From an uncultured Pelagibacteraceae bacterium (GTDB taxonomy: Bacteria; Pseudomonadota; Alphaproteobacteria; Pelagibacterales; Pelagibacteraceae): a DNA stretch of 64,000 bases. Under the pieces are notes generated by a model. The model saw nothing but the letters and a program-made list of their open reading frames with translations, searched no databases and was not told the origin of the DNA. Shown piece by piece: positions 1 through 64,000 of the stretch; the stretch's first letter is position 1; each line of letters opens with the position of its first letter. The position numbers were made by a program, and so were the translations under genes. Location: positions 62,001 to 126,000 of the forward strand of contig CACALX010000002.1 of assembly GCA_902533445.1 (NCBI GenBank), read 5' to 3'.

Positions 1-89
1 AAAGACTTATATTTCAATTTAATTAGAAATATGTCTACGTCGTTTAAAGGCTGTTAACATAGCGTTCATATTTCTATATAATGTAGAAT

Positions 90-629
90 ATGAAAATTAG
101 CACTGGAGATAAATTAGAGGAAATTACTCTTCCAGATCAGAATGGTAACTCATTTAATTTATCTCAGACCTTGGGAAAAAAAGTTTTATTAACTTTTTAT
201 AGAATCGCAGGTTGTAGCTTCTGCAATCTAAGACTTAATGAAATTAATAAAAGATTTGGTGAGCTAGGAAATAACTTTACGCATGTTGGAATATTTCATT
301 CACCAGTAGATAATTTAAAATCATATATGGATAAACATAAAAATTTACCATTCACAGTGTTAGCAGATGAAAATTTTGAATATTTTCAAAAATATGAAAT
401 TGAAAGATCAGTGAGTAAAACACTAAACGCAATGTTGTTTAAGGCGCATAAAATTATTCCTGCTATGATGAAAGGATATATTCCTACAAGAATAAAAGGT
501 CATTTAGATATAGCTGTGACTGATGTTCTAATTAATGAAGACGGTGTGGTTCAAAATGTTTATTATGCTAAAAAGGATATAGCAGATCACTTTGAGTTCA
601 ATAAAATCAAAGATTTTGCTTTAAATTAA
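90..629 (+). CDS. Peroxiredoxin-like (AhpC/TSA, thioredoxin-fold) protein
   Basis: A 179-residue soluble protein with a thioredoxin-fold AhpC/TSA layout. The N-terminal segment has the typical GD..P.F.L.D..G pattern. It is followed by a beta strand ending in GCSFCNLRL, which places Cys42 and Cys45 as a CxxC pair at the usual active-site position. The family reduces peroxides or acts as a thiol oxidoreductase; the substrate here is unknown. It lies 42 bases upstream of a 2-oxoglutarate dioxygenase gene on the same strand and may be co-transcribed with it. The ATG at 90 is the only reasonable start. The family call is secure, the precise role is not. Confidence 0.8.
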   Translation: MKISTGDKLEEITLPDQNGNSFNLSQTLGKKVLLTFYRIAGCSFCNLRLNEINKRFGELGNNFTHVGIFHSPVDNLKSYMDKHKNLPFTVLADENFEYFQKYEIERSVSKTLNAMLFKAHKIIPAMMKGYIPTRIKGHLDIAVTDVLINEDGVVQNVYYAKKDIADHFEFNKIKDFALN

Positions 630-671
630 TTGATATAGAGAATTTTTTTTTATTTCATATAATAAAACTTA

Positions 672-1553
672 ATGAACGATTTAAATTTATTTAAAAAAAA
701 TGGCTTTCTTGTTAAAGAAAATCTAATATCTCAGACAAAAATAAATAAAATTAATAAAATTGTTAATGAAGTAATTTCAAAAGAAAAAAAAAGAAAAAAA
801 GGTAATGGTACAAATAGAACTCAGTCCTATGATAATTACCATTTTGTCTACAATTCAAGTTCTTCAAAAAATAAAGAAATTCTAAGACTAAACAATCCTC
901 AAAATAGGCATAAAATATTCTATCAATTATCTAGAGATAAAAAGATTATATCCATAGCTAAAAAATTATTAGGTGGGACAGTTAGATTTCATCTTGGTAA
1001 GTTAAATTTTAAGCTTCCGAATAAGAAAAAAGGCAGTGAAATTGGATGGCACCAAGATTGGGCTTTTTACCCTCATACAAACGATGATTTAATTACAGTT
1101 GGTATATATTTAGATGATTGCTATGAAAAAAATGGGCCTCTTAAAATAATAAAAAATTCACACAAAAAGAAATTATACAGTCACCACAATAAAGAAAATT
1201 ATTTTGTTGGGAAGATAGATACTAAGAAAGATAAAATAGGAACTAAAGATAGTGTTTCTATAACTGGGACAGCAGGAACAGTAGTATTTTTTCATTGTAG
1301 ATCAGTTCATGGCTCTGGACACAATCAAATGAATAACTCGAGACCCCTAATTTTATTTGGTTATAGAGCTTGTGATGCGTGGCCATTAATTAATGATGGA
1401 AACCCTCATCCTGAAGTAAATTTAGAGAATTATGATAAAAATATTATTGTGGGAAATAAATCAATAAAACCAAGATTAACTAAAGTTCCAACCATAATCC
1501 CACTTCCTAAGAAGAAACATTACGTTTCTATCTATGAGCTTCAAAAAAATTAA
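672..1553 (+). CDS. Phytanoyl-CoA dioxygenase (PhyH) family Fe(II)/2-oxoglutarate oxygenase, possible PhnY-type phosphonate hydroxylase
   Basis: A 293-residue PhyH-family oxygenase. The iron-binding facial triad is visible: His127 and Asp129 in GWHQDWAFYPHTNDDL and a distal His213 in RSVHGSGHNQ. Arg224 is placed to bind 2-oxoglutarate. Known PhnY and PhnY* enzymes belong to this family and hydroxylate 2-aminoethylphosphonate or methylphosphonate before PhnZ cleaves the C-P bond. A PhnZ-like gene lies about 14 kb away (15463-16014) and the C-P lyase genes begin next door, so a phosphonate substrate is plausible. That is inference from context; other small substrates are equally possible for the family. 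A TATAAT sequence sits 8 bases before the ATG. Confidence 0.75.
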   Translation: MNDLNLFKKNGFLVKENLISQTKINKINKIVNEVISKEKKRKKGNGTNRTQSYDNYHFVYNSSSSKNKEILRLNNPQNRHKIFYQLSRDKKIISIAKKLLGGTVRFHLGKLNFKLPNKKKGSEIGWHQDWAFYPHTNDDLITVGIYLDDCYEKNGPLKIIKNSHKKKLYSHHNKENYFVGKIDTKKDKIGTKDSVSITGTAGTVVFFHCRSVHGSGHNQMNNSRPLILFGYRACDAWPLINDGNPHPEVNLENYDKNIIVGNKSIKPRLTKVPTIIPLPKKKHYVSIYELQKN

Positions 1554-1573
1554 GCATTATTACAAATTAATTT

Positions 1574-1595
1574 TAACAAATCTTTAATATAATAT
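1574..1595 (+). promoter_or_regulatory. Candidate Pho box upstream of the 79-residue membrane protein
   Basis: Two adjoining 11-base units, TAACAAATCTT and TAATATAATAT, closely match the pstS-upstream units read on the pstS coding strand (TAACAAATCTG, TAATATTAACA). The array lies about 46 bases before the ATG at 1642, with room for a -10 element (TAAAAT or GATAAT). This suggests PhoB control of the small gene. The match is by eye and the background is AT-rich. Confidence 0.5.
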
Positions 1596-1641
1596 TATCG
1601 TAATTTAAAATGATAATAGAATTAAAAAATAAGGAGAGAAA

Positions 1642-1881
1642 ATGACTGCAAATATAAGAATTTTAAAATGGACAAGCACAGTGTTAACACTTTTAGGAAT
1701 ATTAACTTTTTATTTAGATTACTATCCTTATAGCATGATACCTCACAGTTTAGGTATAGTTGGTTGGACAATTGTTGGTACCATTACAAAAGACAAACCA
1801 TTATTAACAAATTTTTCATTACAAATACCGATAATGATAGCAGGTATAATTAAATACTCTTATACAACAGGAATATTTTAG
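1642..1881 (+). CDS. Small hydrophobic membrane protein, function unknown
   Basis: A 79-residue protein with two or three predicted membrane segments (about residues 10-26, 35-49 and 60-73) and almost no charged residues outside them. I do not recognise the family. A clear Shine-Dalgarno sequence (AAGGAGAG) precedes the ATG by the right distance, which argues for a real gene. Its 3' end overlaps the 3' end of phnM by 4 bases on the opposite strand. A pstS-like 11-base repeat pair lies upstream, so it is probably induced by phosphate starvation together with the surrounding phosphonate genes. Its role could be structural or accessory to transport; nothing in the sequence decides this. Confidence 0.65.
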   Translation: MTANIRILKWTSTVLTLLGILTFYLDYYPYSMIPHSLGIVGWTIVGTITKDKPLLTNFSLQIPIMIAGIIKYSYTTGIF

Positions 1882-3014
1882 CTTACTTGGATTCCGTTTG
1901 ACCAAACGTTTTTCACAACAGGTGAATTTTGATAAATTTTAAACCTTACTAAATCTGCTCTTTTATTGTTGTCAATTAAACCCCTATCATTTAAATTTGT
2001 GGCTATAGATGGAGCGTGACTAGCTGCTGCAAATGCTTTTGGAAGATTATCAATTTCTAAACCCCATTTGACAACAGATATAATTAATGAGGATGGAATA
2101 TAATCTGAACTTAAGATGTCTAAACAATCATTTTCTAAGAGTTCTTTTGCAGATATATTCCCAGAGTGTGAACCTCCCCTAAGTAAATTAGGAGATCCCA
2201 TCATGACTTTAATATTGTAATCTTTAGAAGTTTTGGCTGCTTCTAATGTTGTTGGAAATTCAGCCAATTTTACTCCATATTTATTTGAATTATGAACATC
2301 ATTTTCAGTGGTATCGTCATGACTAGCCAAAATACAATCATATGAGGATTTAAATTCTAGAATTTTATCTATGTGCTTCTTGCTGTTTTTTTTTTGAAGA
2401 TTTTTTAAGTGTTCAAAATGAATTTCCATTTCATTTTCTGTCATACCATGTTTAATTGAAAGATATTCTTTGTACTTATCTATAACTCTAAATTGCCTCT
2501 GACCTGGTGTATGATCCATTATACTAATCAGTTTTACATCGTGAGTTTCGTTATATTCGTCTAATTCATCAGTTAAATTCTCTGAACATGTTTCGGCTCT
2601 TAAATGTATTTTATGATCAATCTTGAGAATATTATCTTTCTTAAAATTTGAAATTATATCTGAACAGTTTTTTGCATATTTTTTGTATTTTCCTGTTTTT
2701 TCGATAGAACCAACTCTCAATGCATCAAAAACTGTAGTGATTCCAACAGATGCTAATTCTCTATCATGAGATAAAATTGCATTTTCTACTGGAAATGAAA
2801 CTTTAGGTCTTGGTGTCATGTGTCTTTCAAGATTGTCAGTATGTAATTCAACCAATCCTGGCGAAATATAATCTTTTTCGCAGTCTATAGAACTTTTGTT
2901 ATTACTTAATCCACTACTTATATCGACTATCTTGTTATCTTTAATCCTGATATGACCATGAACGATTTCATCTTTTTTAATTATCATGGCATTGTTTAAA
3001 ATATATTCATTCAT
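1878..3014 (-). CDS. phnM: PhnM, alpha-D-ribose 1-methylphosphonate 5-triphosphate diphosphatase
   Basis: A 378-residue amidohydrolase-superfamily enzyme of the C-P lyase pathway. It removes pyrophosphate from ribose 1-alkylphosphonate 5-triphosphate to give the substrate of PhnJ. Visible metal-binding landmarks are His58, Asp60 and His65 (VELHTDNLERH), a later MDHTPGQRQ motif, ASHDDTT and a C-terminal SSDYIPSS. Length and motifs agree with the family. It is transcribed separately from phnGHIJKLN, because a plus-strand DUF1045 gene lies between them. The ATG at 3014 is supported by good N-terminal alignment to PhnM. A candidate Pho repeat lies upstream. Confidence 0.95.
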   Translation of the reverse strand: MNEYILNNAMIIKKDEIVHGHIRIKDNKIVDISSGLSNNKSSIDCEKDYISPGLVELHTDNLERHMTPRPKVSFPVENAILSHDRELASVGITTVFDALRVGSIEKTGKYKKYAKNCSDIISNFKKDNILKIDHKIHLRAETCSENLTDELDEYNETHDVKLISIMDHTPGQRQFRVIDKYKEYLSIKHGMTENEMEIHFEHLKNLQKKNSKKHIDKILEFKSSYDCILASHDDTTENDVHNSNKYGVKLAEFPTTLEAAKTSKDYNIKVMMGSPNLLRGGSHSGNISAKELLENDCLDILSSDYIPSSLIISVVKWGLEIDNLPKAFAAASHAPSIATNLNDRGLIDNNKRADLVRFKIYQNSPVVKNVWSNGIQVS

Positions 3015-3031
3015 CGCTTTTTAATACACAT

Positions 3032-3053
3032 GAATTGTTACAAATATTTTAAA
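3032..3053 (-). promoter_or_regulatory. Candidate Pho box upstream of phnM
   Basis: Read on the minus strand, the two 11-base units are TTTAAAATATT and TGTAACAATTC; the second matches the pstS-type unit well. The array ends only about 17 bases from the phnM ATG, close for a classical -10 plus leader, so it may also serve the divergent DUF1045 gene. Weak to moderate support. Confidence 0.35.
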
Positions 3054-3092
3054 TTTGAAAAAAAAATTTATATAAGTATTAAAAGTTGAATT

Positions 3093-3806
3093 ATGAAAAA
3101 ATATTCTAGATACGCTATTTATTATGCACCACCAAAAGAGAGTAGTCTAGAAGAATTTGGCAGATATTGGTTCGGTTGGGATCCACTTAATGCAAAGTTA
3201 ATAAATAACAAACATAGAATTAATTATCTAAAAAGATTTGGAATTAAAAACTTAATAAACATAGATAAAAATGTTTTAATTGCAAAGAAATATGGGTTTC
3301 ACGGCACACTTATTCCTCCTTTTAAACTAAACAAAAATTATAGTACCAATACATTATTTAAAAAAACTGAGGAAATAGCAAAAAAATTCAAAAAATTTAA
3401 ATTTTATAAATTTAAATTAAAAAAAATAAATAATTTTTATGCTTTTGTTCAAAATAAAAAAAATAATAACATTAATAAGTTATCAAATAGACTAGTTAGA
3501 GAATTATTTAAATTTAGATCACCTCTTACAAAAAAAGAAATTGATAGAAGAAATCCCTCTAAACTAAGTAAATTACAATTAAATATTTTATATAAATGGG
3601 GATACCCCTATTTAATGTCAGAATTTAATTTCCATATGACCCTTGCATCAGAGGTCACAGGAAACAAATTGTACCTTGAGTTAAAAAAAATTGAAAGAAA
3701 CAAACAAATCATTTTAAATGAAATAAATAATTTTGATAAAATATATATATTTGGTGAAAACCAAAAAGGAATGTTTGAGAATTTAGAAAATTTTTCACTT
3801 AGCTAA
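3093..3806 (+). CDS. DUF1045 family phosphonate-operon protein (2H phosphoesterase-like)
   Basis: A 237-residue protein of the DUF1045 family, found in many phosphonate clusters. Two H-x-T motifs, His70-Thr72 (YGFHGTLIPPF) and His181-Thr183 (FNFHMTLAS), are the hallmark of the 2H phosphoesterase / 2',5' RNA ligase-like fold. That fold typically opens cyclic phosphodiesters. PhnJ releases 5-phosphoribosyl 1,2-cyclic phosphate, which PhnP opens in other bacteria; no phnP is seen in this window. It is therefore a good candidate for that step, although this is inference. The gene is convergent with phnN (12-base overlap) and divergent from phnM. The call to family is firm, the function is open. 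Confidence 0.85.
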   Translation: MKKYSRYAIYYAPPKESSLEEFGRYWFGWDPLNAKLINNKHRINYLKRFGIKNLINIDKNVLIAKKYGFHGTLIPPFKLNKNYSTNTLFKKTEEIAKKFKKFKFYKFKLKKINNFYAFVQNKKNNNINKLSNRLVRELFKFRSPLTKKEIDRRNPSKLSKLQLNILYKWGYPYLMSEFNFHMTLASEVTGNKLYLELKKIERNKQIILNEINNFDKIYIFGENQKGMFENLENFSLS

Positions 3807-4331
3807 AATTATTTTTTTCAATTTATTTGCACCTATAGCTATTGATTTATTATTATTTATAGTAATTATATTTTTCGGTATCAAATTAATTTTTCTTTTT
3901 ATCCTTTTATTAATTGATTTTTTGTCTTCTCGAGCTCGATTTACAAGTCTCTTTTTAATAATTGTTGATGGGGCAATAATATTAATTATTTTAACGTTAT
4001 TAACTTTTTTTTTTACTTTAAAAAGTACTTTTCTTGATCCATTAAAAATTACTGTTTTACCTTCCTCTATTTTTTTTATTTCCTTTAATGGAATACCGTA
4101 TGAAAAACCATGAGCTTTCCAGTAAACAAAGAAATGTTTTTTTAAAATCTTATCTTCAAAATTTTTAATTGATATGCTGTAATGATCTTCATTTTTAATA
4201 TCTTTTTTCCTAGTGATGTACCTTTTTACCAAAATGGAATTAGGAATTTTTTTAATTACTTTTTTTAATAAAGTATCTTTTCCTGATCCTGATGGTCCAA
4301 CGACTACGATAAGCTGACCGTTATTTTGCAT
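3795..4331 (-). CDS. phnN: PhnN, ribose 1,5-bisphosphate phosphokinase
   Basis: A 178-residue P-loop kinase. It phosphorylates ribose 1,5-bisphosphate to PRPP, the last step that returns the ribosyl carrier of the C-P lyase pathway to metabolism. The Walker A motif GPSGSGKDT spans residues 12-20, and the guanylate-kinase-like body (KRYITRKK, YWKAHGFSYGIP) is typical of PhnN. It is the last gene of the phnGHIJKLN run and its start overlaps the end of phnL by 11 bases. Its end overlaps the DUF1045 gene on the other strand. Confidence 0.93.
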   Translation of the reverse strand: MQNNGQLIVVVGPSGSGKDTLLKKVIKKIPNSILVKRYITRKKDIKNEDHYSISIKNFEDKILKKHFFVYWKAHGFSYGIPLKEIKKIEEGKTVIFNGSRKVLFKVKKKVNNVKIINIIAPSTIIKKRLVNRAREDKKSINKRIKRKINLIPKNIITINNNKSIAIGANKLKKIILAK

Positions 4332-4998
4332 CTGATATTTTTGTAATATCTATTTCCCTAGCATTTAAATATTTACGTGAATATTCATCATGAAAAATAC
4401 CAATTATTGATGATCCACTATCTTTTTTTTCATTAATCAAATTCAAAACAATATCTTTGTTAACACTATCTAAACTAGCAGTTGGTTCATCTAGTAATAA
4501 ACATGGATAATTTCTAATCAGTCCCCTAGCAACATTAACTCTTTGTTGTTCTCCTCCTGAAAAAGTGAGTGGCGATAAATTCCATAAGTTTTTATCTATA
4601 TTAAGTTTTAGTAAAATTTTTTCAGCTTTTTCAAGAACTTCATCTTGATCTGAATTTGTTTCTAATAAGGGCTCCATAACAATTTCAATTGTAGGAACAC
4701 GAGGTATCACTCTAAGAAATTGACTAACATATCCTATTATATTTTTTCTAAGTTCAATAATATTTCTAGGATATTTGTGATCTATGTTGTGATTATTAAT
4801 TTTAATTTGTCCTGATTGAAAAACATAGTTTCCATAAATCATTTTTAAAATACTAGACTTTCCAACACCTGATGGTCCTGTTAACGCTACAATTTCTCCA
4901 GGATTAATTTTCAAATTCAAATTATTAAAAACTAATATGTTTGTTTTGCCCTGATTATGAAGTGTAAATTTTTTTGTAATTTTATTTAGTTCAATCAT
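4321..4998 (-). CDS. phnL: PhnL, ABC-type ATPase subunit of the C-P lyase system
   Basis: A 225-residue ABC ATPase. It carries Walker A (GPSGVGKSS), signature (FSGGEQQRVNVARG) and Walker B (LLLDEPTASLD) motifs. In E. coli, PhnL is needed with PhnI, G and H to load the phosphonate onto ATP ribose, and PhnK/PhnL dock on the core complex rather than on a permease. Position directly after phnK with a 2-base gap and length both fit. No membrane partner lies in this run, which supports the C-P lyase role rather than transport. Confidence 0.93.
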   Translation of the reverse strand: MIELNKITKKFTLHNQGKTNILVFNNLNLKINPGEIVALTGPSGVGKSSILKMIYGNYVFQSGQIKINNHNIDHKYPRNIIELRKNIIGYVSQFLRVIPRVPTIEIVMEPLLETNSDQDEVLEKAEKILLKLNIDKNLWNLSPLTFSGGEQQRVNVARGLIRNYPCLLLDEPTASLDSVNKDIVLNLINEKKDSGSSIIGIFHDEYSRKYLNAREIDITKISDAK

Positions 4999-5000
4999 TT

Positions 5001-5768
5001 TTAAACCTGTAATACTGAACTAACTAACAACTGAGTATAAGAATGTTGCGGATCATCTAATACCTGATCACAAAGTCCAGACTCAACAGCCTCTCCATTT
5101 TTCATAACAATAATTTTATCAGCTAACAATCTAATCACTGCTAAATCGTGAGAAACGATTACAACTGATAAATTTAATTCTCTAACTAATTTTCTTAACA
5201 AATCTAAAATTTTTGCTTGAACAGAAACATCAAGACCTCCTGTTGGTTCGTCCATGAAAATTATTTTAGGACTCGTAACCAAATTTTTTGCTATTTGTAA
5301 TCTTTGCAACATTCCACCAGAAAATGTTCTTGGAAAATCATCTACTCTACTTTTATCGATTTCCACTTTATCTAACCATTTAAAAATAGTTTGCCTAATT
5401 TTTCCATAATTTCTTTGTCCAATCGACATTAATCTTTCACTAATATTTCCACCAGCACTTACATCTAATCTTAAACCGTCTCTAGGATTTTGGTGAACAA
5501 AAGCTAATTCAGTTCTTATCAATAACCTTTTCAATGACTCAGATATTTCAAGAAAATCAATCGTTTCATTACCTGTTTCAATTAAGATTTTTCCACTATC
5601 AGGAATAAGATTGCCTGATATGGAATTTATAAAAGTTGTTTTTCCTGAGCCAGATTCTCCTACTACACCAACGACTTCCCCAGGATATAATGTCAAATTC
5701 ATATTTTTGCATCCCACTTGATTACCGTAATATTTGTTTAAATTTTGAACTGACAAAATTGGTTGCAT
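5001..5768 (-). CDS. phnK: PhnK, ABC-type ATPase subunit of the C-P lyase complex
   Basis: A 255-residue ABC ATPase resembling oligopeptide-transport ATPases, as PhnK does. Visible motifs are Walker A (GESGSGKTT), signature (FSGGMLQRLQIAKN) and Walker B (IIFMDEPTGGLD). PhnK binds the PhnGHIJ core and is required for phosphonate breakdown in vivo. The gene directly abuts phnJ with no intergenic space, indicating one transcript. Confidence 0.93.
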   Translation of the reverse strand: MQPILSVQNLNKYYGNQVGCKNMNLTLYPGEVVGVVGESGSGKTTFINSISGNLIPDSGKILIETGNETIDFLEISESLKRLLIRTELAFVHQNPRDGLRLDVSAGGNISERLMSIGQRNYGKIRQTIFKWLDKVEIDKSRVDDFPRTFSGGMLQRLQIAKNLVTSPKIIFMDEPTGGLDVSVQAKILDLLRKLVRELNLSVVIVSHDLAVIRLLADKIIVMKNGEAVESGLCDQVLDDPQHSYTQLLVSSVLQV

Positions 5769-6650
5769 TTAATTATTTTCCATTCTTTGATTACAATAAT
5801 TTGTATCTGAACATATAAATGATCTATTACCCTCATCATCAGTAATTATTTCATCTAAAAAACTCTCATTTGATCCACAAATAGAACATTTGTAAGGTGC
5901 CTTTGAGGGATCAAATGGATAATCCTCAAAATCAAGACTCGTTACTTCAGTATATGGTGGTATTGCATAAATTCTTTGCTCTCTTCCTGCTCCAAATAAT
6001 TGAATAGCAGGGTTATTGTCCATTTTTGGGTTATCAAATTTTGGAATAGGTGATGGGTCCATTATATATCTACCATTTGTCTTTACTGGATAAGCATATG
6101 CTGTTTCTATATGACCATTTTTGGTAATATCTTCATATAACTTTACATGCATAATTCCATATTCTGATAGTGCATGCATTTTTTTAGTTTCTTGATATCT
6201 TGGTTCTAAAAACGCAAGAGGTTCTGGTATTGGAACTTGATAAACAAGTATTTGTTTTTCTTTTAACTTTTCTTCTGGAATTCTGTGTCTTGTCTGAATT
6301 ATCGAAGCTTGGCTTGTTTTTTCTGTGGTCTCAATATTAGCAGTTTTTTTAAAGAAATTTCTAATTGAAACTGCGTTTGTAGTATCATCTGCTCCTTGAT
6401 CAATAACTTTTATCACATCTTCAGTTGTTAAACATGACGATGTTACTTGAACCCCTCCTGTTCCCCATCCGTATGGCATAGGCATTTCTCTAGATGAAAA
6501 TGGAACTTGATAACCTGGTATGCAAAGAGCTTTAATCAAAGCTCTTCTTATCATTCTTTTTGTATTTTCGTCTAAATAAGCAAAATTATAAATTTCATCT
6601 TGAGCTGCAACAGCATTTTTTTTATTTTTAAATTTAAGTACGTTGTTCAT
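5769..6650 (-). CDS. phnJ: PhnJ, C-P lyase (radical SAM, alpha-D-ribose 1-methylphosphonate 5-phosphate lyase)
   Basis: A 293-residue catalytic subunit that cleaves the C-P bond using S-adenosylmethionine and a 4Fe-4S cluster, releasing methane from methylphosphonate. The cysteines Cys255, Cys258, Cys280 and Cys286 keep exactly the 3-22-6 spacing of the E. coli cluster and catalytic cysteines. The glycine-rich motif YGWGTGGVQVTSS is also conserved. The reading frame is intact, so the pathway is probably functional. The start overlaps the end of phnI by 17 bases. Aerobic methane release from methylphosphonate is a known SAR11 trait in strains carrying this gene. Confidence 0.97.
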   Translation of the reverse strand: MNNVLKFKNKKNAVAAQDEIYNFAYLDENTKRMIRRALIKALCIPGYQVPFSSREMPMPYGWGTGGVQVTSSCLTTEDVIKVIDQGADDTTNAVSIRNFFKKTANIETTEKTSQASIIQTRHRIPEEKLKEKQILVYQVPIPEPLAFLEPRYQETKKMHALSEYGIMHVKLYEDITKNGHIETAYAYPVKTNGRYIMDPSPIPKFDNPKMDNNPAIQLFGAGREQRIYAIPPYTEVTSLDFEDYPFDPSKAPYKCSICGSNESFLDEIITDDEGNRSFICSDTNYCNQRMENN

Positions 6651-7713
6651 TTTTTTTATACTCTTCTCTAATTTTTCTTACTAAATCCAATTCCGCCTGA
6701 AAATCTACATAATGGGGTAATTTGATATGTTCTAAAAAACCTGTGGCTTGAATATTATCACAATGAGATATAACAAATTCTTCATCTTGAGCAGCAACAC
6801 CCAAATACTCTTCACCAAATTCTCTCCATCTCATTGATCTATCAACTAAAGCCATAGAAATAGCTTTTCTCTCTAATTGACCAAAAACTAAACCATATCC
6901 ACGGGTAAATTGAGCAGGTATTTTTTTACTACCTTTAAATTGGTTTACTGACTCACACTCAGTAAACATGACATCAGCAATATTTATTTCTATACCTAAT
7001 TCTGGAATTTCAAATTGTACTTCAACGTAACCAGTCCTTAATTCACCAACAAATGCATGGTTTCTAGCATACCCTCTCTGTGTTGAGTAAGCTAAACCAA
7101 GAAGAAAACCTTCATCTCCCCTTGAAAGAGATTGCAATCGTTCAGATCTTGTTAAAGGAAAATTAATTGGGTTTCTTGTAATATCTTTAGATGTTCTGCC
7201 ACTAGGTATTTCTTTTTGAATTAATCCTTCTTTATTTAAAAAGCTTAAAACATGGGGGATTTCCTTATCATCATATTTTTCAATCTTAGCTTTTTCATAC
7301 TCACCATCAGCAAGAAGTTTGAAGTCAAGTAAACGGTGTGTGTAGTCAAATGTTGGGCCTAACTTTTGTTTACCTGGGATATCTTTAAATGTTGCAGATA
7401 TTCTTCTTAGGCATAACATTTTGCTAGTTTCGATAGGTTTGCTTGAACCAATTCTAGGTAAAGTAGTTCTATAGGCTCTCATTAGAAAAATTGCTTCAAT
7501 CAAGTCACCTCTAGACTGTTTGATTGCAAGAGCAGACAAATCTTTGTCATATAAAGATCCTTCTGACATAACTCTATCAACACTTAAAGTTAGTTGTTCA
7601 CTAATTTGTTTAATATTTAGTTCTGCTATATTTACATCCCCTCTTCTTATTTCGGATAACCAGGAATGTGCGTTATTTATTGCCTTTTCCCCACCTTTTA
7701 CTGATACATACAT
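6634..7713 (-). CDS. phnI: PhnI, C-P lyase core subunit (nucleosidase/phosphonylation component)
   Basis: A 359-residue core subunit of the PhnGHIJ complex. With PhnG, H and L it transfers the phosphonate to the ribose of ATP; PhnI alone shows nucleosidase activity in E. coli. The N-terminus (MYVSVKGGEKAI) and blocks such as GYGLVFGQLERKA and SRGDEGFLLGLAYSTQRGY are characteristic of the family, and length is normal. It sits between phnH and phnJ with minimal spacing, the standard gene order. Confidence 0.95.
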   Translation of the reverse strand: MYVSVKGGEKAINNAHSWLSEIRRGDVNIAELNIKQISEQLTLSVDRVMSEGSLYDKDLSALAIKQSRGDLIEAIFLMRAYRTTLPRIGSSKPIETSKMLCLRRISATFKDIPGKQKLGPTFDYTHRLLDFKLLADGEYEKAKIEKYDDKEIPHVLSFLNKEGLIQKEIPSGRTSKDITRNPINFPLTRSERLQSLSRGDEGFLLGLAYSTQRGYARNHAFVGELRTGYVEVQFEIPELGIEINIADVMFTECESVNQFKGSKKIPAQFTRGYGLVFGQLERKAISMALVDRSMRWREFGEEYLGVAAQDEEFVISHCDNIQATGFLEHIKLPHYVDFQAELDLVRKIREEYKKNEQRT

Positions 7714-7714
7714 T

Positions 7715-8269
7715 TTATAGCTCTCCTATTTTCAATGATCTTGGTATTGAATAAAATTTATCATTATCAACAAAATAAAAATCAAGTCCTAATGGAAATT
7801 GCTGGTTATTTTTTTTTATAATCTCTCTATCAGGTAAAAATATATTTTTAGAACTTTTAATACCAGGACCAGAAATTATGGCATTTGGTTTTTCAAATTG
7901 AGACTGGCAAATAATAGTACACGATTGATCAGGATTTTGCTCGTCCCCCTTTTTAAATTCATCTAATGGTAAAAGATCATCCCAAGTACCAATTGCAAAA
8001 TTTGCATTTTTTTTATCTGTAATGTTTGCACCTGTATTAAATTTAATCCAATCAATAGTTTCTGAATTGTTAATATTACGACCTAAAAAAATATTCGAAT
8101 AACTGTCACAAAAAGTTTTTATAATAGAGCAACTGGCTGAAAACATGTTTGAAGGCGAATTTATATTATCTAATATTTCGATCGAACCAGGATATGAAGT
8201 TGCAAACAAAATACTTCTAAAATAATCAGCACTTATTTGAGAATTATTTTTTTTAGAAACAACTTCCAT
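7715..8269 (-). CDS. phnH: PhnH, C-P lyase core subunit
   Basis: A 184-residue core subunit of the C-P lyase complex with a PLP-transferase-like fold but no cofactor. Recognisable features are the N-terminal FRSILFATSYPG region and IISGPGIKSSKNIFLPDRE near residue 130. Family members are about 190 residues. It lies 3 bases after phnG and 1 base before phnI on the minus strand, within the phnGHIJKLN run. The call rests on motif similarity and strict gene order. Confidence 0.9.
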   Translation of the reverse strand: MEVVSKKNNSQISADYFRSILFATSYPGSIEILDNINSPSNMFSASCSIIKTFCDSYSNIFLGRNINNSETIDWIKFNTGANITDKKNANFAIGTWDDLLPLDEFKKGDEQNPDQSCTIICQSQFEKPNAIISGPGIKSSKNIFLPDREIIKKNNQQFPLGLDFYFVDNDKFYSIPRSLKIGEL

Positions 8270-8272
8270 AGA

Positions 8273-8716
8273 TTATTTATCCTCACCTCTTACCAAAGTA
8301 AAAAAATCAACTTTAGTAGCTTCTGTTTTAGATAATATTTCATTTCTTTTGTTATTTTTATATTTAATTAATTTATCTATTATATTTCTTTTAATTATTT
8401 CTTTTTTTTCAGTTTGCATCAATGCATCACACAAAGCTGCAATTTTGGATTTATATTTATTTCTACCTTGAACATAACCATGTCCTTGAATTTTTTTATC
8501 TAAATTTAATGAACATCTAGTTATAGTTATTTCTCCAACATTAAAATTATCACCTGTGGCGCCTACTTTTCCTTGAACCATAACACTGCCAATCTCAGGT
8601 TCTCTTAACCAATTATATTCTATTTTCATATTTAAATTGTCCCAAAGCGAAATAAGATAATTTTCATCTGCTGTTGCTAAATAACTTAACCATTGTTTTC
8701 TTGATTCATTTTTCAT
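8273..8716 (-). CDS. phnG: PhnG, C-P lyase core subunit
   Basis: First gene of the phnGHIJKLN operon, about 147 residues. It is recognised by the N-terminal RKQWLSYLATAD block, the LREPEIGSVMVQGK motif and the GHGYVQGRNKYKSKIAALCDALMQ motif shared by PhnG proteins. I use the ATG at 8716 (MKNESRKQW); an upstream TTG at 8728 would add four residues but lies inside a repeated element that looks like a regulator site. The divergent phnF gene begins 66 bases away. Confidence 0.92.
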   Translation of the reverse strand: MKNESRKQWLSYLATADENYLISLWDNLNMKIEYNWLREPEIGSVMVQGKVGATGDNFNVGEITITRCSLNLDKKIQGHGYVQGRNKYKSKIAALCDALMQTEKKEIIKRNIIDKLIKYKNNKRNEILSKTEATKVDFFTLVRGEDK

Positions 8717-8720
8717 AATA

Positions 8721-8736
8721 CTATACAACTAGACAA
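8721..8736. promoter_or_regulatory. Candidate PhnF (GntR/HutC) half-site repeat between phnG and phnF
   Basis: On the minus strand two adjoining octamers read TTGTCTAG and TTGTATAG, identical in 7 of 8 positions. HutC-type GntR regulators often bind palindromes built from TGTCTAGACA-like halves, so these direct repeats may be operator half-sites. The element sits just before the phnG ATG in a 66-base divergent gap. Suggestive only. Confidence 0.3.
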
Positions 8737-8782
8737 GTAACAAAATTAAAAAAAATTTCAATTAATTATTTATTAAAATTTT

Positions 8783-9493
8783 ATGACAACAAAAGATTTG
8801 CTTTGGAAAGAAATATACAATTCAATCAAAAGAGAAATTGTTTTAAATAAGTACAAAATTAATAAAAAGTTAGATTCTGAGAATGAATATGCAAAACAAT
8901 TCAATGTCAATAGACACACTATAAGAAGAGCTTTAAAAGAACTTAAAGACGATAATTTAATATATTCAAAAAGAGGTCTTGGAGTATTTGTTAAATCATC
9001 AAAAATTAATTACTCAATTAGTAAAAACGTACGATTTACTGAGAATATACTTCAAGAAAACCAATCAGTAAGAATTGAAATAAAAAGTTTTGATATTGCT
9101 GAATGCAATCCTTTTGAAAAAAAAGAACTCAACTTAAAAAAAAATGACAAGATTACACGCATAAATAGCATAGGCTTTGTTGACAAGTCACCTTCTGTAA
9201 TAACTTTCAGATCGATTCCTTATAAAAAATTCCCAAAATTTATTAATCATTTTGTTAAAAAACAATCAGTAACCAAAGCTTTTAATTTATTGAATATCAA
9301 ATCAATTAAAAGATCAAAAACTCTAATTAATGCTGAAATTGCAGACAAAATAAAATCAAATTTATTAAATATAAATGAGGGGGAAGCACTATTAAAAACT
9401 ACATCTGTTAATGTCGATTTTAAAAACAATCCTATAGAATTAAGTGAAAGTTATTTTATTGGATCTAAAATTCAATTTTTAATAAAAAATTAG
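8783..9493 (+). CDS. phnF: PhnF, GntR/HutC-family transcriptional regulator
   Basis: A 236-residue regulator. The N-terminal winged helix (about residues 8-70) shows the GntR pattern LDSENEYAKQFNVNRHTIRRALKEL, with a wing segment IYSKRGLGVFV. The C-terminal UTRA effector domain spans about residues 85-236. PhnF proteins repress phosphonate genes in response to a ligand linked to phosphonate or phosphate supply. It is divergent from phnG and followed by phnC, so it can act on both. A tandem octamer near the phnG start may be its operator. The GntR/UTRA call is certain; the ligand is unknown. Confidence 0.92.
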   Translation: MTTKDLLWKEIYNSIKREIVLNKYKINKKLDSENEYAKQFNVNRHTIRRALKELKDDNLIYSKRGLGVFVKSSKINYSISKNVRFTENILQENQSVRIEIKSFDIAECNPFEKKELNLKKNDKITRINSIGFVDKSPSVITFRSIPYKKFPKFINHFVKKQSVTKAFNLLNIKSIKRSKTLINAEIADKIKSNLLNINEGEALLKTTSVNVDFKNNPIELSESYFIGSKIQFLIKN

Positions 9494-9548
9494 ATTTTCT
9501 ACCTTAGGTTTAAATTTCATATAACTTAAACAAAATTTAAAAGATTCA

Positions 9549-9581
9549 TTAATAATATTTTAACATTTATTAAAGATTTGA
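9549..9581 (+). promoter_or_regulatory. Candidate Pho box upstream of phnC
   Basis: Three 11-base units beginning TTAATAATATT, TTAACATTTAT and TAAAGATTTGA precede phnC by about 20 bases. They resemble the pstS repeat only loosely. Just downstream, GAGGGTT...AACCTC could fold into a small hairpin before the phnC ATG, which lacks a well-placed Shine-Dalgarno sequence. Weak evidence. Confidence 0.3.
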
Positions 9582-9600
9582 GGGTTAACAAACCTCTTAA

Positions 9601-10425
9601 ATGATTATTAAAAAAGTTAACAAATTTTTCGGTAATAATCATGCCGTTAAAAACGTTTCTTTTGAGGTTAATAAACCTCAAATGATTGGAATCATAGGTA
9701 GATCTGGGGCTGGTAAATCAACATTACTAAGAATTATAAATCGACTCACTGACGCAACAGATGGATCGATTGAAATTGAGGGTCAAAATATTCTAGATTT
9801 AAAAAGTAAGGAAAAGAGATCATGGCAAAGAAACTGTGCAATGATTTTTCAACAATTTAATTTAGTCCCAAGATTAGATGTTTTAACAAACGTAATATTA
9901 GGTAGATTAAATTATCAGGGCTCATTTAGAGCATCTTTAAAAATGTTTTCTCGAGATGAAAGAGCTGATGCTCTGATTTTACTCAATAACTTAGGTATGG
10001 CTAACACTGCCCTTCAAAGAGCTGAAACGTTATCTGGAGGTCAACAGCAACGTGTAGCTATATGTAGAGCCTTAATGCAAAATCCTAAAATGATTTTAGC
10101 AGATGAACCAATTGCATCTTTAGATCCAATGAATGCAAGAATGGTAATGGAATCATTAAGAAAAATTCATGACGAAAAAAATTTAACAGTTATTTCAAAT
10201 CTTCATACACTTGATACAGCAAAAACTTATTGTGATCGAATTATTGGAATGAAAGATGGTGAAATAGTCTTTGATGATTTACCTGAAAAATTATCAGATA
10301 AACTTGCAAGAGAAATTTATGGTGCAGAGGCTGATGAAGCTTTTGAGCCACAAGTAACATCTACCGAGCTTAAAACAAAAAATAAATTAAATGGAGATGT
10401 TGAGAAAGAATTTGCAACTGCATGA
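9601..10425 (+). CDS. phnC: PhnC, phosphonate ABC transporter ATP-binding protein
   Basis: A 274-residue ABC ATPase energising phosphonate import. It has Walker A (GRSGAGKST), signature ([15 protein letters not shown]) and Walker B ([12 protein letters not shown]) motifs, plus the PhnC-type insertion around residues 100-125 ([18 protein letters not shown]). The gene starts the phnC-D-E1-E2 transport operon, directly downstream of phnF. The C-terminal 30 residues extend past the ATPase core and show no motif. Confidence 0.95.
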
Positions 10426-10485
10426 GATCAATAACTCATCGTTACAAATAAGTCGTTAGACTAAAATTATAAAAAGGAGATAATT

Positions 10486-11436
10486 ATGTTTAATAAACTA
10501 ACAAGAGTTATTGCACTTTTGGCTATGGTGTTTTTTTCAACTCAAGCTAATGCAGTAACTTACACAGGTCCAAAAATGGACTTAAGTAAATACCAACCAG
10601 AATTTAGAGTTGGTTTTTTAGGTGACGAAGCAGCTCAAGATATTATTGCTAGAAATGAGTGTTTCATGCCATATATCGAAGCAGCTTATAATGTACCTGC
10701 AAAATTCTTTACATTTAAAGACTATGCAGGAACAATGGAATCAATGTTAGGTGGCAATCTAGACTACACGTGGTTCGGTTCTTCAGGATACGCTGGTATG
10801 TATTTAAAAGACCCAACTGCAGTGGTACCAGTATTAACTAGAATGCAACCAACGGGTGATATGGGTTACTACTCTGTTGCAGTAGCAACTAAATCATCTG
10901 GAATTAAATCAATGGCTGATCTTAAAGGTAAATCTTTTGGTTGGGCTGACCCTAACTCTACATCAGGTTTTTTAATTCCATCAATTGAATTAAAAGCTAT
11001 GGGTATGGATCCAGATACATATTTTTCAAAAACACAATTTTCTGGTGGACATGAAAACAATGTATTAGCAGTAATGAATGGTGATGTTGATGCTGGTGTA
11101 ACATGGGTATCTGGTGTTGGTAGCTGGGAAGAAGGATATTCATCAGGAAATTTAAGAAAAATGGTTGATAAAGGGATTTTAAATATGGATGACATTGTTC
11201 AAATTTGGTCTTCTAAATTAATTCCTAATGGACCAATTGTAATGCCTACTTTTTTACCTGTTAGAGCACATCAAGTAATGATTGGAATGAAACAATGGAT
11301 ACATGAAAACGATCCAAAATGTAGCGAAAACGTTGCAAATGGTATTGTAAAAAAATGGGTTCCAGTGGATCACTCTTTTTATGAGTCAGTTGTAGCTGCA
11401 AGAAAAGCTAAAATTGAAGCACAAAAGAACAATTAA
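10486..11436 (+). CDS. phnD: PhnD, periplasmic phosphonate-binding protein
   Basis: A 316-residue substrate-binding protein with an N-terminal signal peptide cleaved after about ANA (residue 23). The body matches PhnD/PtxB-type proteins: DYTWFGSSGYAGMY, the YYSVAVATKSSGI strand, and GKSFGWADPNSTSGFLIP, where the Ser/Thr loop binds the phosphonate oxygens. It has a strong Shine-Dalgarno sequence (AAAGGAGAT). A transcription terminator-like hairpin follows it, before the permease genes, which would make PhnD more abundant than PhnE. Confidence 0.95.
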   Translation: MFNKLTRVIALLAMVFFSTQANAVTYTGPKMDLSKYQPEFRVGFLGDEAAQDIIARNECFMPYIEAAYNVPAKFFTFKDYAGTMESMLGGNLDYTWFGSSGYAGMYLKDPTAVVPVLTRMQPTGDMGYYSVAVATKSSGIKSMADLKGKSFGWADPNSTSGFLIPSIELKAMGMDPDTYFSKTQFSGGHENNVLAVMNGDVDAGVTWVSGVGSWEEGYSSGNLRKMVDKGILNMDDIVQIWSSKLIPNGPIVMPTFLPVRAHQVMIGMKQWIHENDPKCSENVANGIVKKWVPVDHSFYESVVAARKAKIEAQKNN

Positions 11437-11453
11437 TTAAACCCCTATAAATA

Positions 11454-11492
11454 AGAGGCAAAGACTTTAAATCTTTGCCTCTAATTTTTTTT
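11454..11492 (+). terminator. Intra-operon terminator/attenuator between phnD and phnE1
   Basis: A perfect 11-bp stem, AGAGGCAAAGA at 11454-11464 and TCTTTGCCTCT at 11472-11482, with a 7-base loop, followed by AATTTTTTTT. It has the form of an intrinsic terminator, but the permease genes continue just after it. Partial read-through would set a high binding-protein to permease ratio. Confidence 0.85.
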
Positions 11493-11498
11493 AAAATT

Positions 11499-12353
11499 AT
11501 GTCAAAAGCATTACCTGCAAACTTAGAACAAATTGAAGTTAATTTAAAAAAATTAACTAATCAAAGAACCAGGTCCTCACTACTGGGAATTGCAATTTTA
11601 ATATTAGTATTTTTTGGAGGTACGTTAGTATCTTTAGAAGCAAATGCAGGATCTTTCGGAAGAGGTATAGCTAATTTTTTTAATTATCCTAAAGATTTAT
11701 TTGTAGATACATTTGAAATGGGATGGAAGTATTGGCCGAGAGTTATTAAGTACATACCTGAATTAATTACTACATTAAACATTGCATTATTTTCAACCTC
11801 TATAGGATTTGTTTTAGCAGTTATTTTTGCAATTTTCTCTAGTAGAAATTTAATTAGAAATAAGAGAGTTATTCAATTTACAAAATTTTTAATGGATGTG
11901 ACAAGATCATTTCCAACATTAATTATAGCGATGGTTTTTTTATATTTGATGGGTAAATCATCATTACCAGCTGTAATTGCTATTACGATACATACTGCTG
12001 GAGCTCTTGGTAAATTATTTACAGAAGCTATAGAAAATTGTGATGGAAAACCAATTGAGGGTTTAAGCTCTGTTGGTGCTACTTGGACACAAAAGATAAG
12101 ATTTTCAGTTCTTCCACAAGTACTTCCTCTTTTTCTGAGTTATGGAATATTAAGGTTAGAAATTAATGTTAGAGAATCTACAATATTAGGTTTTGTTGGC
12201 GCAGGTGGAATTGGAGAAATGTTAGCGGCTCTAATTCAGTGGAATTATGGAGCTGATGTTTTAGCGTGTATGTTCTTACTGGTTGGTACAATAATTGCAT
12301 TAGATTATTTGTCTGCATATTGGAGACATAAATTAATTGGAGTAAATCAATGA
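11499..12353 (+). CDS. phnE: PhnE1, phosphonate ABC transporter permease
   Basis: Inner-membrane permease of about 284 residues with roughly six membrane segments. The binding-protein-dependent transport signature is seen around residues 175-215 (EAIENCDGKPIEGLSSVGAT). An earlier TTG at 11475 lies inside the terminator hairpin, so the ATG at 11499 is the likely start. It overlaps phnE2 by 4 bases (ATGA), indicating translational coupling. Together with PhnE2 it would form the heteromeric membrane channel for PhnC and PhnD. Confidence 0.93.
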   Translation: MSKALPANLEQIEVNLKKLTNQRTRSSLLGIAILILVFFGGTLVSLEANAGSFGRGIANFFNYPKDLFVDTFEMGWKYWPRVIKYIPELITTLNIALFSTSIGFVLAVIFAIFSSRNLIRNKRVIQFTKFLMDVTRSFPTLIIAMVFLYLMGKSSLPAVIAITIHTAGALGKLFTEAIENCDGKPIEGLSSVGATWTQKIRFSVLPQVLPLFLSYGILRLEINVRESTILGFVGAGGIGEMLAALIQWNYGADVLACMFLLVGTIIALDYLSAYWRHKLIGVNQ

Positions 12354-13750
12354 GTTCTGTTTTAGCAAATGAAAGAGATAATATAAGAAAATTATATCCT
12401 GAAACATTCAAACAAGCTAAAAAAAGTAGAACAAAAGGTCAAATAATTTTCTTTCTTATTTTAATATATTTAATAGTAGGTTTTTTTACTTTAGATGTTG
12501 TTGATATTCCAAAAAAATGGAAGCCCCAAAATGCAGCGATGTTTGTTTTAGACACGTATGCCCACAAAGATCATGTTACAATGAAATGGGAAAGTCCTGA
12601 TGATATTAAAATAGCTTTTGAAGGAAATTACAGGAGTGTTTATGGAAGAGACAATCTTGATAAATCAATTCCTGACTGGTTTTATAAAAATTCTGATAAT
12701 ATTGGCAAAGTCATAGAATTTAATAATTTAGGTAAAGCTATATTATACAAGGATAGAGTTGAGATTGTAAATTTTCCAAAATATGAGAGAGATTTTACTA
12801 TAAAATTAAATGCGAATGGAAAACCTTATGTGGTAGGTTCAGAAAACTTAGCTAAAAGTGAATTAAAAGGTTTTAGAATTACAGAAAATAGAGTTGAATT
12901 TAGGCCTACCTTGCATGAAAGAATTCAAGTTTATCCAAAAAAAGTAGAAATTCATCGTTATAGTCTTGGATGGAAGTATTTTTGGTTTGATTTTTCTAGT
13001 CCATTAGAGCCTTATAGTTTTTTCGAAGCATTAGCTTTAACTTTTTCAAATGAGAGAGTTATCCCTGAAATGTCTAATTTAAAGCTTTTCTTAACTGAAA
13101 TTAAAGACAACGAAGCATTCATGCACGGCAGAGTTTGGTGGGCCATGCTTGAAACAATAGTTATGGCTGTATTAGGAACAATGTTTGCAACAGTAATGGC
13201 CCTACCCTTGTCTTTTCTTGCTGCATATAACGTTACGCCAATTAAAGCTCTAAGATTTACATTAAGAAGATTGTTTGACACTTTAAGAGGAATAGATTTT
13301 TTAATTTGGAGTTTGATATTTTTAAGAGCTTTTGGTCCAGGACCATTCACTGGAATTTTTGCAATTGGTTTTACCGATACTGGTACATTAGGTAAATTGT
13401 ATTCAGAGGCAATTGAAAATACTGAGAAGAAACAACAAGAGGGAGTTCAGTCAACTGGAGCTAGTAAATTTTTGCAACATAGATTTGGTATTATTCCTCA
13501 AATACTTCCAATTTTTGTATCTCAATCCTTATACTATTTAGAATCAAATACTAGAGGTGCTGTCATTATAGGTGCAATGGGTGCAGGAGGAATTGGTTTG
13601 CAATTTTTAGGAGCATTAGCTACTGGAAATGATTTTGAAAATGTTGCCTACATGGCAATATTAGTTTTAGCAGTTGTAATATTTATGGATAGATTATCTG
13701 CTTGGCTTAGAAGAATATTAATTGGATCAGATCAATTAATTGTAAGATAA
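12350..13750 (+). CDS. phnE: PhnE2, second phosphonate ABC transporter permease with large periplasmic insertion
   Basis: A 466-residue permease, much longer than usual PhnE (about 260-300). A first membrane segment (residues 32-48) is followed by about 165 hydrophilic residues, presumably periplasmic, before the second segment near 265. The C-terminal half carries the transport signature (EAIENTEKKQQEGVQSTGAS). PhnE pairs in which one partner carries an insertion occur in alphaproteobacteria. It is translationally coupled to phnE1 and ends the transport operon. Confidence 0.92.
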   Translation: MSSVLANERDNIRKLYPETFKQAKKSRTKGQIIFFLILIYLIVGFFTLDVVDIPKKWKPQNAAMFVLDTYAHKDHVTMKWESPDDIKIAFEGNYRSVYGRDNLDKSIPDWFYKNSDNIGKVIEFNNLGKAILYKDRVEIVNFPKYERDFTIKLNANGKPYVVGSENLAKSELKGFRITENRVEFRPTLHERIQVYPKKVEIHRYSLGWKYFWFDFSSPLEPYSFFEALALTFSNERVIPEMSNLKLFLTEIKDNEAFMHGRVWWAMLETIVMAVLGTMFATVMALPLSFLAAYNVTPIKALRFTLRRLFDTLRGIDFLIWSLIFLRAFGPGPFTGIFAIGFTDTGTLGKLYSEAIENTEKKQQEGVQSTGASKFLQHRFGIIPQILPIFVSQSLYYLESNTRGAVIIGAMGAGGIGLQFLGALATGNDFENVAYMAILVLAVVIFMDRLSAWLRRILIGSDQLIVR

Positions 13751-13820
13751 ATAAAAAAAATCTTTATCAAATTTTTTCTAAAAATTTTAATCTAAGAATT
13801 TAAAAAGATAAAAATCTATT

Positions 13821-14243
13821 TTACCAGAATTTCCACCAAGGTTTTTCTTCCTTTGGTGTCTCATTATTGTCAGCAACAACTTTAGTTACAGATGGATCCT
13901 CTCCATCTACTAATCCTGCTCTGGCAACTGTCTTAGCGTCTTCTAATTTTAGTTTTGCCTCAAAAACTCTATTTTCATTACACAATTTCATGCCTTCTTT
14001 CATTAATGCTTCTGCCTCAGTTGCATTTTCGGGACTAGATCTTGAAATATCATTTTTAACAGTGGCTCTTAACATAAGTACTCCAGGGTCTTCACAATTC
14101 CCTATTTCATTTTTAAATGTGTCATCAGTATTTTGTGAATAGCTACTACCAGCTTGTTGTTCTGTTATTTTTACGTGATTGTCAGCTTGAGCAACTGAAA
14201 CTGTGGATAAGACCAATAAAAATGAGATAAAAATTTTATTCAT
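13821..14243 (-). CDS. Secreted/periplasmic protein of unknown function
   Basis: A 140-residue protein with a clear signal peptide (MNKIFISFLLVLSTVSVAQA, cleavage near residue 20). The mature part has two cysteines (in GNCEDPG and KLCNENR) that could form a disulfide. A helical middle resembles a single TPR-like hairpin (EAEALMKEGMKL, FEAKLKLEDAKTVA), and the aromatic C-terminus ends WWKFW. I do not recognise the family. The gene lies between phnE2 (tail-to-tail) and an MFS gene (head-to-head), and the shared promoter gap contains Pho-like repeats, so a role under phosphate stress is likely. Confidence 0.7.
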   Translation of the reverse strand: MNKIFISFLLVLSTVSVAQADNHVKITEQQAGSSYSQNTDDTFKNEIGNCEDPGVLMLRATVKNDISRSSPENATEAEALMKEGMKLCNENRVFEAKLKLEDAKTVARAGLVDGEDPSVTKVVADNNETPKEEKPWWKFW

Positions 14244-14258
14244 AATAATTTAATAACT

Positions 14259-14280
14259 AAGTTTTGTTAAAAAAATGTTA
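14259..14280. promoter_or_regulatory. Candidate Pho box in a divergent 54-base gap
   Basis: Read on the minus strand the units are TAACATTTTTT and TAACAAAACTT, both close to the pstS units (TAACAAAACCG). The gap separates a secreted unknown protein and an MFS permease. The array is only about 16 bases from either start codon, unusually close, so orientation and function are uncertain. Confidence 0.4.
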
Positions 14281-14297
14281 AAGAAATAAAAAATTTT

Positions 14298-15470
14298 ATG
14301 AAATATTTACCAGCATTTCTAATAGGTATATCGGTTACCTTTTGTTACAGCAGCTGCATGTACTTATTTTCAGCACTATTGTTAACTTGGGAAAATGAAC
14401 TTGGTATTTCAAGAAGCAACTTAACTTTTATTTATTCTCTAGGCTTAGTTGTGCATAGTTTACTTTTACCTTTTCTTGGTAAGATTGTAGATAAAAATCT
14501 AAGTTTTCCAATGATGTGGACCAGTCCTATACTGTTAGGACTAAGTGTAATTTATCTTTCATTAGTAGATACATATGGTGGATTTTTAGTTGCTTGGATA
14601 CTTGTTAGTGCAACCTCTGGTGGTTGTCTTTACACGATACTTTTTAGCGTCATTACTATTAATTTAAAATCAAAGGCTAAGACATCTATTGCAATTATTA
14701 CTTTGTTTGCGGGATTTGCAAGCACATATACATTTCCTACTGCAACTTATTTAACAGAACAATATGACTGGAGGTTTACTGTATTTATTTTTGGAATAAT
14801 AAATATACTGATCAGTTCACCAGCTAATTATTTTGGTTTTAAAAATATAATTCGAAAAGAATTTAAAAATATTGAAAAACAAAACAATCAAAATTCAAAG
14901 CTTAATATAATACTTAAAGACTATAGGTTTTGGTTATTTAGTTTTTCATTGTTTGTTATTGGATTTAATATTGGTGCTATTACAACTCATGTAATTCCAA
15001 TGTTACAGGAAAAAGGAATGAGTCTGTCCCTAGCTGTACTGACGGCATCAATGTTTGGACCTGGTCAAGTAATTGGAAGAATTTTGGTAATGATATTTGG
15101 AGGAAATAAATCGAATCTAAAATTATTTGTTATTTGTTTTTACTCGATGGTAGTTGGAATGATATTTTTATACTTTATAAATATTAATCATTATTTAGCT
15201 TTTTTGTTTGTTTTATTTAACAGCTCAGCATATGGAAGTATGGCAATTTTAAAACCTTTAGTTCAAAATGATGCTTTTGGTCAAAAAAACTTTGGTAATC
15301 TTCATGGTATTTTAGCTTTGCAATATATGATTGGTAGTATTTTAGGTCCTTGGATTGGTTCATTGGTTTGGAATATCGGAGGATACGACTTACTTATATT
15401 GGTATTTTTGATTTTAGCAATTATTGGGAACGTAACAGCTATTTTTCTAAACAAAAAAAAGTTTATTTAA
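14298..15470 (+). CDS. Major facilitator superfamily permease
   Basis: A 390-residue membrane protein with about 12 hydrophobic segments in two halves, typical of MFS carriers. A short MFS-like motif is seen after the second segment (GKIVDKN), and the GPGQVIGRILVM segment lies in the second half. The substrate cannot be read from the sequence. Context offers hints: it sits between phosphonate and arsenate genes, converges with the PhnZ-like gene (8-base overlap) and shares a Pho-like repeat with the divergent secreted protein. An organic-phosphorus-related or arsenical substrate would fit, but this is inference. Confidence 0.8.
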   Translation: MKYLPAFLIGISVTFCYSSCMYLFSALLLTWENELGISRSNLTFIYSLGLVVHSLLLPFLGKIVDKNLSFPMMWTSPILLGLSVIYLSLVDTYGGFLVAWILVSATSGGCLYTILFSVITINLKSKAKTSIAIITLFAGFASTYTFPTATYLTEQYDWRFTVFIFGIINILISSPANYFGFKNIIRKEFKNIEKQNNQNSKLNIILKDYRFWLFSFSLFVIGFNIGAITTHVIPMLQEKGMSLSLAVLTASMFGPGQVIGRILVMIFGGNKSNLKLFVICFYSMVVGMIFLYFININHYLAFLFVLFNSSAYGSMAILKPLVQNDAFGQKNFGNLHGILALQYMIGSILGPWIGSLVWNIGGYDLLILVFLILAIIGNVTAIFLNKKKFI

Positions 15471-16014
15471 AACTTCTTTCTACATATTTATAAAAATAAT
15501 GTATGTTTGGAATTTCCAAATTTTTGACTTTAGCAAGGTCATCGTATTTTCTTAATCTAACTGCATCTAGCATAAAAGGTTGTTTGATAAAATCATTTGC
15601 TTCATCTGCAGAAAAACTTCCACCTTGAACATCTAAACTCTGTTTTGAAGCAATAGATAAAGTATCATAATAACCTTTTTCACAATAAACCAAATATCTT
15701 TTAGCTGGTACATGTCCTTTAATTAATCTTGTAACATCTTCTGGAAAAAATCTAGAAAGAAAAAAAGATCCTGAATTTTCATGCTTTTTATCTATTCCTT
15801 TTTTTATGGCTTCTTTGTCATTATTAATTAAGTGACCAATATCATGGAATAGAGCTGCAGTAATGAAAAAATGGTTTTCATTGTTTTTTTTTGCCAACAA
15901 TGCACATTGAATTGCATGTTCTAGTTGTGAAACTTTTTCATTTCCATATTGTTTGTTTGATCCAATTTCCTCTATAATTTTAAATAAATTGACAATATTT
16001 GATTTAATATCCAT
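15463..16014 (-). CDS. phnZ: PhnZ-like HD-domain mixed-valent diiron oxygenase (phosphonate C-P bond cleavage)
   Basis: A 183-residue HD-domain protein closely resembling PhnZ, which cleaves 2-amino-1-hydroxyethylphosphonate to glycine and phosphate using O2. Metal ligands expected for the diiron site are present: His33, His57-Asp58 (ALFHDIGH), His61, His78 and His101. The PhnZ-specific block GHVPAKRYLV with Lys105 is conserved. Tyr23 and Glu26 fall where PhnZ has Tyr24 and Glu27, residues tied to its substrate recognition. The hydroxylating partner could be the PhyH-family gene at 672-1553. Divergent from arsC; convergent with the MFS gene. Confidence 0.85.
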   Translation of the reverse strand: MDIKSNIVNLFKIIEEIGSNKQYGNEKVSQLEHAIQCALLAKKNNENHFFITAALFHDIGHLINNDKEAIKKGIDKKHENSGSFFLSRFFPEDVTRLIKGHVPAKRYLVYCEKGYYDTLSIASKQSLDVQGGSFSADEANDFIKQPFMLDAVRLRKYDDLAKVKNLEIPNIHYFYKYVERSFK

Positions 16015-16029
16015 TTTGCTCTTTTAAAT

Positions 16030-16051
16030 TAACAATGTTTCAGTTTTGTTA
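16030..16051. promoter_or_regulatory. Candidate Pho box between phnZ-like gene and arsC
   Basis: Minus-strand units are TAACAAAACTG and AAACATTGTTA, the first matching the pstS unit TAACAAAACCG. The array is nearly symmetric, so it could work in either direction. It is about 16 bases from the phnZ-like start and about 62 from the arsC start; the latter distance suits a promoter better. Confidence 0.45.
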
Positions 16052-16112
16052 CAATTTAGATTTAGTACTCATTAAGTCTAGAAAAAATAATTTATAGTAA
16101 TAAAAGTTAAAA

Positions 16113-16568
16113 ATGAAAAAACTTTTATTTGTTTGTACTGGCAATTCTCATAGAAGTATATTAGCTGAAAGTGTAGTAAATAAATTTCATAAAAATAAAT
16201 TTATTGGTTACAGCGCGGGTAGCAAACCATCTGGAATAATTAATAAATATGTCATTAAATATCTTAATGAAAATAATTTTGATACAAAAAATCTATCTTC
16301 TAAAAACTTTAATAAATTTTTAGATGAAAAAACAATATTTGACCAAGTATTTACCGTATGCAACAATGCCAGTGATGAAGTTTGTCCAGTCTGGCCATCT
16401 CCTGAAAAAATAGTTCATTGGGACATTGAGGATCCTGTTCATATCATTAATGAGCTAGAAAATAGTGATAAACCAAATAAAGAAAAGCTGATTTCAACAG
16501 AAATACATAAAACTTATTCCAATTTAGAAACCAGGATCAATGATTGGATTAAAAATTATGAAAAATAG
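16113..16568 (+). CDS. arsC: ArsC, arsenate reductase (low-molecular-weight phosphatase fold, thiol-dependent)
   Basis: A 151-residue arsenate reductase that converts arsenate to arsenite. The catalytic P-loop CTGNSHRS gives Cys8, Asn11 and Arg14. Cys83 and Cys91 (TVCNNASDEVCPVWP) are the additional redox cysteines that distinguish ArsC from plain phosphotyrosine phosphatases. It overlaps the following aquaglyceroporin gene, and no arsR or arsB is adjacent. Arsenate enters cells through phosphate transporters, so placement inside the phosphate-starvation region is sensible. Confidence 0.92.
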   Translation: MKKLLFVCTGNSHRSILAESVVNKFHKNKFIGYSAGSKPSGIINKYVIKYLNENNFDTKNLSSKNFNKFLDEKTIFDQVFTVCNNASDEVCPVWPSPEKIVHWDIEDPVHIINELENSDKPNKEKLISTEIHKTYSNLETRINDWIKNYEK

Positions 16569-17217
16569 TAAAAAAAAAATAATTTATAGTGAATTCATAG
16601 GTAGTTGCTTCTTAGTAATGATTGTTGTTGGTTCTGGTATCATGGCTCAAAATCTTACTAACGATACTGCTGTTATGTTATTAGCGAATACTATTGCAAC
16701 AGGAGCTGGTTTATTTGTTCTTATAACTGTGTTTTCTGATATATCGGGAGCACATTTTAATCCATTTGTGACACTAAGTATGTTTTTTGCGGGAAGATTA
16801 AAATCAAAATTAATTCATATATATATCTTGTCACAAATATTTGGTTGTCTAGCGGGTGTAGGTTTAGCAAATTTTTTTTTTGAATTACCTATTTATGAGC
16901 TGTCATCTAAAACAAGAGATGGGGTTTATATATTTGTAGCTGAAATAGTAGCAACTTTTGGATTAATTTTAATTATATTTGGATCAATGAAAAGTGGAAA
17001 AGTTGTAACCGCTGCATGTGTTGGTTTTTATATTACAGCTGGATATTGGTTTACTTCATCAACTTCTTTTGCAAATCCTGCTGTTGCAATAGCTAGAACT
17101 TTTACAGATACATTCACTGGAATAAATTATTTAAATACACCTTTATTTATAATTGCAGAGCTATTAGGAACACTGTTAGCAATATTTGTAATAAAAAAAA
17201 TGTTATTTACTAAATGA
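16558..17217 (+). CDS. aqpS: MIP-family channel, AqpS-like arsenite-exporting aquaglyceroporin
   Basis: A membrane channel of about 219 residues with six membrane segments and two half-helices. The first pore motif is NPF (GAHFNPFVT) instead of NPA; the second is canonical NPA with the selectivity-filter arginine (ANPAVAIAR). AqpS next to arsC in Sinorhizobium lets arsenite leave down its gradient, and this arrangement is the same. I prefer the ATG at 16558 over that at 16540; either overlaps arsC. It converges with phnX (8-base overlap). Confidence 0.85.
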   Translation: MKNSKKKIIYSEFIGSCFLVMIVVGSGIMAQNLTNDTAVMLLANTIATGAGLFVLITVFSDISGAHFNPFVTLSMFFAGRLKSKLIHIYILSQIFGCLAGVGLANFFFELPIYELSSKTRDGVYIFVAEIVATFGLILIIFGSMKSGKVVTAACVGFYITAGYWFTSSTSFANPAVAIARTFTDTFTGINYLNTPLFIIAELLGTLLAIFVIKKMLFTK

Positions 17218-18004
17218 TTTTATTTTCAATCTGTTCAATTATTTTCGGTAAATCCTTAATTGTATCAATTACGTAATGTGCACCTATTTTCTTAAACTTA
17301 TGAGAGATTTTTTTTCTAAATTTAAATTTTTCTTTGTTGGTTAATTTATTAAATTCGTGTTCATTTTTGCCAAATTCATTTCCAGAAAATATTACTCCTA
17401 TTACCCACATTCCAGCATTTAATCCCTCCTGTAGTCCAGGAATAGTGTCGTCTACTTTAACGCAATTTGATCCCTTGGTTATATTTAAATCAGAAAAGAT
17501 CCTATAAATTATCTCTGCAGAAGGTCTTCCAATTTTTGTGTATGAGGAACTATATGACACATCAGGTATAAATCCTTGTTTTTTTAATTCTGGCAATATA
17601 ACTTTTAGAATTTCTTCTGAATATCCGGTATTGATTCCTATTTTTATTTTTTTGTTTTTTATAAAATCTAAAGTTTTTTTACTTCCTGATATAAATTTTG
17701 AATGTTTCTTAATTATTTTTTTTAATTCTGGATTAAAAAGTTTAAACAATTTATCAATATCTTTATCTGTTGGTTTTGATTTAAATTTTTTTTTCCACTG
17801 CGTATTAATTTTTCTTGTTGTTAGCAATGCTTTTATATGGGCTCGTTTTTCAATACCCATTGGTCCTATGGCTTGTTTTCGGGTAATTTTAATTCCAAAC
17901 CTATCAAATAATTCAATAAGAACTTGAGATGGCGCAAGGCTTCCAAAATCTATTAATGTACCAGCTAAATCAAATACAATTGCTTCAATATTGGAATTTT
18001 TCAT
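17210..18004 (-). CDS. phnX: PhnX, phosphonoacetaldehyde hydrolase (phosphonatase)
   Basis: A 264-residue HAD-superfamily enzyme that splits phosphonoacetaldehyde into acetaldehyde and phosphate. The nucleophile Asp12 (FDLAGTLIDFGSLAP) and the Schiff-base Lys53 (PMGIEKRAHI) occupy the same positions as in the Bacillus cereus enzyme, and Ala14 of the DxAGT motif is kept. Downstream HAD motifs INTGYS and VKVDDTIPG are present. The aminotransferase PhnW, which makes the substrate from 2-aminoethylphosphonate, is not in this window. A three-unit Pho-like array lies upstream. Confidence 0.9.
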   Translation of the reverse strand: MKNSNIEAIVFDLAGTLIDFGSLAPSQVLIELFDRFGIKITRKQAIGPMGIEKRAHIKALLTTRKINTQWKKKFKSKPTDKDIDKLFKLFNPELKKIIKKHSKFISGSKKTLDFIKNKKIKIGINTGYSEEILKVILPELKKQGFIPDVSYSSSYTKIGRPSAEIIYRIFSDLNITKGSNCVKVDDTIPGLQEGLNAGMWVIGVIFSGNEFGKNEHEFNKLTNKEKFKFRKKISHKFKKIGAHYVIDTIKDLPKIIEQIENKII

Positions 18005-18116
18005 ATGTTTTTTTTCGAATCTGTTAATTAGAATTTAATATTTGAAATTAATTATATCTTTAATTGAATAATAACACTGATTTTATAGCTGTTTATTTTG
18101 ATTTTAACTTGTTTTA

Positions 18117-18149
18117 TTAATGTTACAAAAATATTACAGATTTATTACA
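18117..18149 (-). promoter_or_regulatory. Candidate Pho box (three tandem units) upstream of phnX
   Basis: On the minus strand TGTAATAAATC, TGTAATATTTT and TGTAACATTAA follow each other exactly, each starting TGTAA at 11-base spacing. This is the clearest array in the window and resembles the pstS array (CGTAACAAATC, TGTAATATTAA). It lies about 113 bases before the phnX start and directly abuts the ATG of the divergent TPR gene. Confidence 0.6.
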
Positions 18150-18150
18150 T

Positions 18151-18702
18151 ATGCAGAAAATACTAAATTTCTTATTGATAATTTCAACAGTATTTTTGAC
18201 TTCAGCAGCAAAAACAGATGAGTTAGATTTAAACAAACTTTTGAATAAGTTAAAAGATTGTAATTCACAAAGTGAAGCAAAAATTTTAGAAAAAAGTATA
18301 TGGAATTTGTGGGAAACACATCCATCTAATTTTCAATTAACTATTGACTTAAAAGAAGGCTCAAGACTGGTTCAAAACGGAAATTATATAAGAGCATATG
18401 GGATTTTTAGTAAAATTATAGAAAAAGATCCTAATTGGGCTGAAGCTTGGAATAGACGTGCAACATCTTTATATTTTATGGGTAAGTATAAAAAATCACT
18501 TAGAGATATTGATATGGTTTTAAAACTTGAAAATAGGCATTTCGGTGCTCTAATTGGGAAAGGACAAGTATACTTGAAAATGAAAGATTACGAAAAAGCC
18601 TACAATAGTTATATAGAAGCTTCATATATAAACCCGATGAATACGGATACATTGAATCAAATAAACAAAGTATCCAAATTAATTAAAGAAGAAACAATAT
18701 AA
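18151..18702 (+). CDS. Secreted TPR-repeat protein
   Basis: A 183-residue protein with an N-terminal signal peptide (about residues 1-20, MQKILNFLLIISTVFLTSAA). From about residue 72 it carries two to three tetratricopeptide repeats (WAEAWNRRATSLYFMGKYKKSLRDID and FGALIGKGQVY-type blocks). Similar small periplasmic TPR proteins are common in alphaproteobacteria and probably mediate protein contacts; the partner is unknown. The ATG immediately follows the Pho-like array that I assign to phnX. Confidence 0.8.
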   Translation: MQKILNFLLIISTVFLTSAAKTDELDLNKLLNKLKDCNSQSEAKILEKSIWNLWETHPSNFQLTIDLKEGSRLVQNGNYIRAYGIFSKIIEKDPNWAEAWNRRATSLYFMGKYKKSLRDIDMVLKLENRHFGALIGKGQVYLKMKDYEKAYNSYIEASYINPMNTDTLNQINKVSKLIKEETI

Positions 18703-18750
18703 TTAATTTATCTGTAAAATATCTTTAATATTATTCAAATATAATAACTT

Positions 18751-19251
18751 ATGAATTATTTAAAAAATATTAAGCTTACAAATAATATAACTTTAATTAA
18801 TAAGCCCTTCAAAAAAAAAGAATATTATCATTTCCTAAAAACATCTGATTTATCTTTGGTGGTTGCAGAAATTAAGAAAAACGTTTTTGTTGTAGTTAGT
18901 CAAAAAAGAATTCCAGTTAATAAAATCAACTATGAATTTCCATCTGGTATAATTGATAAAGGAGAAAATTCTATAAGTGCTGCGTGTAGAGAATTTTATG
19001 AGGAAACAGGATATAAAATATTAGGAAAACCAAAAAAATTATTTACAATTAATTGTGAGCCTGGAAGGTTAACAACTAAAATTTATTGCTATTATTCAAA
19101 TAGAATAATTAAAAAAAAAGGACCTGAGAAAGGTATTAAAATTCATTTACTATCTAAAAAAGAAATAAATAAATTAGTTTTAGGTGAAAAATTTTGTAAT
19201 GCCTCTCATGTAGCTTCTTTTTTTAAAGTTTTAAAGGTGCCTACAAAGTAA
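18751..19251 (+). CDS. Nudix hydrolase
   Basis: A 166-residue Nudix protein. The box G-x5-E-x7-RE-x-x-EE-x-G is complete: Gly66, Glu72, Arg80-Glu81, Glu84-Glu85, Gly87 (SGIIDKGENSISAACREFYEE). The overall pattern resembles ADP-sugar pyrophosphatases. It would hydrolyse a nucleoside diphosphate linked to another group; the substrate is not evident. A TGTAAAATATC/TTTAATATTAT pair at about 18713-18734 is weakly Pho-like, and the gene lies between phnX and the polyphosphate genes. Confidence 0.88.
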   Translation: MNYLKNIKLTNNITLINKPFKKKEYYHFLKTSDLSLVVAEIKKNVFVVVSQKRIPVNKINYEFPSGIIDKGENSISAACREFYEETGYKILGKPKKLFTINCEPGRLTTKIYCYYSNRIIKKKGPEKGIKIHLLSKKEINKLVLGEKFCNASHVASFFKVLKVPTK

Positions 19252-19355
19252 GCACCCTTAAAAGATAAAGAATAATGAATTCATTTAATTTATTAATGAT
19301 GAAATATTTCTGATAAATTAATAAAGTATTAAATCTAATTTAAATTAATATTAAA

Positions 19356-20864
19356 TTAATTTGAATAAATTACCCTAGGTTCTAAAAATAATTCTCTTGC
19401 TAAAGCTTTGAATTTTTTCGTAACTTGTTTTGAGATTATCTCTTGATGCTGCGAAGGTATTTTTAAAAAAACAGCATTTCCTCTTTTATACAATCTAAAT
19501 TCTTCTAAAAAAATTGTTGATATGGATGTTAATGCGTGAGCAAATCTTAAAGCAGACCCCACCTGTTTACTTGAAAAAATTTCGTTATTGTTCAGAAAGG
19601 TCAAATATTCTATTTTTGGGTTGTATTTAATACTGCAATATCTCCAATAACAAGATAACGCTATCTGAGTTCTTTCTTTGTGTGATAGCCGTAATAAAGG
19701 AGTGTTTAAGGTTTCTTGAAACACTAATTCAGCCTTTTGAAATGCTCCTAATCCCCAATCCATATGACTCAACACACAAGCCAAATTTAATAATTTTTCA
19801 CTGAAATGCTCATTTCCATCAAATACAGGTTTTATAAAATCAAAATATTTCTTAAAGGTTAAACCCAAATCTCCTCTTTTTATTGCAATGTGTTCTAATG
19901 ATTTCTCAAAAACATCTTTTTCATTAATATTTTTAAAATGATCTCTTGCTAAAGAACCTTCTCTAATTCCACTTATTGAACATATTATATTTTTTGGATT
20001 AGTAATATTCACAATATCACCCAAAATAATTGAACTATAAGGCAAATATGGTGTTCTTGATTTAGATATATATTCCACAGTTTTAAGTTTCGTTTTATTC
20101 ATTGAAGAAATTTTTTCTATAAACTTTAATAAAGAATTACACCCTACTGAGTATTGATGAATTATGTGAACTGGATGATTGTTTTGAAATAAATGTAATT
20201 TAAATAAAGCTCTCCAAGTTCCACCAACTAAATATAAATTTTCGAATTTTTTCTTTGATAACCATTTTTCATCTCTCAGTAATTTTTTAATATATTTAGA
20301 TAGGTTCCTTTTTTTAACAATTGGATTGTTCATAAGTCTCAAAACACCTAATGGTAAAGAAGTTTTATTGGTGATTATTCCATTTTCAACACGAGCCAAT
20401 TCTAGACTTCCACCACCTAAATCTGCTACTAATCCATCAACATTATCAAAACCAATTTTTACACCTTCAGCTGAGCATTCTGCTTCTTCATAACCACTTA
20501 AAATTTCTATTTTTTTTTTAAAAAGTTTTTCTACTTCTTCAACAAAAGGTTTTGCATCCATAGCTTCTCTTAAAACCGCCGTTGCAATTATTTTTAAATT
20601 TGTAATTTTTGAAACATTTAAAATCTCAGAAAACCTTTTTAATACCTTCAAAGCATAAACTGCGCCTGCTTTATGCAATTTTCGTGATTTATCTAGATTC
20701 TTACCAAGTTCACATACTGCTTTTTCATTAAAAAAAGGAACTCTAGATGAGCTAAAATCATCATAAATCAGCATTCTTATAGAATTTGAGCCAATATCAA
20801 TTACAGCTAGTTTTGCTTGTTTAAGTTTTAAATTTTGTTTATTTTTTAATACTTTAATTTCCAT
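19356..20864 (-). CDS. ppx: Ppx/GppA family exopolyphosphatase
   Basis: A 502-residue Ppx/GppA phosphatase of the actin-like ATPase fold. Recognised motifs are VIDIGSNSIRMLI (residues 21-33), ATAVLREA, ILSGYEEAECSAEG and the phosphate-binding DLGGGSLELARV. The C-terminal third is a helical HD-like domain. It releases phosphate from polyphosphate or hydrolyses pppGpp. It lies 1 base downstream of ppk, so polyphosphate synthesis and breakdown are co-transcribed. Confidence 0.92.
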   Translation of the reverse strand: MEIKVLKNKQNLKLKQAKLAVIDIGSNSIRMLIYDDFSSSRVPFFNEKAVCELGKNLDKSRKLHKAGAVYALKVLKRFSEILNVSKITNLKIIATAVLREAMDAKPFVEEVEKLFKKKIEILSGYEEAECSAEGVKIGFDNVDGLVADLGGGSLELARVENGIITNKTSLPLGVLRLMNNPIVKKRNLSKYIKKLLRDEKWLSKKKFENLYLVGGTWRALFKLHLFQNNHPVHIIHQYSVGCNSLLKFIEKISSMNKTKLKTVEYISKSRTPYLPYSSIILGDIVNITNPKNIICSISGIREGSLARDHFKNINEKDVFEKSLEHIAIKRGDLGLTFKKYFDFIKPVFDGNEHFSEKLLNLACVLSHMDWGLGAFQKAELVFQETLNTPLLRLSHKERTQIALSCYWRYCSIKYNPKIEYLTFLNNNEIFSSKQVGSALRFAHALTSISTIFLEEFRLYKRGNAVFLKIPSQHQEIISKQVTKKFKALARELFLEPRVIYSN

Positions 20865-20865
20865 T

Positions 20866-23004
20866 TTAAACTTTTTTTAAATTAAGTTTTTTTGGCTTCA
20901 TTTTCAGTTTTGCTTTTCCTATCCCAGACAGACTTGGATTTTTCATAAAATAATCGTGTGCTGAAAAAGAATCACTTTTACTATATTGAATTTTTTTGTA
21001 ATTACCACTTTCATCAAGAATCCAACTTTGCTTATTATCTAAATAATTTGCTAACATAATTTGATCTAAAACTTGCTCGTGCACTGTTTTATTTTCAATT
21101 GGGACTAGAAGTTCAACTCTTCTGTTCAAATTTCTTGGCATCAAATCAGCAGAAGAAATAAATACTTTAGCATCTCTATTTGGTAACGATTTTCCATTTG
21201 CAAAACAGTAAATTCTAGAATGTTCTAAAAATCTTCCAATAATACTTTTAACAACAATATTTTCAGAATTATTTTTTAAACCTGGTCTTAAACAACAAAC
21301 ACCTCGAACAAATAAATTAATTTTAACACCAACGTTAGATGCTTCATAAAATTTATCAATTATATCAGGGTCAACTAATGAGTTCATTTTAGCCCAAATT
21401 TCAGCTTTTTTTCCTTTTTTTGAATTTAGGATTTCTTTATCAATTTGTTCATTTAAGGTTTTTCTTAAATTTATTGGAGAAATAGAAATTTTATTCAAAT
21501 TTCTTGGTTTTGCATAACCAGTAACATAATTAAAAAACTTTTCGACATCCGACGCTAATTTTTTATCTGAACTAAATAAAGATAAATCAGTATAAATTTT
21601 GGCGTTTACAGGATGGTAATTACCAGTTCCCAAATGTACATAGGTTTGGATTTTGCCTTGTTCCCTTCTCAATATTAATGATGATTTTGCATGAGTTTTA
21701 TATTTAGCAAAACCATAAACTATTTGGACACCTGATTTTTCTAAGCTTCTAGCTAATTGGATATTTGCTTCTTCATCAAATCTAGCTTTTATTTCGATTA
21801 AAGCCGTAACTGCTTTACCATTTTCTGCAGCTACTATAAGCGCTTTAACTATAGGAGAGTCTAGAGTTGTTCTGTATAATGTTTGTTTTATTGCTATAAC
21901 TTTCTTGTCATTGGCTGCTTGATTGAGTAATTCTATAACAGCATCAAAGGTTTCAAATGGATGATGAACAATTAAATCTTTTTTCTTAATAGTTTCAAAA
22001 AAATCATAATTATTTTCTTTTAATCTCTCAACATCCCTGGGATTGAAACTTTTAAATTTTAGTTTCTGATTTTTAACTTTACATATTTGATCAATATCCT
22101 GAATACCAACTAATCCTTCTATATAATAAATATAATCGGCATTTATATTAAGTTTATTTGTTATAAATTTAACTAATTCTTTATTACTATTTTTTAAAAT
22201 TTCTAATCTTACAATGTCACCTGTTCTTCTTTTTTTTAATGCTAACTCAAAAGATCTAACTAGATCTTCAGCTTCTTCTTGAATTTCTACATCACTGTCT
22301 CTAATTACCCTAAAAATCATCTTAAATTCTACTTCATGATCTGGAAATATTTCTGATGCAAAAAAACTTATTAAATCATCAATAATTACATATTTTTTTG
22401 AATTCTTAGTTCCGCTTACTTCAAAAAATCTTGGAAGTGCTTTTGGAATAACAATTATAGAATTTAATATTCTTTTTTTATTTTTCTTCTTCAATTTCAT
22501 TGCCAATGCACGTCCTTGATTAATTATAAATGGAAAAGGATGAGCAGGATCAATTGCAGAAGGAGTTAATAGAGGATAAATTTCTTCATAAAAAATTTTA
22601 AATATTTTTTTTTTCTCAAATTTACTTAAACTTTCTGGCTTTACTAAAATAATATTTGTTTTTTTTAATTGTGATAAGAGTTCCTTATAAATTTTATTTT
22701 GTTTTTTGAGAAGTTTTTTGGTCTCACTAACAACTTCGTTCATTTGCTCTTCAGGATTGAGACCATCGGAACTTAAAGAATCTACTTCTTGTTTTATCTG
22801 ACTAAATAGGCCTGCAACTCGAACCATAAAGAACTCATCAAGATTTGATCCTGCTATAGATAAAAATTTAACTCTTTCATATAGCGGGTTTTCAGCATTT
22901 TGGGCTTCTAAAAGAACTCTATCATTGAATTTTAACCAAGATAATTCCCTATTTATATATTTAGATTTTAATTCTTCTTTATGTTGTTTTTTTATGGCAG
23001 TCAT
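20866..23004 (-). CDS. ppk1: Ppk1, polyphosphate kinase
   Basis: A 712-residue polyphosphate kinase of the PPK1 type. The N domain starts with NRELSWLKFNDRVLLEA. The catalytic phospholipase-D-like core shows the KYKTHAKSSLILR block, whose His is the autophosphorylated residue in E. coli, and EHSRIYCFANG followed by SADLMPRNLNRRVELLVPI. Length matches the family. The ATG is only 14 bases from the divergent sixA ATG, so promoters of the two genes must overlap the opposite coding region. Confidence 0.95.
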   Translation of the reverse strand: MTAIKKQHKEELKSKYINRELSWLKFNDRVLLEAQNAENPLYERVKFLSIAGSNLDEFFMVRVAGLFSQIKQEVDSLSSDGLNPEEQMNEVVSETKKLLKKQNKIYKELLSQLKKTNIILVKPESLSKFEKKKIFKIFYEEIYPLLTPSAIDPAHPFPFIINQGRALAMKLKKKNKKRILNSIIVIPKALPRFFEVSGTKNSKKYVIIDDLISFFASEIFPDHEVEFKMIFRVIRDSDVEIQEEAEDLVRSFELALKKRRTGDIVRLEILKNSNKELVKFITNKLNINADYIYYIEGLVGIQDIDQICKVKNQKLKFKSFNPRDVERLKENNYDFFETIKKKDLIVHHPFETFDAVIELLNQAANDKKVIAIKQTLYRTTLDSPIVKALIVAAENGKAVTALIEIKARFDEEANIQLARSLEKSGVQIVYGFAKYKTHAKSSLILRREQGKIQTYVHLGTGNYHPVNAKIYTDLSLFSSDKKLASDVEKFFNYVTGYAKPRNLNKISISPINLRKTLNEQIDKEILNSKKGKKAEIWAKMNSLVDPDIIDKFYEASNVGVKINLFVRGVCCLRPGLKNNSENIVVKSIIGRFLEHSRIYCFANGKSLPNRDAKVFISSADLMPRNLNRRVELLVPIENKTVHEQVLDQIMLANYLDNKQSWILDESGNYKKIQYSKSDSFSAHDYFMKNPSLSGIGKAKLKMKPKKLNLKKV

Positions 23005-23018
23005 AATATTTAGGAAAT

Positions 23019-23543
23019 ATGTATGAATTATATGTCATGCGTCATGCAAAATCCAGCTGGAGCGACTTAAATTTGAGTGATTTTGAGAGACCTTTAAATG
23101 GACGTGGTAAGAAAAATGCCAAATTGATGCGTGAATTTTTTGTTAAAAAAAAATTTATTTTTGATTATGTAATGGTTTCATCCTCAAAAAGGACTGAAAA
23201 AACACTCAAGATAATTTTAAAAAAACTAAGTAAGCCCAAAAAAATTTTTTCATCAAAAAAACTATATCTTACGAATGAACAAAAAATAATTGATATGATA
23301 AAAAAAGTTTCGAATAAATATAAATCTATACTTTTAATTAACCATGAACCTACCGTTAGAAATTTAGTTAGAGAATTAATTAAAAATAATAACAGTAATA
23401 TATATAAATTATTAAATTATAAATTTTCTACCTGTGCATACGCAAAAATAAATTTTAATATTAATAATTGGAAAGAAATTACAAACAAAGGTATTTTAAA
23501 AGAGTTTGTTAGACCAAAAGATATTCAAGCTTCTAAAGAGTAA
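23019..23543 (+). CDS. sixA: SixA-type phosphohistidine phosphatase
   Basis: A 174-residue histidine-phosphatase-superfamily protein. The RHG-type motif is MRHAKSSWSD with catalytic His9, followed by LNGRGKKNA and a second histidine in INHEPTVRNL. SixA dephosphorylates phosphohistidine in phosphotransfer proteins. It lies head-to-head with ppk1 and tail-to-tail with phoB (19-base overlap), which could link it to phosphate signalling, but the target is not known. Confidence 0.85.
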   Translation: MYELYVMRHAKSSWSDLNLSDFERPLNGRGKKNAKLMREFFVKKKFIFDYVMVSSSKRTEKTLKIILKKLSKPKKIFSSKKLYLTNEQKIIDMIKKVSNKYKSILLINHEPTVRNLVRELIKNNNSNIYKLLNYKFSTCAYAKINFNINNWKEITNKGILKEFVRPKDIQASKE

Positions 23544-24208
23544 CCTGCTGATCTAACAGTTCTAATTAGAGGTTTTGTATTTGCAATATTTATGGCTTGT
23601 CTTAATCTTCTGATATGAACATCAACCGTTCTTGATTCAACATAAATATTTTCACCCCATACATTATTTAGAAGTTGTTCTCTGGAATAAACTCTTTTTG
23701 GATTCTTAATAAAAAAATCTAATAACTTAAATTCTGTTGGTCCAAGTGAAATTTCTTTATTTTTTCTATAAACTCTTTTTGTTATCCTATCTATTTTAAG
23801 GTCAGTAAACTCAACCACATCAATTGAAGATTGAGGTTTAGATCTCCTTAGTAAGGATTTTATTCTTGCATTTAATTCTTTTTGACTAAATGGTTTGGTT
23901 ACATAATCGTCAGCTCCAGTATCGAATGCTTTTAGTTTATCCTCTTCTTCTCCTTTCGCTGAAACCATTATTATAGGAATGTCTTTAAATTTTTTATCTT
24001 TTTTAAGATTTCTACAAATATCTACACCTGATAAATCTGGAAGCATCCAATCCATTAGTATCAAATCAGGATATTTGTCTTTTATTTGTTTAAGAGCATC
24101 CTCGCCATTTTCCGAATAACTTACCTTATGACCTTCTTTTTCCAAATTATACTTAAGTAAAGTAATTATTGAAGTTTCATCTTCTGCGATAAATAAATGA
24201 GCAGACAT
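23525..24208 (-). CDS. phoB: PhoB, phosphate-regulon response regulator
   Basis: A 227-residue OmpR/PhoB-family regulator. The receiver domain (residues 1-120) has the phospho-acceptor Asp in LILMDWMLPDLSG and the conserved Lys in YVTKPFS. The DNA-binding winged helix (residues 130-227) includes RLRQAINIANTKPLIRTVRSAGYSL. It is the last gene of pstSCAB-phoU-phoB, the common alphaproteobacterial order. It presumably binds the tandem 11-base repeats described across this region and is phosphorylated by PhoR (30234-31391). Confidence 0.96.
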   Translation of the reverse strand: MSAHLFIAEDETSIITLLKYNLEKEGHKVSYSENGEDALKQIKDKYPDLILMDWMLPDLSGVDICRNLKKDKKFKDIPIIMVSAKGEEEDKLKAFDTGADDYVTKPFSQKELNARIKSLLRRSKPQSSIDVVEFTDLKIDRITKRVYRKNKEISLGPTEFKLLDFFIKNPKRVYSREQLLNNVWGENIYVESRTVDVHIRRLRQAINIANTKPLIRTVRSAGYSLEA

Positions 24209-24210
24209 TT

Positions 24211-24918
24211 CTATTTCTCTCCAGTTACTATAGACTGTGAACCTTTTGGTCTATCTCCCTCTAAATATGTTCCATTAACTAGAAAATATACTTGTTCAGC
24301 AACGTTCGTTAAATGGTCACCTATTCTTTCAATATTTTTTGTTACAAAAAGTAAATGAGATCCATATTCAATATTTTCTGAATCTGATTTTAAATATTTT
24401 ATAACCTCTTCCATACAATTGTTGGTTAAATCATCTACTTGCTCATCTTTTTCCCAAACGTCTTGTGCTATGTCTGGAGATCTATTCGTGTAAGAATCTA
24501 AAACGGATTTTAATTGTTTTTGAACTAATAAACCTACTCTTTCAATACTTTCGGTAAGTTCATTTGGTAATTTTTTTTTAATCAATTTAGTTCTTTTTGC
24601 AATATTTTTTGCTAAATCACCTACTCTTTCTAAATCAGATGACATTTTTAATGCTGTTACTGTCTCTCTTAAGTCAATTGCCATTGGTTGTCTTAGAGCA
24701 ATCAAGTTAACAACTTCTTGCTCAATTTGAGTTTCAAAATTATCAATTACTGTATCATTATTAATTACATCATCTGCTAATGCATGATCATTTTTACAAA
24801 TTGCCTTAATGGCATTACTAAAAGCTAACTCACAATTTCCACCCATAATTACTAAATCATTTGAAAGGTGTTGTAATTGCTCTTCGTAAGATTTTACTGT
24901 GTGTGGTTTTTCTGTCAT
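24211..24918 (-). CDS. phoU: PhoU, phosphate-signalling regulator
   Basis: A 235-residue all-helical PhoU with two repeated three-helix bundles. The metal-binding E/D-rich patterns appear as SSDLERVGDLAKNIAKR and TKNIERIGDHLTNVAEQV. It couples the Pst transporter to PhoR so that the regulon is off when phosphate is ample. The start overlaps the pstB stop, and phoB follows after 2 bases. Confidence 0.95.
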   Translation of the reverse strand: MTEKPHTVKSYEEQLQHLSNDLVIMGGNCELAFSNAIKAICKNDHALADDVINNDTVIDNFETQIEQEVVNLIALRQPMAIDLRETVTALKMSSDLERVGDLAKNIAKRTKLIKKKLPNELTESIERVGLLVQKQLKSVLDSYTNRSPDIAQDVWEKDEQVDDLTNNCMEEVIKYLKSDSENIEYGSHLLFVTKNIERIGDHLTNVAEQVYFLVNGTYLEGDRPKGSQSIVTGEK

Positions 24919-25673
24919 TAGCCAAATCTCCCTGTTATATAATCTTGAGTTTGTTGTTGATTCGGGTTTTTAAATATCATATCAGTAGAACCAACCTCTA
25001 TCAATTTGCCTAAATGAAAAAATCCAGTTTGTTGTGAAACTCGAGCCGCTTGAGACATAGAGTGAGTTACAATAACAATTGTATGCTCTTTTTTTAGCTC
25101 ATCAATCAGTTCTTCTATTTGTGCGGTTGCAATAGGGTCTAAAGCAGAACATGGTTCATCCATTAAAATTACTTCAGGTTTAACTGAAATAGCTCTAGCA
25201 ATACAAAGTCTCTGTTGTTGACCTCCAGACAGACCTGTCCCAGGTTCATTTAATCTATCTTTAACTTCGTTCCAAAGAGCTGCCTTTTTTAAACTATCTT
25301 CTACGATTTGATCAAGCTCATCCTTGGATTGAGCCATACCATGGATTTCAGGTCCATAAGAAATATTTTCATATAAAGTTTTAGGAAATGGATTAGGTTT
25401 TTGAAAAACCATTCCAATTTTTTCTCTCAATCTAACAACATCAGTAGCTTTTTGATTGATATTGTAATCGTTTATTTTGATTTCTCCTTCAACTTTGCAG
25501 ATATCAATAACGTCGTTCATTCTATTTAAACATCTTAAAAAAGTAGATTTACCGCAACCAGATGGACCAATTAAAGCTGTCACTTGTTTTTCTTGAATAT
25601 CCATATTGATATCAAAGAGAGCTTGTTTTTCTCCATAAAAAACATTTACATTTTTTGCTTCTATTTTATTCAT
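24918..25673 (-). CDS. pstB: PstB, phosphate ABC transporter ATP-binding protein
   Basis: A 251-residue ATPase of the Pst importer with Walker A (GPSGCGKST), signature ([14 protein letters not shown]) and Walker B ([12 protein letters not shown]). The CSALDP ending of Walker B is typical of PstB. It lies 3 bases after pstA on the minus strand and runs into phoU. Confidence 0.96.
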
Positions 25674-25676
25674 ATT

Positions 25677-26948
25677 TTAGTTCCATTTCTTTTCAAATTT
25701 ATGTCGTACCATTTGTGCTACTAAGTTCATTAATACTAAAAATATCAACAAGACCATTATACAAGCTGATACTTTTTCAACAAAACCTCTTTCAGCACTT
25801 TCAGCCCAAATATAAATTTGAACTGGTAAAGAGGCAGCTGGATCCATGGGAGAGCCTGGAATAGTATTAACAAATGCAACCATTCCAATTAAAATCAAAG
25901 GTGCAGTTTCACCTAAAGCTTGAGCAAGACCAATTATTGTTCCAGATAATGTGCCTGGTAAAGATAATGGAACTGTATGGTGAAGAGTTGTTTGCATTCG
26001 GCTAGCGCCCATTGCAAGGGCGGCTTCTCTTATACTTGGTGGTACAGCTTTCAATGATGCTCTAGCCGCAATAATGATCGTCGGTAAGGTCATTAAGGAC
26101 AACGTTATTCCACCAACCAAAGGCGTGGATCTTGGTAAGCCAAATACCGCAAGTAATACGCCAAGACCAAGTAATCCAAATACTATTGATGGTACTGCTG
26201 CTAAATTATTAATATTAACTTCAATAAAATCTGTAAGCCTATTTTTAGGTGCAAATTCTTCTAAATAAATTGCAGCTAGTAATGCAACTGGGAATGATAC
26301 AGCTAAGCAAACTAATATACTAAACAATGAACCCATAAATGAACTTGCTATACCAGCCAATTCCGCTTCTCTTGAGTCTGCATTGGTAAAAAAGCTAAAA
26401 TTAAAATTACTTTCAACTTTACCTTCAGCACTTAATTTATCAAAAATTTTTAACTGATAATCAGTAACTCTTCTTCGTTCCTCCGGTAATTCTCTTGGAT
26501 AATTTCCCTTAAAGACCTGATCCAAATCATCAGATGCTGTCAACTTAACTTCAACTATTTTTCCAAAATCATCTGGATTTGAAAGAATGTGATATTTTAT
26601 TTCTTCTTCAAATATAAAAGCAAACATTCTTTTGATATCTGTAATTTGATCTTCATTAGCGTTTTGATCTAATGCAGCAAAACTTTCAATACCGACATCA
26701 AAGTACTCAGAGTCTTCAAGATCTTGAATTGAGGGTTTTTGATCTGCATCTAAATACATGAATTCAGGATCGTAATTTATAGGTATAGTTATCCAAGTTT
26801 TTTGAAATGCTGTATAGCCAGTAGAAAAAATTTTAAACAGAAATATAGCTAAAAACAATAAAGCCAAAACTATTGCTGATTTACCGTAAAATTGAAATCG
26901 CTTTTCTGATTTGTATCTTTTGTTTAGAAATTCTTCTCTATTAATCAT
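25677..26948 (-). CDS. pstA: PstA, phosphate ABC transporter permease
   Basis: Inner-membrane permease of about 423 residues. Most PstA proteins are about 280-300; this one has an N-terminal membrane segment (about residues 22-42) and roughly 150 extra hydrophilic residues before the transmembrane core, a form found in alphaproteobacteria. The core contains the EAALAMGASRMQTTLHHTVPLSLPG permease loop. I choose the ATG at 26948 (MINREEF) over a TTG at 26972; it overlaps pstC by 8 bases. Confidence 0.93.
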   Translation of the reverse strand: MINREEFLNKRYKSEKRFQFYGKSAIVLALLFLAIFLFKIFSTGYTAFQKTWITIPINYDPEFMYLDADQKPSIQDLEDSEYFDVGIESFAALDQNANEDQITDIKRMFAFIFEEEIKYHILSNPDDFGKIVEVKLTASDDLDQVFKGNYPRELPEERRRVTDYQLKIFDKLSAEGKVESNFNFSFFTNADSREAELAGIASSFMGSLFSILVCLAVSFPVALLAAIYLEEFAPKNRLTDFIEVNINNLAAVPSIVFGLLGLGVLLAVFGLPRSTPLVGGITLSLMTLPTIIIAARASLKAVPPSIREAALAMGASRMQTTLHHTVPLSLPGTLSGTIIGLAQALGETAPLILIGMVAFVNTIPGSPMDPAASLPVQIYIWAESAERGFVEKVSACIMVLLIFLVLMNLVAQMVRHKFEKKWN

Positions 26949-28326
26949 ATTTTTCTCTATATTTTTTAACAACTGATAAAGCTATTACGTTTAAAATTAA
27001 TGTAACAACGAATAATGTAAGTCCTAATGCAAAAGCCGCTTGTGTTTTAGGATCTTCAAATTGTTGATCTCCAATTAGTATAACAACAATTTGTGCAGTT
27101 ATAGTTGATGTGGATTCTAAAGGGTTTAAAGTTAAGTTTGCAGCCAAACCTGATGCCATAACAACAATCATGGTTTCACCTATCGCTCTTGATACTGCTA
27201 AAAGAATTGCACCAACTATACCCGGTAATGCTGCAGGAAAAATTACTCTTTTGATGGTTTCAGATTTTGTTGCACCCATTGCATAACTGCCATCTCTTAA
27301 ACTTTGAGGCACACTATTAATTACATCATCACTCAGACTTGACACAAATGGTATGATCATCACTCCCATTACAGCTCCAGCTGCAAGTGCACTTTCTGCA
27401 GATACATCTAATCCAACTGCATTACCAATATCTTTTAAAAATGGTCCAACTGTTAAAGCTGCAAAAAAACCATAAACTACCGTTGGTATCCCTGCTAATA
27501 TTTCAATAATTGGTTTTGCAAATTGTCTAAATTTATTTGAAGCATACTCAGCAAGATAAATTCCGCTTAACAATCCTATAGGTATTGCAACACACATGGC
27601 AATAAATGCTATAAAAAAAGTACCAGCAAAAACTGGTACCGCACCAAATGTATCACTATACATTGATGGATCTAAAGCTTCACTCGCGTCTCTAACAAAT
27701 GCTTTTGCTGGATACCAATGCATTCCAAATAAATAATCAAAAAATGGAATAATTTTAAAAAATTCAATTGTCTGAAATAAAAGTGAAAAAACAATTCCAA
27801 CAGTGGTTAAAATTGCACCTAATGATGCAAAGAAAAATAGCCATTGTAAAAAAATTTCTACAGGTTCTCTTGTTCGTGAATTTTTAGATAATTTATTATA
27901 AGCATATGCAATCGAAGAAATCACCAAACATAACACAATTACTGCTTTAGAGGCTGAGGCTGTGCTTCTTAAAGATGCATACTTGTCTGCTGCTACCTGT
28001 AATGCTGTAGTTATTTCACCACTAAATTGTCCTCTTGAAAGTGACTTAGCTTTTTCAAATATAAGATTTAATTCTCCTTCTAATAATCCTTGATCACTAA
28101 AAGATTGTAAAACTATATATTTTACTACGGTTGGTTCAAAAATAGACCACAAAGCAAAAATAATAAATGCAGGAGCTGCACACCATATTGCTAAATAATA
28201 ACCATAAAATCTCGGTAACGCTGTAAGTCTTGTATTTGTAGATCTTATAGCTAATGCTTTTTTACGACCAAAAAAATAACTCGATAATGCTAAGAGAACA
28301 ATTGTTAAAAAAATTATCGAGTTCAT
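26941..28326 (-). CDS. pstC: PstC, phosphate ABC transporter permease
   Basis: A 461-residue permease, longer than the classical 300-320 because of an N-terminal extension with additional membrane segments, paralleling the long PstA. The core permease loop DGSYAMGATKSETIKRVIFP is clear. It follows pstS after a terminator-like hairpin and overlaps pstA. It forms the membrane channel with PstA. Confidence 0.93.
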   Translation of the reverse strand: MNSIIFLTIVLLALSSYFFGRKKALAIRSTNTRLTALPRFYGYYLAIWCAAPAFIIFALWSIFEPTVVKYIVLQSFSDQGLLEGELNLIFEKAKSLSRGQFSGEITTALQVAADKYASLRSTASASKAVIVLCLVISSIAYAYNKLSKNSRTREPVEIFLQWLFFFASLGAILTTVGIVFSLLFQTIEFFKIIPFFDYLFGMHWYPAKAFVRDASEALDPSMYSDTFGAVPVFAGTFFIAFIAMCVAIPIGLLSGIYLAEYASNKFRQFAKPIIEILAGIPTVVYGFFAALTVGPFLKDIGNAVGLDVSAESALAAGAVMGVMIIPFVSSLSDDVINSVPQSLRDGSYAMGATKSETIKRVIFPAALPGIVGAILLAVSRAIGETMIVVMASGLAANLTLNPLESTSTITAQIVVILIGDQQFEDPKTQAAFALGLTLFVVTLILNVIALSVVKKYREKYD

Positions 28327-28345
28327 TTATGTAGATTTAATCTTG

Positions 28346-28380
28346 TATTAAAAAAAAGGCCCTAATAAAAGGGCCTTTTT
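28346..28380 (-). terminator. Intra-operon terminator/attenuator between pstS and pstC
   Basis: Inverted repeat AAAAAGGCCC (28353-28362) and GGGCCTTTTT (28371-28380) with an 8-base loop. On the minus strand the stem is followed by a run of U residues. It lies after the pstS stop and before the permease gene, the same arrangement as phnD/phnE and aapJ/aapQ, so partial termination would raise PstS over the membrane components. Confidence 0.85.
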
Positions 28381-28401
28381 AAATTTGTTAACAAATCAAA
28401 A

Positions 28402-29436
28402 TTACTCGCTCATTGCTACAAGATCTATAGCGTTATCTCTTGTAGTTCTGTACATTGCTTTATCCAATGGTACTAAACCAATGTCAGCTAAGTAACCTCT
28501 TTTTCCAATTGTTCCAGTTTTTGTAAATTCTTTTACAAATTCATGTAAACCTGGAATTACACCTACGTGAGCTTTTTTCACATAGAAGAATAAAGGTCTT
28601 GCTACTGCATAGCTATAATCTTGAATAGATTCTAATGAAGGTTGTCCACCATCAATACTAGCTGCTTGTAGTTTATCTTTTGCCGCTAAGTAGTAACTGA
28701 AACCAAAGAAACCAAACATATCTTTGTCTTCAACAAGTTTTTGAATGATTAAGCTATCATTTTCTCCAACTTCAATTGCTAAACCGTCTTCTCTGTATAG
28801 TTTTTGAGGTTTTTTATATTTTTTATTTCCAGCTTCAAAACCAGCTTTATAAAGAGCCTTTGCTTCTTTAGTCATACCTTTTTTCATTACTAAAGAGTTC
28901 CAAGCATCTCTTGTTCCAGAAGTTCCTGGAGGAATCATTACTTTAATTGGCTTATTTGGTAAGCTTGAATCGATCTCATTCCAGTTTTTGTAAATGTTAT
29001 CAACTAATTTACCATCAACAACTGTATGTTTAGCAAGTGCTAAATACAAATGTTCTTTTGTAAAGTTAACTGGCTCTGAATCTAAGCTGTAAGCTAATGT
29101 TATACCGTCGTTACCAATAATAATTTCTACAATATCAGTAATACCATTTTTTGCACAAAGAGCTTTTTCTTTATCTTTCATGGCTCTTGAAGCGTTAGTG
29201 ATATCTGGGTGAGCTTCACCTACACCTGCACAAAATAATTTAGCTCCACCACCTGTTCCAGTTGACTCGATGATAGGAGTTTTAAATCCTTTTTTACCGA
29301 ATCTTTCAGCAACTACTGTTGCATATGGGAACACAGTTGAAGAACCAACGATTGTGATTTGTTCTCTCGCTTGCGATGTTACAGTACTCAAAGTAAGTGC
29401 TAAAAACGAAGCAAGGATAATAGTTAGTTTTCTCAT
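28402..29436 (-). CDS. pstS: PstS, periplasmic phosphate-binding protein
   Basis: A 344-residue binding protein with a signal peptide ending about residue 23 (VTSQA). The phosphate-binding loops are visible: VGSSTVFPYA near residue 31, the SRAM..KE block and IPPGTSGTRDAWNSL. It delivers phosphate to PstCA. A good Shine-Dalgarno sequence (GAAAGGAAA) precedes the ATG, and a Pho-like array lies about 63-95 bases upstream. In SAR11 proteomes this is typically one of the most abundant proteins under phosphate limitation (known, not shown here). Confidence 0.96.
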   Translation of the reverse strand: MRKLTIILASFLALTLSTVTSQAREQITIVGSSTVFPYATVVAERFGKKGFKTPIIESTGTGGGAKLFCAGVGEAHPDITNASRAMKDKEKALCAKNGITDIVEIIIGNDGITLAYSLDSEPVNFTKEHLYLALAKHTVVDGKLVDNIYKNWNEIDSSLPNKPIKVMIPPGTSGTRDAWNSLVMKKGMTKEAKALYKAGFEAGNKKYKKPQKLYREDGLAIEVGENDSLIIQKLVEDKDMFGFFGFSYYLAAKDKLQAASIDGGQPSLESIQDYSYAVARPLFFYVKKAHVGVIPGLHEFVKEFTKTGTIGKRGYLADIGLVPLDKAMYRTTRDNAIDLVAMSE

Positions 29437-29498
29437 TGATATTTCCTTTCGTAATTAAATTTAATCAACGACTCGCTTATTAGATTTGAATGTGGATG

Positions 29499-29531
29499 TT
29501 AATATTACAGATTTGTTACGGTTTTGTTAAA
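29499..29531 (-). promoter_or_regulatory. Pho box upstream of pstS (three tandem 11-base units)
   Basis: On the minus strand TTTAACAAAAC, CGTAACAAATC and TGTAATATTAA adjoin, each with TAA in the same register at 11-base intervals. PhoB binds tandem 11-base direct repeats, and pstS is a core PhoB target, so this array serves as the local reference for the other candidates. A TCTAAT sequence about 20 bases downstream could be the -10. Confidence 0.7.
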
Positions 29532-29542
29532 AACCTAACTTT

Positions 29543-30160
29543 TTAATTGAAATTTTTAGTTACAACAATAGTGTCAAATTCGTCTGCCAAACTACCCTTA
29601 CAATTAATAGGACTAACACCTTCCCTAAAAGCAAGCTCATTTGATGGTCTTAAAGTAACTTCTAGTTGTATCATGGATACTAATTCTTTAATTTTTTGTT
29701 GTTCATATTTCCAAGAAGGCCAACTTGTTGGTGTTGAAAATGTTGAAACTACATAGGACGAAGCTCTTGAAAAATTATAATTGCTCTCGTTTTGATTTCT
29801 TAACAGATGATCTCTTACAGAAAAAAAAATATTTTTACATCTATACATATCTGAAAAATAGTTTGTTTTTGTTAATGTTTCGCTCATTGGTACAGACACG
29901 ATTAAATCAATTGTGTTTCTCCAAAATGATGAAACCACATCTGTATAAATATCTGAAATTTCGATTTCTTTATTAGGAAAATGCTTTTGAACTTGTGGTA
30001 TTGATGATTTCATATCCTCTTGTAATCTAAAAATACCAATATCATAAACAGTAAGTTGTTGATTTCTAAGCAAAGAAGTAATTGATTGTGCGTTTACAAA
30101 TGTTGTAAATAAGAACGGTAAAAATAAAAGAACAATTATATTTTTTAATCTAATCATCAT
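29543..30160 (-). CDS. Secreted protein of unknown function between pstS and phoR
   Basis: A 205-residue protein with a signal peptide (hydrophobic residues 8-24, cleavage near VNA). The mature part has two cysteines (MYRCKN and INCKGS), a long helical stretch (KYEQQKIKELVSMIQLEV) and no motif I recognise. It is likely periplasmic. Its position between the pst operon and phoR, all on one strand, suggests a link to phosphate sensing or uptake, but no direct evidence exists. It could be lineage-specific. Confidence 0.65.
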   Translation of the reverse strand: MMIRLKNIIVLLFLPFLFTTFVNAQSITSLLRNQQLTVYDIGIFRLQEDMKSSIPQVQKHFPNKEIEISDIYTDVVSSFWRNTIDLIVSVPMSETLTKTNYFSDMYRCKNIFFSVRDHLLRNQNESNYNFSRASSYVVSTFSTPTSWPSWKYEQQKIKELVSMIQLEVTLRPSNELAFREGVSPINCKGSLADEFDTIVVTKNFN

Positions 30161-30233
30161 ATTAATTTTATAAAAAAAAAGACTAATTACAAATTAAATT
30201 AACAACTTAAAAGTATTGAAATACTTATAAATT

Positions 30234-31391
30234 TTATAATTCACTTGGTAGATGTAAATGAACTTCAGTACCTTTTCCTATTTTACTTTTAATTTCAAAC
30301 TCACCTCTGTGCTGAGCAATTATATGTTTCATGATTGCAAGTCCCAAACCAGTCCCTCCTACTCTTTTACTTTTTTCAACATCAACTCTATAAAATCTTT
30401 CAGTAATTCTTACTATTTGATCTTCAGGTATCCCAATGCCTTGATCTATAATGGAAATTTTAACTCCTTTTTTTGAGAATTTTCCTACACTTTCTGAAGT
30501 AAATACCTCAATAGATTTATTTTTTTCAGAATATTTAATTGAATTATCTATTAAATTAGAAAAGACTGTTAGGATACGTTCCTCATTTCCTATTATTTTT
30601 CCAAATTTTTGAGAAATGTTTATTTTTAAATTAATTTTATTTTTATCTATATTGGTTACATGAATTGCTTTAACTTTGTTAAATACTTCCTCTAAAAAAA
30701 CAGTTTCGCTTGGTCTTATATGTTCTTCTAATTCAATTCTACTCAATATAAGTAGATCACTTATTAGACTTTCCATTCTTAAAGTTTGAGAATTCATAAT
30801 ATCTAAGAATTTTTTTTTGGCAGGTTCATCGTCTTTTGCAGGTCCTTGAATTGTTTCAACGGCACCTTTAATAGACATTAAAGGAGTTCTTAATTCGTGA
30901 CTAACGTTTGCTACAAAGTCGGTTCTAAATTGTTGAGCTTTAGAAATTTCTGTTAAGTCCTTTAAAAATAAAACTACCGACTCTTGATCTGGAAATAACA
31001 TGGTAGGCCCAGGAATGGCATAAATTCTATAATGCTGATAAGAAGGTAAACTAATTTCAAGGTCTATAAAATTTGTTTTATTATTTTTCTTAACATCATT
31101 GATAAGATTATCTAACTCGGGGTTCCTAATAATAGTGCCTAAATGTTTATTTTTAAGATTATTACCAAATCTTTTGTTGGCACTAGGATTGGCGTACTCA
31201 ATTATGTTTAATTTATTTAATGCTATAAATTGATCTTCAATTTCATCTAAAATAAATTTTTTATCTTTATCAGGATCATATTTAGAAATTTCTGTTTTTT
31301 TTTCCTCTAGGTTATTTTTATTTTGGTTCCATATTTTTAAAGACAATATCACTATAATCCCTAACAAAATTAACTCAAAAATACCTATCAT
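30234..31391 (-). CDS. phoR: PhoR, phosphate-regulon sensor histidine kinase
   Basis: Histidine kinase of about 385 residues. One N-terminal membrane helix (residues 3-20) is followed by a PAS-like segment, the HisKA motif FVANVSHELRTPLMSIKG and HATPase boxes (ERILTVFSNLIDNSIKYSE, IIDQGIGIPEDQI, GGTGLGLAIMKHI). There is no periplasmic sensor domain, as expected for PhoR, which reads the Pst/PhoU state. I use the ATG at 31391; a TTG at 31421 would run into the Pho-like array in front of olsB. Unlike in many genomes, it is not adjacent to phoB. Confidence 0.93.
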   Translation of the reverse strand: MIGIFELILLGIIVILSLKIWNQNKNNLEEKKTEISKYDPDKDKKFILDEIEDQFIALNKLNIIEYANPSANKRFGNNLKNKHLGTIIRNPELDNLINDVKKNNKTNFIDLEISLPSYQHYRIYAIPGPTMLFPDQESVVLFLKDLTEISKAQQFRTDFVANVSHELRTPLMSIKGAVETIQGPAKDDEPAKKKFLDIMNSQTLRMESLISDLLILSRIELEEHIRPSETVFLEEVFNKVKAIHVTNIDKNKINLKINISQKFGKIIGNEERILTVFSNLIDNSIKYSEKNKSIEVFTSESVGKFSKKGVKISIIDQGIGIPEDQIVRITERFYRVDVEKSKRVGGTGLGLAIMKHIIAQHRGEFEIKSKIGKGTEVHLHLPSEL

Positions 31392-31404
31392 TTTAATAAA
31401 TATG

Positions 31405-31426
31405 CAACAATTTTTTAACAATTTTT
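31405..31426 (+). promoter_or_regulatory. Candidate Pho box upstream of olsB (divergent from phoR)
   Basis: Plus-strand units CAACAATTTTT and TAACAATTTTT are nearly identical and follow each other at 11 bases. A CATAAT about 12 bases downstream fits a -10 element. The expected transcript start would fall at or next to the olsB GTG. The array also lies just upstream of the phoR ATG. Confidence 0.5.
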
Positions 31427-31452
31427 AAATATGAATCTCATAATTCAAGAAT

Positions 31453-32277
31453 GTGAGTTTAACAACATCTCTTTTAAAATCAAATTATACAAAAAGATTT
31501 TATATAAACACTGGAAACTTTTTTAAACCACAATTTAAAACAAAATTAGCTGATAGTAAAAACGAAATTAAAGCTGCACAAAAATTAAGATATGAAGTTT
31601 TTTTTGAAGATAGAAAGAAAAAAAAAATAATAAGTATATCTAGTTTTAAAAGAGATACAGACATATACGATAAATACTGTGATCATTTAATTGTTACTTA
31701 TAAAAAAAATAAATTTAGTAAAACTAAAATAATTGGAACTTACAGATTACTAAAAGAAGAAAATAGTAAAAATGTAGGTTTTTGCACAAGTGAAGAATAT
31801 AATTTAAAAAATTTATTAAATTCAAATAGATATAATAATTTACTGGAAGTAAGTAGATCTTGTATTCATAAAAATCATAGAAACAAAAATGTACTACAAT
31901 CGATGTGGAGAGAAATTCACAATTACGTAATAACTAACAAAATTGAAGGACTATTTGGAACTGCAAGTTTTTTACATACAAATTTTAAAAAAATTGAAAA
32001 CGAATTGATTTATTTGCAACAAAATTTTTTAATGGAAAAACACATAGAAGTTACAGCAAATCCATCAATGTTAATAGACTTAGATTATAAAAGATCTATA
32101 AAACCTTCATTAAAACTAATTAAAAATTTACCTACGTTAATTAAAGGATATTTAAAATTGAACGCTAAAGTTGGAAATGGTGCAATAATTGATCCAAAAT
32201 TTAAAACGATCGATATTTTTGTTTTTGTTGAATTTGATAAAATTGAGCCTAAATATTTAGAAAAATTTTCTTACTAA
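31453..32277 (+). CDS. olsB: OlsB-like L-ornithine N-acyltransferase
   Basis: A 274-residue acyltransferase of the GNAT/hemolysin-like OlsB family, which attaches a 3-hydroxyacyl chain to ornithine in the first step of phosphorus-free ornithine lipid synthesis. The characteristic N-terminal block AAQKLRYEVFFED and EVSRSCIHKNHRN are present. The reading frame starts with GTG at 31453, and no in-frame ATG lies near. The olsA-like gene follows after 7 bases. Ornithine lipids replace phospholipids in SAR11 under phosphate stress (reported for strain HTCC7211). Confidence 0.85.
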   Translation: MSLTTSLLKSNYTKRFYINTGNFFKPQFKTKLADSKNEIKAAQKLRYEVFFEDRKKKKIISISSFKRDTDIYDKYCDHLIVTYKKNKFSKTKIIGTYRLLKEENSKNVGFCTSEEYNLKNLLNSNRYNNLLEVSRSCIHKNHRNKNVLQSMWREIHNYVITNKIEGLFGTASFLHTNFKKIENELIYLQQNFLMEKHIEVTANPSMLIDLDYKRSIKPSLKLIKNLPTLIKGYLKLNAKVGNGAIIDPKFKTIDIFVFVEFDKIEPKYLEKFSY

Positions 32278-32284
32278 ACTGTTA

Positions 32285-33016
32285 ATGCAAATAATAAATA
32301 AAATTACAAAATACAATTATATCCAAGATCTTTATAATAAAAATTATCAATATTTAAATGATAAAAATTTTTGGGATGAAGCATTAAAAATTCTTAATAT
32401 TAAATATCATGTAAATAATATTGAAAATATTCCTCTGTATGGTCCAACAATATTTGTAGCCAACCATCCTTTTGGAATTTTAGATGGATTAATTTTATCA
32501 TCTATAGTCTCAAATATTAGGGATGATTACAAAATTTTAATTAATAATGAATTAAGTAAAATTGATCATATTAAAGAATATTTATTCCCAATTAAATTTG
32601 GTAACAAAAAAGAGGATGTTATTTTTAATATAAGCAGTAAAAATAAATCCATTAATCACTTAAAAAATGGTGGTTGTCTAATTACATTCCCATCTGGAGA
32701 GGTTGCAACATCAAAATTTATTTTTGATCAACCTAATGAAAGAAAGTGGAAACCATTAATAGGATCTATAATTAAAAAAAGTGAACCAAAAATTATACCT
32801 GTTAAATTCTTTGGACAGAATAGTAAATTATTTCAATTTGTTGGTTTTTTTAATAATAACTTAAGAAGAGCATTATTTATAAGAGAATTATTAAACAAAA
32901 AAAATGAAACTTTTGAAGTTCAAATTGAAAAATCAATTGAAAATTTAAATATCAAAAATCTATCCAACCATGACATTTCAGATAACTTAAAATCAATTGT
33001 AGATAAAATTAATTAG
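32285..33016 (+). CDS. olsA: OlsA-like lyso-ornithine lipid acyltransferase (PlsC family)
   Basis: A 243-residue PlsC-family acyltransferase with the catalytic H-x4-D motif NHPFGILDG and the later block TFPSGEVATS. It would add the second acyl chain to lyso-ornithine lipid. Adjacency to olsB supports this over a general lysophosphatidate acyltransferase role. It overlaps the 3' end of the glycosyltransferase gene by 8 bases on the opposite strand. Confidence 0.82.
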   Translation: MQIINKITKYNYIQDLYNKNYQYLNDKNFWDEALKILNIKYHVNNIENIPLYGPTIFVANHPFGILDGLILSSIVSNIRDDYKILINNELSKIDHIKEYLFPIKFGNKKEDVIFNISSKNKSINHLKNGGCLITFPSGEVATSKFIFDQPNERKWKPLIGSIIKKSEPKIIPVKFFGQNSKLFQFVGFFNNNLRRALFIRELLNKKNETFEVQIEKSIENLNIKNLSNHDISDNLKSIVDKIN

Positions 33017-34013
33017 GTGAAATATTATCAAAAAATATTCTTGCTGTTTCTTCCCAACTATACTTTTTTGAAAATTCTAAACAATCTTGCCTGCTAACCT
33101 TTAATGCCTTTAAAGCAGAAGCTTTCAAATCTTCGTCAAGAGTATCTATTTTAGTTCCTCCCAAAATATCCTTAGGTCCAGGTACAGGGTAAGCTGCAAC
33201 GGGTGTCCCGCAAGCTAAAGACTCCAGAACTACAATACCAAATGTATCTGTTTTACTAGGGAAAACAAAAACGTCTGAAGAAGCAAAATGAGATGCTAGC
33301 TCGCCATTAGTCCTCTCACCTAGAAATATATCGTTAGTAAATTTTTTCTTCAAGTTATCTAGATCTGGGCCTTTGCCTATAATAAGTTTTGTACCTTCTA
33401 AATCTAGATCAAGAAAAGCTTTTATGTTTTTTTCAACAGCTACACGACCCACATAAATCCAAATAGGTCTTTTGTAAGGAAGGTCTCTTTTTGAGGGATT
33501 TTTGAATGCTCCATGATTACCTCCTCTTGTCCATGTAACCATTTTATTATTGTCAATACCAAGATCAATTAATTCCTGTCTCATTGACTCTGTTGTAACC
33601 AAAATCCTTTCAGCCTTATTATGAAAATTACACAAAAATTTTTCCGACCATTTAGCTGGAATGATTGGCATATAAAGTTTCATATACTTGTCAAATCTTG
33701 TATGAAAACTTGTTGTAAATTTAAGTTTATTTTTAATACAATATCTTCTTGCCATGAAACCAAGTGGACCTTCTGTTGCAATATGGATTGCATCTGGATT
33801 GATAGATTTAATTAAATTACCTACTCTTGGCCAAACATTTAAAGACAGTCTTATTTCATTATACTTAGGCATTGGAACAGTTAGAAACTGTTGAGGTGTA
33901 ATGTATTCTATTTGATGTCCCTCAGATTTTAATATTTCACCTGTTTCGTGAAGAGTTCTTACAACTCCATTAACTTGTGGATAATAGGCGTCTGTAACTA
34001 TAAGTATTTTCAT
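33009..34013 (-). CDS. agt: Agt-like GT4 glycosyltransferase (glycolipid synthesis)
   Basis: A 334-residue GT-B fold glycosyltransferase of family GT4. Visible features are the N-terminal TDAYYPQVNGVVRTL block and the donor-binding E-x7-E region (TDTFGIVVLESLACGTPV). It lies immediately downstream of plcP with abutting stop and start. In marine bacteria Agt with PlcP converts the diacylglycerol made from phospholipids into mono- or diglycosyl lipids during phosphate starvation. The sugar donor cannot be read from sequence. Confidence 0.85.
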   Translation of the reverse strand: MKILIVTDAYYPQVNGVVRTLHETGEILKSEGHQIEYITPQQFLTVPMPKYNEIRLSLNVWPRVGNLIKSINPDAIHIATEGPLGFMARRYCIKNKLKFTTSFHTRFDKYMKLYMPIIPAKWSEKFLCNFHNKAERILVTTESMRQELIDLGIDNNKMVTWTRGGNHGAFKNPSKRDLPYKRPIWIYVGRVAVEKNIKAFLDLDLEGTKLIIGKGPDLDNLKKKFTNDIFLGERTNGELASHFASSDVFVFPSKTDTFGIVVLESLACGTPVAAYPVPGPKDILGGTKIDTLDEDLKASALKALKVSRQDCLEFSKKYSWEETARIFFDNISPN

Positions 34014-34834
34014 TAAGATGCTTTTTTAATTTCATCATTTTCAATATCTGTATCTATTTCAGTTTCATCATCTTCCTTGACATATTCATTTCTAATTTTA
34101 TCCCAATAAATAATTTCGAATGTTCCATCGTAATTTTCAGCTAAAGCAGTACAAGATTCAACCCAATCACCACAATTTAAATAATTTACACCTTCGAAGT
34201 CTTCATTAGTGGCATGGTGTATGTGACCACATACGATACCATCAAATTTTTTTCTTTTTCCATATTGCGCAATAGTTCTCTCGTATTCACCGATATATTT
34301 AACTGCATTTTTAACTTTATATTTTAAATACTTAGCTAAAGACCAATAAGTCTTTCCTCTCATTTTTCTAAAGAAATTTATAACAATATTTAACCTTAAT
34401 AACATTTCATAAGCTATAGAACCTAATTTAGATAACCATTTTGCATATCGCATAACACCGTCCCATGCATCGCCATGAACAACTAAATATTTTTTATTTA
34501 AAACGGATTGATGGATTACTCTATTAACCATTTTAATTTTACCAAAGTGCATTGGTATAAATTTTCTAAAAACCTCATCGTGGTTCCCAATCACATAAAA
34601 TACTTCTGTACCATGTCGAGCTTTTCTCAAAATTTTTTGAATTACATCGTTGTGTGGTTGAGGCCAATAGAAGTTCTTTTGTAAAGCCCAAATATCTATT
34701 ATATCACCTACACAATATAATTTTTCAGATCTAGTATGTTTAAAAAATTCTAACAATTTTTCAGCCTGACAACCTTTGGTCCCCAAATGAACATCTGAAA
34801 TGAAGATACTTTTATACTCTAAAACTGGCTTCAT
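34013..34834 (-). CDS. plcP: PlcP-like phospholipase C (calcineurin-type metallophosphoesterase)
   Basis: A 273-residue metallophosphoesterase related to UDP-2,3-diacylglucosamine hydrolase. Metal-binding motifs appear in order: SDVHLGTKG, GDIIDIWAL, GNHDEVFR, VVHGDAWD and GHIHHAT. PlcP degrades phospholipids to diacylglycerol, releasing phosphorus headgroups for reuse. Coupling to agt and the upstream Pho-like arrays support the lipid-remodelling role rather than lipid A synthesis. It is divergent from the diacylglycerol-kinase-like gene. Confidence 0.87.
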   Translation of the reverse strand: MKPVLEYKSIFISDVHLGTKGCQAEKLLEFFKHTRSEKLYCVGDIIDIWALQKNFYWPQPHNDVIQKILRKARHGTEVFYVIGNHDEVFRKFIPMHFGKIKMVNRVIHQSVLNKKYLVVHGDAWDGVMRYAKWLSKLGSIAYEMLLRLNIVINFFRKMRGKTYWSLAKYLKYKVKNAVKYIGEYERTIAQYGKRKKFDGIVCGHIHHATNEDFEGVNYLNCGDWVESCTALAENYDGTFEIIYWDKIRNEYVKEDDETEIDTDIENDEIKKAS

Positions 34835-34855
34835 AATACGCTCCTAATTTTTGAT

Positions 34856-34929
34856 AGTTTGTTACAATTTTTACTAGAATCACTTCAATCTTTGTGTCAT
34901 AGTAATGTTACGAATTTGTTAAAATTAAC
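34856..34929. promoter_or_regulatory. Candidate Pho boxes in the plcP / lipid-kinase divergent gap
   Basis: Plus-strand units TGTCATAGTAA, TGTTACGAATT and TGTTAAAATTA run at exact 11-base spacing (about 34895-34927). Read on the minus strand the same stretch gives TTTTAACAAAT and TCGTAACATTA, close to the pstS units. A further unit AGTTTGTTACA lies at 34856-34866. The site could serve plcP-agt, the divergent lipid kinase, or both. Confidence 0.55.
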
Positions 34930-34943
34930 TTAAAAAGCCCAAT

Positions 34944-35834
34944 ATGTACTATTGTTTTCTTTATAATAAAAAAGCTTCATCGGGAAAAAAAACCACTTTC
35001 ATTAGAAAAATTTATGACAATTTGAAATTGTTTCATCAAGTTGATCTTTTTGAAACTTCTACAGAACAAGAGGCTGAAGGATTATTCAAAAAAATTGTGG
35101 AGAAAGATTATGATAGATTGATAATTGCTGGTGGCGATGGGTCAGTCTGTTTTGCTATAAACCAACTTATAAAAAACAACTTCCAACCAAAAGATAATTT
35201 TGCAATTGGTTATGTTCCTGCAGGTACAGCAAATATACTTCAAGCAGAACTAGGCATGTCTAAAAATATTAAAAAAATTTCAAAAACTTTGATGTCTGAT
35301 AATTTAGAAAAAACTAATCTTGTTAAAATAAATAGTAATTATTTTATTTTAATGGCAGGTATAGGTTGGGACGCTCAAATTGTTCAATCAATAGATTCAA
35401 AAATTAAAAAAATACTTGGAAAAATCATATTTGGGATTAAAGGATTGGAAAAATTTATTTTTTTGAAAAGTACTAAGATCAAAGTAAATATTGATAATGA
35501 AGAATTATTAGCTGACTGGGTATTATGCTCAAATAGTAGATATTATGCAGGTCATCACAAAATAACAGATACTAATATTTTTGAAGAAAAATTTACAACA
35601 TATATTTTTAAAGATTTAAGTAGATTGAAGCTTTTATACTATATTTTTTTAATTATTTTTAATGGCAATCTTAATAAATCAACTTCGGTAATCACAAAAA
35701 ATACAAACGAAGTTAAACTTAAAACTTTTGATAAAAGCATACCCATACAAATCGATGGCGATAATTTTGGCTCTCTCAAAGATATAGTTATCAAATCCTC
35801 TAAAAGAAAATTTAATTTACTTAAAGCAGCTTAA
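34944..35834 (+). CDS. Diacylglycerol kinase / YegS-type lipid kinase family protein
   Basis: A 296-residue protein of the DAGK catalytic family. The nucleotide-binding motif AGGDGSVCFAINQL and the PAGTANILQAEL block are diagnostic; the C-terminal beta-rich domain is present. Members phosphorylate diacylglycerol or other lipids. Next to plcP-agt it may recycle diacylglycerol to phosphatidate when phosphate returns, or phosphorylate another lipid. No membrane segments are evident, consistent with the soluble DgkB/YegS type. Confidence 0.83.
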   Translation: MYYCFLYNKKASSGKKTTFIRKIYDNLKLFHQVDLFETSTEQEAEGLFKKIVEKDYDRLIIAGGDGSVCFAINQLIKNNFQPKDNFAIGYVPAGTANILQAELGMSKNIKKISKTLMSDNLEKTNLVKINSNYFILMAGIGWDAQIVQSIDSKIKKILGKIIFGIKGLEKFIFLKSTKIKVNIDNEELLADWVLCSNSRYYAGHHKITDTNIFEEKFTTYIFKDLSRLKLLYYIFLIIFNGNLNKSTSVITKNTNEVKLKTFDKSIPIQIDGDNFGSLKDIVIKSSKRKFNLLKAA

Positions 35835-35903
35835 ATATTTCATTTACTTAATTTTGTAAATTTGCAATAATAAATTATTAAATTCATACAATTGGAGGTT
35901 TAG

Positions 35904-36113
35904 ATGAAAAAAAAACTTAAAAAATTTACAAAAAAGAAACATAAAATTAGCAAATCAATTAATAAGTTGAAAAGTAAAATCAATCTAAAAGAAAAAAAAT
36001 TAGACAAGATTAATGTAAAACTTGCTAGTGTAGAAAAAAAAATTGCAGAGAAGAAAGCAAAAAAAATAGCTAAAAAGAAAACTAATCAAAATCAAGCTTC
36101 TGTAAATAATTAA
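35904..36113 (+). CDS. Small lysine-rich protein
   Basis: A 69-residue protein in which 27 residues are lysine, predicted to form one long charged helix or coiled coil, with an uncharged tail TNQNQASVNN. A Shine-Dalgarno sequence (TTGGAGG) precedes the ATG, supporting translation. I do not recognise a family; extreme lysine content suggests binding to a polyanion such as nucleic acid or polyphosphate, but composition alone cannot show this. It stands alone between the lipid-kinase gene and a convergent hairpin. Confidence 0.6.
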   Translation: MKKKLKKFTKKKHKISKSINKLKSKINLKEKKLDKINVKLASVEKKIAEKKAKKIAKKKTNQNQASVNN

Positions 36114-36127
36114 AAATTTTAATTTGT

Positions 36128-36161
36128 CTTTCCTCTTCTTGAATTTTTAAGAAGAGGAAAG
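36128..36161 (+). terminator. Strong hairpin downstream of the lysine-rich gene
   Basis: Perfect 13-bp inverted repeat: CTTTCCTCTTCTT (36128-36140) and AAGAAGAGGAAAG (36149-36161), 8-base loop. The following TTGTTAAC is only weakly U-rich, so it may be a terminator or a 3' stabilising structure for the 69-residue gene. The rest of the gap to 36294 shows no other structure. Confidence 0.55.
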
Positions 36162-36294
36162 TTGTTAACATACAAAATTTTATAAATTATAAGAGGTAAG
36201 AATAATTTAAAAACTTATTAAAATTTTGTTATAAACTTTTAGAATTTATATATTTCAAAAACATAAACTAATTATTATAAAATTGTTACATTTA

Positions 36295-37497
36295 CTAAAC
36301 TCTGCCGTATACATCCTGATATCTGACAATATCAGTTTCCTTTAATATTGATCCTACTTGAGCTTCCATAATTTTAACTGGTTTTTGTCCAGAGTTTTGA
36401 ACTCTATGAATAGCTTCTAGTGGTATAAATATATGTTCACCAGGTTTTTTAATAATTATATCGTTGTTAAGAGTAATTTTAGCATTTCCTTTTGTAACTA
36501 ACCAATGTTCAGCTCTATGATGATGCTTTTGTAAACTTAATATTCCTTTTGGTTTTACATATAGCTCTTTAATTAAAAACTCTTTACCTTCAAATAGGTT
36601 CGTGTACCTACCCCATGGTCTGTAATAAACATTTTTCTTCTTAATATATTTGTTTTTATTTTTGTCATACATTTTTAAAATTTCTTTCCAGCTTCCAAGA
36701 TCTGACCAAGGTATATCTAATTTAATTGCATTAATTTCTTTTGTTTTTTCAAGGATTGCATAATCAAAAGATTTAGCAGTTGCTTTTATAAATGAAGCTT
36801 TATTTAAATGATAAATATTTGATTTATATTTTGCTTTATTAACAGCTGTTACGCAATTTCTATATATTGTGGGGTTATATTTTTTAAAGTTATTGATAAT
36901 TGAGTCTTTTCTAAGATAAAACATTCCTGAGTTCCAATATCCATTTTTTTTAATAATTTCTTTTGCTTTTACTTCTTTAGGTTTTTCAATAAATCTAGTT
37001 ACTTTATTTATGTTGCCTTTAATTTTTTTTGTTAAGAAATAACCATAATCGCTTGTTGGAGATTTTGGTTTGATACCAAATACAAAAATATTATTTTCAT
37101 TAAGATTGGACTTATTTTTATTGATAGCTTCATTAAAAATATTCATTTTCTCAATCAAATGATCCGCTGTAAAAAACATTAATGGCTGATTATCAGGAAT
37201 ATCTTTAATTAAAGCTGTGCTTAAAATAGCTGGAGCTGTGTTTCTTTTTGCTGGTTCTACAACAATTTTATATTTATTGATTTTATTTTTTCTTAAATGT
37301 TGTTTAACTTTGCTTAGGTATTTTTTGTTTGTGCTGATAATTGGTACATCATAAATTAATGCTTTTGTTCTCTCTAAAGTTTTTCCAAGTAAAGTCCAAT
37401 TCCCAAAATCAATAAACTGTTTAGCTTGATGATTTTTAGAATTAGGCCAAAGACGTGTGCCAGCACCACCACATAAAATAACTGGTCTTATTTTCAT
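36295..37497 (-). CDS. manC: Mannose-1-phosphate guanylyltransferase (ManC-like) with cupin domain
   Basis: A 400-residue protein with an N-terminal nucleotidyltransferase (residues 1-270; LCGGAGTRLWPNS, TADHLIEK, RFIEKPKE, PWSDLGSW). A C-terminal cupin domain of the mannose-6-phosphate isomerase type II kind follows (YVKPKGILSLQKHHHRAEHW, PLEAIHRVQN). It makes GDP-mannose for surface polysaccharide. It is about 70 residues shorter than typical bifunctional ManC, mainly in the linker. It follows ilvD directly with overlapping stop and start codons. Confidence 0.88.
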   Translation of the reverse strand: MKIRPVILCGGAGTRLWPNSKNHQAKQFIDFGNWTLLGKTLERTKALIYDVPIISTNKKYLSKVKQHLRKNKINKYKIVVEPAKRNTAPAILSTALIKDIPDNQPLMFFTADHLIEKMNIFNEAINKNKSNLNENNIFVFGIKPKSPTSDYGYFLTKKIKGNINKVTRFIEKPKEVKAKEIIKKNGYWNSGMFYLRKDSIINNFKKYNPTIYRNCVTAVNKAKYKSNIYHLNKASFIKATAKSFDYAILEKTKEINAIKLDIPWSDLGSWKEILKMYDKNKNKYIKKKNVYYRPWGRYTNLFEGKEFLIKELYVKPKGILSLQKHHHRAEHWLVTKGNAKITLNNDIIIKKPGEHIFIPLEAIHRVQNSGQKPVKIMEAQVGSILKETDIVRYQDVYGRV

Positions 37498-39215
37498 TAA
37501 ATTTCTGAGTAGTCTTTAACTTCCTTTTTCTTACCTGGATGAGTTGGAGCTCCTAAATATGCTGGTCCAACTGTTTGAGCATATTTCCACAAAGTTCCAG
37601 ATCCAAAGTCAGATTTTTTTTCTTTCCATTTTCCTCTTCTTGAAGCTAATTCTTTTTTAGAAAGTCTTACATTGATAGTTCCTTTTTTAGCATCAATATC
37701 AATGATATCTCCATTCTTTAAAAGACCAATAGGACCCCCTAGAGCGGCCTCAGGGCCTACGTGACCCACACAAAAGCCTCTAGTAGCACCAGAGAACCTT
37801 CCATCAGTTATAAGAGCTACTTTCTCCCCTTTTCCCTGACCATAAATTGCTCCAGTTGTAGATAACATTTCTCTCATACCTGGACCTCCAACTGGTCCTT
37901 CGTATCTAATAATAATCACATCACCATCATTATACTTTCTACTCTGAACAGCTTTCATAGCGCTTTCTTCATTATCAAAGCATCTTGCTTTTCCAGTAAA
38001 TTGTAATTTCTTAAGTCCTGCAACTTTAACTATTGCTCCTTCTGGAGCTAAGTTACCTTTTAATCCAACAACACCCCCAGTTTGAGATAATGGATCTTTA
38101 TAAGATCTCATTACTTTTTGTTTGGTATTAAATTTAATATTTTTTAAATTTTCTTTCATGGTTTTACCTGTAACAGTCATGCAATCCCCATGAATATATC
38201 CACCTTCGTATAAAGTTTTTAATAACATAGGGACACCACCTGCTAACCACATATCTTTTGCAACATATTTTCCACCAGGTTTTAAATCTGCAAGATAAGG
38301 TGTTCTTTTAAATATTTTAGCAACATCGATTAAATCAAATTTAATTCCTGCTTCATTAGCAATAGCTGGTAAATGAAGACCTGCATTAGTTGATCCACCT
38401 GTTGCAGCAACAATTGTTGCAGCATTTTCTAAAGCTTTTCTTGTAACAATATCTCTTGGTTTAATTTTTTTCTGCAAAAGGTTCATAACCATTTTACCAC
38501 TTTCTTTTGCGTATTTATCTCTTTCTTCATAAGGAGCGGGAGTGCCTGCTGAATAAGGTAATGCTAGACCAATTGCTTCTGATACACATGCCATTGTGTT
38601 TGCCGTAAATTGTCCACCACAAGCACCTGCACTTGGGCAAGCTACTAATTCTAATTTTCTAAGTTCTGCTGCTGACATTTGACCTGATGAATGTTTTCCA
38701 ACTGCTTCAAATACATCTACTACTGTTACATCTTTTCCTTTGTAAGTACCTGGAAGAATTGATCCTCCATAAATAAATACACTTGGTACATTTAATCTTA
38801 CCATTGACATCATTAAACCTGGTAAAGATTTATCACATCCTGCAATACCAACTAATGCATCATAACAATGTCCTCTAACAGTAAGTTCAGCAGAGTCTGC
38901 AATAACCTCTCTTGAAATTAATGAAGATTTCATTCCTTCATGACCCATTGCAATCCCATCAGTAACAGTAATTGTACAAAATTCTCTTGGTGTTCCACCA
39001 TTTGCTCTGACACCTTTTTTTACGGATTGCGCTTGTCTCATTAAAGCTATATTGCAAGGTGCTGCTTCATTCCAAGTTGAAACTACTCCTACAAAGGGCT
39101 TTGCTACATCTTTTTCTGTTTCACCCATTGCATAGTAAAAAGATCTATGTGGTGCTCTATCTGGTCCTAATGATGTATGTCTACTTGGAAGTTTCTTTTT
39201 ATTAAATTTTGCCAT
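37497..39215 (-). CDS. ilvD: IlvD, dihydroxy-acid dehydratase
   Basis: A 572-residue enzyme that dehydrates 2,3-dihydroxy acids to the keto acids of valine and isoleucine. Iron-sulfur and magnesium-site motifs are clear: [28 protein letters not shown] and the C-terminal [21 protein letters not shown]. Length is normal. It shares a 1-base overlap with valS upstream; joining valine synthesis with valyl-tRNA synthetase is a neat but probably incidental pairing. Confidence 0.96.
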
Positions 39216-41842
39216 TATATACCCTTTATTGTTACTGATATTTTTTCAATATCATTCTTTAAATTATTATAATTAGTTTTTTCTTGTTCAACAATCTCTT
39301 TTGGTGCACGATCTATAAAACTTTTATTCTCTAGTCTTTGAGATATTTTATTCATTTCTTGTTCTAATCTGCTTTGTTTATTAGTTAAGTTTTCTTTAAT
39401 TAATTTTAAATCTACATCTTTATCAAAGTAAATTTTAAATAAGTCACCTGAGACAACCATTGTTGCAGCAGATTTATCTAAATCATTATCAAGTATGTTG
39501 TTTATTCTTCCAAGTTTTTTTAGGATAACTTCATTCTTATTAATAAATTCTTTTTGATTGTCATTAATATCTTTAACTGAAACATCAATAAATGATCCAG
39601 GACTAACATTTAGTTCATTTTTAAAGGATCTAAGCTCTGAAATGATATTTATGATATTTTCTACCTGCTCAGTGCTATTATCTTTATTAACTTCTCCTGT
39701 TACCCAATTTTTATACATCAAATAATCATTGCCATTCTTATCAAATTGGTCTTTGAGCCATATTTCCTCTGTTAAGAATGGAATAAATGGGTGAAGTAAA
39801 ATCAATATATGTTTAAATACATAAGATGATACTTTTTTAACCTCTGCTTTTGCATCATTATCATCTGAAAATAGAATAGTTTTAGATAATTCTAGGTACC
39901 AATCACAATATGAGTGCCAAGCAAACTGGTAAGCGTTTTTAGCAGCTTCATCAAATCTATAATCTTCAAGGTTTTTTTGAATTTTGTTCTTTGCCTCTAT
40001 TAGCTCTGAATATATCCACTTATTAATATTTACATTTAAATTAGGAAGATCTTCAATATCTTTAAAATCACATTCATTTGTTATTAAAAAGTTATTAGCA
40101 TTCCATAATTTGTTTAAAAAATTTCTATATCCTTTAACTCTATCTTCAGAAAGCTTAACGTCAGTACCTGGTGACGCCATTGAGAGTAAAGTAAATCTTA
40201 ATGCATCTGCACTATATTTTTCTATTAAATCTAATGGATCAATTACGTTTCCTTTAGATTTAGACATCTTTTGTCCTTTCTCATCTCTTACTAATGCGTG
40301 AACATAAATATTTTTAAACGGTTCTTTATTTAAAAATTCAGTGCCAAACATAATCATTCTGGCAACCCAGAAAAATATAATATCAAAACCTGTTACAAGT
40401 ACTGATGTTGGATAAAATTTATCTACATACTTATTATCATCAGGCCAACCAAGTGTTGCAAAAGGCCATAAGCCAGATGAAAACCAAGTGTCTAAAACAT
40501 CTGGATCACGAGTTAGTTCAACATCTTTGCCATAATGTTTTTTAGCTTTTTGTTTTACATCATCTTCATTTTCAGAAACAAATATTTTTTTATCTGGGCC
40601 ATACCAAGCAGGTATTTGATGTCCCCACCACAATTGTCTAGAAATACACCAGGGTTCAATATTATTCATCCATTGAAAATATGTCTTTGACCAATTTTCA
40701 GGAAAAAAATTTGTTTTTTTTGAATTAACAACTTCTTTTGCTTTAACTGATAATTTGCCAGCATCAGCAAACCATTGCTCTGTAAGAAAAGGTTCAATTA
40801 TAGAATTAGATCTATCTCCATAAGGGACTTTATTTTTAATATTTTCTTCTTTTACAAAAAATTCTTTTTCTTTGAGTTCTTTTAAAATTATTTTTCTAGC
40901 TTCAAATCTATCAAGACCTTTATAGTGTTCAGGTGCGTTTTCATTTATTTTACCTTCTTCAGTAAAAATATTAATGATTTCAAGATTGTTTCTTTGACCA
41001 ACATCATAATCATTAAAGTCATGTGCAGGAGTTATTTTTAATGCCCCTGTACCCTGTTCAGGATCAGCATAATCATCTTCTATAATTTTTATTTTTCTAC
41101 CAACAATTGGAATGGTTACTGTTTTACCAACAAATGATTTGAACCGATCATCTTTAGGATTAACAGCTATAGCGGTATCACCTAGCATTGTTTCAGGTCT
41201 TGTAGTTGCTATAGTTATAAATTCACTAGTTCCATCTATAGGATATTTAATGTAATAAATTTTTGAATTTACTTCTCTTTGATCTACTTCTAAATCTGAA
41301 ATAGCTGTCTTAAGAACAGTATCCCAGTTTACCAATTTCTTATCTTTGTAAATTAAACCTTTATTGTAAAGTTCAACAAATACTTTAATGACTGATTTGG
41401 ATAAATTTTCATCCATAGTAAATGCATTTCTTGACCAGTCACAAGAACAACCTAGTTTTTTTAATTGATTAATTATTATGTCACCATATTGCTCTTTCCA
41501 TTCCCAAACTTTTTCAATAAATCTATCCCTACCAATGTCATTCTTATCTATCTTTTCAGAGGTGAGTTTTTTTTCTACTAAAGCTTGCGTTGCAATACCA
41601 GCATGGTCAGTTCCTGGTTGCCATAAAGTTTCATAATTATTCATTCGGTGATAACGCACTAATAAATCTTGAATAGAATTATTTAATGCATGCCCCATAT
41701 GTAGGCTACCAGTTACATTTGGTGGAGGAATTACTATTGAAAATTTTTTAGAATTTTCTTTTGGTTTAAATAATTCGTTTTTTTCCCAATATGAATAAAT
41801 CTTATTTTCAACTTCAGAATGGATATATTTATCGTTACTCAT
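39215..41842 (-). CDS. valS: ValS, valyl-tRNA synthetase
   Basis: An 875-residue class I aminoacyl-tRNA synthetase charging tRNA-Val. The HIGH-type motif is [14 protein letters not shown] (near residue 40) and the KMSKS loop is [12 protein letters not shown]. An editing domain lies between about 190 and 340, and a C-terminal coiled-coil arm at about 805-875 ([20 protein letters not shown]) completes the family architecture. It is the first gene of valS-ilvD-manC. Confidence 0.97.
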
Positions 41843-41964
41843 TGATTTTAAAGTTTATAATTTAATAATCTTATTTAACAATAATCAATTTGGATCGTTA
41901 TTTAATAGACTAATATAAAAAATTTAATATAAAAAGGCCTGAAGCTATTCGTCTAAAACAAGAT

Positions 41965-42038
41965 GGCAACGTGGCGGAATGGTTACGCAGAGGATTGCAA
42001 ATCCTTGTATCCCGGTTCGATTCCGGGCGTTGCCTCCA
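41965..42038 (+). tRNA. tRNA-Cys (GCA)
   Basis: Acceptor arms GGCAACG and CGTTGCC pair fully. The anticodon loop TTGCAAA gives GCA (Cys), and the T arm CCCGGTTCGATTCCGGG is complete. The 3' CCA is encoded. Confidence 0.97.
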
Positions 42039-42088
42039 AAAATAATCTTGTTTTAGTTTTAAAAAAAAGTAAGTTGTGTTTTTTACAT

Positions 42089-42164
42089 TCCTCGGTAGCT
42101 CAGTTGGTAGAGCAGTTGACTGTTAATCAATTGGTCGCAGGTTCGAGTCCTGCCCGAGGAGCCA
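42089..42164 (+). tRNA. tRNA-Asn (GTT)
   Basis: Acceptor arms TCCTCGG and CCGAGGA pair fully. The loop CTGTTAA carries anticodon GTT (Asn), and the T arm GCAGGTTCGAGTCCTGC is intact. CCA is encoded. It lies 50 bases after tRNA-Cys and is probably co-transcribed. Confidence 0.97.
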
Positions 42165-42229
42165 AAAAAAGATTAATCTAGAATTATTAATAGTATCAAT
42201 TAATTAAAGGGGGCTAATTTTGGTTATGA

Positions 42230-42601
42230 TTAAACTGCTTTAGAAATATTTGATCCTGAAATTTGTAAAGTTTTGTTAAATTTTAATTTTTGATCAGCAT
42301 TAAGTTCTGAATAAACTTTTGCTAAAAAATTATAATTAACATTCATATGCCCTTCTTGAGATTTTTCTAAGTTAACTAAATATTCTGAAAAATCTTCAAA
42401 AAAATAGTTAATCGGTACTTTTAAATAATTTGAAAGTTGAAGTAACCTAATTGAACTTACTCCATTAGTTCCTTTTTCATATTTTTGAATTTGTTGAAAT
42501 GTAACGTTAATTGCTTTTGCTACTTTTGTTTGAGTTAAACCTAAAGCCAATCTTCTTAACTTAAGTTTATTCCCTAAGTGTTTGTTGAAGTTATCTTCCA
42601 T
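42230..42601 (-). CDS. XRE-family helix-turn-helix transcriptional regulator
   Basis: A 123-residue protein whose first 65 residues form a Cro/C1-type helix-turn-helix (KLRRLALGLTQTKVAKAINV, TFQQIQKYEKGTNGVSSIRL). The remaining residues are helical and have no known motif. Such single-domain regulators are widespread in alphaproteobacteria; some control membrane or cell-cycle genes. The target is unknown. It is isolated between tRNA-Asn and the aap transporter, with about 145 bases of AT-rich sequence on its 5' side in which I see no clear element. Confidence 0.88.
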   Translation of the reverse strand: MEDNFNKHLGNKLKLRRLALGLTQTKVAKAINVTFQQIQKYEKGTNGVSSIRLLQLSNYLKVPINYFFEDFSEYLVNLEKSQEGHMNVNYNFLAKVYSELNADQKLKFNKTLQISGSNISKAV

Positions 42602-42747
42602 TAAGACCCCTCTTAATTAAATTTTAAAAGACTATTGAACAAATTTATTTCAGCTACTGCAATAGAAAAATTTATTTATTTTAATAAAAAAACCTTAAAA
42701 ACTAAAAACCTGTCAAGCAATTGTTAAGGTTAGAATGTATATAATTT

Positions 42748-43482
42748 TTATAAGATTTGGCTTAAGAAAAGCTTAGTACGATCACTCTTTGGATTAGCAA
42801 AAAACTCTTTTGTATCAGCTTTTTCTACTATCATACCTTCATCCATAAAGATCATTTTATCTGCAACTTCTTTAGCAAAGCCCATTTCGTGTGTAACTAC
42901 GATCATCGTCATACCTTGGTTAGCTAAATTGACCATTACATCTAAAACTTCCTTAATCATTTCAGGGTCAAGGGCTGATGTTGGTTCATCAAACAACATA
43001 ATCTTTGGTTCCATACATAAAGCTCTCGCAATTGCGACCCTTTGCTGTTGACCACCAGATAATTGACCTGGAAATTTTTGAGCTTGATCAAGAATTTGTA
43101 CTCTTTCTAAATGTTTTAATGCTAATTCTTCTGCTTCTTTTTTAGGCATTTTTTTTACCCAAATAGGAGCAAGTGTGCAGTTATCTACTATAGATAAATG
43201 AGGGAACAAATTGAATTGCTGGAACACCATTCCAACTTCTGCTCTTATCTGTTCAATATTTTTTGTATCTTCAGTTAAAGTATTACCATCAACAATAATA
43301 TCTCCTTGCTGATGCTCTTCTAATCTGTTTATGCATCTAATTAATGTGGATTTACCAGATCCAGATGGTCCACAAACTACAATTTTTTCTTTAGGTTTAA
43401 CTTCTAAATTTATGTCTTTTAATACTTGAAAATCTCCAAACCATTTATTTACATTATTAATTTGAATAATACTGTCAGACAT
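42748..43482 (-). CDS. aapP: AapP, general L-amino-acid ABC transporter ATP-binding protein
   Basis: A 244-residue ATPase of the polar-amino-acid uptake family, with Walker A ([11 protein letters not shown]), signature ([15 protein letters not shown]) and Walker B ([12 protein letters not shown]). It is the last gene of aapJ-Q-M-P. In SAR11 this system is a main route for importing a broad range of amino acids. Confidence 0.95.
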
Positions 43483-43484
43483 AA

Positions 43485-44927
43485 TTATCGCTCTGTTTTA
43501 TATTTTTGTTCTAAATTATAGCTATACTTACTCATTGCATAACAAATAATCCAGAAAATTATTGCTGCAAATACGTAGCCTTCCATTGCAAATCCTAACC
43601 ATTCTGGATTAGTTTTTGCTAAATTTAACATTCCAACTATCTCTAATAATCCAACTACAAATATTAAAGGTGTATCTTTAACTAATGCTAAGAAAGTATT
43701 AGCAATACCAGGAATTACTAATTTAAGTGCTTGAGGTAAGATTACAAATATGTGCATCTTCCAATATCCCATACCTAATGATTTTGCTGCCTCGTATTGG
43801 CCTCTTGGTAAAGCTTGTAAGCCTCCTCTTATAACTTCTGCAACATATGCAGCTTCAAATAATGAAATTGCAATAATTGCTCTAACCAATTTATCGATAA
43901 AGAAATCTTCAGGTAAAAACATTGGAAACATTACAGCAGACATAAATAGAACAGTAATTAACGGTACCCCTCTCCAGAACTCAATGAAACCAACTGATAT
44001 ATATCTAATCAAAGGTAAGTCTGATCTTCTACCAAGAGCGAAAGCCATCCCTATAGGAAAACAGAAAATTAAACAAAAAAAAGAAATAATGAATGTTAGG
44101 GATAATCCACCCCATGCTCCTGTCTCAACCCAGTTTAATCCGTCAAGTTTACCAAGCTCGATTAACTCTTCATAAAACACAAAGTATTTAAGAACTATAT
44201 AAAGTGTTAATGGAACAATCAAAAAATAATAGAATTTAAATCTACTTGGAATAAAAAATCCAAGAATAATTGAAATAACTGCTGCGATTATACCATAAGA
44301 AAAATCAAAAAATACTGGACCACCTGATATAAAAAAGAAAATAAATAAGAATGCAATAAAAGGGTAAATAACTACATAGTATAAAGTTAAATACTTTTTA
44401 AATTTCTCTGTTGCAAAGTAACCTACTGAACCGAGCAAAGCTAAAGAAACAAAAGATAAATTTATTCTCCATTGTTCAGCATTTGGATACATTCCATACA
44501 TAAATCTGTTTAACCAGACTTTTATATATGTCCAACATGCACCAGACCCAGAACAAACGTCTTTACTGTCACCAGCAAAACTAGCATCAACAAAAAACCA
44601 GCTTAGAATTGGTGGTGTTGCTTTAATTATTACAAAAATAATTAATAATGAAAGAACAGCATTAAAACTATTGGTATTAATATTTTTATTTAGACTATCT
44701 AAAAATTTATAACCACTATGTTCAATCCTGATAAAGTGAAGACCTATAAATCCAATTACCAAAGGTATAAAAAAACTCAATAAAGTTGGTAGGAAACCAG
44801 TGATGTTAACATTAAAAAATGAATTCAAAAATACATCTAAAACACTAATAAAAAATAAGAAAGAACCTAAATACAAAAATGTATTTAAATTTTCTATATC
44901 AGGTCTTAAAAAATTAATTTTTGACAT
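43485..44927 (-). CDS. aapM: AapM, amino-acid ABC transporter permease
   Basis: A 480-residue permease with additional N-terminal membrane segments (several between residues 12 and 255) before the common permease core, whose loop [20 protein letters not shown] lies near residue 365. This long form is typical of AapM/YhdY. It lies directly between aapQ and aapP with essentially no gaps. Confidence 0.93.
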
Positions 44928-46079
44928 TTATTTTTCCTTAATAGCAATTTTTTTATTGTACCAATTCATCAATATAGAAATTGATATACTCAAACTTAAG
45001 TAAGTAAGCATAGTAATAGAAACGATCTCAATAGCTTTTCCTGTTTGCATTAATGCAGTACCTGCAAATACTAAAACCAAATCTGGATATGCAATTGCAG
45101 CTGCTAATGATGAATTTTTTGTTAAGTTCAAATATTGATTGGTAGTTGGTGGTATAATAATTCTTAAAGCTTGAGGCATAACTACTAATTTTAAAACTTG
45201 ATTTGGGTTTAACCCAATTGATGCAGCAGCCTCTTTTTGTCCTTTTCCAACTCCTTGAATTCCAGCTCTTACACATTCTGCAATAAAAGTAGCTGTATAT
45301 AAGGCTAAAGATAAAGTTAATGCAATTAATTCTGGTGGTAAATTTAATCCACCTTCATATCTATAAGAAGTTACAGCTAGTTGTTTTAACTTAGGTATCT
45401 CAAATGAAAGGTTTACACCTCCGATTAAAAAACTTAACAAAGGAAATATTAAAATTAATCCTAGAGATATCCATAACACAGGTAACTGTTTACCTTGAGT
45501 TTCTTGAACTTTTTTTGCATGAACTCTGATAACTACAATTGCAATTATTGCTGCAACCGTTGAATAAAAGAAAACATTAAAATTTTCCCAAACAAAAGCT
45601 GGAACATATAGACCTTTAATAGTTAAAAAGAAAACACCAAACATTGCATCAGCATCTTGAGGTAAAGGTAATGCTCTTAAAGCCGCAAAATACCAAAAAA
45701 ATATTTGTAAAAGTAATGGAATATTTCTAAAAAATTCCACGTAGAAAGCAGCAAATTTATTAATTAAATAATTTGGTGAAAGTCTTGCAACACCGACAAT
45801 TATTCCAAGTATAGTTGCAATAATAATTCCAATTACAGAAACCAAAATAGTATTTAACAAACCAACAAGATAAGCTCTAAAATATGAGTGAGAACCATCA
45901 TATTCAATTAAAGAAAATTGAACATCAAATGAAGATTCTTGAGATAGAAAACCATATCCAAAATCAATACCTCTATTTTCCATATTGACTTGGGCGTTAT
46001 AACTAAAGAAACCAAAAACTAGAACTACTGCTAAAACTGTAATTAATTGAGGAACTATTTTTTGCAATTTGAGGTTCAT
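44928..46079 (-). CDS. aapQ: AapQ, amino-acid ABC transporter permease
   Basis: A 383-residue permease of the AapQ/YhdX type. An N-terminal membrane helix (residues 13-27) is followed by the permease core split by an extra segment. The signature loop ECVRAGIQGVGKGQKEAA lies near residue 275. It partners with AapM. It is preceded by a terminator-like hairpin after aapJ and abuts aapM. Confidence 0.93.
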   Translation of the reverse strand: MNLKLQKIVPQLITVLAVVLVFGFFSYNAQVNMENRGIDFGYGFLSQESSFDVQFSLIEYDGSHSYFRAYLVGLLNTILVSVIGIIIATILGIIVGVARLSPNYLINKFAAFYVEFFRNIPLLLQIFFWYFAALRALPLPQDADAMFGVFFLTIKGLYVPAFVWENFNVFFYSTVAAIIAIVVIRVHAKKVQETQGKQLPVLWISLGLILIFPLLSFLIGGVNLSFEIPKLKQLAVTSYRYEGGLNLPPELIALTLSLALYTATFIAECVRAGIQGVGKGQKEAAASIGLNPNQVLKLVVMPQALRIIIPPTTNQYLNLTKNSSLAAAIAYPDLVLVFAGTALMQTGKAIEIVSITMLTYLSLSISISILMNWYNKKIAIKEK

Positions 46080-46091
46080 TTAAGAGCTTAT

Positions 46092-46124
46092 AAAAAAAAG
46101 GGCTAGAAAAATCTAGCCCTTTTT
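46092..46124 (-). terminator. Intra-operon terminator/attenuator between aapJ and aapQ
   Basis: Perfect 8-bp stem GGGCTAGA (46100-46107) and TCTAGCCC (46112-46119) with an AAAA loop. Flanking runs of A and T give a U-tract on the minus strand. It lies after the aapJ stop and before the permeases, the third such case in the window. Confidence 0.85.
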
Positions 46125-46142
46125 AATTAGTTAAATATGCAA

Positions 46143-47183
46143 TTATCTTGCAGGTGGTACGTAAAGAATTCCACCTTTAGTCCATAATTCATTTGGACCT
46201 CTGTCTGGTAAAATACCAGTGTCAGCTATGTTTCTCTTGTAGCTTTCACCATAGTTACCAACTTGCTTGATAATTCTTAAGCTCCACTCATTGTCTAGAC
46301 CAAAAGCAGCACCTAATTCACCTTCAGCACCAACTAATCTTTTTACAGCTGGGTTATCTGAAGTTTTCATAGAATCTGCGTTGGCTGAAGTAATTCCATA
46401 CTCCTCAGCTTCGATCATAGCATTTAAAGACCATCTAACGATATCTTCCCATACTGAGTCACCTTGTCTAACAACTGGTCCTAAAGGCTCTTTAGAAACA
46501 GTTTCAGGTAATACAATGTGATCATCTGGGTTACTCATTTTAGTTCTTTGTGCAGCAAGACCAGATTTATCAGTAGTGTAAGTATCACATCTACCAGCAT
46601 CATAAGCAGCTACGACTTCGTCGGCTTTTTCAAAAGCTACTGGCTCATAAGAAATTCCTTTAGAGTTAAAGAAGTCTCTCATGTTTAACTCAGTTGTTGT
46701 ACCAATATTTGTACAAGCTGAGATACCATTTTTGAATTGGCTTGTTGAAGTAATACCAGAACTTTTTCTAACCATGAAACCTTGACCATCGTAGAAGTTT
46801 ACTCCAACGAAAGTTAGTCCGATATCAGCATCTCTAGAAAGAGTCCAAGTTGTGTTTCTTGATAAGATATCAATCTCACCAGAAGTTAAAGCCGTAAATC
46901 TTTCTTTAGCACTTAATGGTGTAAACTTAACTTTGTTTGCATCACCTAGTACTGCAGCAGCTACCGCTCTACATACATCAACATCAATACCAGTCCAATT
47001 TCCAGCTGCATCAGCATTAGAAAATCCTGGAAGACCCTGAGATACTCCACATCTTACAAACCCTTTCTTTTGGGTATTTTTAAGTGTTTTAGATTTTTTA
47101 GCAGCCATAGTTTCTGTTGTAAAAGTAAACAACACTGCAACCATTGCCACTAAAGAAGTTAATTGTTTTAAGTATTTAAACAT
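46143..47183 (-). CDS. aapJ: AapJ, periplasmic amino-acid-binding protein
   Basis: A 346-residue type 3 solute-binding protein with a signal peptide ending near residue 27 (TMAA). Family blocks are clear: FVRCGVSQGLPGFSN, GIDVDVCRAVAAAVLGD, LTSGEIDILSRNTTWTLSRD and the C-terminal QVGNYGESYKRNI. It delivers diverse L-amino acids to AapQMP. It has a strong Shine-Dalgarno sequence (AAAAGGAAG). A palindrome and a 9-bp hairpin lie in its 5' region. Confidence 0.95.
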   Translation of the reverse strand: MFKYLKQLTSLVAMVAVLFTFTTETMAAKKSKTLKNTQKKGFVRCGVSQGLPGFSNADAAGNWTGIDVDVCRAVAAAVLGDANKVKFTPLSAKERFTALTSGEIDILSRNTTWTLSRDADIGLTFVGVNFYDGQGFMVRKSSGITSTSQFKNGISACTNIGTTTELNMRDFFNSKGISYEPVAFEKADEVVAAYDAGRCDTYTTDKSGLAAQRTKMSNPDDHIVLPETVSKEPLGPVVRQGDSVWEDIVRWSLNAMIEAEEYGITSANADSMKTSDNPAVKRLVGAEGELGAAFGLDNEWSLRIIKQVGNYGESYKRNIADTGILPDRGPNELWTKGGILYVPPAR

Positions 47184-47221
47184 TATTCTTCCTTTTAGTT
47201 ATTTTTATTTGTTAACAAATA

Positions 47222-47242
47222 ATTCAAAACTTAGTTTTGAAT
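47222..47242 (-). other. Inverted repeat in the 5' region of aapJ
   Basis: ATTCAAAAC (47222-47230) and GTTTTGAAT (47234-47242) form a perfect 9-bp stem with a 3-base loop. It lies between tRNA-Arg and aapJ. Without a following U-run it is more likely an operator or leader structure, though it could end the tRNA transcript. Next to it, ATTTGTTAACAAAT (47207-47220) is a perfect palindrome. Confidence 0.35.
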
Positions 47243-47319
47243 ACGCAGGATTAAAACATTTTAAAAAAACTACTTCAAGAAGAAATTGTACATGAAAGAT
47301 ATGCTTAAAAGACAAGTAA

Positions 47320-47396
47320 TGGCGCGCCCTGGAGGATTCGAACCTCCGACCCTCGGTTTAGAAAACCGATGCTCTATCCAGCTGAGCTAAGGGCGC
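47320..47396 (-). tRNA. tRNA-Arg (TCT)
   Basis: Minus-strand acceptor arms GCGCCCT and AGGGCGC pair. The anticodon loop TTTCTAA gives TCT (Arg), and the T arm GGAGGTTCGAATCCTCC is perfect. CCA is encoded. Read by AGA codons, the dominant Arg codon expected in such an AT-rich genome. Confidence 0.96.
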
Positions 47397-47425
47397 ATTA
47401 TTTGAAATACATATATATTACAAAT

Positions 47426-48829
47426 TTAATATTTAAACAGAAATTTTTTAGCTATCAATAATAAAGATAACAATTCAATTCGGCCAATAATCATAAAGAA
47501 AATAAGAATATATTTAGTAATAAAATGTAAATTTTGGAAATCAAAATCAGTTATCCCGTAAGCAGAAGAATTGACTGTATTCATTAATGTTAATATTGCA
47601 AGTTTAAATGAATATTCAAAATTGATTTCACTCAAAGATAAAAAAATTGTTAATGAAAAAAGTGAAATTATAAAAATAACAATTGTAAGAAAATATTTAT
47701 TTATATCTTGAGTTACAAAATTAATTTTAGAAAATACTAGTTTGTTCATAAATACATTTTTTGGTCTGCTAAAAGAAAGTATTTGATTAAGAGAATATTT
47801 TGTTAATGAATATATTTTTAAAAATCTTAAACCAGAACTTGTTGAAATAAATGAACCTCCAATTATAACTAAAAGTATATACAAAAATTGAAGATTAGTT
47901 TGCTCAACATTCAATGAAATACCAATGTTAGAAATACTACTTACTAAAGATAAAAAACTGTTAGAAAAAGTGTTATCGTAACTAAAAAATATAAAAAAAA
48001 TTCCAACTGTTATTAGAAAGTATAAAAATAGGTGAATATCCTCGTGAAAAAAATTAATATTTTTTCTTAAAAATATTAAATTGTATACGAAAAAAATACT
48101 AAAGAAAGAAACTAGCATTAATAATGAAAAAATAATTATCTGTGAATTTTGGATAAGTATTGTTGATAGATCATTCACAGGTAAAAAACCACCTGATGAA
48201 ATAATGGTCATTGCTAAATTTAGCGAATTAAATAATCTGATACCAAATAAATTAAGAATAACAAAAATAACTAATGTTAAACTTGAATACAAAATAAATA
48301 TTTTAATTGTTTGTTTTAGAACTTCAGTTGTATTAAATGATAAAAAATTCGTAAGAGATTTTTTCAAATTTTCGTCATAAATTTCAATCAAAAATATTAT
48401 TGAAAATAAGAAGTACAAACCACCTATCCATTGAATTGATGATCTCCAAATTATTAAGCCTTGATCGATATGTTTTATATTTTCAAATATGGTAAAACCA
48501 GTAGAAGTAAAACCAGAAACTGCTTCAAACAAAGCATTTAAAAAAGTCAAGTTGTAAATACTAAAATAAAATGGAATGCACAATACTAACGGCATAATAA
48601 AATAACCTGAAAGTACAGTAAGGATTTTTTCAAATATTGTGGGTTTTTTTTCTGAGGTGTCAATTTTATAAAACAAAAAACTAATTAAACCTGAAATTAT
48701 TAAGCTAAAGTAATATGTATTTAAGTTTAAGTACAAGTTGAAATAATAAGAATAAATAATATTTAAAAATGAAAAAACTGAAATTAATAGAAAGAAAAAA
48801 CTTAAATATTTTACCCGAAGTATTGGCAT
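47426..48829 (-). CDS. trkH: TrkH-family potassium uptake protein
   Basis: A 467-residue membrane protein with about ten hydrophobic segments and the re-entrant pore loops of the Trk/Ktr/HKT superfamily. These appear as ALFEAVSGFTSTGFT, AMTIISSGGFLP, SNIGISLN and VNSSAYGITD. It conducts K+ with TrkA as cytoplasmic gate, and trkA lies directly upstream with a 4-base gap. Family assignment is good; selectivity filter glycines are mostly kept. Confidence 0.9.
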   Translation of the reverse strand: MPILRVKYLSFFFLLISVFSFLNIIYSYYFNLYLNLNTYYFSLIISGLISFLFYKIDTSEKKPTIFEKILTVLSGYFIMPLVLCIPFYFSIYNLTFLNALFEAVSGFTSTGFTIFENIKHIDQGLIIWRSSIQWIGGLYFLFSIIFLIEIYDENLKKSLTNFLSFNTTEVLKQTIKIFILYSSLTLVIFVILNLFGIRLFNSLNLAMTIISSGGFLPVNDLSTILIQNSQIIIFSLLMLVSFFSIFFVYNLIFLRKNINFFHEDIHLFLYFLITVGIFFIFFSYDNTFSNSFLSLVSSISNIGISLNVEQTNLQFLYILLVIIGGSFISTSSGLRFLKIYSLTKYSLNQILSFSRPKNVFMNKLVFSKINFVTQDINKYFLTIVIFIISLFSLTIFLSLSEINFEYSFKLAILTLMNTVNSSAYGITDFDFQNLHFITKYILIFFMIIGRIELLSLLLIAKKFLFKY

Positions 48830-48833
48830 TTAA

Positions 48834-50225
48834 TTAAATTGAGCTAATTCTAAAAATGTTTTCAACAACTAAGATTGAGTCTTTTTTGGCTAAAAAAACT
48901 ACTTTATCTTCTTTTTGAAATACAAAGTCTGATCTAGGGATAATTACTTTGTCGTCTCGAAGAATAGCACCAATTCTAATTTCTTCGGGAAGATTAGAAT
49001 TTTTTAATTCTTTGTTAATTAATTCAGATGTCTCAATTATCTCGGCCTCTATTACCTCATATTCACCGTTCATAATTGTATAAGCTGTTTCAATTGTTCC
49101 TTTATGTATATGTTTTAAAATACTCGAAACAGTATTCATTCTAGGGTCAATCAAATCATCAATTTTAAGTGAATTCTGTAATAAAGAATAGTTTGGTTTA
49201 TTAATTAAAGCCATTGTTCTTTTGTCATCAATTTCTTTTTCATCTTTCGCAAATTTTTCTACTAAAACACTTACCATTAAGTTATCTTCATCATCGTTTG
49301 TAAGAGCTAGAACCGTTTCTGCTTCCTCTAAATTTGCCTCAGCTAAAACTTCCTCATCTAAGGCGTCACCATTTATAACTATTGTGTTATTTAGTTCACT
49401 TGCAAGAAATTCAGCCCTTTCTTTATTTTTCTCGATAATTTTTACTCTTGCAGCATCTAAATTTTCTTCAATATTTTTAGCTAAATTAAAACCAATATTA
49501 CCTCCACCAACTATAAGAATTTTTTTAGAAACTTTTTCGGTGTGACCAAATGCTTCTAATGTTTCAGACATTTGGATTGAATTTATAATCACATAAATCT
49601 TATCATTAGTTCTTATTTCATCAGTTTTTTTTGGTATAAAAAACTTATCTTCTCTTATTACACCAATTACATTTGCTTTAAGATTAGGATATTTTTTTGT
49701 AAGATCGCTTAATTTAATATTTATTAAGCTACAATTTTCATTAATTAATATTTCAAGTAACCTAATTTTATTTTCTGCAAAAGGTACGCTATCTAAAGCA
49801 CCAGGAGCCTCAAGTTTTCTTTGAATTGATTTTGCAATTTCAATTTCTGGTGAAATAATTACGTCAATTGGTAAGTTTTCTTTATTATAAACTGTTGTAA
49901 ACTTAGGATTTAAATAATCTTGTGATCTTATTCTTGCAATTTTTTTTGGAATTTTAAATATCGAAAAAGCAATTTGACATATAACCATATTAATTTCATC
50001 ATTTCGAGTTACTGCTATAATCATATCCGCCTCTTGTGCATTTGCTTTTTCAAGTATTGAGGGATAACTTCCTTTTCCAACAATGGCTTTAACATCAAGT
50101 GCATCATCAATTTTTTGAATATCTTCGCTAGAAGGATCTATTACGGTAATGGAATGACCTTGGTCACTTAGCTGTTTAGCTATAGTGAAACCTACTCTAC
50201 CTGCGCCACAAATGATTATGTTCAT
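48834..50225 (-). CDS. trkA: TrkA, NAD-binding regulator of potassium uptake
   Basis: A 463-residue protein with two RCK modules, each a Rossmann NAD-binding domain (IICGAGRVGFTIAKQL at residue 3, ILIVGGGNIGFNLAKN near 236) followed by a TrkA-C domain. It gates TrkH in response to nucleotide binding. It lies between ntrX and trkH; ntrYX-trkA is a conserved alphaproteobacterial arrangement. Confidence 0.94.
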   Translation of the reverse strand: MNIIICGAGRVGFTIAKQLSDQGHSITVIDPSSEDIQKIDDALDVKAIVGKGSYPSILEKANAQEADMIIAVTRNDEINMVICQIAFSIFKIPKKIARIRSQDYLNPKFTTVYNKENLPIDVIISPEIEIAKSIQRKLEAPGALDSVPFAENKIRLLEILINENCSLINIKLSDLTKKYPNLKANVIGVIREDKFFIPKKTDEIRTNDKIYVIINSIQMSETLEAFGHTEKVSKKILIVGGGNIGFNLAKNIEENLDAARVKIIEKNKERAEFLASELNNTIVINGDALDEEVLAEANLEEAETVLALTNDDEDNLMVSVLVEKFAKDEKEIDDKRTMALINKPNYSLLQNSLKIDDLIDPRMNTVSSILKHIHKGTIETAYTIMNGEYEVIEAEIIETSELINKELKNSNLPEEIRIGAILRDDKVIIPRSDFVFQKEDKVVFLAKKDSILVVENIFRISSI

Positions 50226-51581
50226 TTAATTAAATTCTTTAATTCCTAAGCCTTTTAATTTTCGGTGTAAGGCACTTCTTTCCATTCCAACGAAATTAGC
50301 TGTTTTTGAAATATTCCCATTAAATTTTTTTAATTGAATAGTTAAATACTCCTTTTCAAATTTTTCTCTAGCCTCTTTTAATGGCACAGATAGGCTGTTT
50401 TCAGCCAATTGTTCATTGAAATTAATATTTTTTAAGGATTCTTTTATTATATTTGAAATTTTTTCCTTTGTGTCAGGTTGTAAAATTGCAATTCTTTCAA
50501 TTAAATTTCTCAATTCTCTAACATTACCGTGCCAATCATGATTTAAGATATAAGTATTGTCTTCGTCTATTTCTAATTCATTAATATTGTAATTTTCAGA
50601 TATTTTTTTTGAAAAATATTTAATCAAAAGTGGAATATCTGAAATACGTTGACTCAATGGTTCAACATTTATTTCAAAAACATTAAGTCTATGAAATAGA
50701 TCTTCTCTAAAATTTCCTATTTCAATTTCTTTCTTCAAATCCTTACTTGAAGAGCAAATTAATCTAACATTTACAGTGACATCATTTGAACCATTAACTC
50801 TTTTAAACTTTTGATCTGTTAAAACTCTCAAAATTTTTGACTGTATATCCAAAGGTATTTCGGAAACTTGGTCTATTAATAAAGTTCCTTTATTTGCTTT
50901 TTCTAAAGCGCCATAAGATATAGAGCCATTATCTTTTTCTTCTCCAAATAATTCCAATTCGTATTTATTAGAATCCAATAAAGCTCCATTTAAAACTATA
51001 AAAGGATTTTTGTTTCTTTTTGATAATTTATGAATTTTTCTTGCTATCAATTCTTTTCCAGATCCTGAAGGACCATTAATAAATACTCTACTTTCTGTAA
51101 TTGAAATTTTATTAATTTGATCGTTGATATTTAAAATATTTTTACTATTTCCAATTAATTCATATGATGAAAATAATTTTGTTTCATATTCTTTGTTTTG
51201 TTTTTTGAGATTGTAATTCTCAACTGCCCTTCTAACAAAATTTAATAACCTCTCTTGATCAAAGGGTTTTTCAATAAATTCAAAAGCACCTTCATGGAGG
51301 GATTTTACAGCCATTTCAATATTTGCATGACCTGAAATTATAATAACAGGAACATCTTTATCTTTTGATTTAATGTGTGACAATAACTCTATCCCATCAT
51401 TATCACCCTTATCTAATTTAACATCAAGTATTGCAACATCGGGAAGTTTTTTATCTATCTCGGATAGTGCTTGATTATAATTAGCAGCAAGTCTTGTTTT
51501 ATAACCAGCATCTAAAATTAACTCATTAATGATATTCCTTATATCAGTATTGTCGTCTACAATTAAAATTTCAGAACTCAT
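50226..51581 (-). CDS. ntrX: NtrX, response regulator with degenerate AAA+ domain
   Basis: A 451-residue NtrC-type regulator. Domains: receiver (residues 1-120, phospho-acceptor Asp53), AAA+ (140-370, Walker A GPSGSGKE at 170-177), and Fis-type DNA-binding helix-turn-helix (about 408-451). The GAFTGA loop that contacts sigma-54 is absent (residues 212-226), as in other NtrX proteins. The Walker B motif reads LLIDQ, with Gln238 where the catalytic Glu is expected. It probably acts without sigma-54 and may bind but not hydrolyse ATP. NtrY is directly upstream. Confidence 0.92.
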   Translation of the reverse strand: MSSEILIVDDNTDIRNIINELILDAGYKTRLAANYNQALSEIDKKLPDVAILDVKLDKGDNDGIELLSHIKSKDKDVPVIIISGHANIEMAVKSLHEGAFEFIEKPFDQERLLNFVRRAVENYNLKKQNKEYETKLFSSYELIGNSKNILNINDQINKISITESRVFINGPSGSGKELIARKIHKLSKRNKNPFIVLNGALLDSNKYELELFGEEKDNGSISYGALEKANKGTLLIDQVSEIPLDIQSKILRVLTDQKFKRVNGSNDVTVNVRLICSSSKDLKKEIEIGNFREDLFHRLNVFEINVEPLSQRISDIPLLIKYFSKKISENYNINELEIDEDNTYILNHDWHGNVRELRNLIERIAILQPDTKEKISNIIKESLKNINFNEQLAENSLSVPLKEAREKFEKEYLTIQLKKFNGNISKTANFVGMERSALHRKLKGLGIKEFN

Positions 51582-51582
51582 T

Positions 51583-53364
51583 CTATTTAATAAAATCTAT
51601 TTTAATTTTTGCACCATCATCTAAAGGAATAAATTCAATTTTTCCATTATGGTCATTTATAATTTTACTTACTATTGAAAGACCCAATCCTGTTCCATTT
51701 TTTTTAGTAGTAAAGTATGGATTTAAAATATCTTTAATATTTGCTGCAAATATTCCGAAACCAATACCATTATCTATTAAATTGATTATTATGTGGTTAT
51801 TTTCATCATTAACTTCAATGGTGATTTTTTTCTCTAAATTACTGTCATTTTCTGCTCTTTGTTGAATACTTTCGATAGAATTTTTGATTAAATTAAAGAA
51901 AACTCTTGAGAGTTGTTCTTTATCACTATTCAAAAAAACTTTTTTTGAATTGGTGTTAACAGAAATATTAATAGAATTATCTAGCTGATTTAATAATTTG
52001 ATATTTTCTTCAATAATTTGAATTAAATTATTTTCTTTTAAAATTGGTTTTGGCATACGCGCAAAATCTGAGAATTCATTAACTAAATTTCCTATTTGTT
52101 TAATTTGGTTATTTATTATCTTTAAATTCTCTTCAAAATTTTCTTTTTCGTTTTGATTAACTTGATTAGAATATTTTGTTTTCATTCTATCTATTGTTAA
52201 TTGAATTGGAGTTAAAGGATTTTTAATTTCATGCGCTAGTTTTCTTGCTAAATTACTCCATGCTTCATGTCTTTCATTAATAATTAATTTTTCTTGCTGA
52301 TTTCTAAGTCTATCTATCATTAAATTAAAATTTTTATTTAAAATTTCTAAATCTTTATCAGTTTTTACTTCTGGAACTTTTGTATCAAATTTTCCTTCAC
52401 CTATAGATACAGAAGCATTAATTAAATTATTAATAGATCTGAAAAATCTAGAAGAAAATCGTATAGCTATAGATATAGAAACAAATAATAGCACGCTAAC
52501 AACTATAACGTAAATAATTGCAAAAGATATTTTTATGCCAGTACTTTTTTCTTCTACAGTATAATAAAAGTTAATAGCCTCTTGAGATTCATTTAAATAC
52601 CTTGATATATTCTCATCCAAATATTTAACGACATACAAAAATCTATTATCAAAATTTTGCAATCTCATAATTGCTGCTGACATGTTTTCTGGAGCATTAA
52701 TTATTTTCAATGGTCTATCGTCATCAAGTACTAATGATAATGCTCTATCAACAGGAGGTGTGTATGGTTGATTATCTTTAAGAGATGTAAACAATAATTC
52801 TTTATCAACATTTATAATATGTATTTCATCAACACCTCTGATTAATTTCTGTGTATCTAAGAATCTTTTATATTCATTAGGGTTATCATTAAGAAAATTT
52901 TTACTTTTATTAGTATCAAAAGCAATTAGTACAATATCGGATTGAATTTTGTTTCTAATTTCTTCAACATAGTTTCTAGCAAGTTCATAAGAATTATTAA
53001 CAACCGTAGTAACCTTTTTGTCAAAATATTTTTCTAAAGCAAAAGAAAATAAAAATAACGAAAAAATAGAAATTAAAACTGAAGGTATTAAAGTGAATAG
53101 AGCAAAAACAGTGATGTATTTTTTATTAGATTTTAAACCATTTTTATCAACATCTGTTCTTATTGCCCTTCTAATTTCAAAAAAAATAAAAACAAAAAGT
53201 GCAGCTAGCAATAAAATATTTAGTATTAACAGATACTGTAAATTTTTGTCTGTTAGTTGAATAAAACCTTTATCAATAAAAGTTAAAAATGTTAAAAAAC
53301 CTATCAATAATGTAATAATAAATAATATTATCAAATAAATATTTTTCTTAATAAAATCTAACAT
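51583..53364 (-). CDS. ntrY: NtrY, membrane sensor histidine kinase
   Basis: A 593-residue kinase. Three hydrophobic segments lie near the N-terminus (about 10-30, 40-62, 85-112), followed by a periplasmic region to about 280 and another membrane helix (about 280-302). A HAMP domain and a HisKA domain with NLARKLAHEIKNPLTPIQ come next. The HATPase carries SRVFFNLIKNSIESIQ, LIDNGIGFG and GTGLGLSIV. There is no obvious PAS domain, so it is more compact than many NtrY proteins (about 750). It phosphorylates NtrX; the signal (nitrogen, redox or envelope state) is unsettled. Confidence 0.92.
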   Translation of the reverse strand: MLDFIKKNIYLIILFIITLLIGFLTFLTFIDKGFIQLTDKNLQYLLILNILLLAALFVFIFFEIRRAIRTDVDKNGLKSNKKYITVFALFTLIPSVLISIFSLFLFSFALEKYFDKKVTTVVNNSYELARNYVEEIRNKIQSDIVLIAFDTNKSKNFLNDNPNEYKRFLDTQKLIRGVDEIHIINVDKELLFTSLKDNQPYTPPVDRALSLVLDDDRPLKIINAPENMSAAIMRLQNFDNRFLYVVKYLDENISRYLNESQEAINFYYTVEEKSTGIKISFAIIYVIVVSVLLFVSISIAIRFSSRFFRSINNLINASVSIGEGKFDTKVPEVKTDKDLEILNKNFNLMIDRLRNQQEKLIINERHEAWSNLARKLAHEIKNPLTPIQLTIDRMKTKYSNQVNQNEKENFEENLKIINNQIKQIGNLVNEFSDFARMPKPILKENNLIQIIEENIKLLNQLDNSINISVNTNSKKVFLNSDKEQLSRVFFNLIKNSIESIQQRAENDSNLEKKITIEVNDENNHIIINLIDNGIGFGIFAANIKDILNPYFTTKKNGTGLGLSIVSKIINDHNGKIEFIPLDDGAKIKIDFIK

Positions 53365-53387
53365 TTAGGTATAAAATTTCTAATATT

Positions 53388-54488
53388 ATGAGTAATTATT
53401 TTATAATACTAGCTTCAGGACAAAGCAAAAGATTTAATTCAAAAAAACCAAAACAATACAACATTTATGAAGGTAAACCTTTATTCAAACACTCCCTTGA
53501 TAAGGCTTTAAAGTCAAAACTTTTCAAAAAAATAATAATTGTAGTTAACAAAAAAAAAGAAATTAAAGAAAAATTTCCAAAAAATGTTTCCATTATCATT
53601 GGTGGGAAAGAAAGATCTGACTCGTCTTTGATTGCTTTAAAATTTATCAAGAAATACAAACCTACCAATGTACTAATCCATGATGCAGCAAGACCAAATT
53701 TTACAATAAATCTATTAAAAAAATTAATAATATTACTAAAAAAATATAAAGCAGTAATACCCGCAATAAAATCTAAAGACTCAATCAAGTATAAAATTAA
53801 AAATCAAATATTCAATTTAAGCAGAGATAATTCTATTCTAACACAAACTCCTCAAGCTTTTAAATATCAAGATTTGTATAATTTATCAATTGAACAAAGA
53901 AAAGTGATTACAGATGAAGCAACTTTATTTATTGAAAAAAACTTAAGAGTCAAATTTATCAAAGGTGAAAATTTAAACACTAAAATTACTTTCAAAGAAG
54001 ATATTAAGGAAAAATTAACGTACTTTGGTATTGGATTTGATATCCATAGATTAATCAAAGGTAAAAAACTTTATTTAGGAGGTATTAAAATACCTTATCA
54101 CTCAGGATTAAAAGGACACTCTGATGGTGATGTAATTATTCATTCGATAATTGACTCTATATTAGGAGCAATGAGAAAAAAAGATATTGGAACCTTTTTT
54201 CCAGATAATAGTAACATGTTTAAAAATATCAGATCTCCAAGGATGCTAAAACCAATAATAAAGTTATTAAATTCAAATAATTTCTATATCAATAATTTAG
54301 ATATTAATCTGATATGTGAAAAACCAAAAATATCAAAATACAGAGATAAAATAATAAATTCTCTTTCAAATCTGTTAGATTTAAATAAAGATTTAATTAA
54401 TTTAAAAGGTAAAACTACTGAAAAACTTGGATTAATAGGAAAAGAAAAAGCAATTGCCTGTGAAGTAATTTGCTCGATATCAAAATGA
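53388..54488 (+). CDS. ispDF: IspDF, bifunctional isoprenoid enzyme (MEP pathway)
   Basis: A 366-residue fusion. IspD (residues 1-205; ASGQSKRFNSKKPKQY, HDAARPNF) makes CDP-methylerythritol. IspF (210-366; GIGFDIHRL, GGIKIPYHSGLKGHSDGDV with metal-binding Asp/His) forms the cyclic diphosphate. Fusion of these non-consecutive MEP steps is common in alphaproteobacteria. It is translationally coupled to pgpA. It starts 23 bases from the divergent ntrY gene. Confidence 0.96.
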   Translation: MSNYFIILASGQSKRFNSKKPKQYNIYEGKPLFKHSLDKALKSKLFKKIIIVVNKKKEIKEKFPKNVSIIIGGKERSDSSLIALKFIKKYKPTNVLIHDAARPNFTINLLKKLIILLKKYKAVIPAIKSKDSIKYKIKNQIFNLSRDNSILTQTPQAFKYQDLYNLSIEQRKVITDEATLFIEKNLRVKFIKGENLNTKITFKEDIKEKLTYFGIGFDIHRLIKGKKLYLGGIKIPYHSGLKGHSDGDVIIHSIIDSILGAMRKKDIGTFFPDNSNMFKNIRSPRMLKPIIKLLNSNNFYINNLDINLICEKPKISKYRDKIINSLSNLLDLNKDLINLKGKTTEKLGLIGKEKAIACEVICSISK

Positions 54489-54976
54489 AAAAAATTAATG
54501 TTTTAATCTCAACTTTCTTTGGGTACGGATACTTGACAAAAATGCCTGGCACTGTTGCATCGGTTGTCACTACAATCTTTATTTATATAGCTTACGAAAT
54601 TCTTGATTATACAAATTTAAAATTCTCAATAGTTTTTTTTATTATTTTGTTTTTTTACTCTTTTTATGCAGTCAAAGACACAGAGAGTGAATTTGAAAAT
54701 AAAGATCCTAGACAAATTGTAATTGATGAAGTTTTGGGTCAATCGATGCCTTTGATACTTTTGCTATATTTAAATCAAACTAATCAAATCAATGTTACTA
54801 TTGAATTTTATTATATTATTTCTTTATTATCTTTTAGATTTTTTGATATTTTAAAGCCATTTCCGGTAAGCTATTTCGATAAAAATCATAAAAATTATTT
54901 TGGTATTATTATGGATGATATAATGGCTGGTCTTTACTCAATGATTGTAGTCTATTTAGTTAGTTTCATATTTTGA
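54485..54976 (+). CDS. pgpA: PgpA, phosphatidylglycerophosphatase A
   Basis: A membrane enzyme of about 163 residues that dephosphorylates phosphatidylglycerophosphate to phosphatidylglycerol. Motifs are GYGYLTKMPGTVASV at the N-terminus, IVIDEVLGQ and the FRFFDILKPFPVSYFDK segment. I choose the ATG at 54485, whose ATGA overlaps the ispDF stop; an upstream TTG is unlikely. It overlaps the next gene by one base. Confidence 0.93.
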   Translation: MKKINVLISTFFGYGYLTKMPGTVASVVTTIFIYIAYEILDYTNLKFSIVFFIILFFYSFYAVKDTESEFENKDPRQIVIDEVLGQSMPLILLLYLNQTNQINVTIEFYYIISLLSFRFFDILKPFPVSYFDKNHKNYFGIIMDDIMAGLYSMIVVYLVSFIF

Positions 54977-55443
54977 TGAATTTAAAAAAAATACATAAAA
55001 AATTGATAGATAAAAAATTAACAATTTCTGTAGCTGAATCTTGCACAGGAGGTTTGTTGGCTAGCAATCTTACTAAATTAGCAAATTCATCAAAGTACTT
55101 TCAAATGGGTTTAATTACTTACTCTAATGAGGCAAAGACTAAAATCTTAAAAGTAGATAGAAATATCATTAAAAAATATGGTGCAGTAAGTAAAGAATGT
55201 TGTGAAGAAATGGTAAAGAATTTATCTAAAATTTCTAAAAGCAAAATTAATATATCAATTACTGGTATAGCTGGGCCCGGAGGAGGATCAAAATTAAAAC
55301 CAGTTGGTCTTGTCTATATTGGGATTAAAACAGGAAAATATTTATTAATTTTAGAAAATAAATTTGGATCTAAGAACAGATCAAGTATTCAAAAAAATAC
55401 AGTAAGAGAAGTATTAAAAAAAATTATAAAAATTATTTCTTAA
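54976..55443 (+). CDS. pncC: PncC/CinA C-terminal-domain protein, nicotinamide-nucleotide amidase
   Basis: A 155-residue single-domain CinA/PncC protein that deamidates nicotinamide mononucleotide in NAD recycling. Family blocks are VAESCTGGLLASNLTKL, GLITYSNEAKTKIL, GAVS and ITGIAGPGGGSKLKPVGLVYIG. The ATG at 54976 overlaps the pgpA TGA; a TTG three bases earlier is less likely. It converges with the coq10-like gene (4-base overlap). Confidence 0.93.
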   Translation: MNLKKIHKKLIDKKLTISVAESCTGGLLASNLTKLANSSKYFQMGLITYSNEAKTKILKVDRNIIKKYGAVSKECCEEMVKNLSKISKSKINISITGIAGPGGGSKLKPVGLVYIGIKTGKYLLILENKFGSKNRSSIQKNTVREVLKKIIKIIS

Positions 55444-55877
55444 AGATTTTCAGCTCTTTTTTGAAAAGCATCAGCTATTTTGTTTAGACCAAATTGAAAT
55501 GATTTTTCCATTATTAAATTTAAAAATTTGTTTTTAATTTCAAAGTCAACATCAAATTGAACTTCTGTTAAATTATCTTTTTGTACAAATTTCCAATTAT
55601 TTTCAAGATGTTTTAAGGGACCATCAATATTGGTTACATGAATAGAGTCATTTTTTTTATCATATCTTATGTCACTTTTATAAGTATCTATAAAGGGTCT
55701 TTTACCGATGGTCAGATCAGCAATTATTTTTTTTACATCTCCCTCATCGTTTGTTTCATAAACTTTTGAGTCTATGCAAAATGGAATAAATTCTGGATAT
55801 TTTTCAATATCTAAAACAAAATCAATTAATGTTTGCTTATCACGTGCGATGTGACGTGTAACTGATGCTTTAGGCAT
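55440..55877 (-). CDS. COQ10/RatA-like START-domain protein
   Basis: A 145-residue polyketide-cyclase/START-fold protein. The pattern ([34 protein letters not shown], residues 1-34) and C-terminal FGLNKIADAFQKRAENL match the COQ10/RatA group. COQ10 binds ubiquinone and aids respiration; RatA was described as a ribosome-association toxin in E. coli. In alphaproteobacteria it commonly follows lipA, as here, which favours the quinone role. Confidence 0.88.
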   Translation of the reverse strand: MPKASVTRHIARDKQTLIDFVLDIEKYPEFIPFCIDSKVYETNDEGDVKKIIADLTIGKRPFIDTYKSDIRYDKKNDSIHVTNIDGPLKHLENNWKFVQKDNLTEVQFDVDFEIKNKFLNLIMEKSFQFGLNKIADAFQKRAENL

Positions 55878-56797
55878 TAATTACTTTTTATTCTGTTTTG
55901 TTGTAACTTAGCAAAATCTTCATCGGCATGATAAGATGATCTTGTTAATGGTGATGAGGAAACTAATAAAAATCCCTTAGCTTTTGCTATAGTTCCTAAA
56001 ACATTAAATTCTTTTGGGGTATAATATCTATCTAATGGAAAATGTTTTGTTGATGGCTGCAAGTACTGGCCAATAGTTATAAAATCTACATCGGCTGCTC
56101 TTAAATCATCCATAACTTGTAATATTTCATCTCTTGTTTCTCCTAACCCAACCATAATTCCAGATTTAGTAAAAATATTTTTATCAATTTTCTTTGCATT
56201 TTTTAAAAGTTCTAAGGATGCAAAATATCTGGATCCTGGTCTTACCTTTAAATAAAGACTAGGAACAGTCTCAATATTATGATTAAAAACATCTGGTTTA
56301 GCTTCAATAACTTTTTTATACGCATCTCCTTTTCTTAAAAAATCTGGCGTTAAAACTTCTATAGTTGTATTTGGATTTGATTTTCTTATTTGATTAATCA
56401 CATTATAAAAATGTTCAGAACCTCCGTCGTCTAAATCATCTCTATCAACTGAAGTTATTACAACATGTTTTAAATTTAACTTCTTTACAGCTTCGGCAAT
56501 TTTGACTGGTTCTAATAGATCTAAATTTCCTGGAACACCAGTTTTAACATCACAGAAAGCACATGCTCTTGTACAAGTATCACCCATTATCATAAAAGTT
56601 GCGTGTCTCTTACTCCAACATTCAGTAATATTTGGGCAGTTTGCTTCCTGACAAACTGTTACTAAATTATTGTTATTAACTATTGTTTTCGTTAAAAAAA
56701 ATTCTTTGCTATTTGTAAGCTTTGATCTTATCCAGTCTGGTTTTTTTTTAATTGGATTAATCGGCTTATTTTCTTTTTCAGGATGTCTACTTTTCAT
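55877..56797 (-). CDS. lipA: LipA, lipoyl synthase
   Basis: A 306-residue radical-SAM enzyme inserting two sulfurs into octanoyl groups of dehydrogenase E2 subunits. Both cluster motifs are present: [12 protein letters not shown] (C-x4-C-x5-C) for the auxiliary cluster and CTRACAFC (C-x3-C-x2-C) for the SAM cluster. A C-terminal RSSYHADE supplies the conserved serine. It overlaps the end of the ftsB-like gene by 11 bases. The pdh genes that often separate eno/ftsB from lipA are absent here. Confidence 0.96.
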
Positions 56798-57089
56798 TTT
56801 TTTTAATTAAATAAATTGTTTCACCTTTTTTACCAAATAAAAATCTTTCTCTGATTAAGATTTCTACATAATCTAAATCTAGATTTGTACTTAACAAAGA
56901 ATTTTTATGATCAATATCTTCTATTCTGTTAATTAATAATACTTCTTCATTTTTCAAGTTAGACAAAAGTTCTTTTTTTTCAAAATATGAAAAAAGACCC
57001 CTTTCTCCAGAAACTAGATTAAAAATAAAATAAAATATTAAAAAAATAGATGTTAATAAAAAATAATTTCTTTTTATTAATCTCAACAT
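56787..57089 (-). CDS. FtsB/DivIC-like septum formation protein
   Basis: A 100-residue bitopic membrane protein: one membrane helix (residues 10-26) followed by a coiled-coil (about 36-65) and a short C-terminal segment ([20 protein letters not shown]). These are hallmarks of FtsB/DivIC proteins that recruit cell-division partners. Position directly downstream of eno is conserved across proteobacteria. Confidence 0.85.
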
Positions 57090-58345
57090 TAATTGATCTT
57101 ATTCATTCTTGCCTTATTTCCAAGTTCTTCTTCAATCCGAATTAATTGATTGTATTTAGCAACTCTTTCTGAACGTGCTAAAGATCCTGTTTTGATTTGG
57201 TTAGAATTTGTTCCAACTGCTAAATCAGCAATGAATGTATCCTCACTATCTCCAGATCTATGAGAAATTATTGTTTTATAACCAATAGTTTGAGCAAATT
57301 TAATAACATCTAGAGTTTCAGAAACAGTACCTATCTGATTAAGTTTAATTAATATCGAATTAGATGAAATATTTAAAAATCCTTTTTTTAATCTCTCAAG
57401 ATTTGTAACATAAAGATCATCTCCCACAATCTGAACGTTTTTGACAGAACGCATTAATTTATTCCAAGCTAACCAATCATTTTCTGCAAAAGGATCTTCA
57501 ATTGATTTAATTTTATATTTCTTAATAATTTTTTGGTATTCTTTAATTGATTTTTCAACGGAAATAAAACTTTTTGAATGGATTGAGTATTTATTTTTTT
57601 TAAATAGTTCATTTGCAGCTACATCCAAACAAATTGAAACATCTTTCCCATTAACAAATCCAGATTTCTTAATTGCTGAAATAATCAAATCAAGAGCTTG
57701 GTTATTACTACTAATCATAGGTGCAAAACCACCTTCATCACCAACTGATGTGGAATAACCTTTGTTTTTAATTAAATCACTTAGGTTTTTAATTACAACA
57801 AAACAAATCCTCATTGCTTCTGAGAAGCTTTTTGCTCTATCTGGTCGTATCATAAATTCTTGTATTCTAAGACCATTGTTGGCATGAGCTCCACCGTTAA
57901 TAATATTCATCAGTGGATAAGGTAATTGAAAATTATTTTTTAAAAAAAATGTCTTATACAGAGGTAGTTTTTTTACTTTTGCAGAAAGTTTTTTTACAGC
58001 TATTGATACTGAAAGCATAGCATTTGCACCTAAATTGGTTTTTTGTCTCGTGCCATCTAAATTAATTAATAAAGCATCAATTCTCTCTTGATTGTGAACG
58101 TTTTGACCTTTTAATTTTTTTGAGATTTTTGAATTTACTAATTCAACAGCTTTTAAAACACTTTTTCCTAAATACTTCTTATTGTTTTTATCTCTTTTTT
58201 CAAATGCTTCGTAAGTTCCAGTTGATGCACCTGAAGGGCATATAGCAGATGCACTTAAATTATTTGTATAAACTTCTGCTTCTACAGTTGGATTTCCTCG
58301 ACTATCAAAAACTTGTCGTGCTTTAACTTTTATTATTTTACTCAC
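57089..58345 (-). CDS. eno: Eno, enolase
   Basis: A 418-residue glycolytic enzyme interconverting 2-phosphoglycerate and phosphoenolpyruvate. Motifs include [50 protein letters not shown] and the signature [12 protein letters not shown] followed by [17 protein letters not shown]. It begins with GTG at 58345, overlapping the kdsA stop (GTGA), so translation is coupled. Confidence 0.97.
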
Positions 58346-59163
58346 TTAATAAGTTTATCAATTTCGGTTAATTGTTTTAGTAAATTTTCTAGTTTATTTA
58401 GAGGAACCATGTTAGGTCCATCAGATGGTGCATTATCAGGATCTTGATGAGTTTCTATAAATACACCAGCAACCCCAACAGCAACAGCTGCTCTTGCAAG
58501 ATACTCTACGAATTCTCTTTGACCTCCAGAAGACTCACCTTGTCCTCCAGGTTGTTGTACTGAATGCGTTGCATCAAAAATAACTGGATAACCATTCTTA
58601 GCCATAATAGGTAAAGATCTCATGTCAGAAACTAAAGTGTTGTATCCAAAACTTGCACCTCTTTCAGTAACAAGAATATTAGTATTTCCTGAATCTGATA
58701 TTTTTTTTGTAACATTTACCATGTCCCAAGGAGCTAAAAATTGACCCTTTTTAACATTTATAATTCTGTTTGTTTTTGCAGCAGCAATTAAAAGGTCAGT
58801 TTGTCTACAAAGAAAAGCTGGAATTTGTAGAACATCAACATGATTAGCAACTACTGAACATTGCTCTGAATTATGAATATCAGTTAAAATTGGAATATTT
58901 AATTCTTTTTTAATTTTGTCAAACACAGGTAATGAAGCTTCCAAACCAGCACCTCTCTTACCTTTTAAACTTGTTCGATTAGCTTTATCAAAAGAAGTTT
59001 TATAAATAAAACCTAGACCATATTTGGAAGTTATTTCTTTTATTTTTCCAGCCATGTCCATTGCATGCTGTTCTGTTTCAAGCTGACATGGACCAGCAAT
59101 GATACAAATTTTTTTATCGTTTGAAATTTCTATGTTCCCACAATTTACTTTAATACTACTCAT
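58342..59163 (-). CDS. kdsA: KdsA, 3-deoxy-D-manno-octulosonate 8-phosphate synthase
   Basis: A 273-residue aldolase-fold enzyme joining phosphoenolpyruvate and arabinose 5-phosphate for the KDO sugar of lipopolysaccharide. Motifs are [39 protein letters not shown] and [14 protein letters not shown]. It shows the cell makes a KDO-containing outer membrane. It overlaps pyrG and eno by 4 bases each. Confidence 0.96.
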
Positions 59164-60776
59164 TTATGATTTTTTGCTGCTTTGATAAATGAAGAGAATA
59201 AAGGATGAGGAGATAAAGGTCTAGATTTAAATTCAGGATGGAACTGAACTCCAATAAACCAAGGATGATTTTTAAGTTCAATTATCTCAGGAAGTTTATT
59301 ATCTGGTGATAAACCAGAAAATATTAGTCCATTTTTCTCAAATTTTTCCTTAAATGAAATATCCACTTCATATCTATGTCTGTGTCTTTCTTTGATTAAT
59401 CTTGATTTATAGATATCTCTAATTTTAGTCTTATCTTTTAAAATTGCATCATAAGAACCAAGTCTCATTGTTCCACCTAAATTTTTATCTGTACCTTTAA
59501 TTTTTTTTCCACTTTTTTCCCACTCATTCATTAAACCAATTATATGAACACCACCTCTATCAAACTCTGAAGAAGTTGCTTTTTTAATTTTTAATTTATT
59601 TCTAGCAAATTCTATTATTGCCATTTGCATACCGTAACAAATACCTAGAAATGGTATTTTGTTAATTCTGGCATATTTAATTGCTTCGATTTTTCCCTCA
59701 GTTCCTCTTTTTCCAAAACCTCCTGGTATTAGAATACCTGAAACATTTTTAAGTTTACTTTTAATTTCAGAAACTTTTAATTTTTCTGAATCAATTCTAA
59801 CTAAATTTACCTTCAGGTTGTTTGTAATTCCTCCATGAGTTAAGGCCTCATCTAATGATTTATATGCATCTTTTAATTCCACGTATTTACCTATTATCGC
59901 AATATTAACTTGTTTTTTTATATTAAGTGTAATTTTAGTAATTTTCTTCCAAGGATTTAGGTTATTTGATTTTTTAGATTTTATTTTAAAGTAATCTAAA
60001 ACTTGAACGTCCAACTTTTGTTTAGCAAAACTAATTGGTGCTTCATAAATTGTTTTTACATCAACTGTTTCAATTACATTTTTAATATCAACATTACAAA
60101 ATAGAGATATTTTTTTTCTGTGCTCCAAAGGTATTGGTCTTTCTGATCTGCAAATAATTATATCAGGTTGAATACCAATACTTCTCAATTCTTTAACAGA
60201 ATGTTGTGTTGGTTTAGTTTTTATTTCATCTGAAGCTTTTAAATATGGAACTAAAGTTAAATGAATAAATAAAGCATTTTTTTTTCCAATATCATTTGAA
60301 AATTGTCTTATAGCTTCAACAAACGGTAAACTTTCAATATCTCCTACTATTCCACCTATTTCGCAAATTACAAAATCTTCTTTTGACGTGTCGTATTTAA
60401 TAAATTCTTTAATTCTATCGGTTATATGTGGAATAACTTGAACTGTCTTTCCAAGATATTCTCCTTTTCTTTCTTTCCTCAGAACATCACTGTAAATTTT
60501 TCCTGAGGTAATATTATCTGTTTTATTTGCGGTAACTCCTGAAAATCTTTCATAGTGACCTAAATCTAAATCTGTTTCAGCACCATCATCTGTTACAAAA
60601 ACTTCTCCATGTTGGAATGGACTCATTGTTCCAGGGTCAACATTTAGATAAGGATCTAATTTTCTAAGTCTAATTTTGTAACCTCGAGATTGTAGAAGAT
60701 AAGCTAGTGATGCTGATGATAGACCTTTTCCAAGAGATGAAACCACGCCGCCAGTGACAAATATATATCGCGCCAT
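59160..60776 (-). CDS. pyrG: PyrG, CTP synthase
   Basis: A 538-residue enzyme converting UTP to CTP with glutamine. The N-terminal synthetase domain starts [14 protein letters not shown] (P-loop) and contains [15 protein letters not shown]. The C-terminal class I amidotransferase (about 290-538) has the nucleophile Cys in FLGICYGMQ and the His/Glu pair in [12 protein letters not shown]. Length and order (secG-pyrG-kdsA-eno) are typical. Confidence 0.97.
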
Positions 60777-60820
60777 GGAATTATCTTATAGCTAATAAAA
60801 AAAGAAATAGAAAGTATTAA

Positions 60821-61120
60821 TTAATTATTTTCAGGAATTGATGGAGTATCTTCAGTTTTTTCTTCAACCGTGTCTAAAACTGATCCTGTAGGCGTTAATT
60901 CTGCTCTGGAAATTATTGTAAGCGCTAAGCTACAAATGATAAATAAAGTTGCAACTATCGCAGTTGCTTTGGTAATAAAACTACCAGCTGATCTCGATAG
61001 CATGAAATTTTCTTGTGAAACACCAATACCTAGAGCGCCACCCTCTGATTTTTGAAGTAGCACAAGCACAACTAAAATAAATGCAAGTATGATGTTAATT
61101 ACAAGTAATAATGTTTCCAT
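60821..61120 (-). CDS. secG: SecG, protein-export membrane subunit
   Basis: A 99-residue protein with two membrane helices (about residues 3-22 and 53-72) and the SecG loop LLQKSEGGALGIG between them. It aids SecYE-mediated translocation. The acidic C-terminal tail is poorly conserved. It lies between tpiA and pyrG, its usual place. Confidence 0.92.
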   Translation of the reverse strand: METLLLVINIILAFILVVLVLLQKSEGGALGIGVSQENFMLSRSAGSFITKATAIVATLFIICSLALTIISRAELTPTGSVLDTVEEKTEDTPSIPENN

Positions 61121-61126
61121 TGGGGA

Positions 61127-61867
61127 CTAATTAATGGTTTTTTTAATTATATCAATAAATTTCTTTGGATTTTGTGATGCTCCACCTATTAAAAAACCAT
61201 CTATGTCAGGAATTATTTTTAATTGATCAATATTTTTACTGTTAACAGAGCCTCCATATAAAACTTTTGGAGATTTTTTTCCAAATTTACTTTTTATAAA
61301 TTTAATTGATTTAGACAGTTCCTCTGATGAAGGAATTAAACCAGTTCCAATTGACCATACTGGTTCGTACGCAATAATTATATCATTAATTTTTTTGATA
61401 GATTTTAATCCTTTCTTTAATTGACTATTTAAAACTTGATTAGTCTTTTTATCTCTTTTTTGTTTTAGTGATTCACCAATACAAAAAATAATTTTTAAAC
61501 CAGATTTAATTGAATTTTTTATTTTAAGATTAATTAGATTGTCATTTTCTCCAGCCATTCTGTTTTCGGAATGACCCAAGATCACATATTTTGCTCCAAC
61601 ACTTTTAAGCATTCTTGCATTAACCTGACCTGTAAAAGCTCCATAATCTAAATTTTGATTAGAATTTTGTGCACCAACTTCAATATTTGTTTTACTAAGT
61701 CTTTTTGAAATTGGACGTATTAGAGTATTTGGAGGACAATAAATTAGTTTGAACTTATTTTTTTTATGACTTTTTGAGAATTTAATAACTTTATCTAATG
61801 AATTTATAGTTTTTAAATCTCCAAACATTTTCCAATTAGCTATAAAATACATATATTTATTTGTCAT
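61127..61867 (-). CDS. tpiA: TpiA, triose-phosphate isomerase
   Basis: A 246-residue (beta/alpha)8 enzyme interconverting dihydroxyacetone phosphate and glyceraldehyde 3-phosphate. Catalytic motifs: NWKMFG (Lys), GHSENRM (His), and YEPVWSIGTG (Glu), then YGGSVNSKN. The start could be the ATG at 61867 or an internal Met five codons later; the longer form is listed. Confidence 0.96.
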   Translation of the reverse strand: MTNKYMYFIANWKMFGDLKTINSLDKVIKFSKSHKKNKFKLIYCPPNTLIRPISKRLSKTNIEVGAQNSNQNLDYGAFTGQVNARMLKSVGAKYVILGHSENRMAGENDNLINLKIKNSIKSGLKIIFCIGESLKQKRDKKTNQVLNSQLKKGLKSIKKINDIIIAYEPVWSIGTGLIPSSEELSKSIKFIKSKFGKKSPKVLYGGSVNSKNIDQLKIIPDIDGFLIGGASQNPKKFIDIIKKTIN

Positions 61868-61923
61868 AATTGACTTTTTAATCTATAGATTTGTTTTTTA
61901 CAGATCAATAAATTTATAACGTT

Positions 61924-63345
61924 ATGGTTGAAAAATTAAAAAATTTAGGTTGGAAACAATTTGGTGGATTAGTTCTAATAGTAATCATCATAATAGCTTT
62001 TGGCTTTGGTGGATTTGGCGGTGGCTTTAGCACTAACAATCAAAATAATATTGCTAAAATAAATAAAACTAACGTTACCACTCAAGATTTCATGGACTAT
62101 GTTAATCAAAGTGGAATTTCACAAGAAGCAATAAGAAATAATTTAGACAACAACATTATAGAAGAATTACTATCAGGACTTATTTCAACAACTTTAATTG
62201 ATCTAGAGATTGAAGATTTTAAACTTTCTATAAACGAAAAGACAATTTTAAAATATTTAAAAGACAATAAAAATTTTAAAGATGAGAGTGGTGCTTTTGA
62301 AAGAATTAAATACGAAAAATTTTTACTTTCAAATAATATGTCTGCTCCTTTGTTTGAGTTGAAATTAAAAAATCAAGGTTTACAGAAACACTTATTTGAT
62401 TTTATCGGTGCAGGTACTGTTACCCCTGAATTTCTAATAGAAAGTAAATTTGAAGAAAACAATAAATCATTATCTATTGAATACTTCAATATGGAAAATT
62501 TATATAAGATTAAAGATGATTATACATCAGATGAAATCAACACATTTATTGAAGAAAATAAAGATCAATTAAAAAGAGAATATATTGACTTCAAATATGT
62601 GGTTTTAAATCCAAAAAATTTAATTGGAATTGATGAATTTAATCAAGATTTTTTTAACGAAATAGATGCAATAGAAAATAAAATTTCTCAAAATGAAAGT
62701 TTTAATTCGATAATTGAAAATATAAATGTTGATGTGAATAATATTAATGAATTTGCTCCAGATGAAAACACTAGTACGAACGAAAAGCTAATTTACTCTA
62801 AGAAATCAAGCAAATTAGATATATTCGAAAGTGGCGATAATTATATTCTTTATAATATAGAGAATGAATATGATCGTGCACCAGATCTAAATGATGAGGT
62901 AGTAAAAAGTGAAATTGTCGAGCTTATTTATCAAAAAGGTAAATTTGATTACAATAGAAAAATAATTGAAGAAATACAGAGTGATGGATTGAATGAAAGT
63001 AAATTTATAGAGTTAAGTTCAGGTAAAATCCAAAATGGATCAATTAATTCAATTAGTGATGATGGGCTGTTTGAAATAAATTCAATTAAAATGCTTTACT
63101 CATTACCTCAAAACTCTTTTGCTTTAGTAAACAATACTAATAATCAAATATTTTTAGTCAAAATAAAAGATATAAATAAAAATACTATAAATAAACAAGG
63201 TGAGGAATATAAAGGATTTGTAAATTCACAAAATACGAATTACAGAAAAGGTATTTTACAATCTTACGATACCCTTTTGAATAATAAATATCAAGTTCAA
63301 TTGAATCAAAAAACTATTGATAGAATTAAAAACTATTTCAAATGA
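61924..63345 (+). CDS. SurA/PpiD-type periplasmic chaperone (SurA_N-like), membrane anchored
   Basis: A 473-residue protein with one membrane helix (residues 14-31) and a large periplasmic part. Residues 40-160 resemble the chaperone domain of PpiD (AKINKTNVTTQDFMDYVN, LIDLEIEDFKLSINEKTILK). PpiD proteins have an inserted parvulin isomerase domain; here no clear parvulin motif is seen, and the protein is about 150 residues shorter. It likely helps folding of exported proteins. It sits in the conserved tpiA-(ppiD)-trpE neighbourhood and overlaps trpE by 4 bases. Confidence 0.82.
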   Translation: MVEKLKNLGWKQFGGLVLIVIIIIAFGFGGFGGGFSTNNQNNIAKINKTNVTTQDFMDYVNQSGISQEAIRNNLDNNIIEELLSGLISTTLIDLEIEDFKLSINEKTILKYLKDNKNFKDESGAFERIKYEKFLLSNNMSAPLFELKLKNQGLQKHLFDFIGAGTVTPEFLIESKFEENNKSLSIEYFNMENLYKIKDDYTSDEINTFIEENKDQLKREYIDFKYVVLNPKNLIGIDEFNQDFFNEIDAIENKISQNESFNSIIENINVDVNNINEFAPDENTSTNEKLIYSKKSSKLDIFESGDNYILYNIENEYDRAPDLNDEVVKSEIVELIYQKGKFDYNRKIIEEIQSDGLNESKFIELSSGKIQNGSINSISDDGLFEINSIKMLYSLPQNSFALVNNTNNQIFLVKIKDINKNTINKQGEEYKGFVNSQNTNYRKGILQSYDTLLNNKYQVQLNQKTIDRIKNYFK

Positions 63346-64000
63346 TAATTAATCGAAGCTTCAAAGATTTTAAGTTTCGACATAGAAGCAAAAAAAATCA
63401 GATTGTATACACTTCTAAAAAAGTAAATTCAGATGATGAAGTAATAAACTTAATTGATAATTTTTTAGAGGAAAAAAATAGTTTTATATTTGAGTCTGTT
63501 GAAAAAGGAAAAATTAAAGGTAGATACACAATTTTTGGTAAAGATCCTGATAAGATATGGGAGTTCAACAACCAAAAGTCATATTTAATCACAGAAAATA
63601 AAAAAATCATTCTTAAAGATAAACCAGAAGAGCTCATAGAAAAGATTATTGAAAATTTTAAATTTGATACACCTAAGAATTTACCTAAGATTTGTTCGTT
63701 AATTTCTGGTTATTTTTCATACGACTCTATTAGGTACATAGAAAAAATTCCTAATTCATGTAAAAATGATCTTAATTTACCTGATGTAAGATTGATGAGA
63801 CCAAGGACCTTGGTTATTCATGATAATTTAAAAAAAGAAATATTTTATATAAGTAATGTTTTTAATGATGAAAAAATTAAAAATTATCAAAAAAAGTATG
63901 ACTCTATAAAAACTGATCTATTTAAACTATTAATTCAATCATCGATCAAAAATATTGATACAAAAAGAGTATTAAAAGAAAAAAAAATTAAAGTTAAATC
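63342..64000 (+). CDS. trpE: TrpE, anthranilate synthase component I (5' part, cut by window end)
   Basis: Begins at the ATG overlapping the preceding stop (ATGA) and stays open for about 219 codons to the window end. The translation contains SFIFESVEKGKIKGRYTIFG, the N-terminal feedback-site block of TrpE (ESVE..GR.S..G). SGYFSYDSIRYIEKIPN and DVRLMRPRTLVIHDN follow, typical of the family. It makes anthranilate from chorismate in tryptophan synthesis. The catalytic half lies outside the window. Genomic position after ppiD matches other alphaproteobacteria. Confidence 0.92.
   Translation, partial: MIINRSFKDFKFRHRSKKNQIVYTSKKVNSDDEVINLIDNFLEEKNSFIFESVEKGKIKGRYTIFGKDPDKIWEFNNQKSYLITENKKIILKDKPEELIEKIIENFKFDTPKNLPKICSLISGYFSYDSIRYIEKIPNSCKNDLNLPDVRLMRPRTLVIHDNLKKEIFYISNVFNDEKIKNYQKKYDSIKTDLFKLLIQSSIKNIDTKRVLKEKKIKVK

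Follow-up and report, generated by a model that had tools for sequence, protein, structure and literature searches.

The Pho box is described as a set of direct 11-base repeats whose consensus varies between species (PMC4415409). In E. coli, whose consensus takes the form CTGTCAT, many PhoB-bound sites are reported to be transcriptionally inert in a ChIP-seq study (PMC10294691). Putative Pho boxes have also been predicted at the plcP clusters of marine bacteria, including SAR11 HTCC7211 (PMC4796936). The plcP-agt cluster described there resembles the plcP locus of the DNA analyzed here but, unlike the present analysis, the main text of that report does not appear to give a consensus, a matrix or a wider regulon. 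Among the matches listed in the open-access literature, supplements aside, we saw no Pho-box consensus for SAR11.

We analyzed a 64-kb stretch of DNA (the window) from a 1.13-Mb genome that is 87% complete. Its GC content is about 28% (A+T about 72%). The presumed PhnJ is 98% identical to proteins of uncultured Pelagibacteraceae, which makes the DNA SAR11-type. A first-pass annotation had proposed that a recurrent 11-base tandem motif in this stretch marks a PhoB regulon, and that the motif constitutes a local model different from that of E. coli. Here we describe how far each proposal holds.

Gene content of the window

The left 36 kb of the window form a phosphate island. Family models identify phnM, phnN, phnL, phnK, phnH and phnG, and two frames between phnK and phnH that lack an NCBIfam match at 1e-10 are called phnJ and phnI here from their place only. 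Profile searches also place pstS, pstC, pstA, pstB, phoU, phoB, an olsB-like gene and a lipid-kinase gene in the island, together with genes for a GntR regulator, an ABC protein, a phosphonate-binding protein, a histidine kinase, polyphosphate kinase and Ppx, and phnX, phnZ-like, arsC-like and arsK-like genes. The model matches of pstS, olsB, phnZ-like, arsC and arsK lie below the NCBIfam curated cut-offs. A metallophosphoesterase gene adjoining a glycosyltransferase gene is presumed to be plcP with agt, from gene order and the cluster described in PMC4796936.

The phosphate transport genes are arranged in the order pstS-pstC-pstA-pstB-phoU-phoB. Between pstS and pstC (28327-28401), a G+C-rich hairpin with a T-run behind it on the coding strand resembles a terminator and may raise the expression of pstS above that of the remaining genes of the cluster. 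The predicted boxes, phoB and the presumed phoR are collected in Table 1.

Table 1. Predicted PhoB boxes in the window and the genes for their presumed reader and its sensor
Feature	Position	Strand	Remarks
pstS three-unit PhoB box (predicted)	29499..29531	-	31.2 bits for three units, best in the window
phnX three-unit PhoB box (predicted)	18117..18149	-	28.6 bits; best match to the E. coli matrix in the window
plcP PhoB box (predicted)	34902..34923	-	18.4 bits; two good units
olsB three-unit PhoB box (predicted)	31392..31424	+	19.4 bits for three units; shuffle p 0.01; olsB 31453-32277
DUF6552 79-residue gene PhoB box (predicted)	1572..1593	+	17.9 bits; gene 1642-1881
phnZ-like HD oxygenase PhoB box (predicted)	16032..16053	-	17.8 bits; gene 15463-16014, divergent from arsC
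140-residue protein gene PhoB box (predicted)	14261..14282	-	19.1 bits; gene 13821-14243, divergent from arsK
phnG PhoB box (predicted), head of C-P lyase genes	8767..8788	-	14.1 bits; genes from 8728 downwards
phnM PhoB box (predicted)	3032..3053	-	13.2 bits; shuffle p 0.0075; gene 1878-3014
phnC weak PhoB box (predicted)	9548..9569	+	10.5 bits, weakest; shuffle p 0.0175; gene 9601-10425
phoB	23525..24208	-	Presumed reader of the boxes; TIGR02154 323 bits, above cut-off
Histidine kinase, presumed phoR	30234..31421	-	HisKA/HATPase; no box of its own, leader score 0.6 bits

A tandem 11-base motif upstream of phosphate genes

For these analyses, a weight matrix of one 11-base unit was trained on the pstS promoters of relatives alone, the window being excluded as a guard against circularity. 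We found pstS in 35 of 61 genomes and retrieved 30 loci, one of which is our own. Arrays of 33 bases, or three units, were cut from 13 pstS promoters picked by eye (10 distinct arrays), which represent the 27 relatives with enough DNA upstream of pstS. Locus L011, in which the match begins within pstS and leaves no upstream DNA, was left out, L009 has 6 upstream bases, and L126 and L035 were dropped as too short. All 39 training units have T at base 3, A at base 5, C or T at base 6 and G or T at base 2, and base 4 is A in 35 of them, C in 1 and T in 3. The unit consensus is about TKTAAYAAAAN, with two or three units in tandem on the strand of the gene.

The strongest array in the window, that of pstS, reads TTTAACAAAAC CGTAACAAATC TGTAATATTAA on the pstS strand, as three 11-base units. 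When both strands of the window were scanned with two tandem units, the top eight matches lay at pstS (two), the 140-residue protein gene, plcP, phnX (two), the DUF6552 gene and the phnZ-like gene, followed by phnG, phnM and olsB. Each of the eleven shares the strand of its gene, and the first match without a gene behind it (36269-36290) ranks twelfth. The units seen first at pstS are present, with small shifts of register, at the places where they had been reported most clearly, namely phnX (three units), plcP, olsB and the 79-residue gene. The less clear sites that had been listed proved uneven; those of phnM, the phnZ-like gene and the 140-residue gene reach at least 12 bits, while that of phnC is weaker. 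One of them had been placed near the phnZ-like gene or arsC, and its orientation favors the former. Altogether, eight of the nine sites listed reach at least 12 bits with the relatives' matrix, and the phnG site, absent from that list, is to be added.

Several sites have particular settings. The phnX gene occupies 17210-18004 and its box region is divergent from a TPR gene; another genome (G031) likewise has three units upstream of phnX. The plcP box heads the presumed plcP and the next glycosyltransferase gene (34834 down to 33009), and the phnG box shares bases with the first two codons of phnF, its divergent neighbor. Neither Pfam nor NCBIfam gave a match to the 140-residue protein. A scan for sigma-70 -10 elements gave no clear common offset from the window sites. 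Between the TPR gene and a NUDIX gene, a pair of units at 18713-18734(+) scores 11.8 bits (shuffle p 0.0025).

We compared genes inside and outside the island by scanning the 200 bases upstream of each leader, defined as the first gene of a directon, and scoring two tandem units. At a cut of 12 bits, which was set after the window scores were seen, 9 of 24 island leaders scored, as against 1 of 147 other leaders of the genome (Fisher p 4e-8); the latter comprise 0/10 in the rest of the window and 1/137 in 320 kb of other contigs. The nine leaders are those of pstS, phnX, plcP, olsB, DUF6552, phnM, the phnZ-like gene, the 140-residue gene and phnG. With an alternative cut of 10 bits, the counts are 11/24 and 2/147. 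The first-pass annotation had named equal scoring before unrelated genes as an outcome that would speak against the motif; what we observed was this strong imbalance, with a few exceptions at about 17 bits that are described below. The spacing of the units is distinctive as well. When spacings from 7 to 23 were scanned, a spacing of 11 gave nine leaders with at least 12 bits and any other gave 0 to 3, the 3 falling at the harmonic, 22. None of 1000 column-permuted matrices reached nine leaders (mean 0.33, most 6), and 10 of the 24 island leaders scored above dinucleotide shuffles of their own sequence (p<=0.01). These results confirm the recurrent tandem motif.

Training on only eight distant pstS promoters returned the same top six, with p<=0.02 for all ten sites, and training on three promoters of another family alone was weaker (4/24 leaders at p<=0.01). 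The forward window contains 12 places with at least 12 bits and 9 with at least 14, and the reversed window 6 and 0. In a strand-swapped control, 6/24 leaders reached at least 12 bits, which we attribute to divergent pairs that share one region and of which both members were scanned. Loose IUPAC patterns showed no excess over reversed controls genome-wide (103 vs 122; 118 vs 133); therefore, only the weighted matrix together with position discriminates, and the loose patterns were dropped as a site finder over our own genome in favor of the matrix.

Comparison with E. coli PhoB sites

We built a second matrix from 59 E. coli PhoB sites (118 half-sites) in the ChIP-seq table of PMC10294691. With a uniform background, the top six matches of this matrix in the window lie at phnX, pstS, the phnZ-like gene, phnX, phnG and pstS, and predicted sites make up 8 of the best 10 and 10 of the best 25 matches. 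With a background of window composition, a place within a tRNA gene ranks first and predicted sites take ranks 2 to 6 (five of the best six) and 7 of the best 25. With the uniform background, matches scoring at least 17 bits number 5 within the left 36.2 kb, none within the right 27.8 kb and 2 within 320 kb of other contigs. We regard the result with the E. coli matrix as the best evidence that the predicted sites are PhoB boxes.

The resemblance extends to individual bases. As far as the ChIP-seq table shows, E. coli pho boxes have the same 11-base period in the same register as the window sites, and their half-sites, like the window units, carry A at base 5 (118/118), mostly T at base 3, C or T at base 6 and G or T at base 2. 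They differ at base 4, which is C in 82 and A in 35 of the 118 E. coli half-sites, in contrast to A in 35/39 units of the relatives' pstS promoters, and in the number of units, of which pstS and phnX of the window, unlike the E. coli pho box, have three. Since the E. coli matrix ranks the same sites first, and since A already stands at base 4 in 35/118 E. coli half-sites, the difference from CTGTCAT appears to be one of spelling. The window sites look like PhoB boxes in an AT-rich spelling, base 4 being A rather than the C favored in E. coli, and the proposed local model is distinct as a consensus only. The plain consensus CTGTCAT-N4-CTGTCAT was tried as a site finder and set aside as nothing special over expectation; with 3 mismatches allowed, it occurs 6 times against 4.49 expected, and one of the six is the phnX site.

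The presumed reader is likewise conserved. The PhoB of the window contains the stretch RTVDVHIRRLR, which we take to be the recognition helix. This stretch is identical to that of E. coli PhoB (1gxp), and in 20 distinct rows from relatives it reads RTVDVHIRRLR or RTIDVHIRRLR, the row of L079 being cut off inside it. The form with I for V is that of the L080-L088 group. Both pstS and phoB are present in 32/61 genomes and both are absent from 23/61, our own included in the count. The presumed phoR and the neighboring 205-residue gene (29543-30160; leader score -2.5 bits) have no box, in contrast to E. coli, where a PhoB site lies at phoB (PMC10294691).

Conservation in relatives

We scored the corresponding promoters in a SAR11 set of ten loci, nine from Pelagibacteraceae and one from Pelagibacterales. 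Boxes were found before phnM in 8/8 loci (seven alike, L167 with another sequence and distance), before phnG in 8/8, before the 140-residue gene in 7/7, before the phnZ-like gene in 7/7 (15.6-20.0 bits) and before the DUF6552 gene in 5/5 (12.9-17.9 bits). The phnZ-like boxes differ between loci by C or T at base 6 and by changes in the spacer. All eight phnC orthologues have a box (10.5-16.4 bits), that of L164 at another place, and two further phnC rows (L160 and L167, 28-29% identity) are paralogues. The plcP box recurs in the 1/1 locus available (L163) and the olsB box in 2/2 (pairs 11.3 bits, triples 16.9); three-unit arrays precede 54-58% identical olsB genes in G016, L161 and L163 (15.5-16.9 bits; best pairs 11.3-11.9). 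Since several loci are near-identical, these counts are not independent. In the same loci, phnN, phnI, phnH, phnD, arsK, arsC and phnF all score at most 4.0 bits, DUF1045, which is divergent from phnM, scores up to 7.4 bits, and PhyH reaches 9.9 in one locus.

Boxes also occur beyond the SAR11 set. An 11.3-bit pair precedes the 140-residue gene in 11/11 genomes of another family of the order, where the protein is 50-52% identical (shuffle p 0.003-0.013) and the distance is nearly equal (16 vs 17 bases). With the E. coli matrix, the best match in the pstS promoters with enough DNA lies 66-71 bases before the start codon in 28/28, our own included, at 12.8-20.4 bits, and a match is present in 6/6 other plcP promoters of the same genus with enough upstream DNA (14.6-18.0 bits). 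Ten phnX homologues of another family (32% identical) have weak boxes only (5.7-7.4 bits, p 0.013-0.063), and no box was found in 17 scored distant HD homologues; for the HD genes of the other family, whose starts are uncertain, only part of the leaders was scored.

Base 4 and genome composition

We examined base 4 in the phnG boxes of 80 loci, using a scan made neutral between A and C at this position. Six loci had no usable upstream DNA; among the 74 scored, nearly all from alphaproteobacteria, 45 have a box of at least 12 bits and 29 fall below 12. In the 28 of these 45 loci with a GC content of at least 50%, base 4 is C in 56/56 half-sites, and in the 3 loci at 35-50% it is C in 5/6. In the 14 loci below 35%, which belong to SAR11 and SAR116, it is A in 20/28 and C in 8/28. 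Eight of these 14 are SAR11 loci that share one and the same box, with C in unit 1 and A in unit 2, and the other six are classed as SAR116 (L168 by its matching box) and have A in both units. The form TGTAACAAAACTTTAAC is found in SAR116 phnG boxes as well as in pstS boxes of SAR11 relatives. The phnG boxes of Rhodobacteraceae and other GC-rich genomes resemble those of SAR11 in their region, their two-unit plan and, often, a T at base 2 of the second unit, and they differ in having C at base 4 throughout.

In a scan neutral in this way, a GC content of 28% would by itself produce A in about 72% of cases (by arithmetic), so the count of A in the AT-rich loci shows no preference. A departure from composition is seen in the pstS units (35 A, 1 C, 3 T) and in the GC-rich half-sites (56/56), in counts that include relatives many times over. 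PhnJ is 78-81% identical between SAR11 and SAR116, and transfer of phn genes between the two is possible.

Matches outside the phosphate island

Our matrix scan of the genome outside the window covers 320 kb of other contigs, about a third of that DNA. From this background scan or from the pattern scan, at least three other places in the genome score about 17 bits before genes not known as phosphate genes. A 17.4-bit pair (L060, 15034-15055) overlaps the called start of a phosphate acetyl/butyryltransferase-like gene and is the only leader with at least 12 bits among the 137 background leaders. Zero-mismatch pattern matches elsewhere number three. One, C1:120753, points away from the adjoining gene and was rejected as a promoter site. 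The second, C4:100796 (L238, 2297-2318), is a 17.1-bit pair about 105 bases before a response-regulator gene (receiver domain and Fis-type helix-turn-helix), and the third, C11:15906 (L239, 2407-2428), is a 17.3-bit pair that falls within the terminal part of a reading frame and precedes a DUF1800 gene by about 50 bases; these two could be regulon members or false positives. Two further candidates were discarded, C18:3421 as sitting in a coding frame and C10:9739 as scoring below 12 bits.

A cluster at L052 4848-4951 (G000:C7:66847-66950) contains pairs of TGTAAY units in both directions, with five overlapping matches of at least 12 bits and up to 16.0, and a stretch of about 50 bases that looks duplicated. 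It precedes a 115-residue orphan gene, found in 0/60 other genomes, and a PhyH-domain gene, and is a possible regulon member outside the window. Within the window, a 460-base gap that has no gene ahead of the units contains two pairs at 36212-36290(-), one of which (36269-36290) is picked by both the relatives' pstS matrix and the E. coli matrix. A strong hairpin lies about 50-90 bases beyond these pairs; the place was rejected as a small-RNA promoter, there being no Rfam match at gathering score and only short partial matches in relatives.

Discussion

The 11-base units of the window are very probably PhoB boxes that drive a low-phosphate regulon. They show several features of Pho boxes, namely two or more direct repeats of 11 bases (seven conserved, four less so) with a sharp peak at that spacing, a match to a matrix of experimentally PhoB-bound sites, a place on the same strand before phosphate-starvation genes far more often than before others (with exceptions outside the island), and, in the same genome, genes for a sensor kinase and for a cognate PhoB whose DNA-reading helix is conserved. 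Under low phosphate, PhoR would phosphorylate PhoB, which would then occupy the tandem units in head-to-tail fashion and bring in RNA polymerase. Its predicted targets would be pstS, genes for C-P lyase and other phosphonate functions, plcP and olsB for lipid remodelling, and two short genes. The pstS box would also serve phoB, presumably by read-through past the terminator-like hairpin. The regulon first suggested for this DNA is supported as the best reading, in that each gene listed carries a predicted site on its own strand.

Repeats of this kind could in principle be read by another response regulator of the OmpR/PhoB family, the genes then being co-regulated by a different signal. Repeats set head to tail at roughly one helical turn are typical of that family, and a first look at the genome gave eight candidates for a PhoB-like sequence. 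However, the only one of the eight that reaches E <= 1e-60 to the window PhoB is phoB itself, the top-scoring array stands before the gene cluster that includes phoB, the genes concerned are mostly phosphate genes, and sites bound by E. coli PhoB yield the same top ranks, all of which makes another regulator highly improbable. That the repeats arose by chance in very AT-rich intergenic DNA, together with selection by the reader, is scarcely credible. The A+T content, the loose patterns that are as common reversed as forward, the 36212-36290 pairs without a gene and the few 17-bit matches before other genes would agree with chance, but it is largely contradicted by the excess of island leaders (9/24 vs 1/147), and the window-free matrix, dinucleotide shuffles, column permutation, spacing scan and conservation before orthologues also stand against it.

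A narrower doubt concerns the weaker members. Some sites, among those of phnC, olsB, phnM and the NUDIX gene, might be decayed or non-functional look-alikes, leaving a true regulon of about six promoters. The low score of phnC and the modest shuffle values of phnC, olsB and phnM point in this direction, as does the transcriptional inertness of many PhoB-bound sites reported for E. coli (PMC10294691). Yet the phnM, phnC and olsB sites recur in other SAR11 loci, in the case of olsB at 54-58% protein identity, and we consider this narrower regulon rather unlikely.

The motif is real but of a familiar kind, and looks like this lineage's version of the PhoB docking site. As a tentative possibility, somewhat short of probable, we suggest that the Pho box has been respelled by genome composition under an unchanged PhoB helix, base 4 moving from C towards A in SAR11 and AT-rich SAR116, perhaps independently, with the phnG operator traceable from 29% to 71% GC, and that the SAR11 regulon also claims the DUF6552 and 140-residue genes as phosphate-starvation functions.

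SAR11 bacteria rank among the most numerous cells of the ocean and do not lend themselves easily to manipulation. An operator that can be read from sequence would provide a testable list of genes that SAR11 may turn on at low phosphate, including those for C-P lyase and phospholipid replacement, and would point two short genes, DUF6552 and the 140-residue gene, to the phosphate-starvation response. We also offer it as what may be an example of operator spelling that tracks GC content while the reading helix of the regulator stays unchanged.
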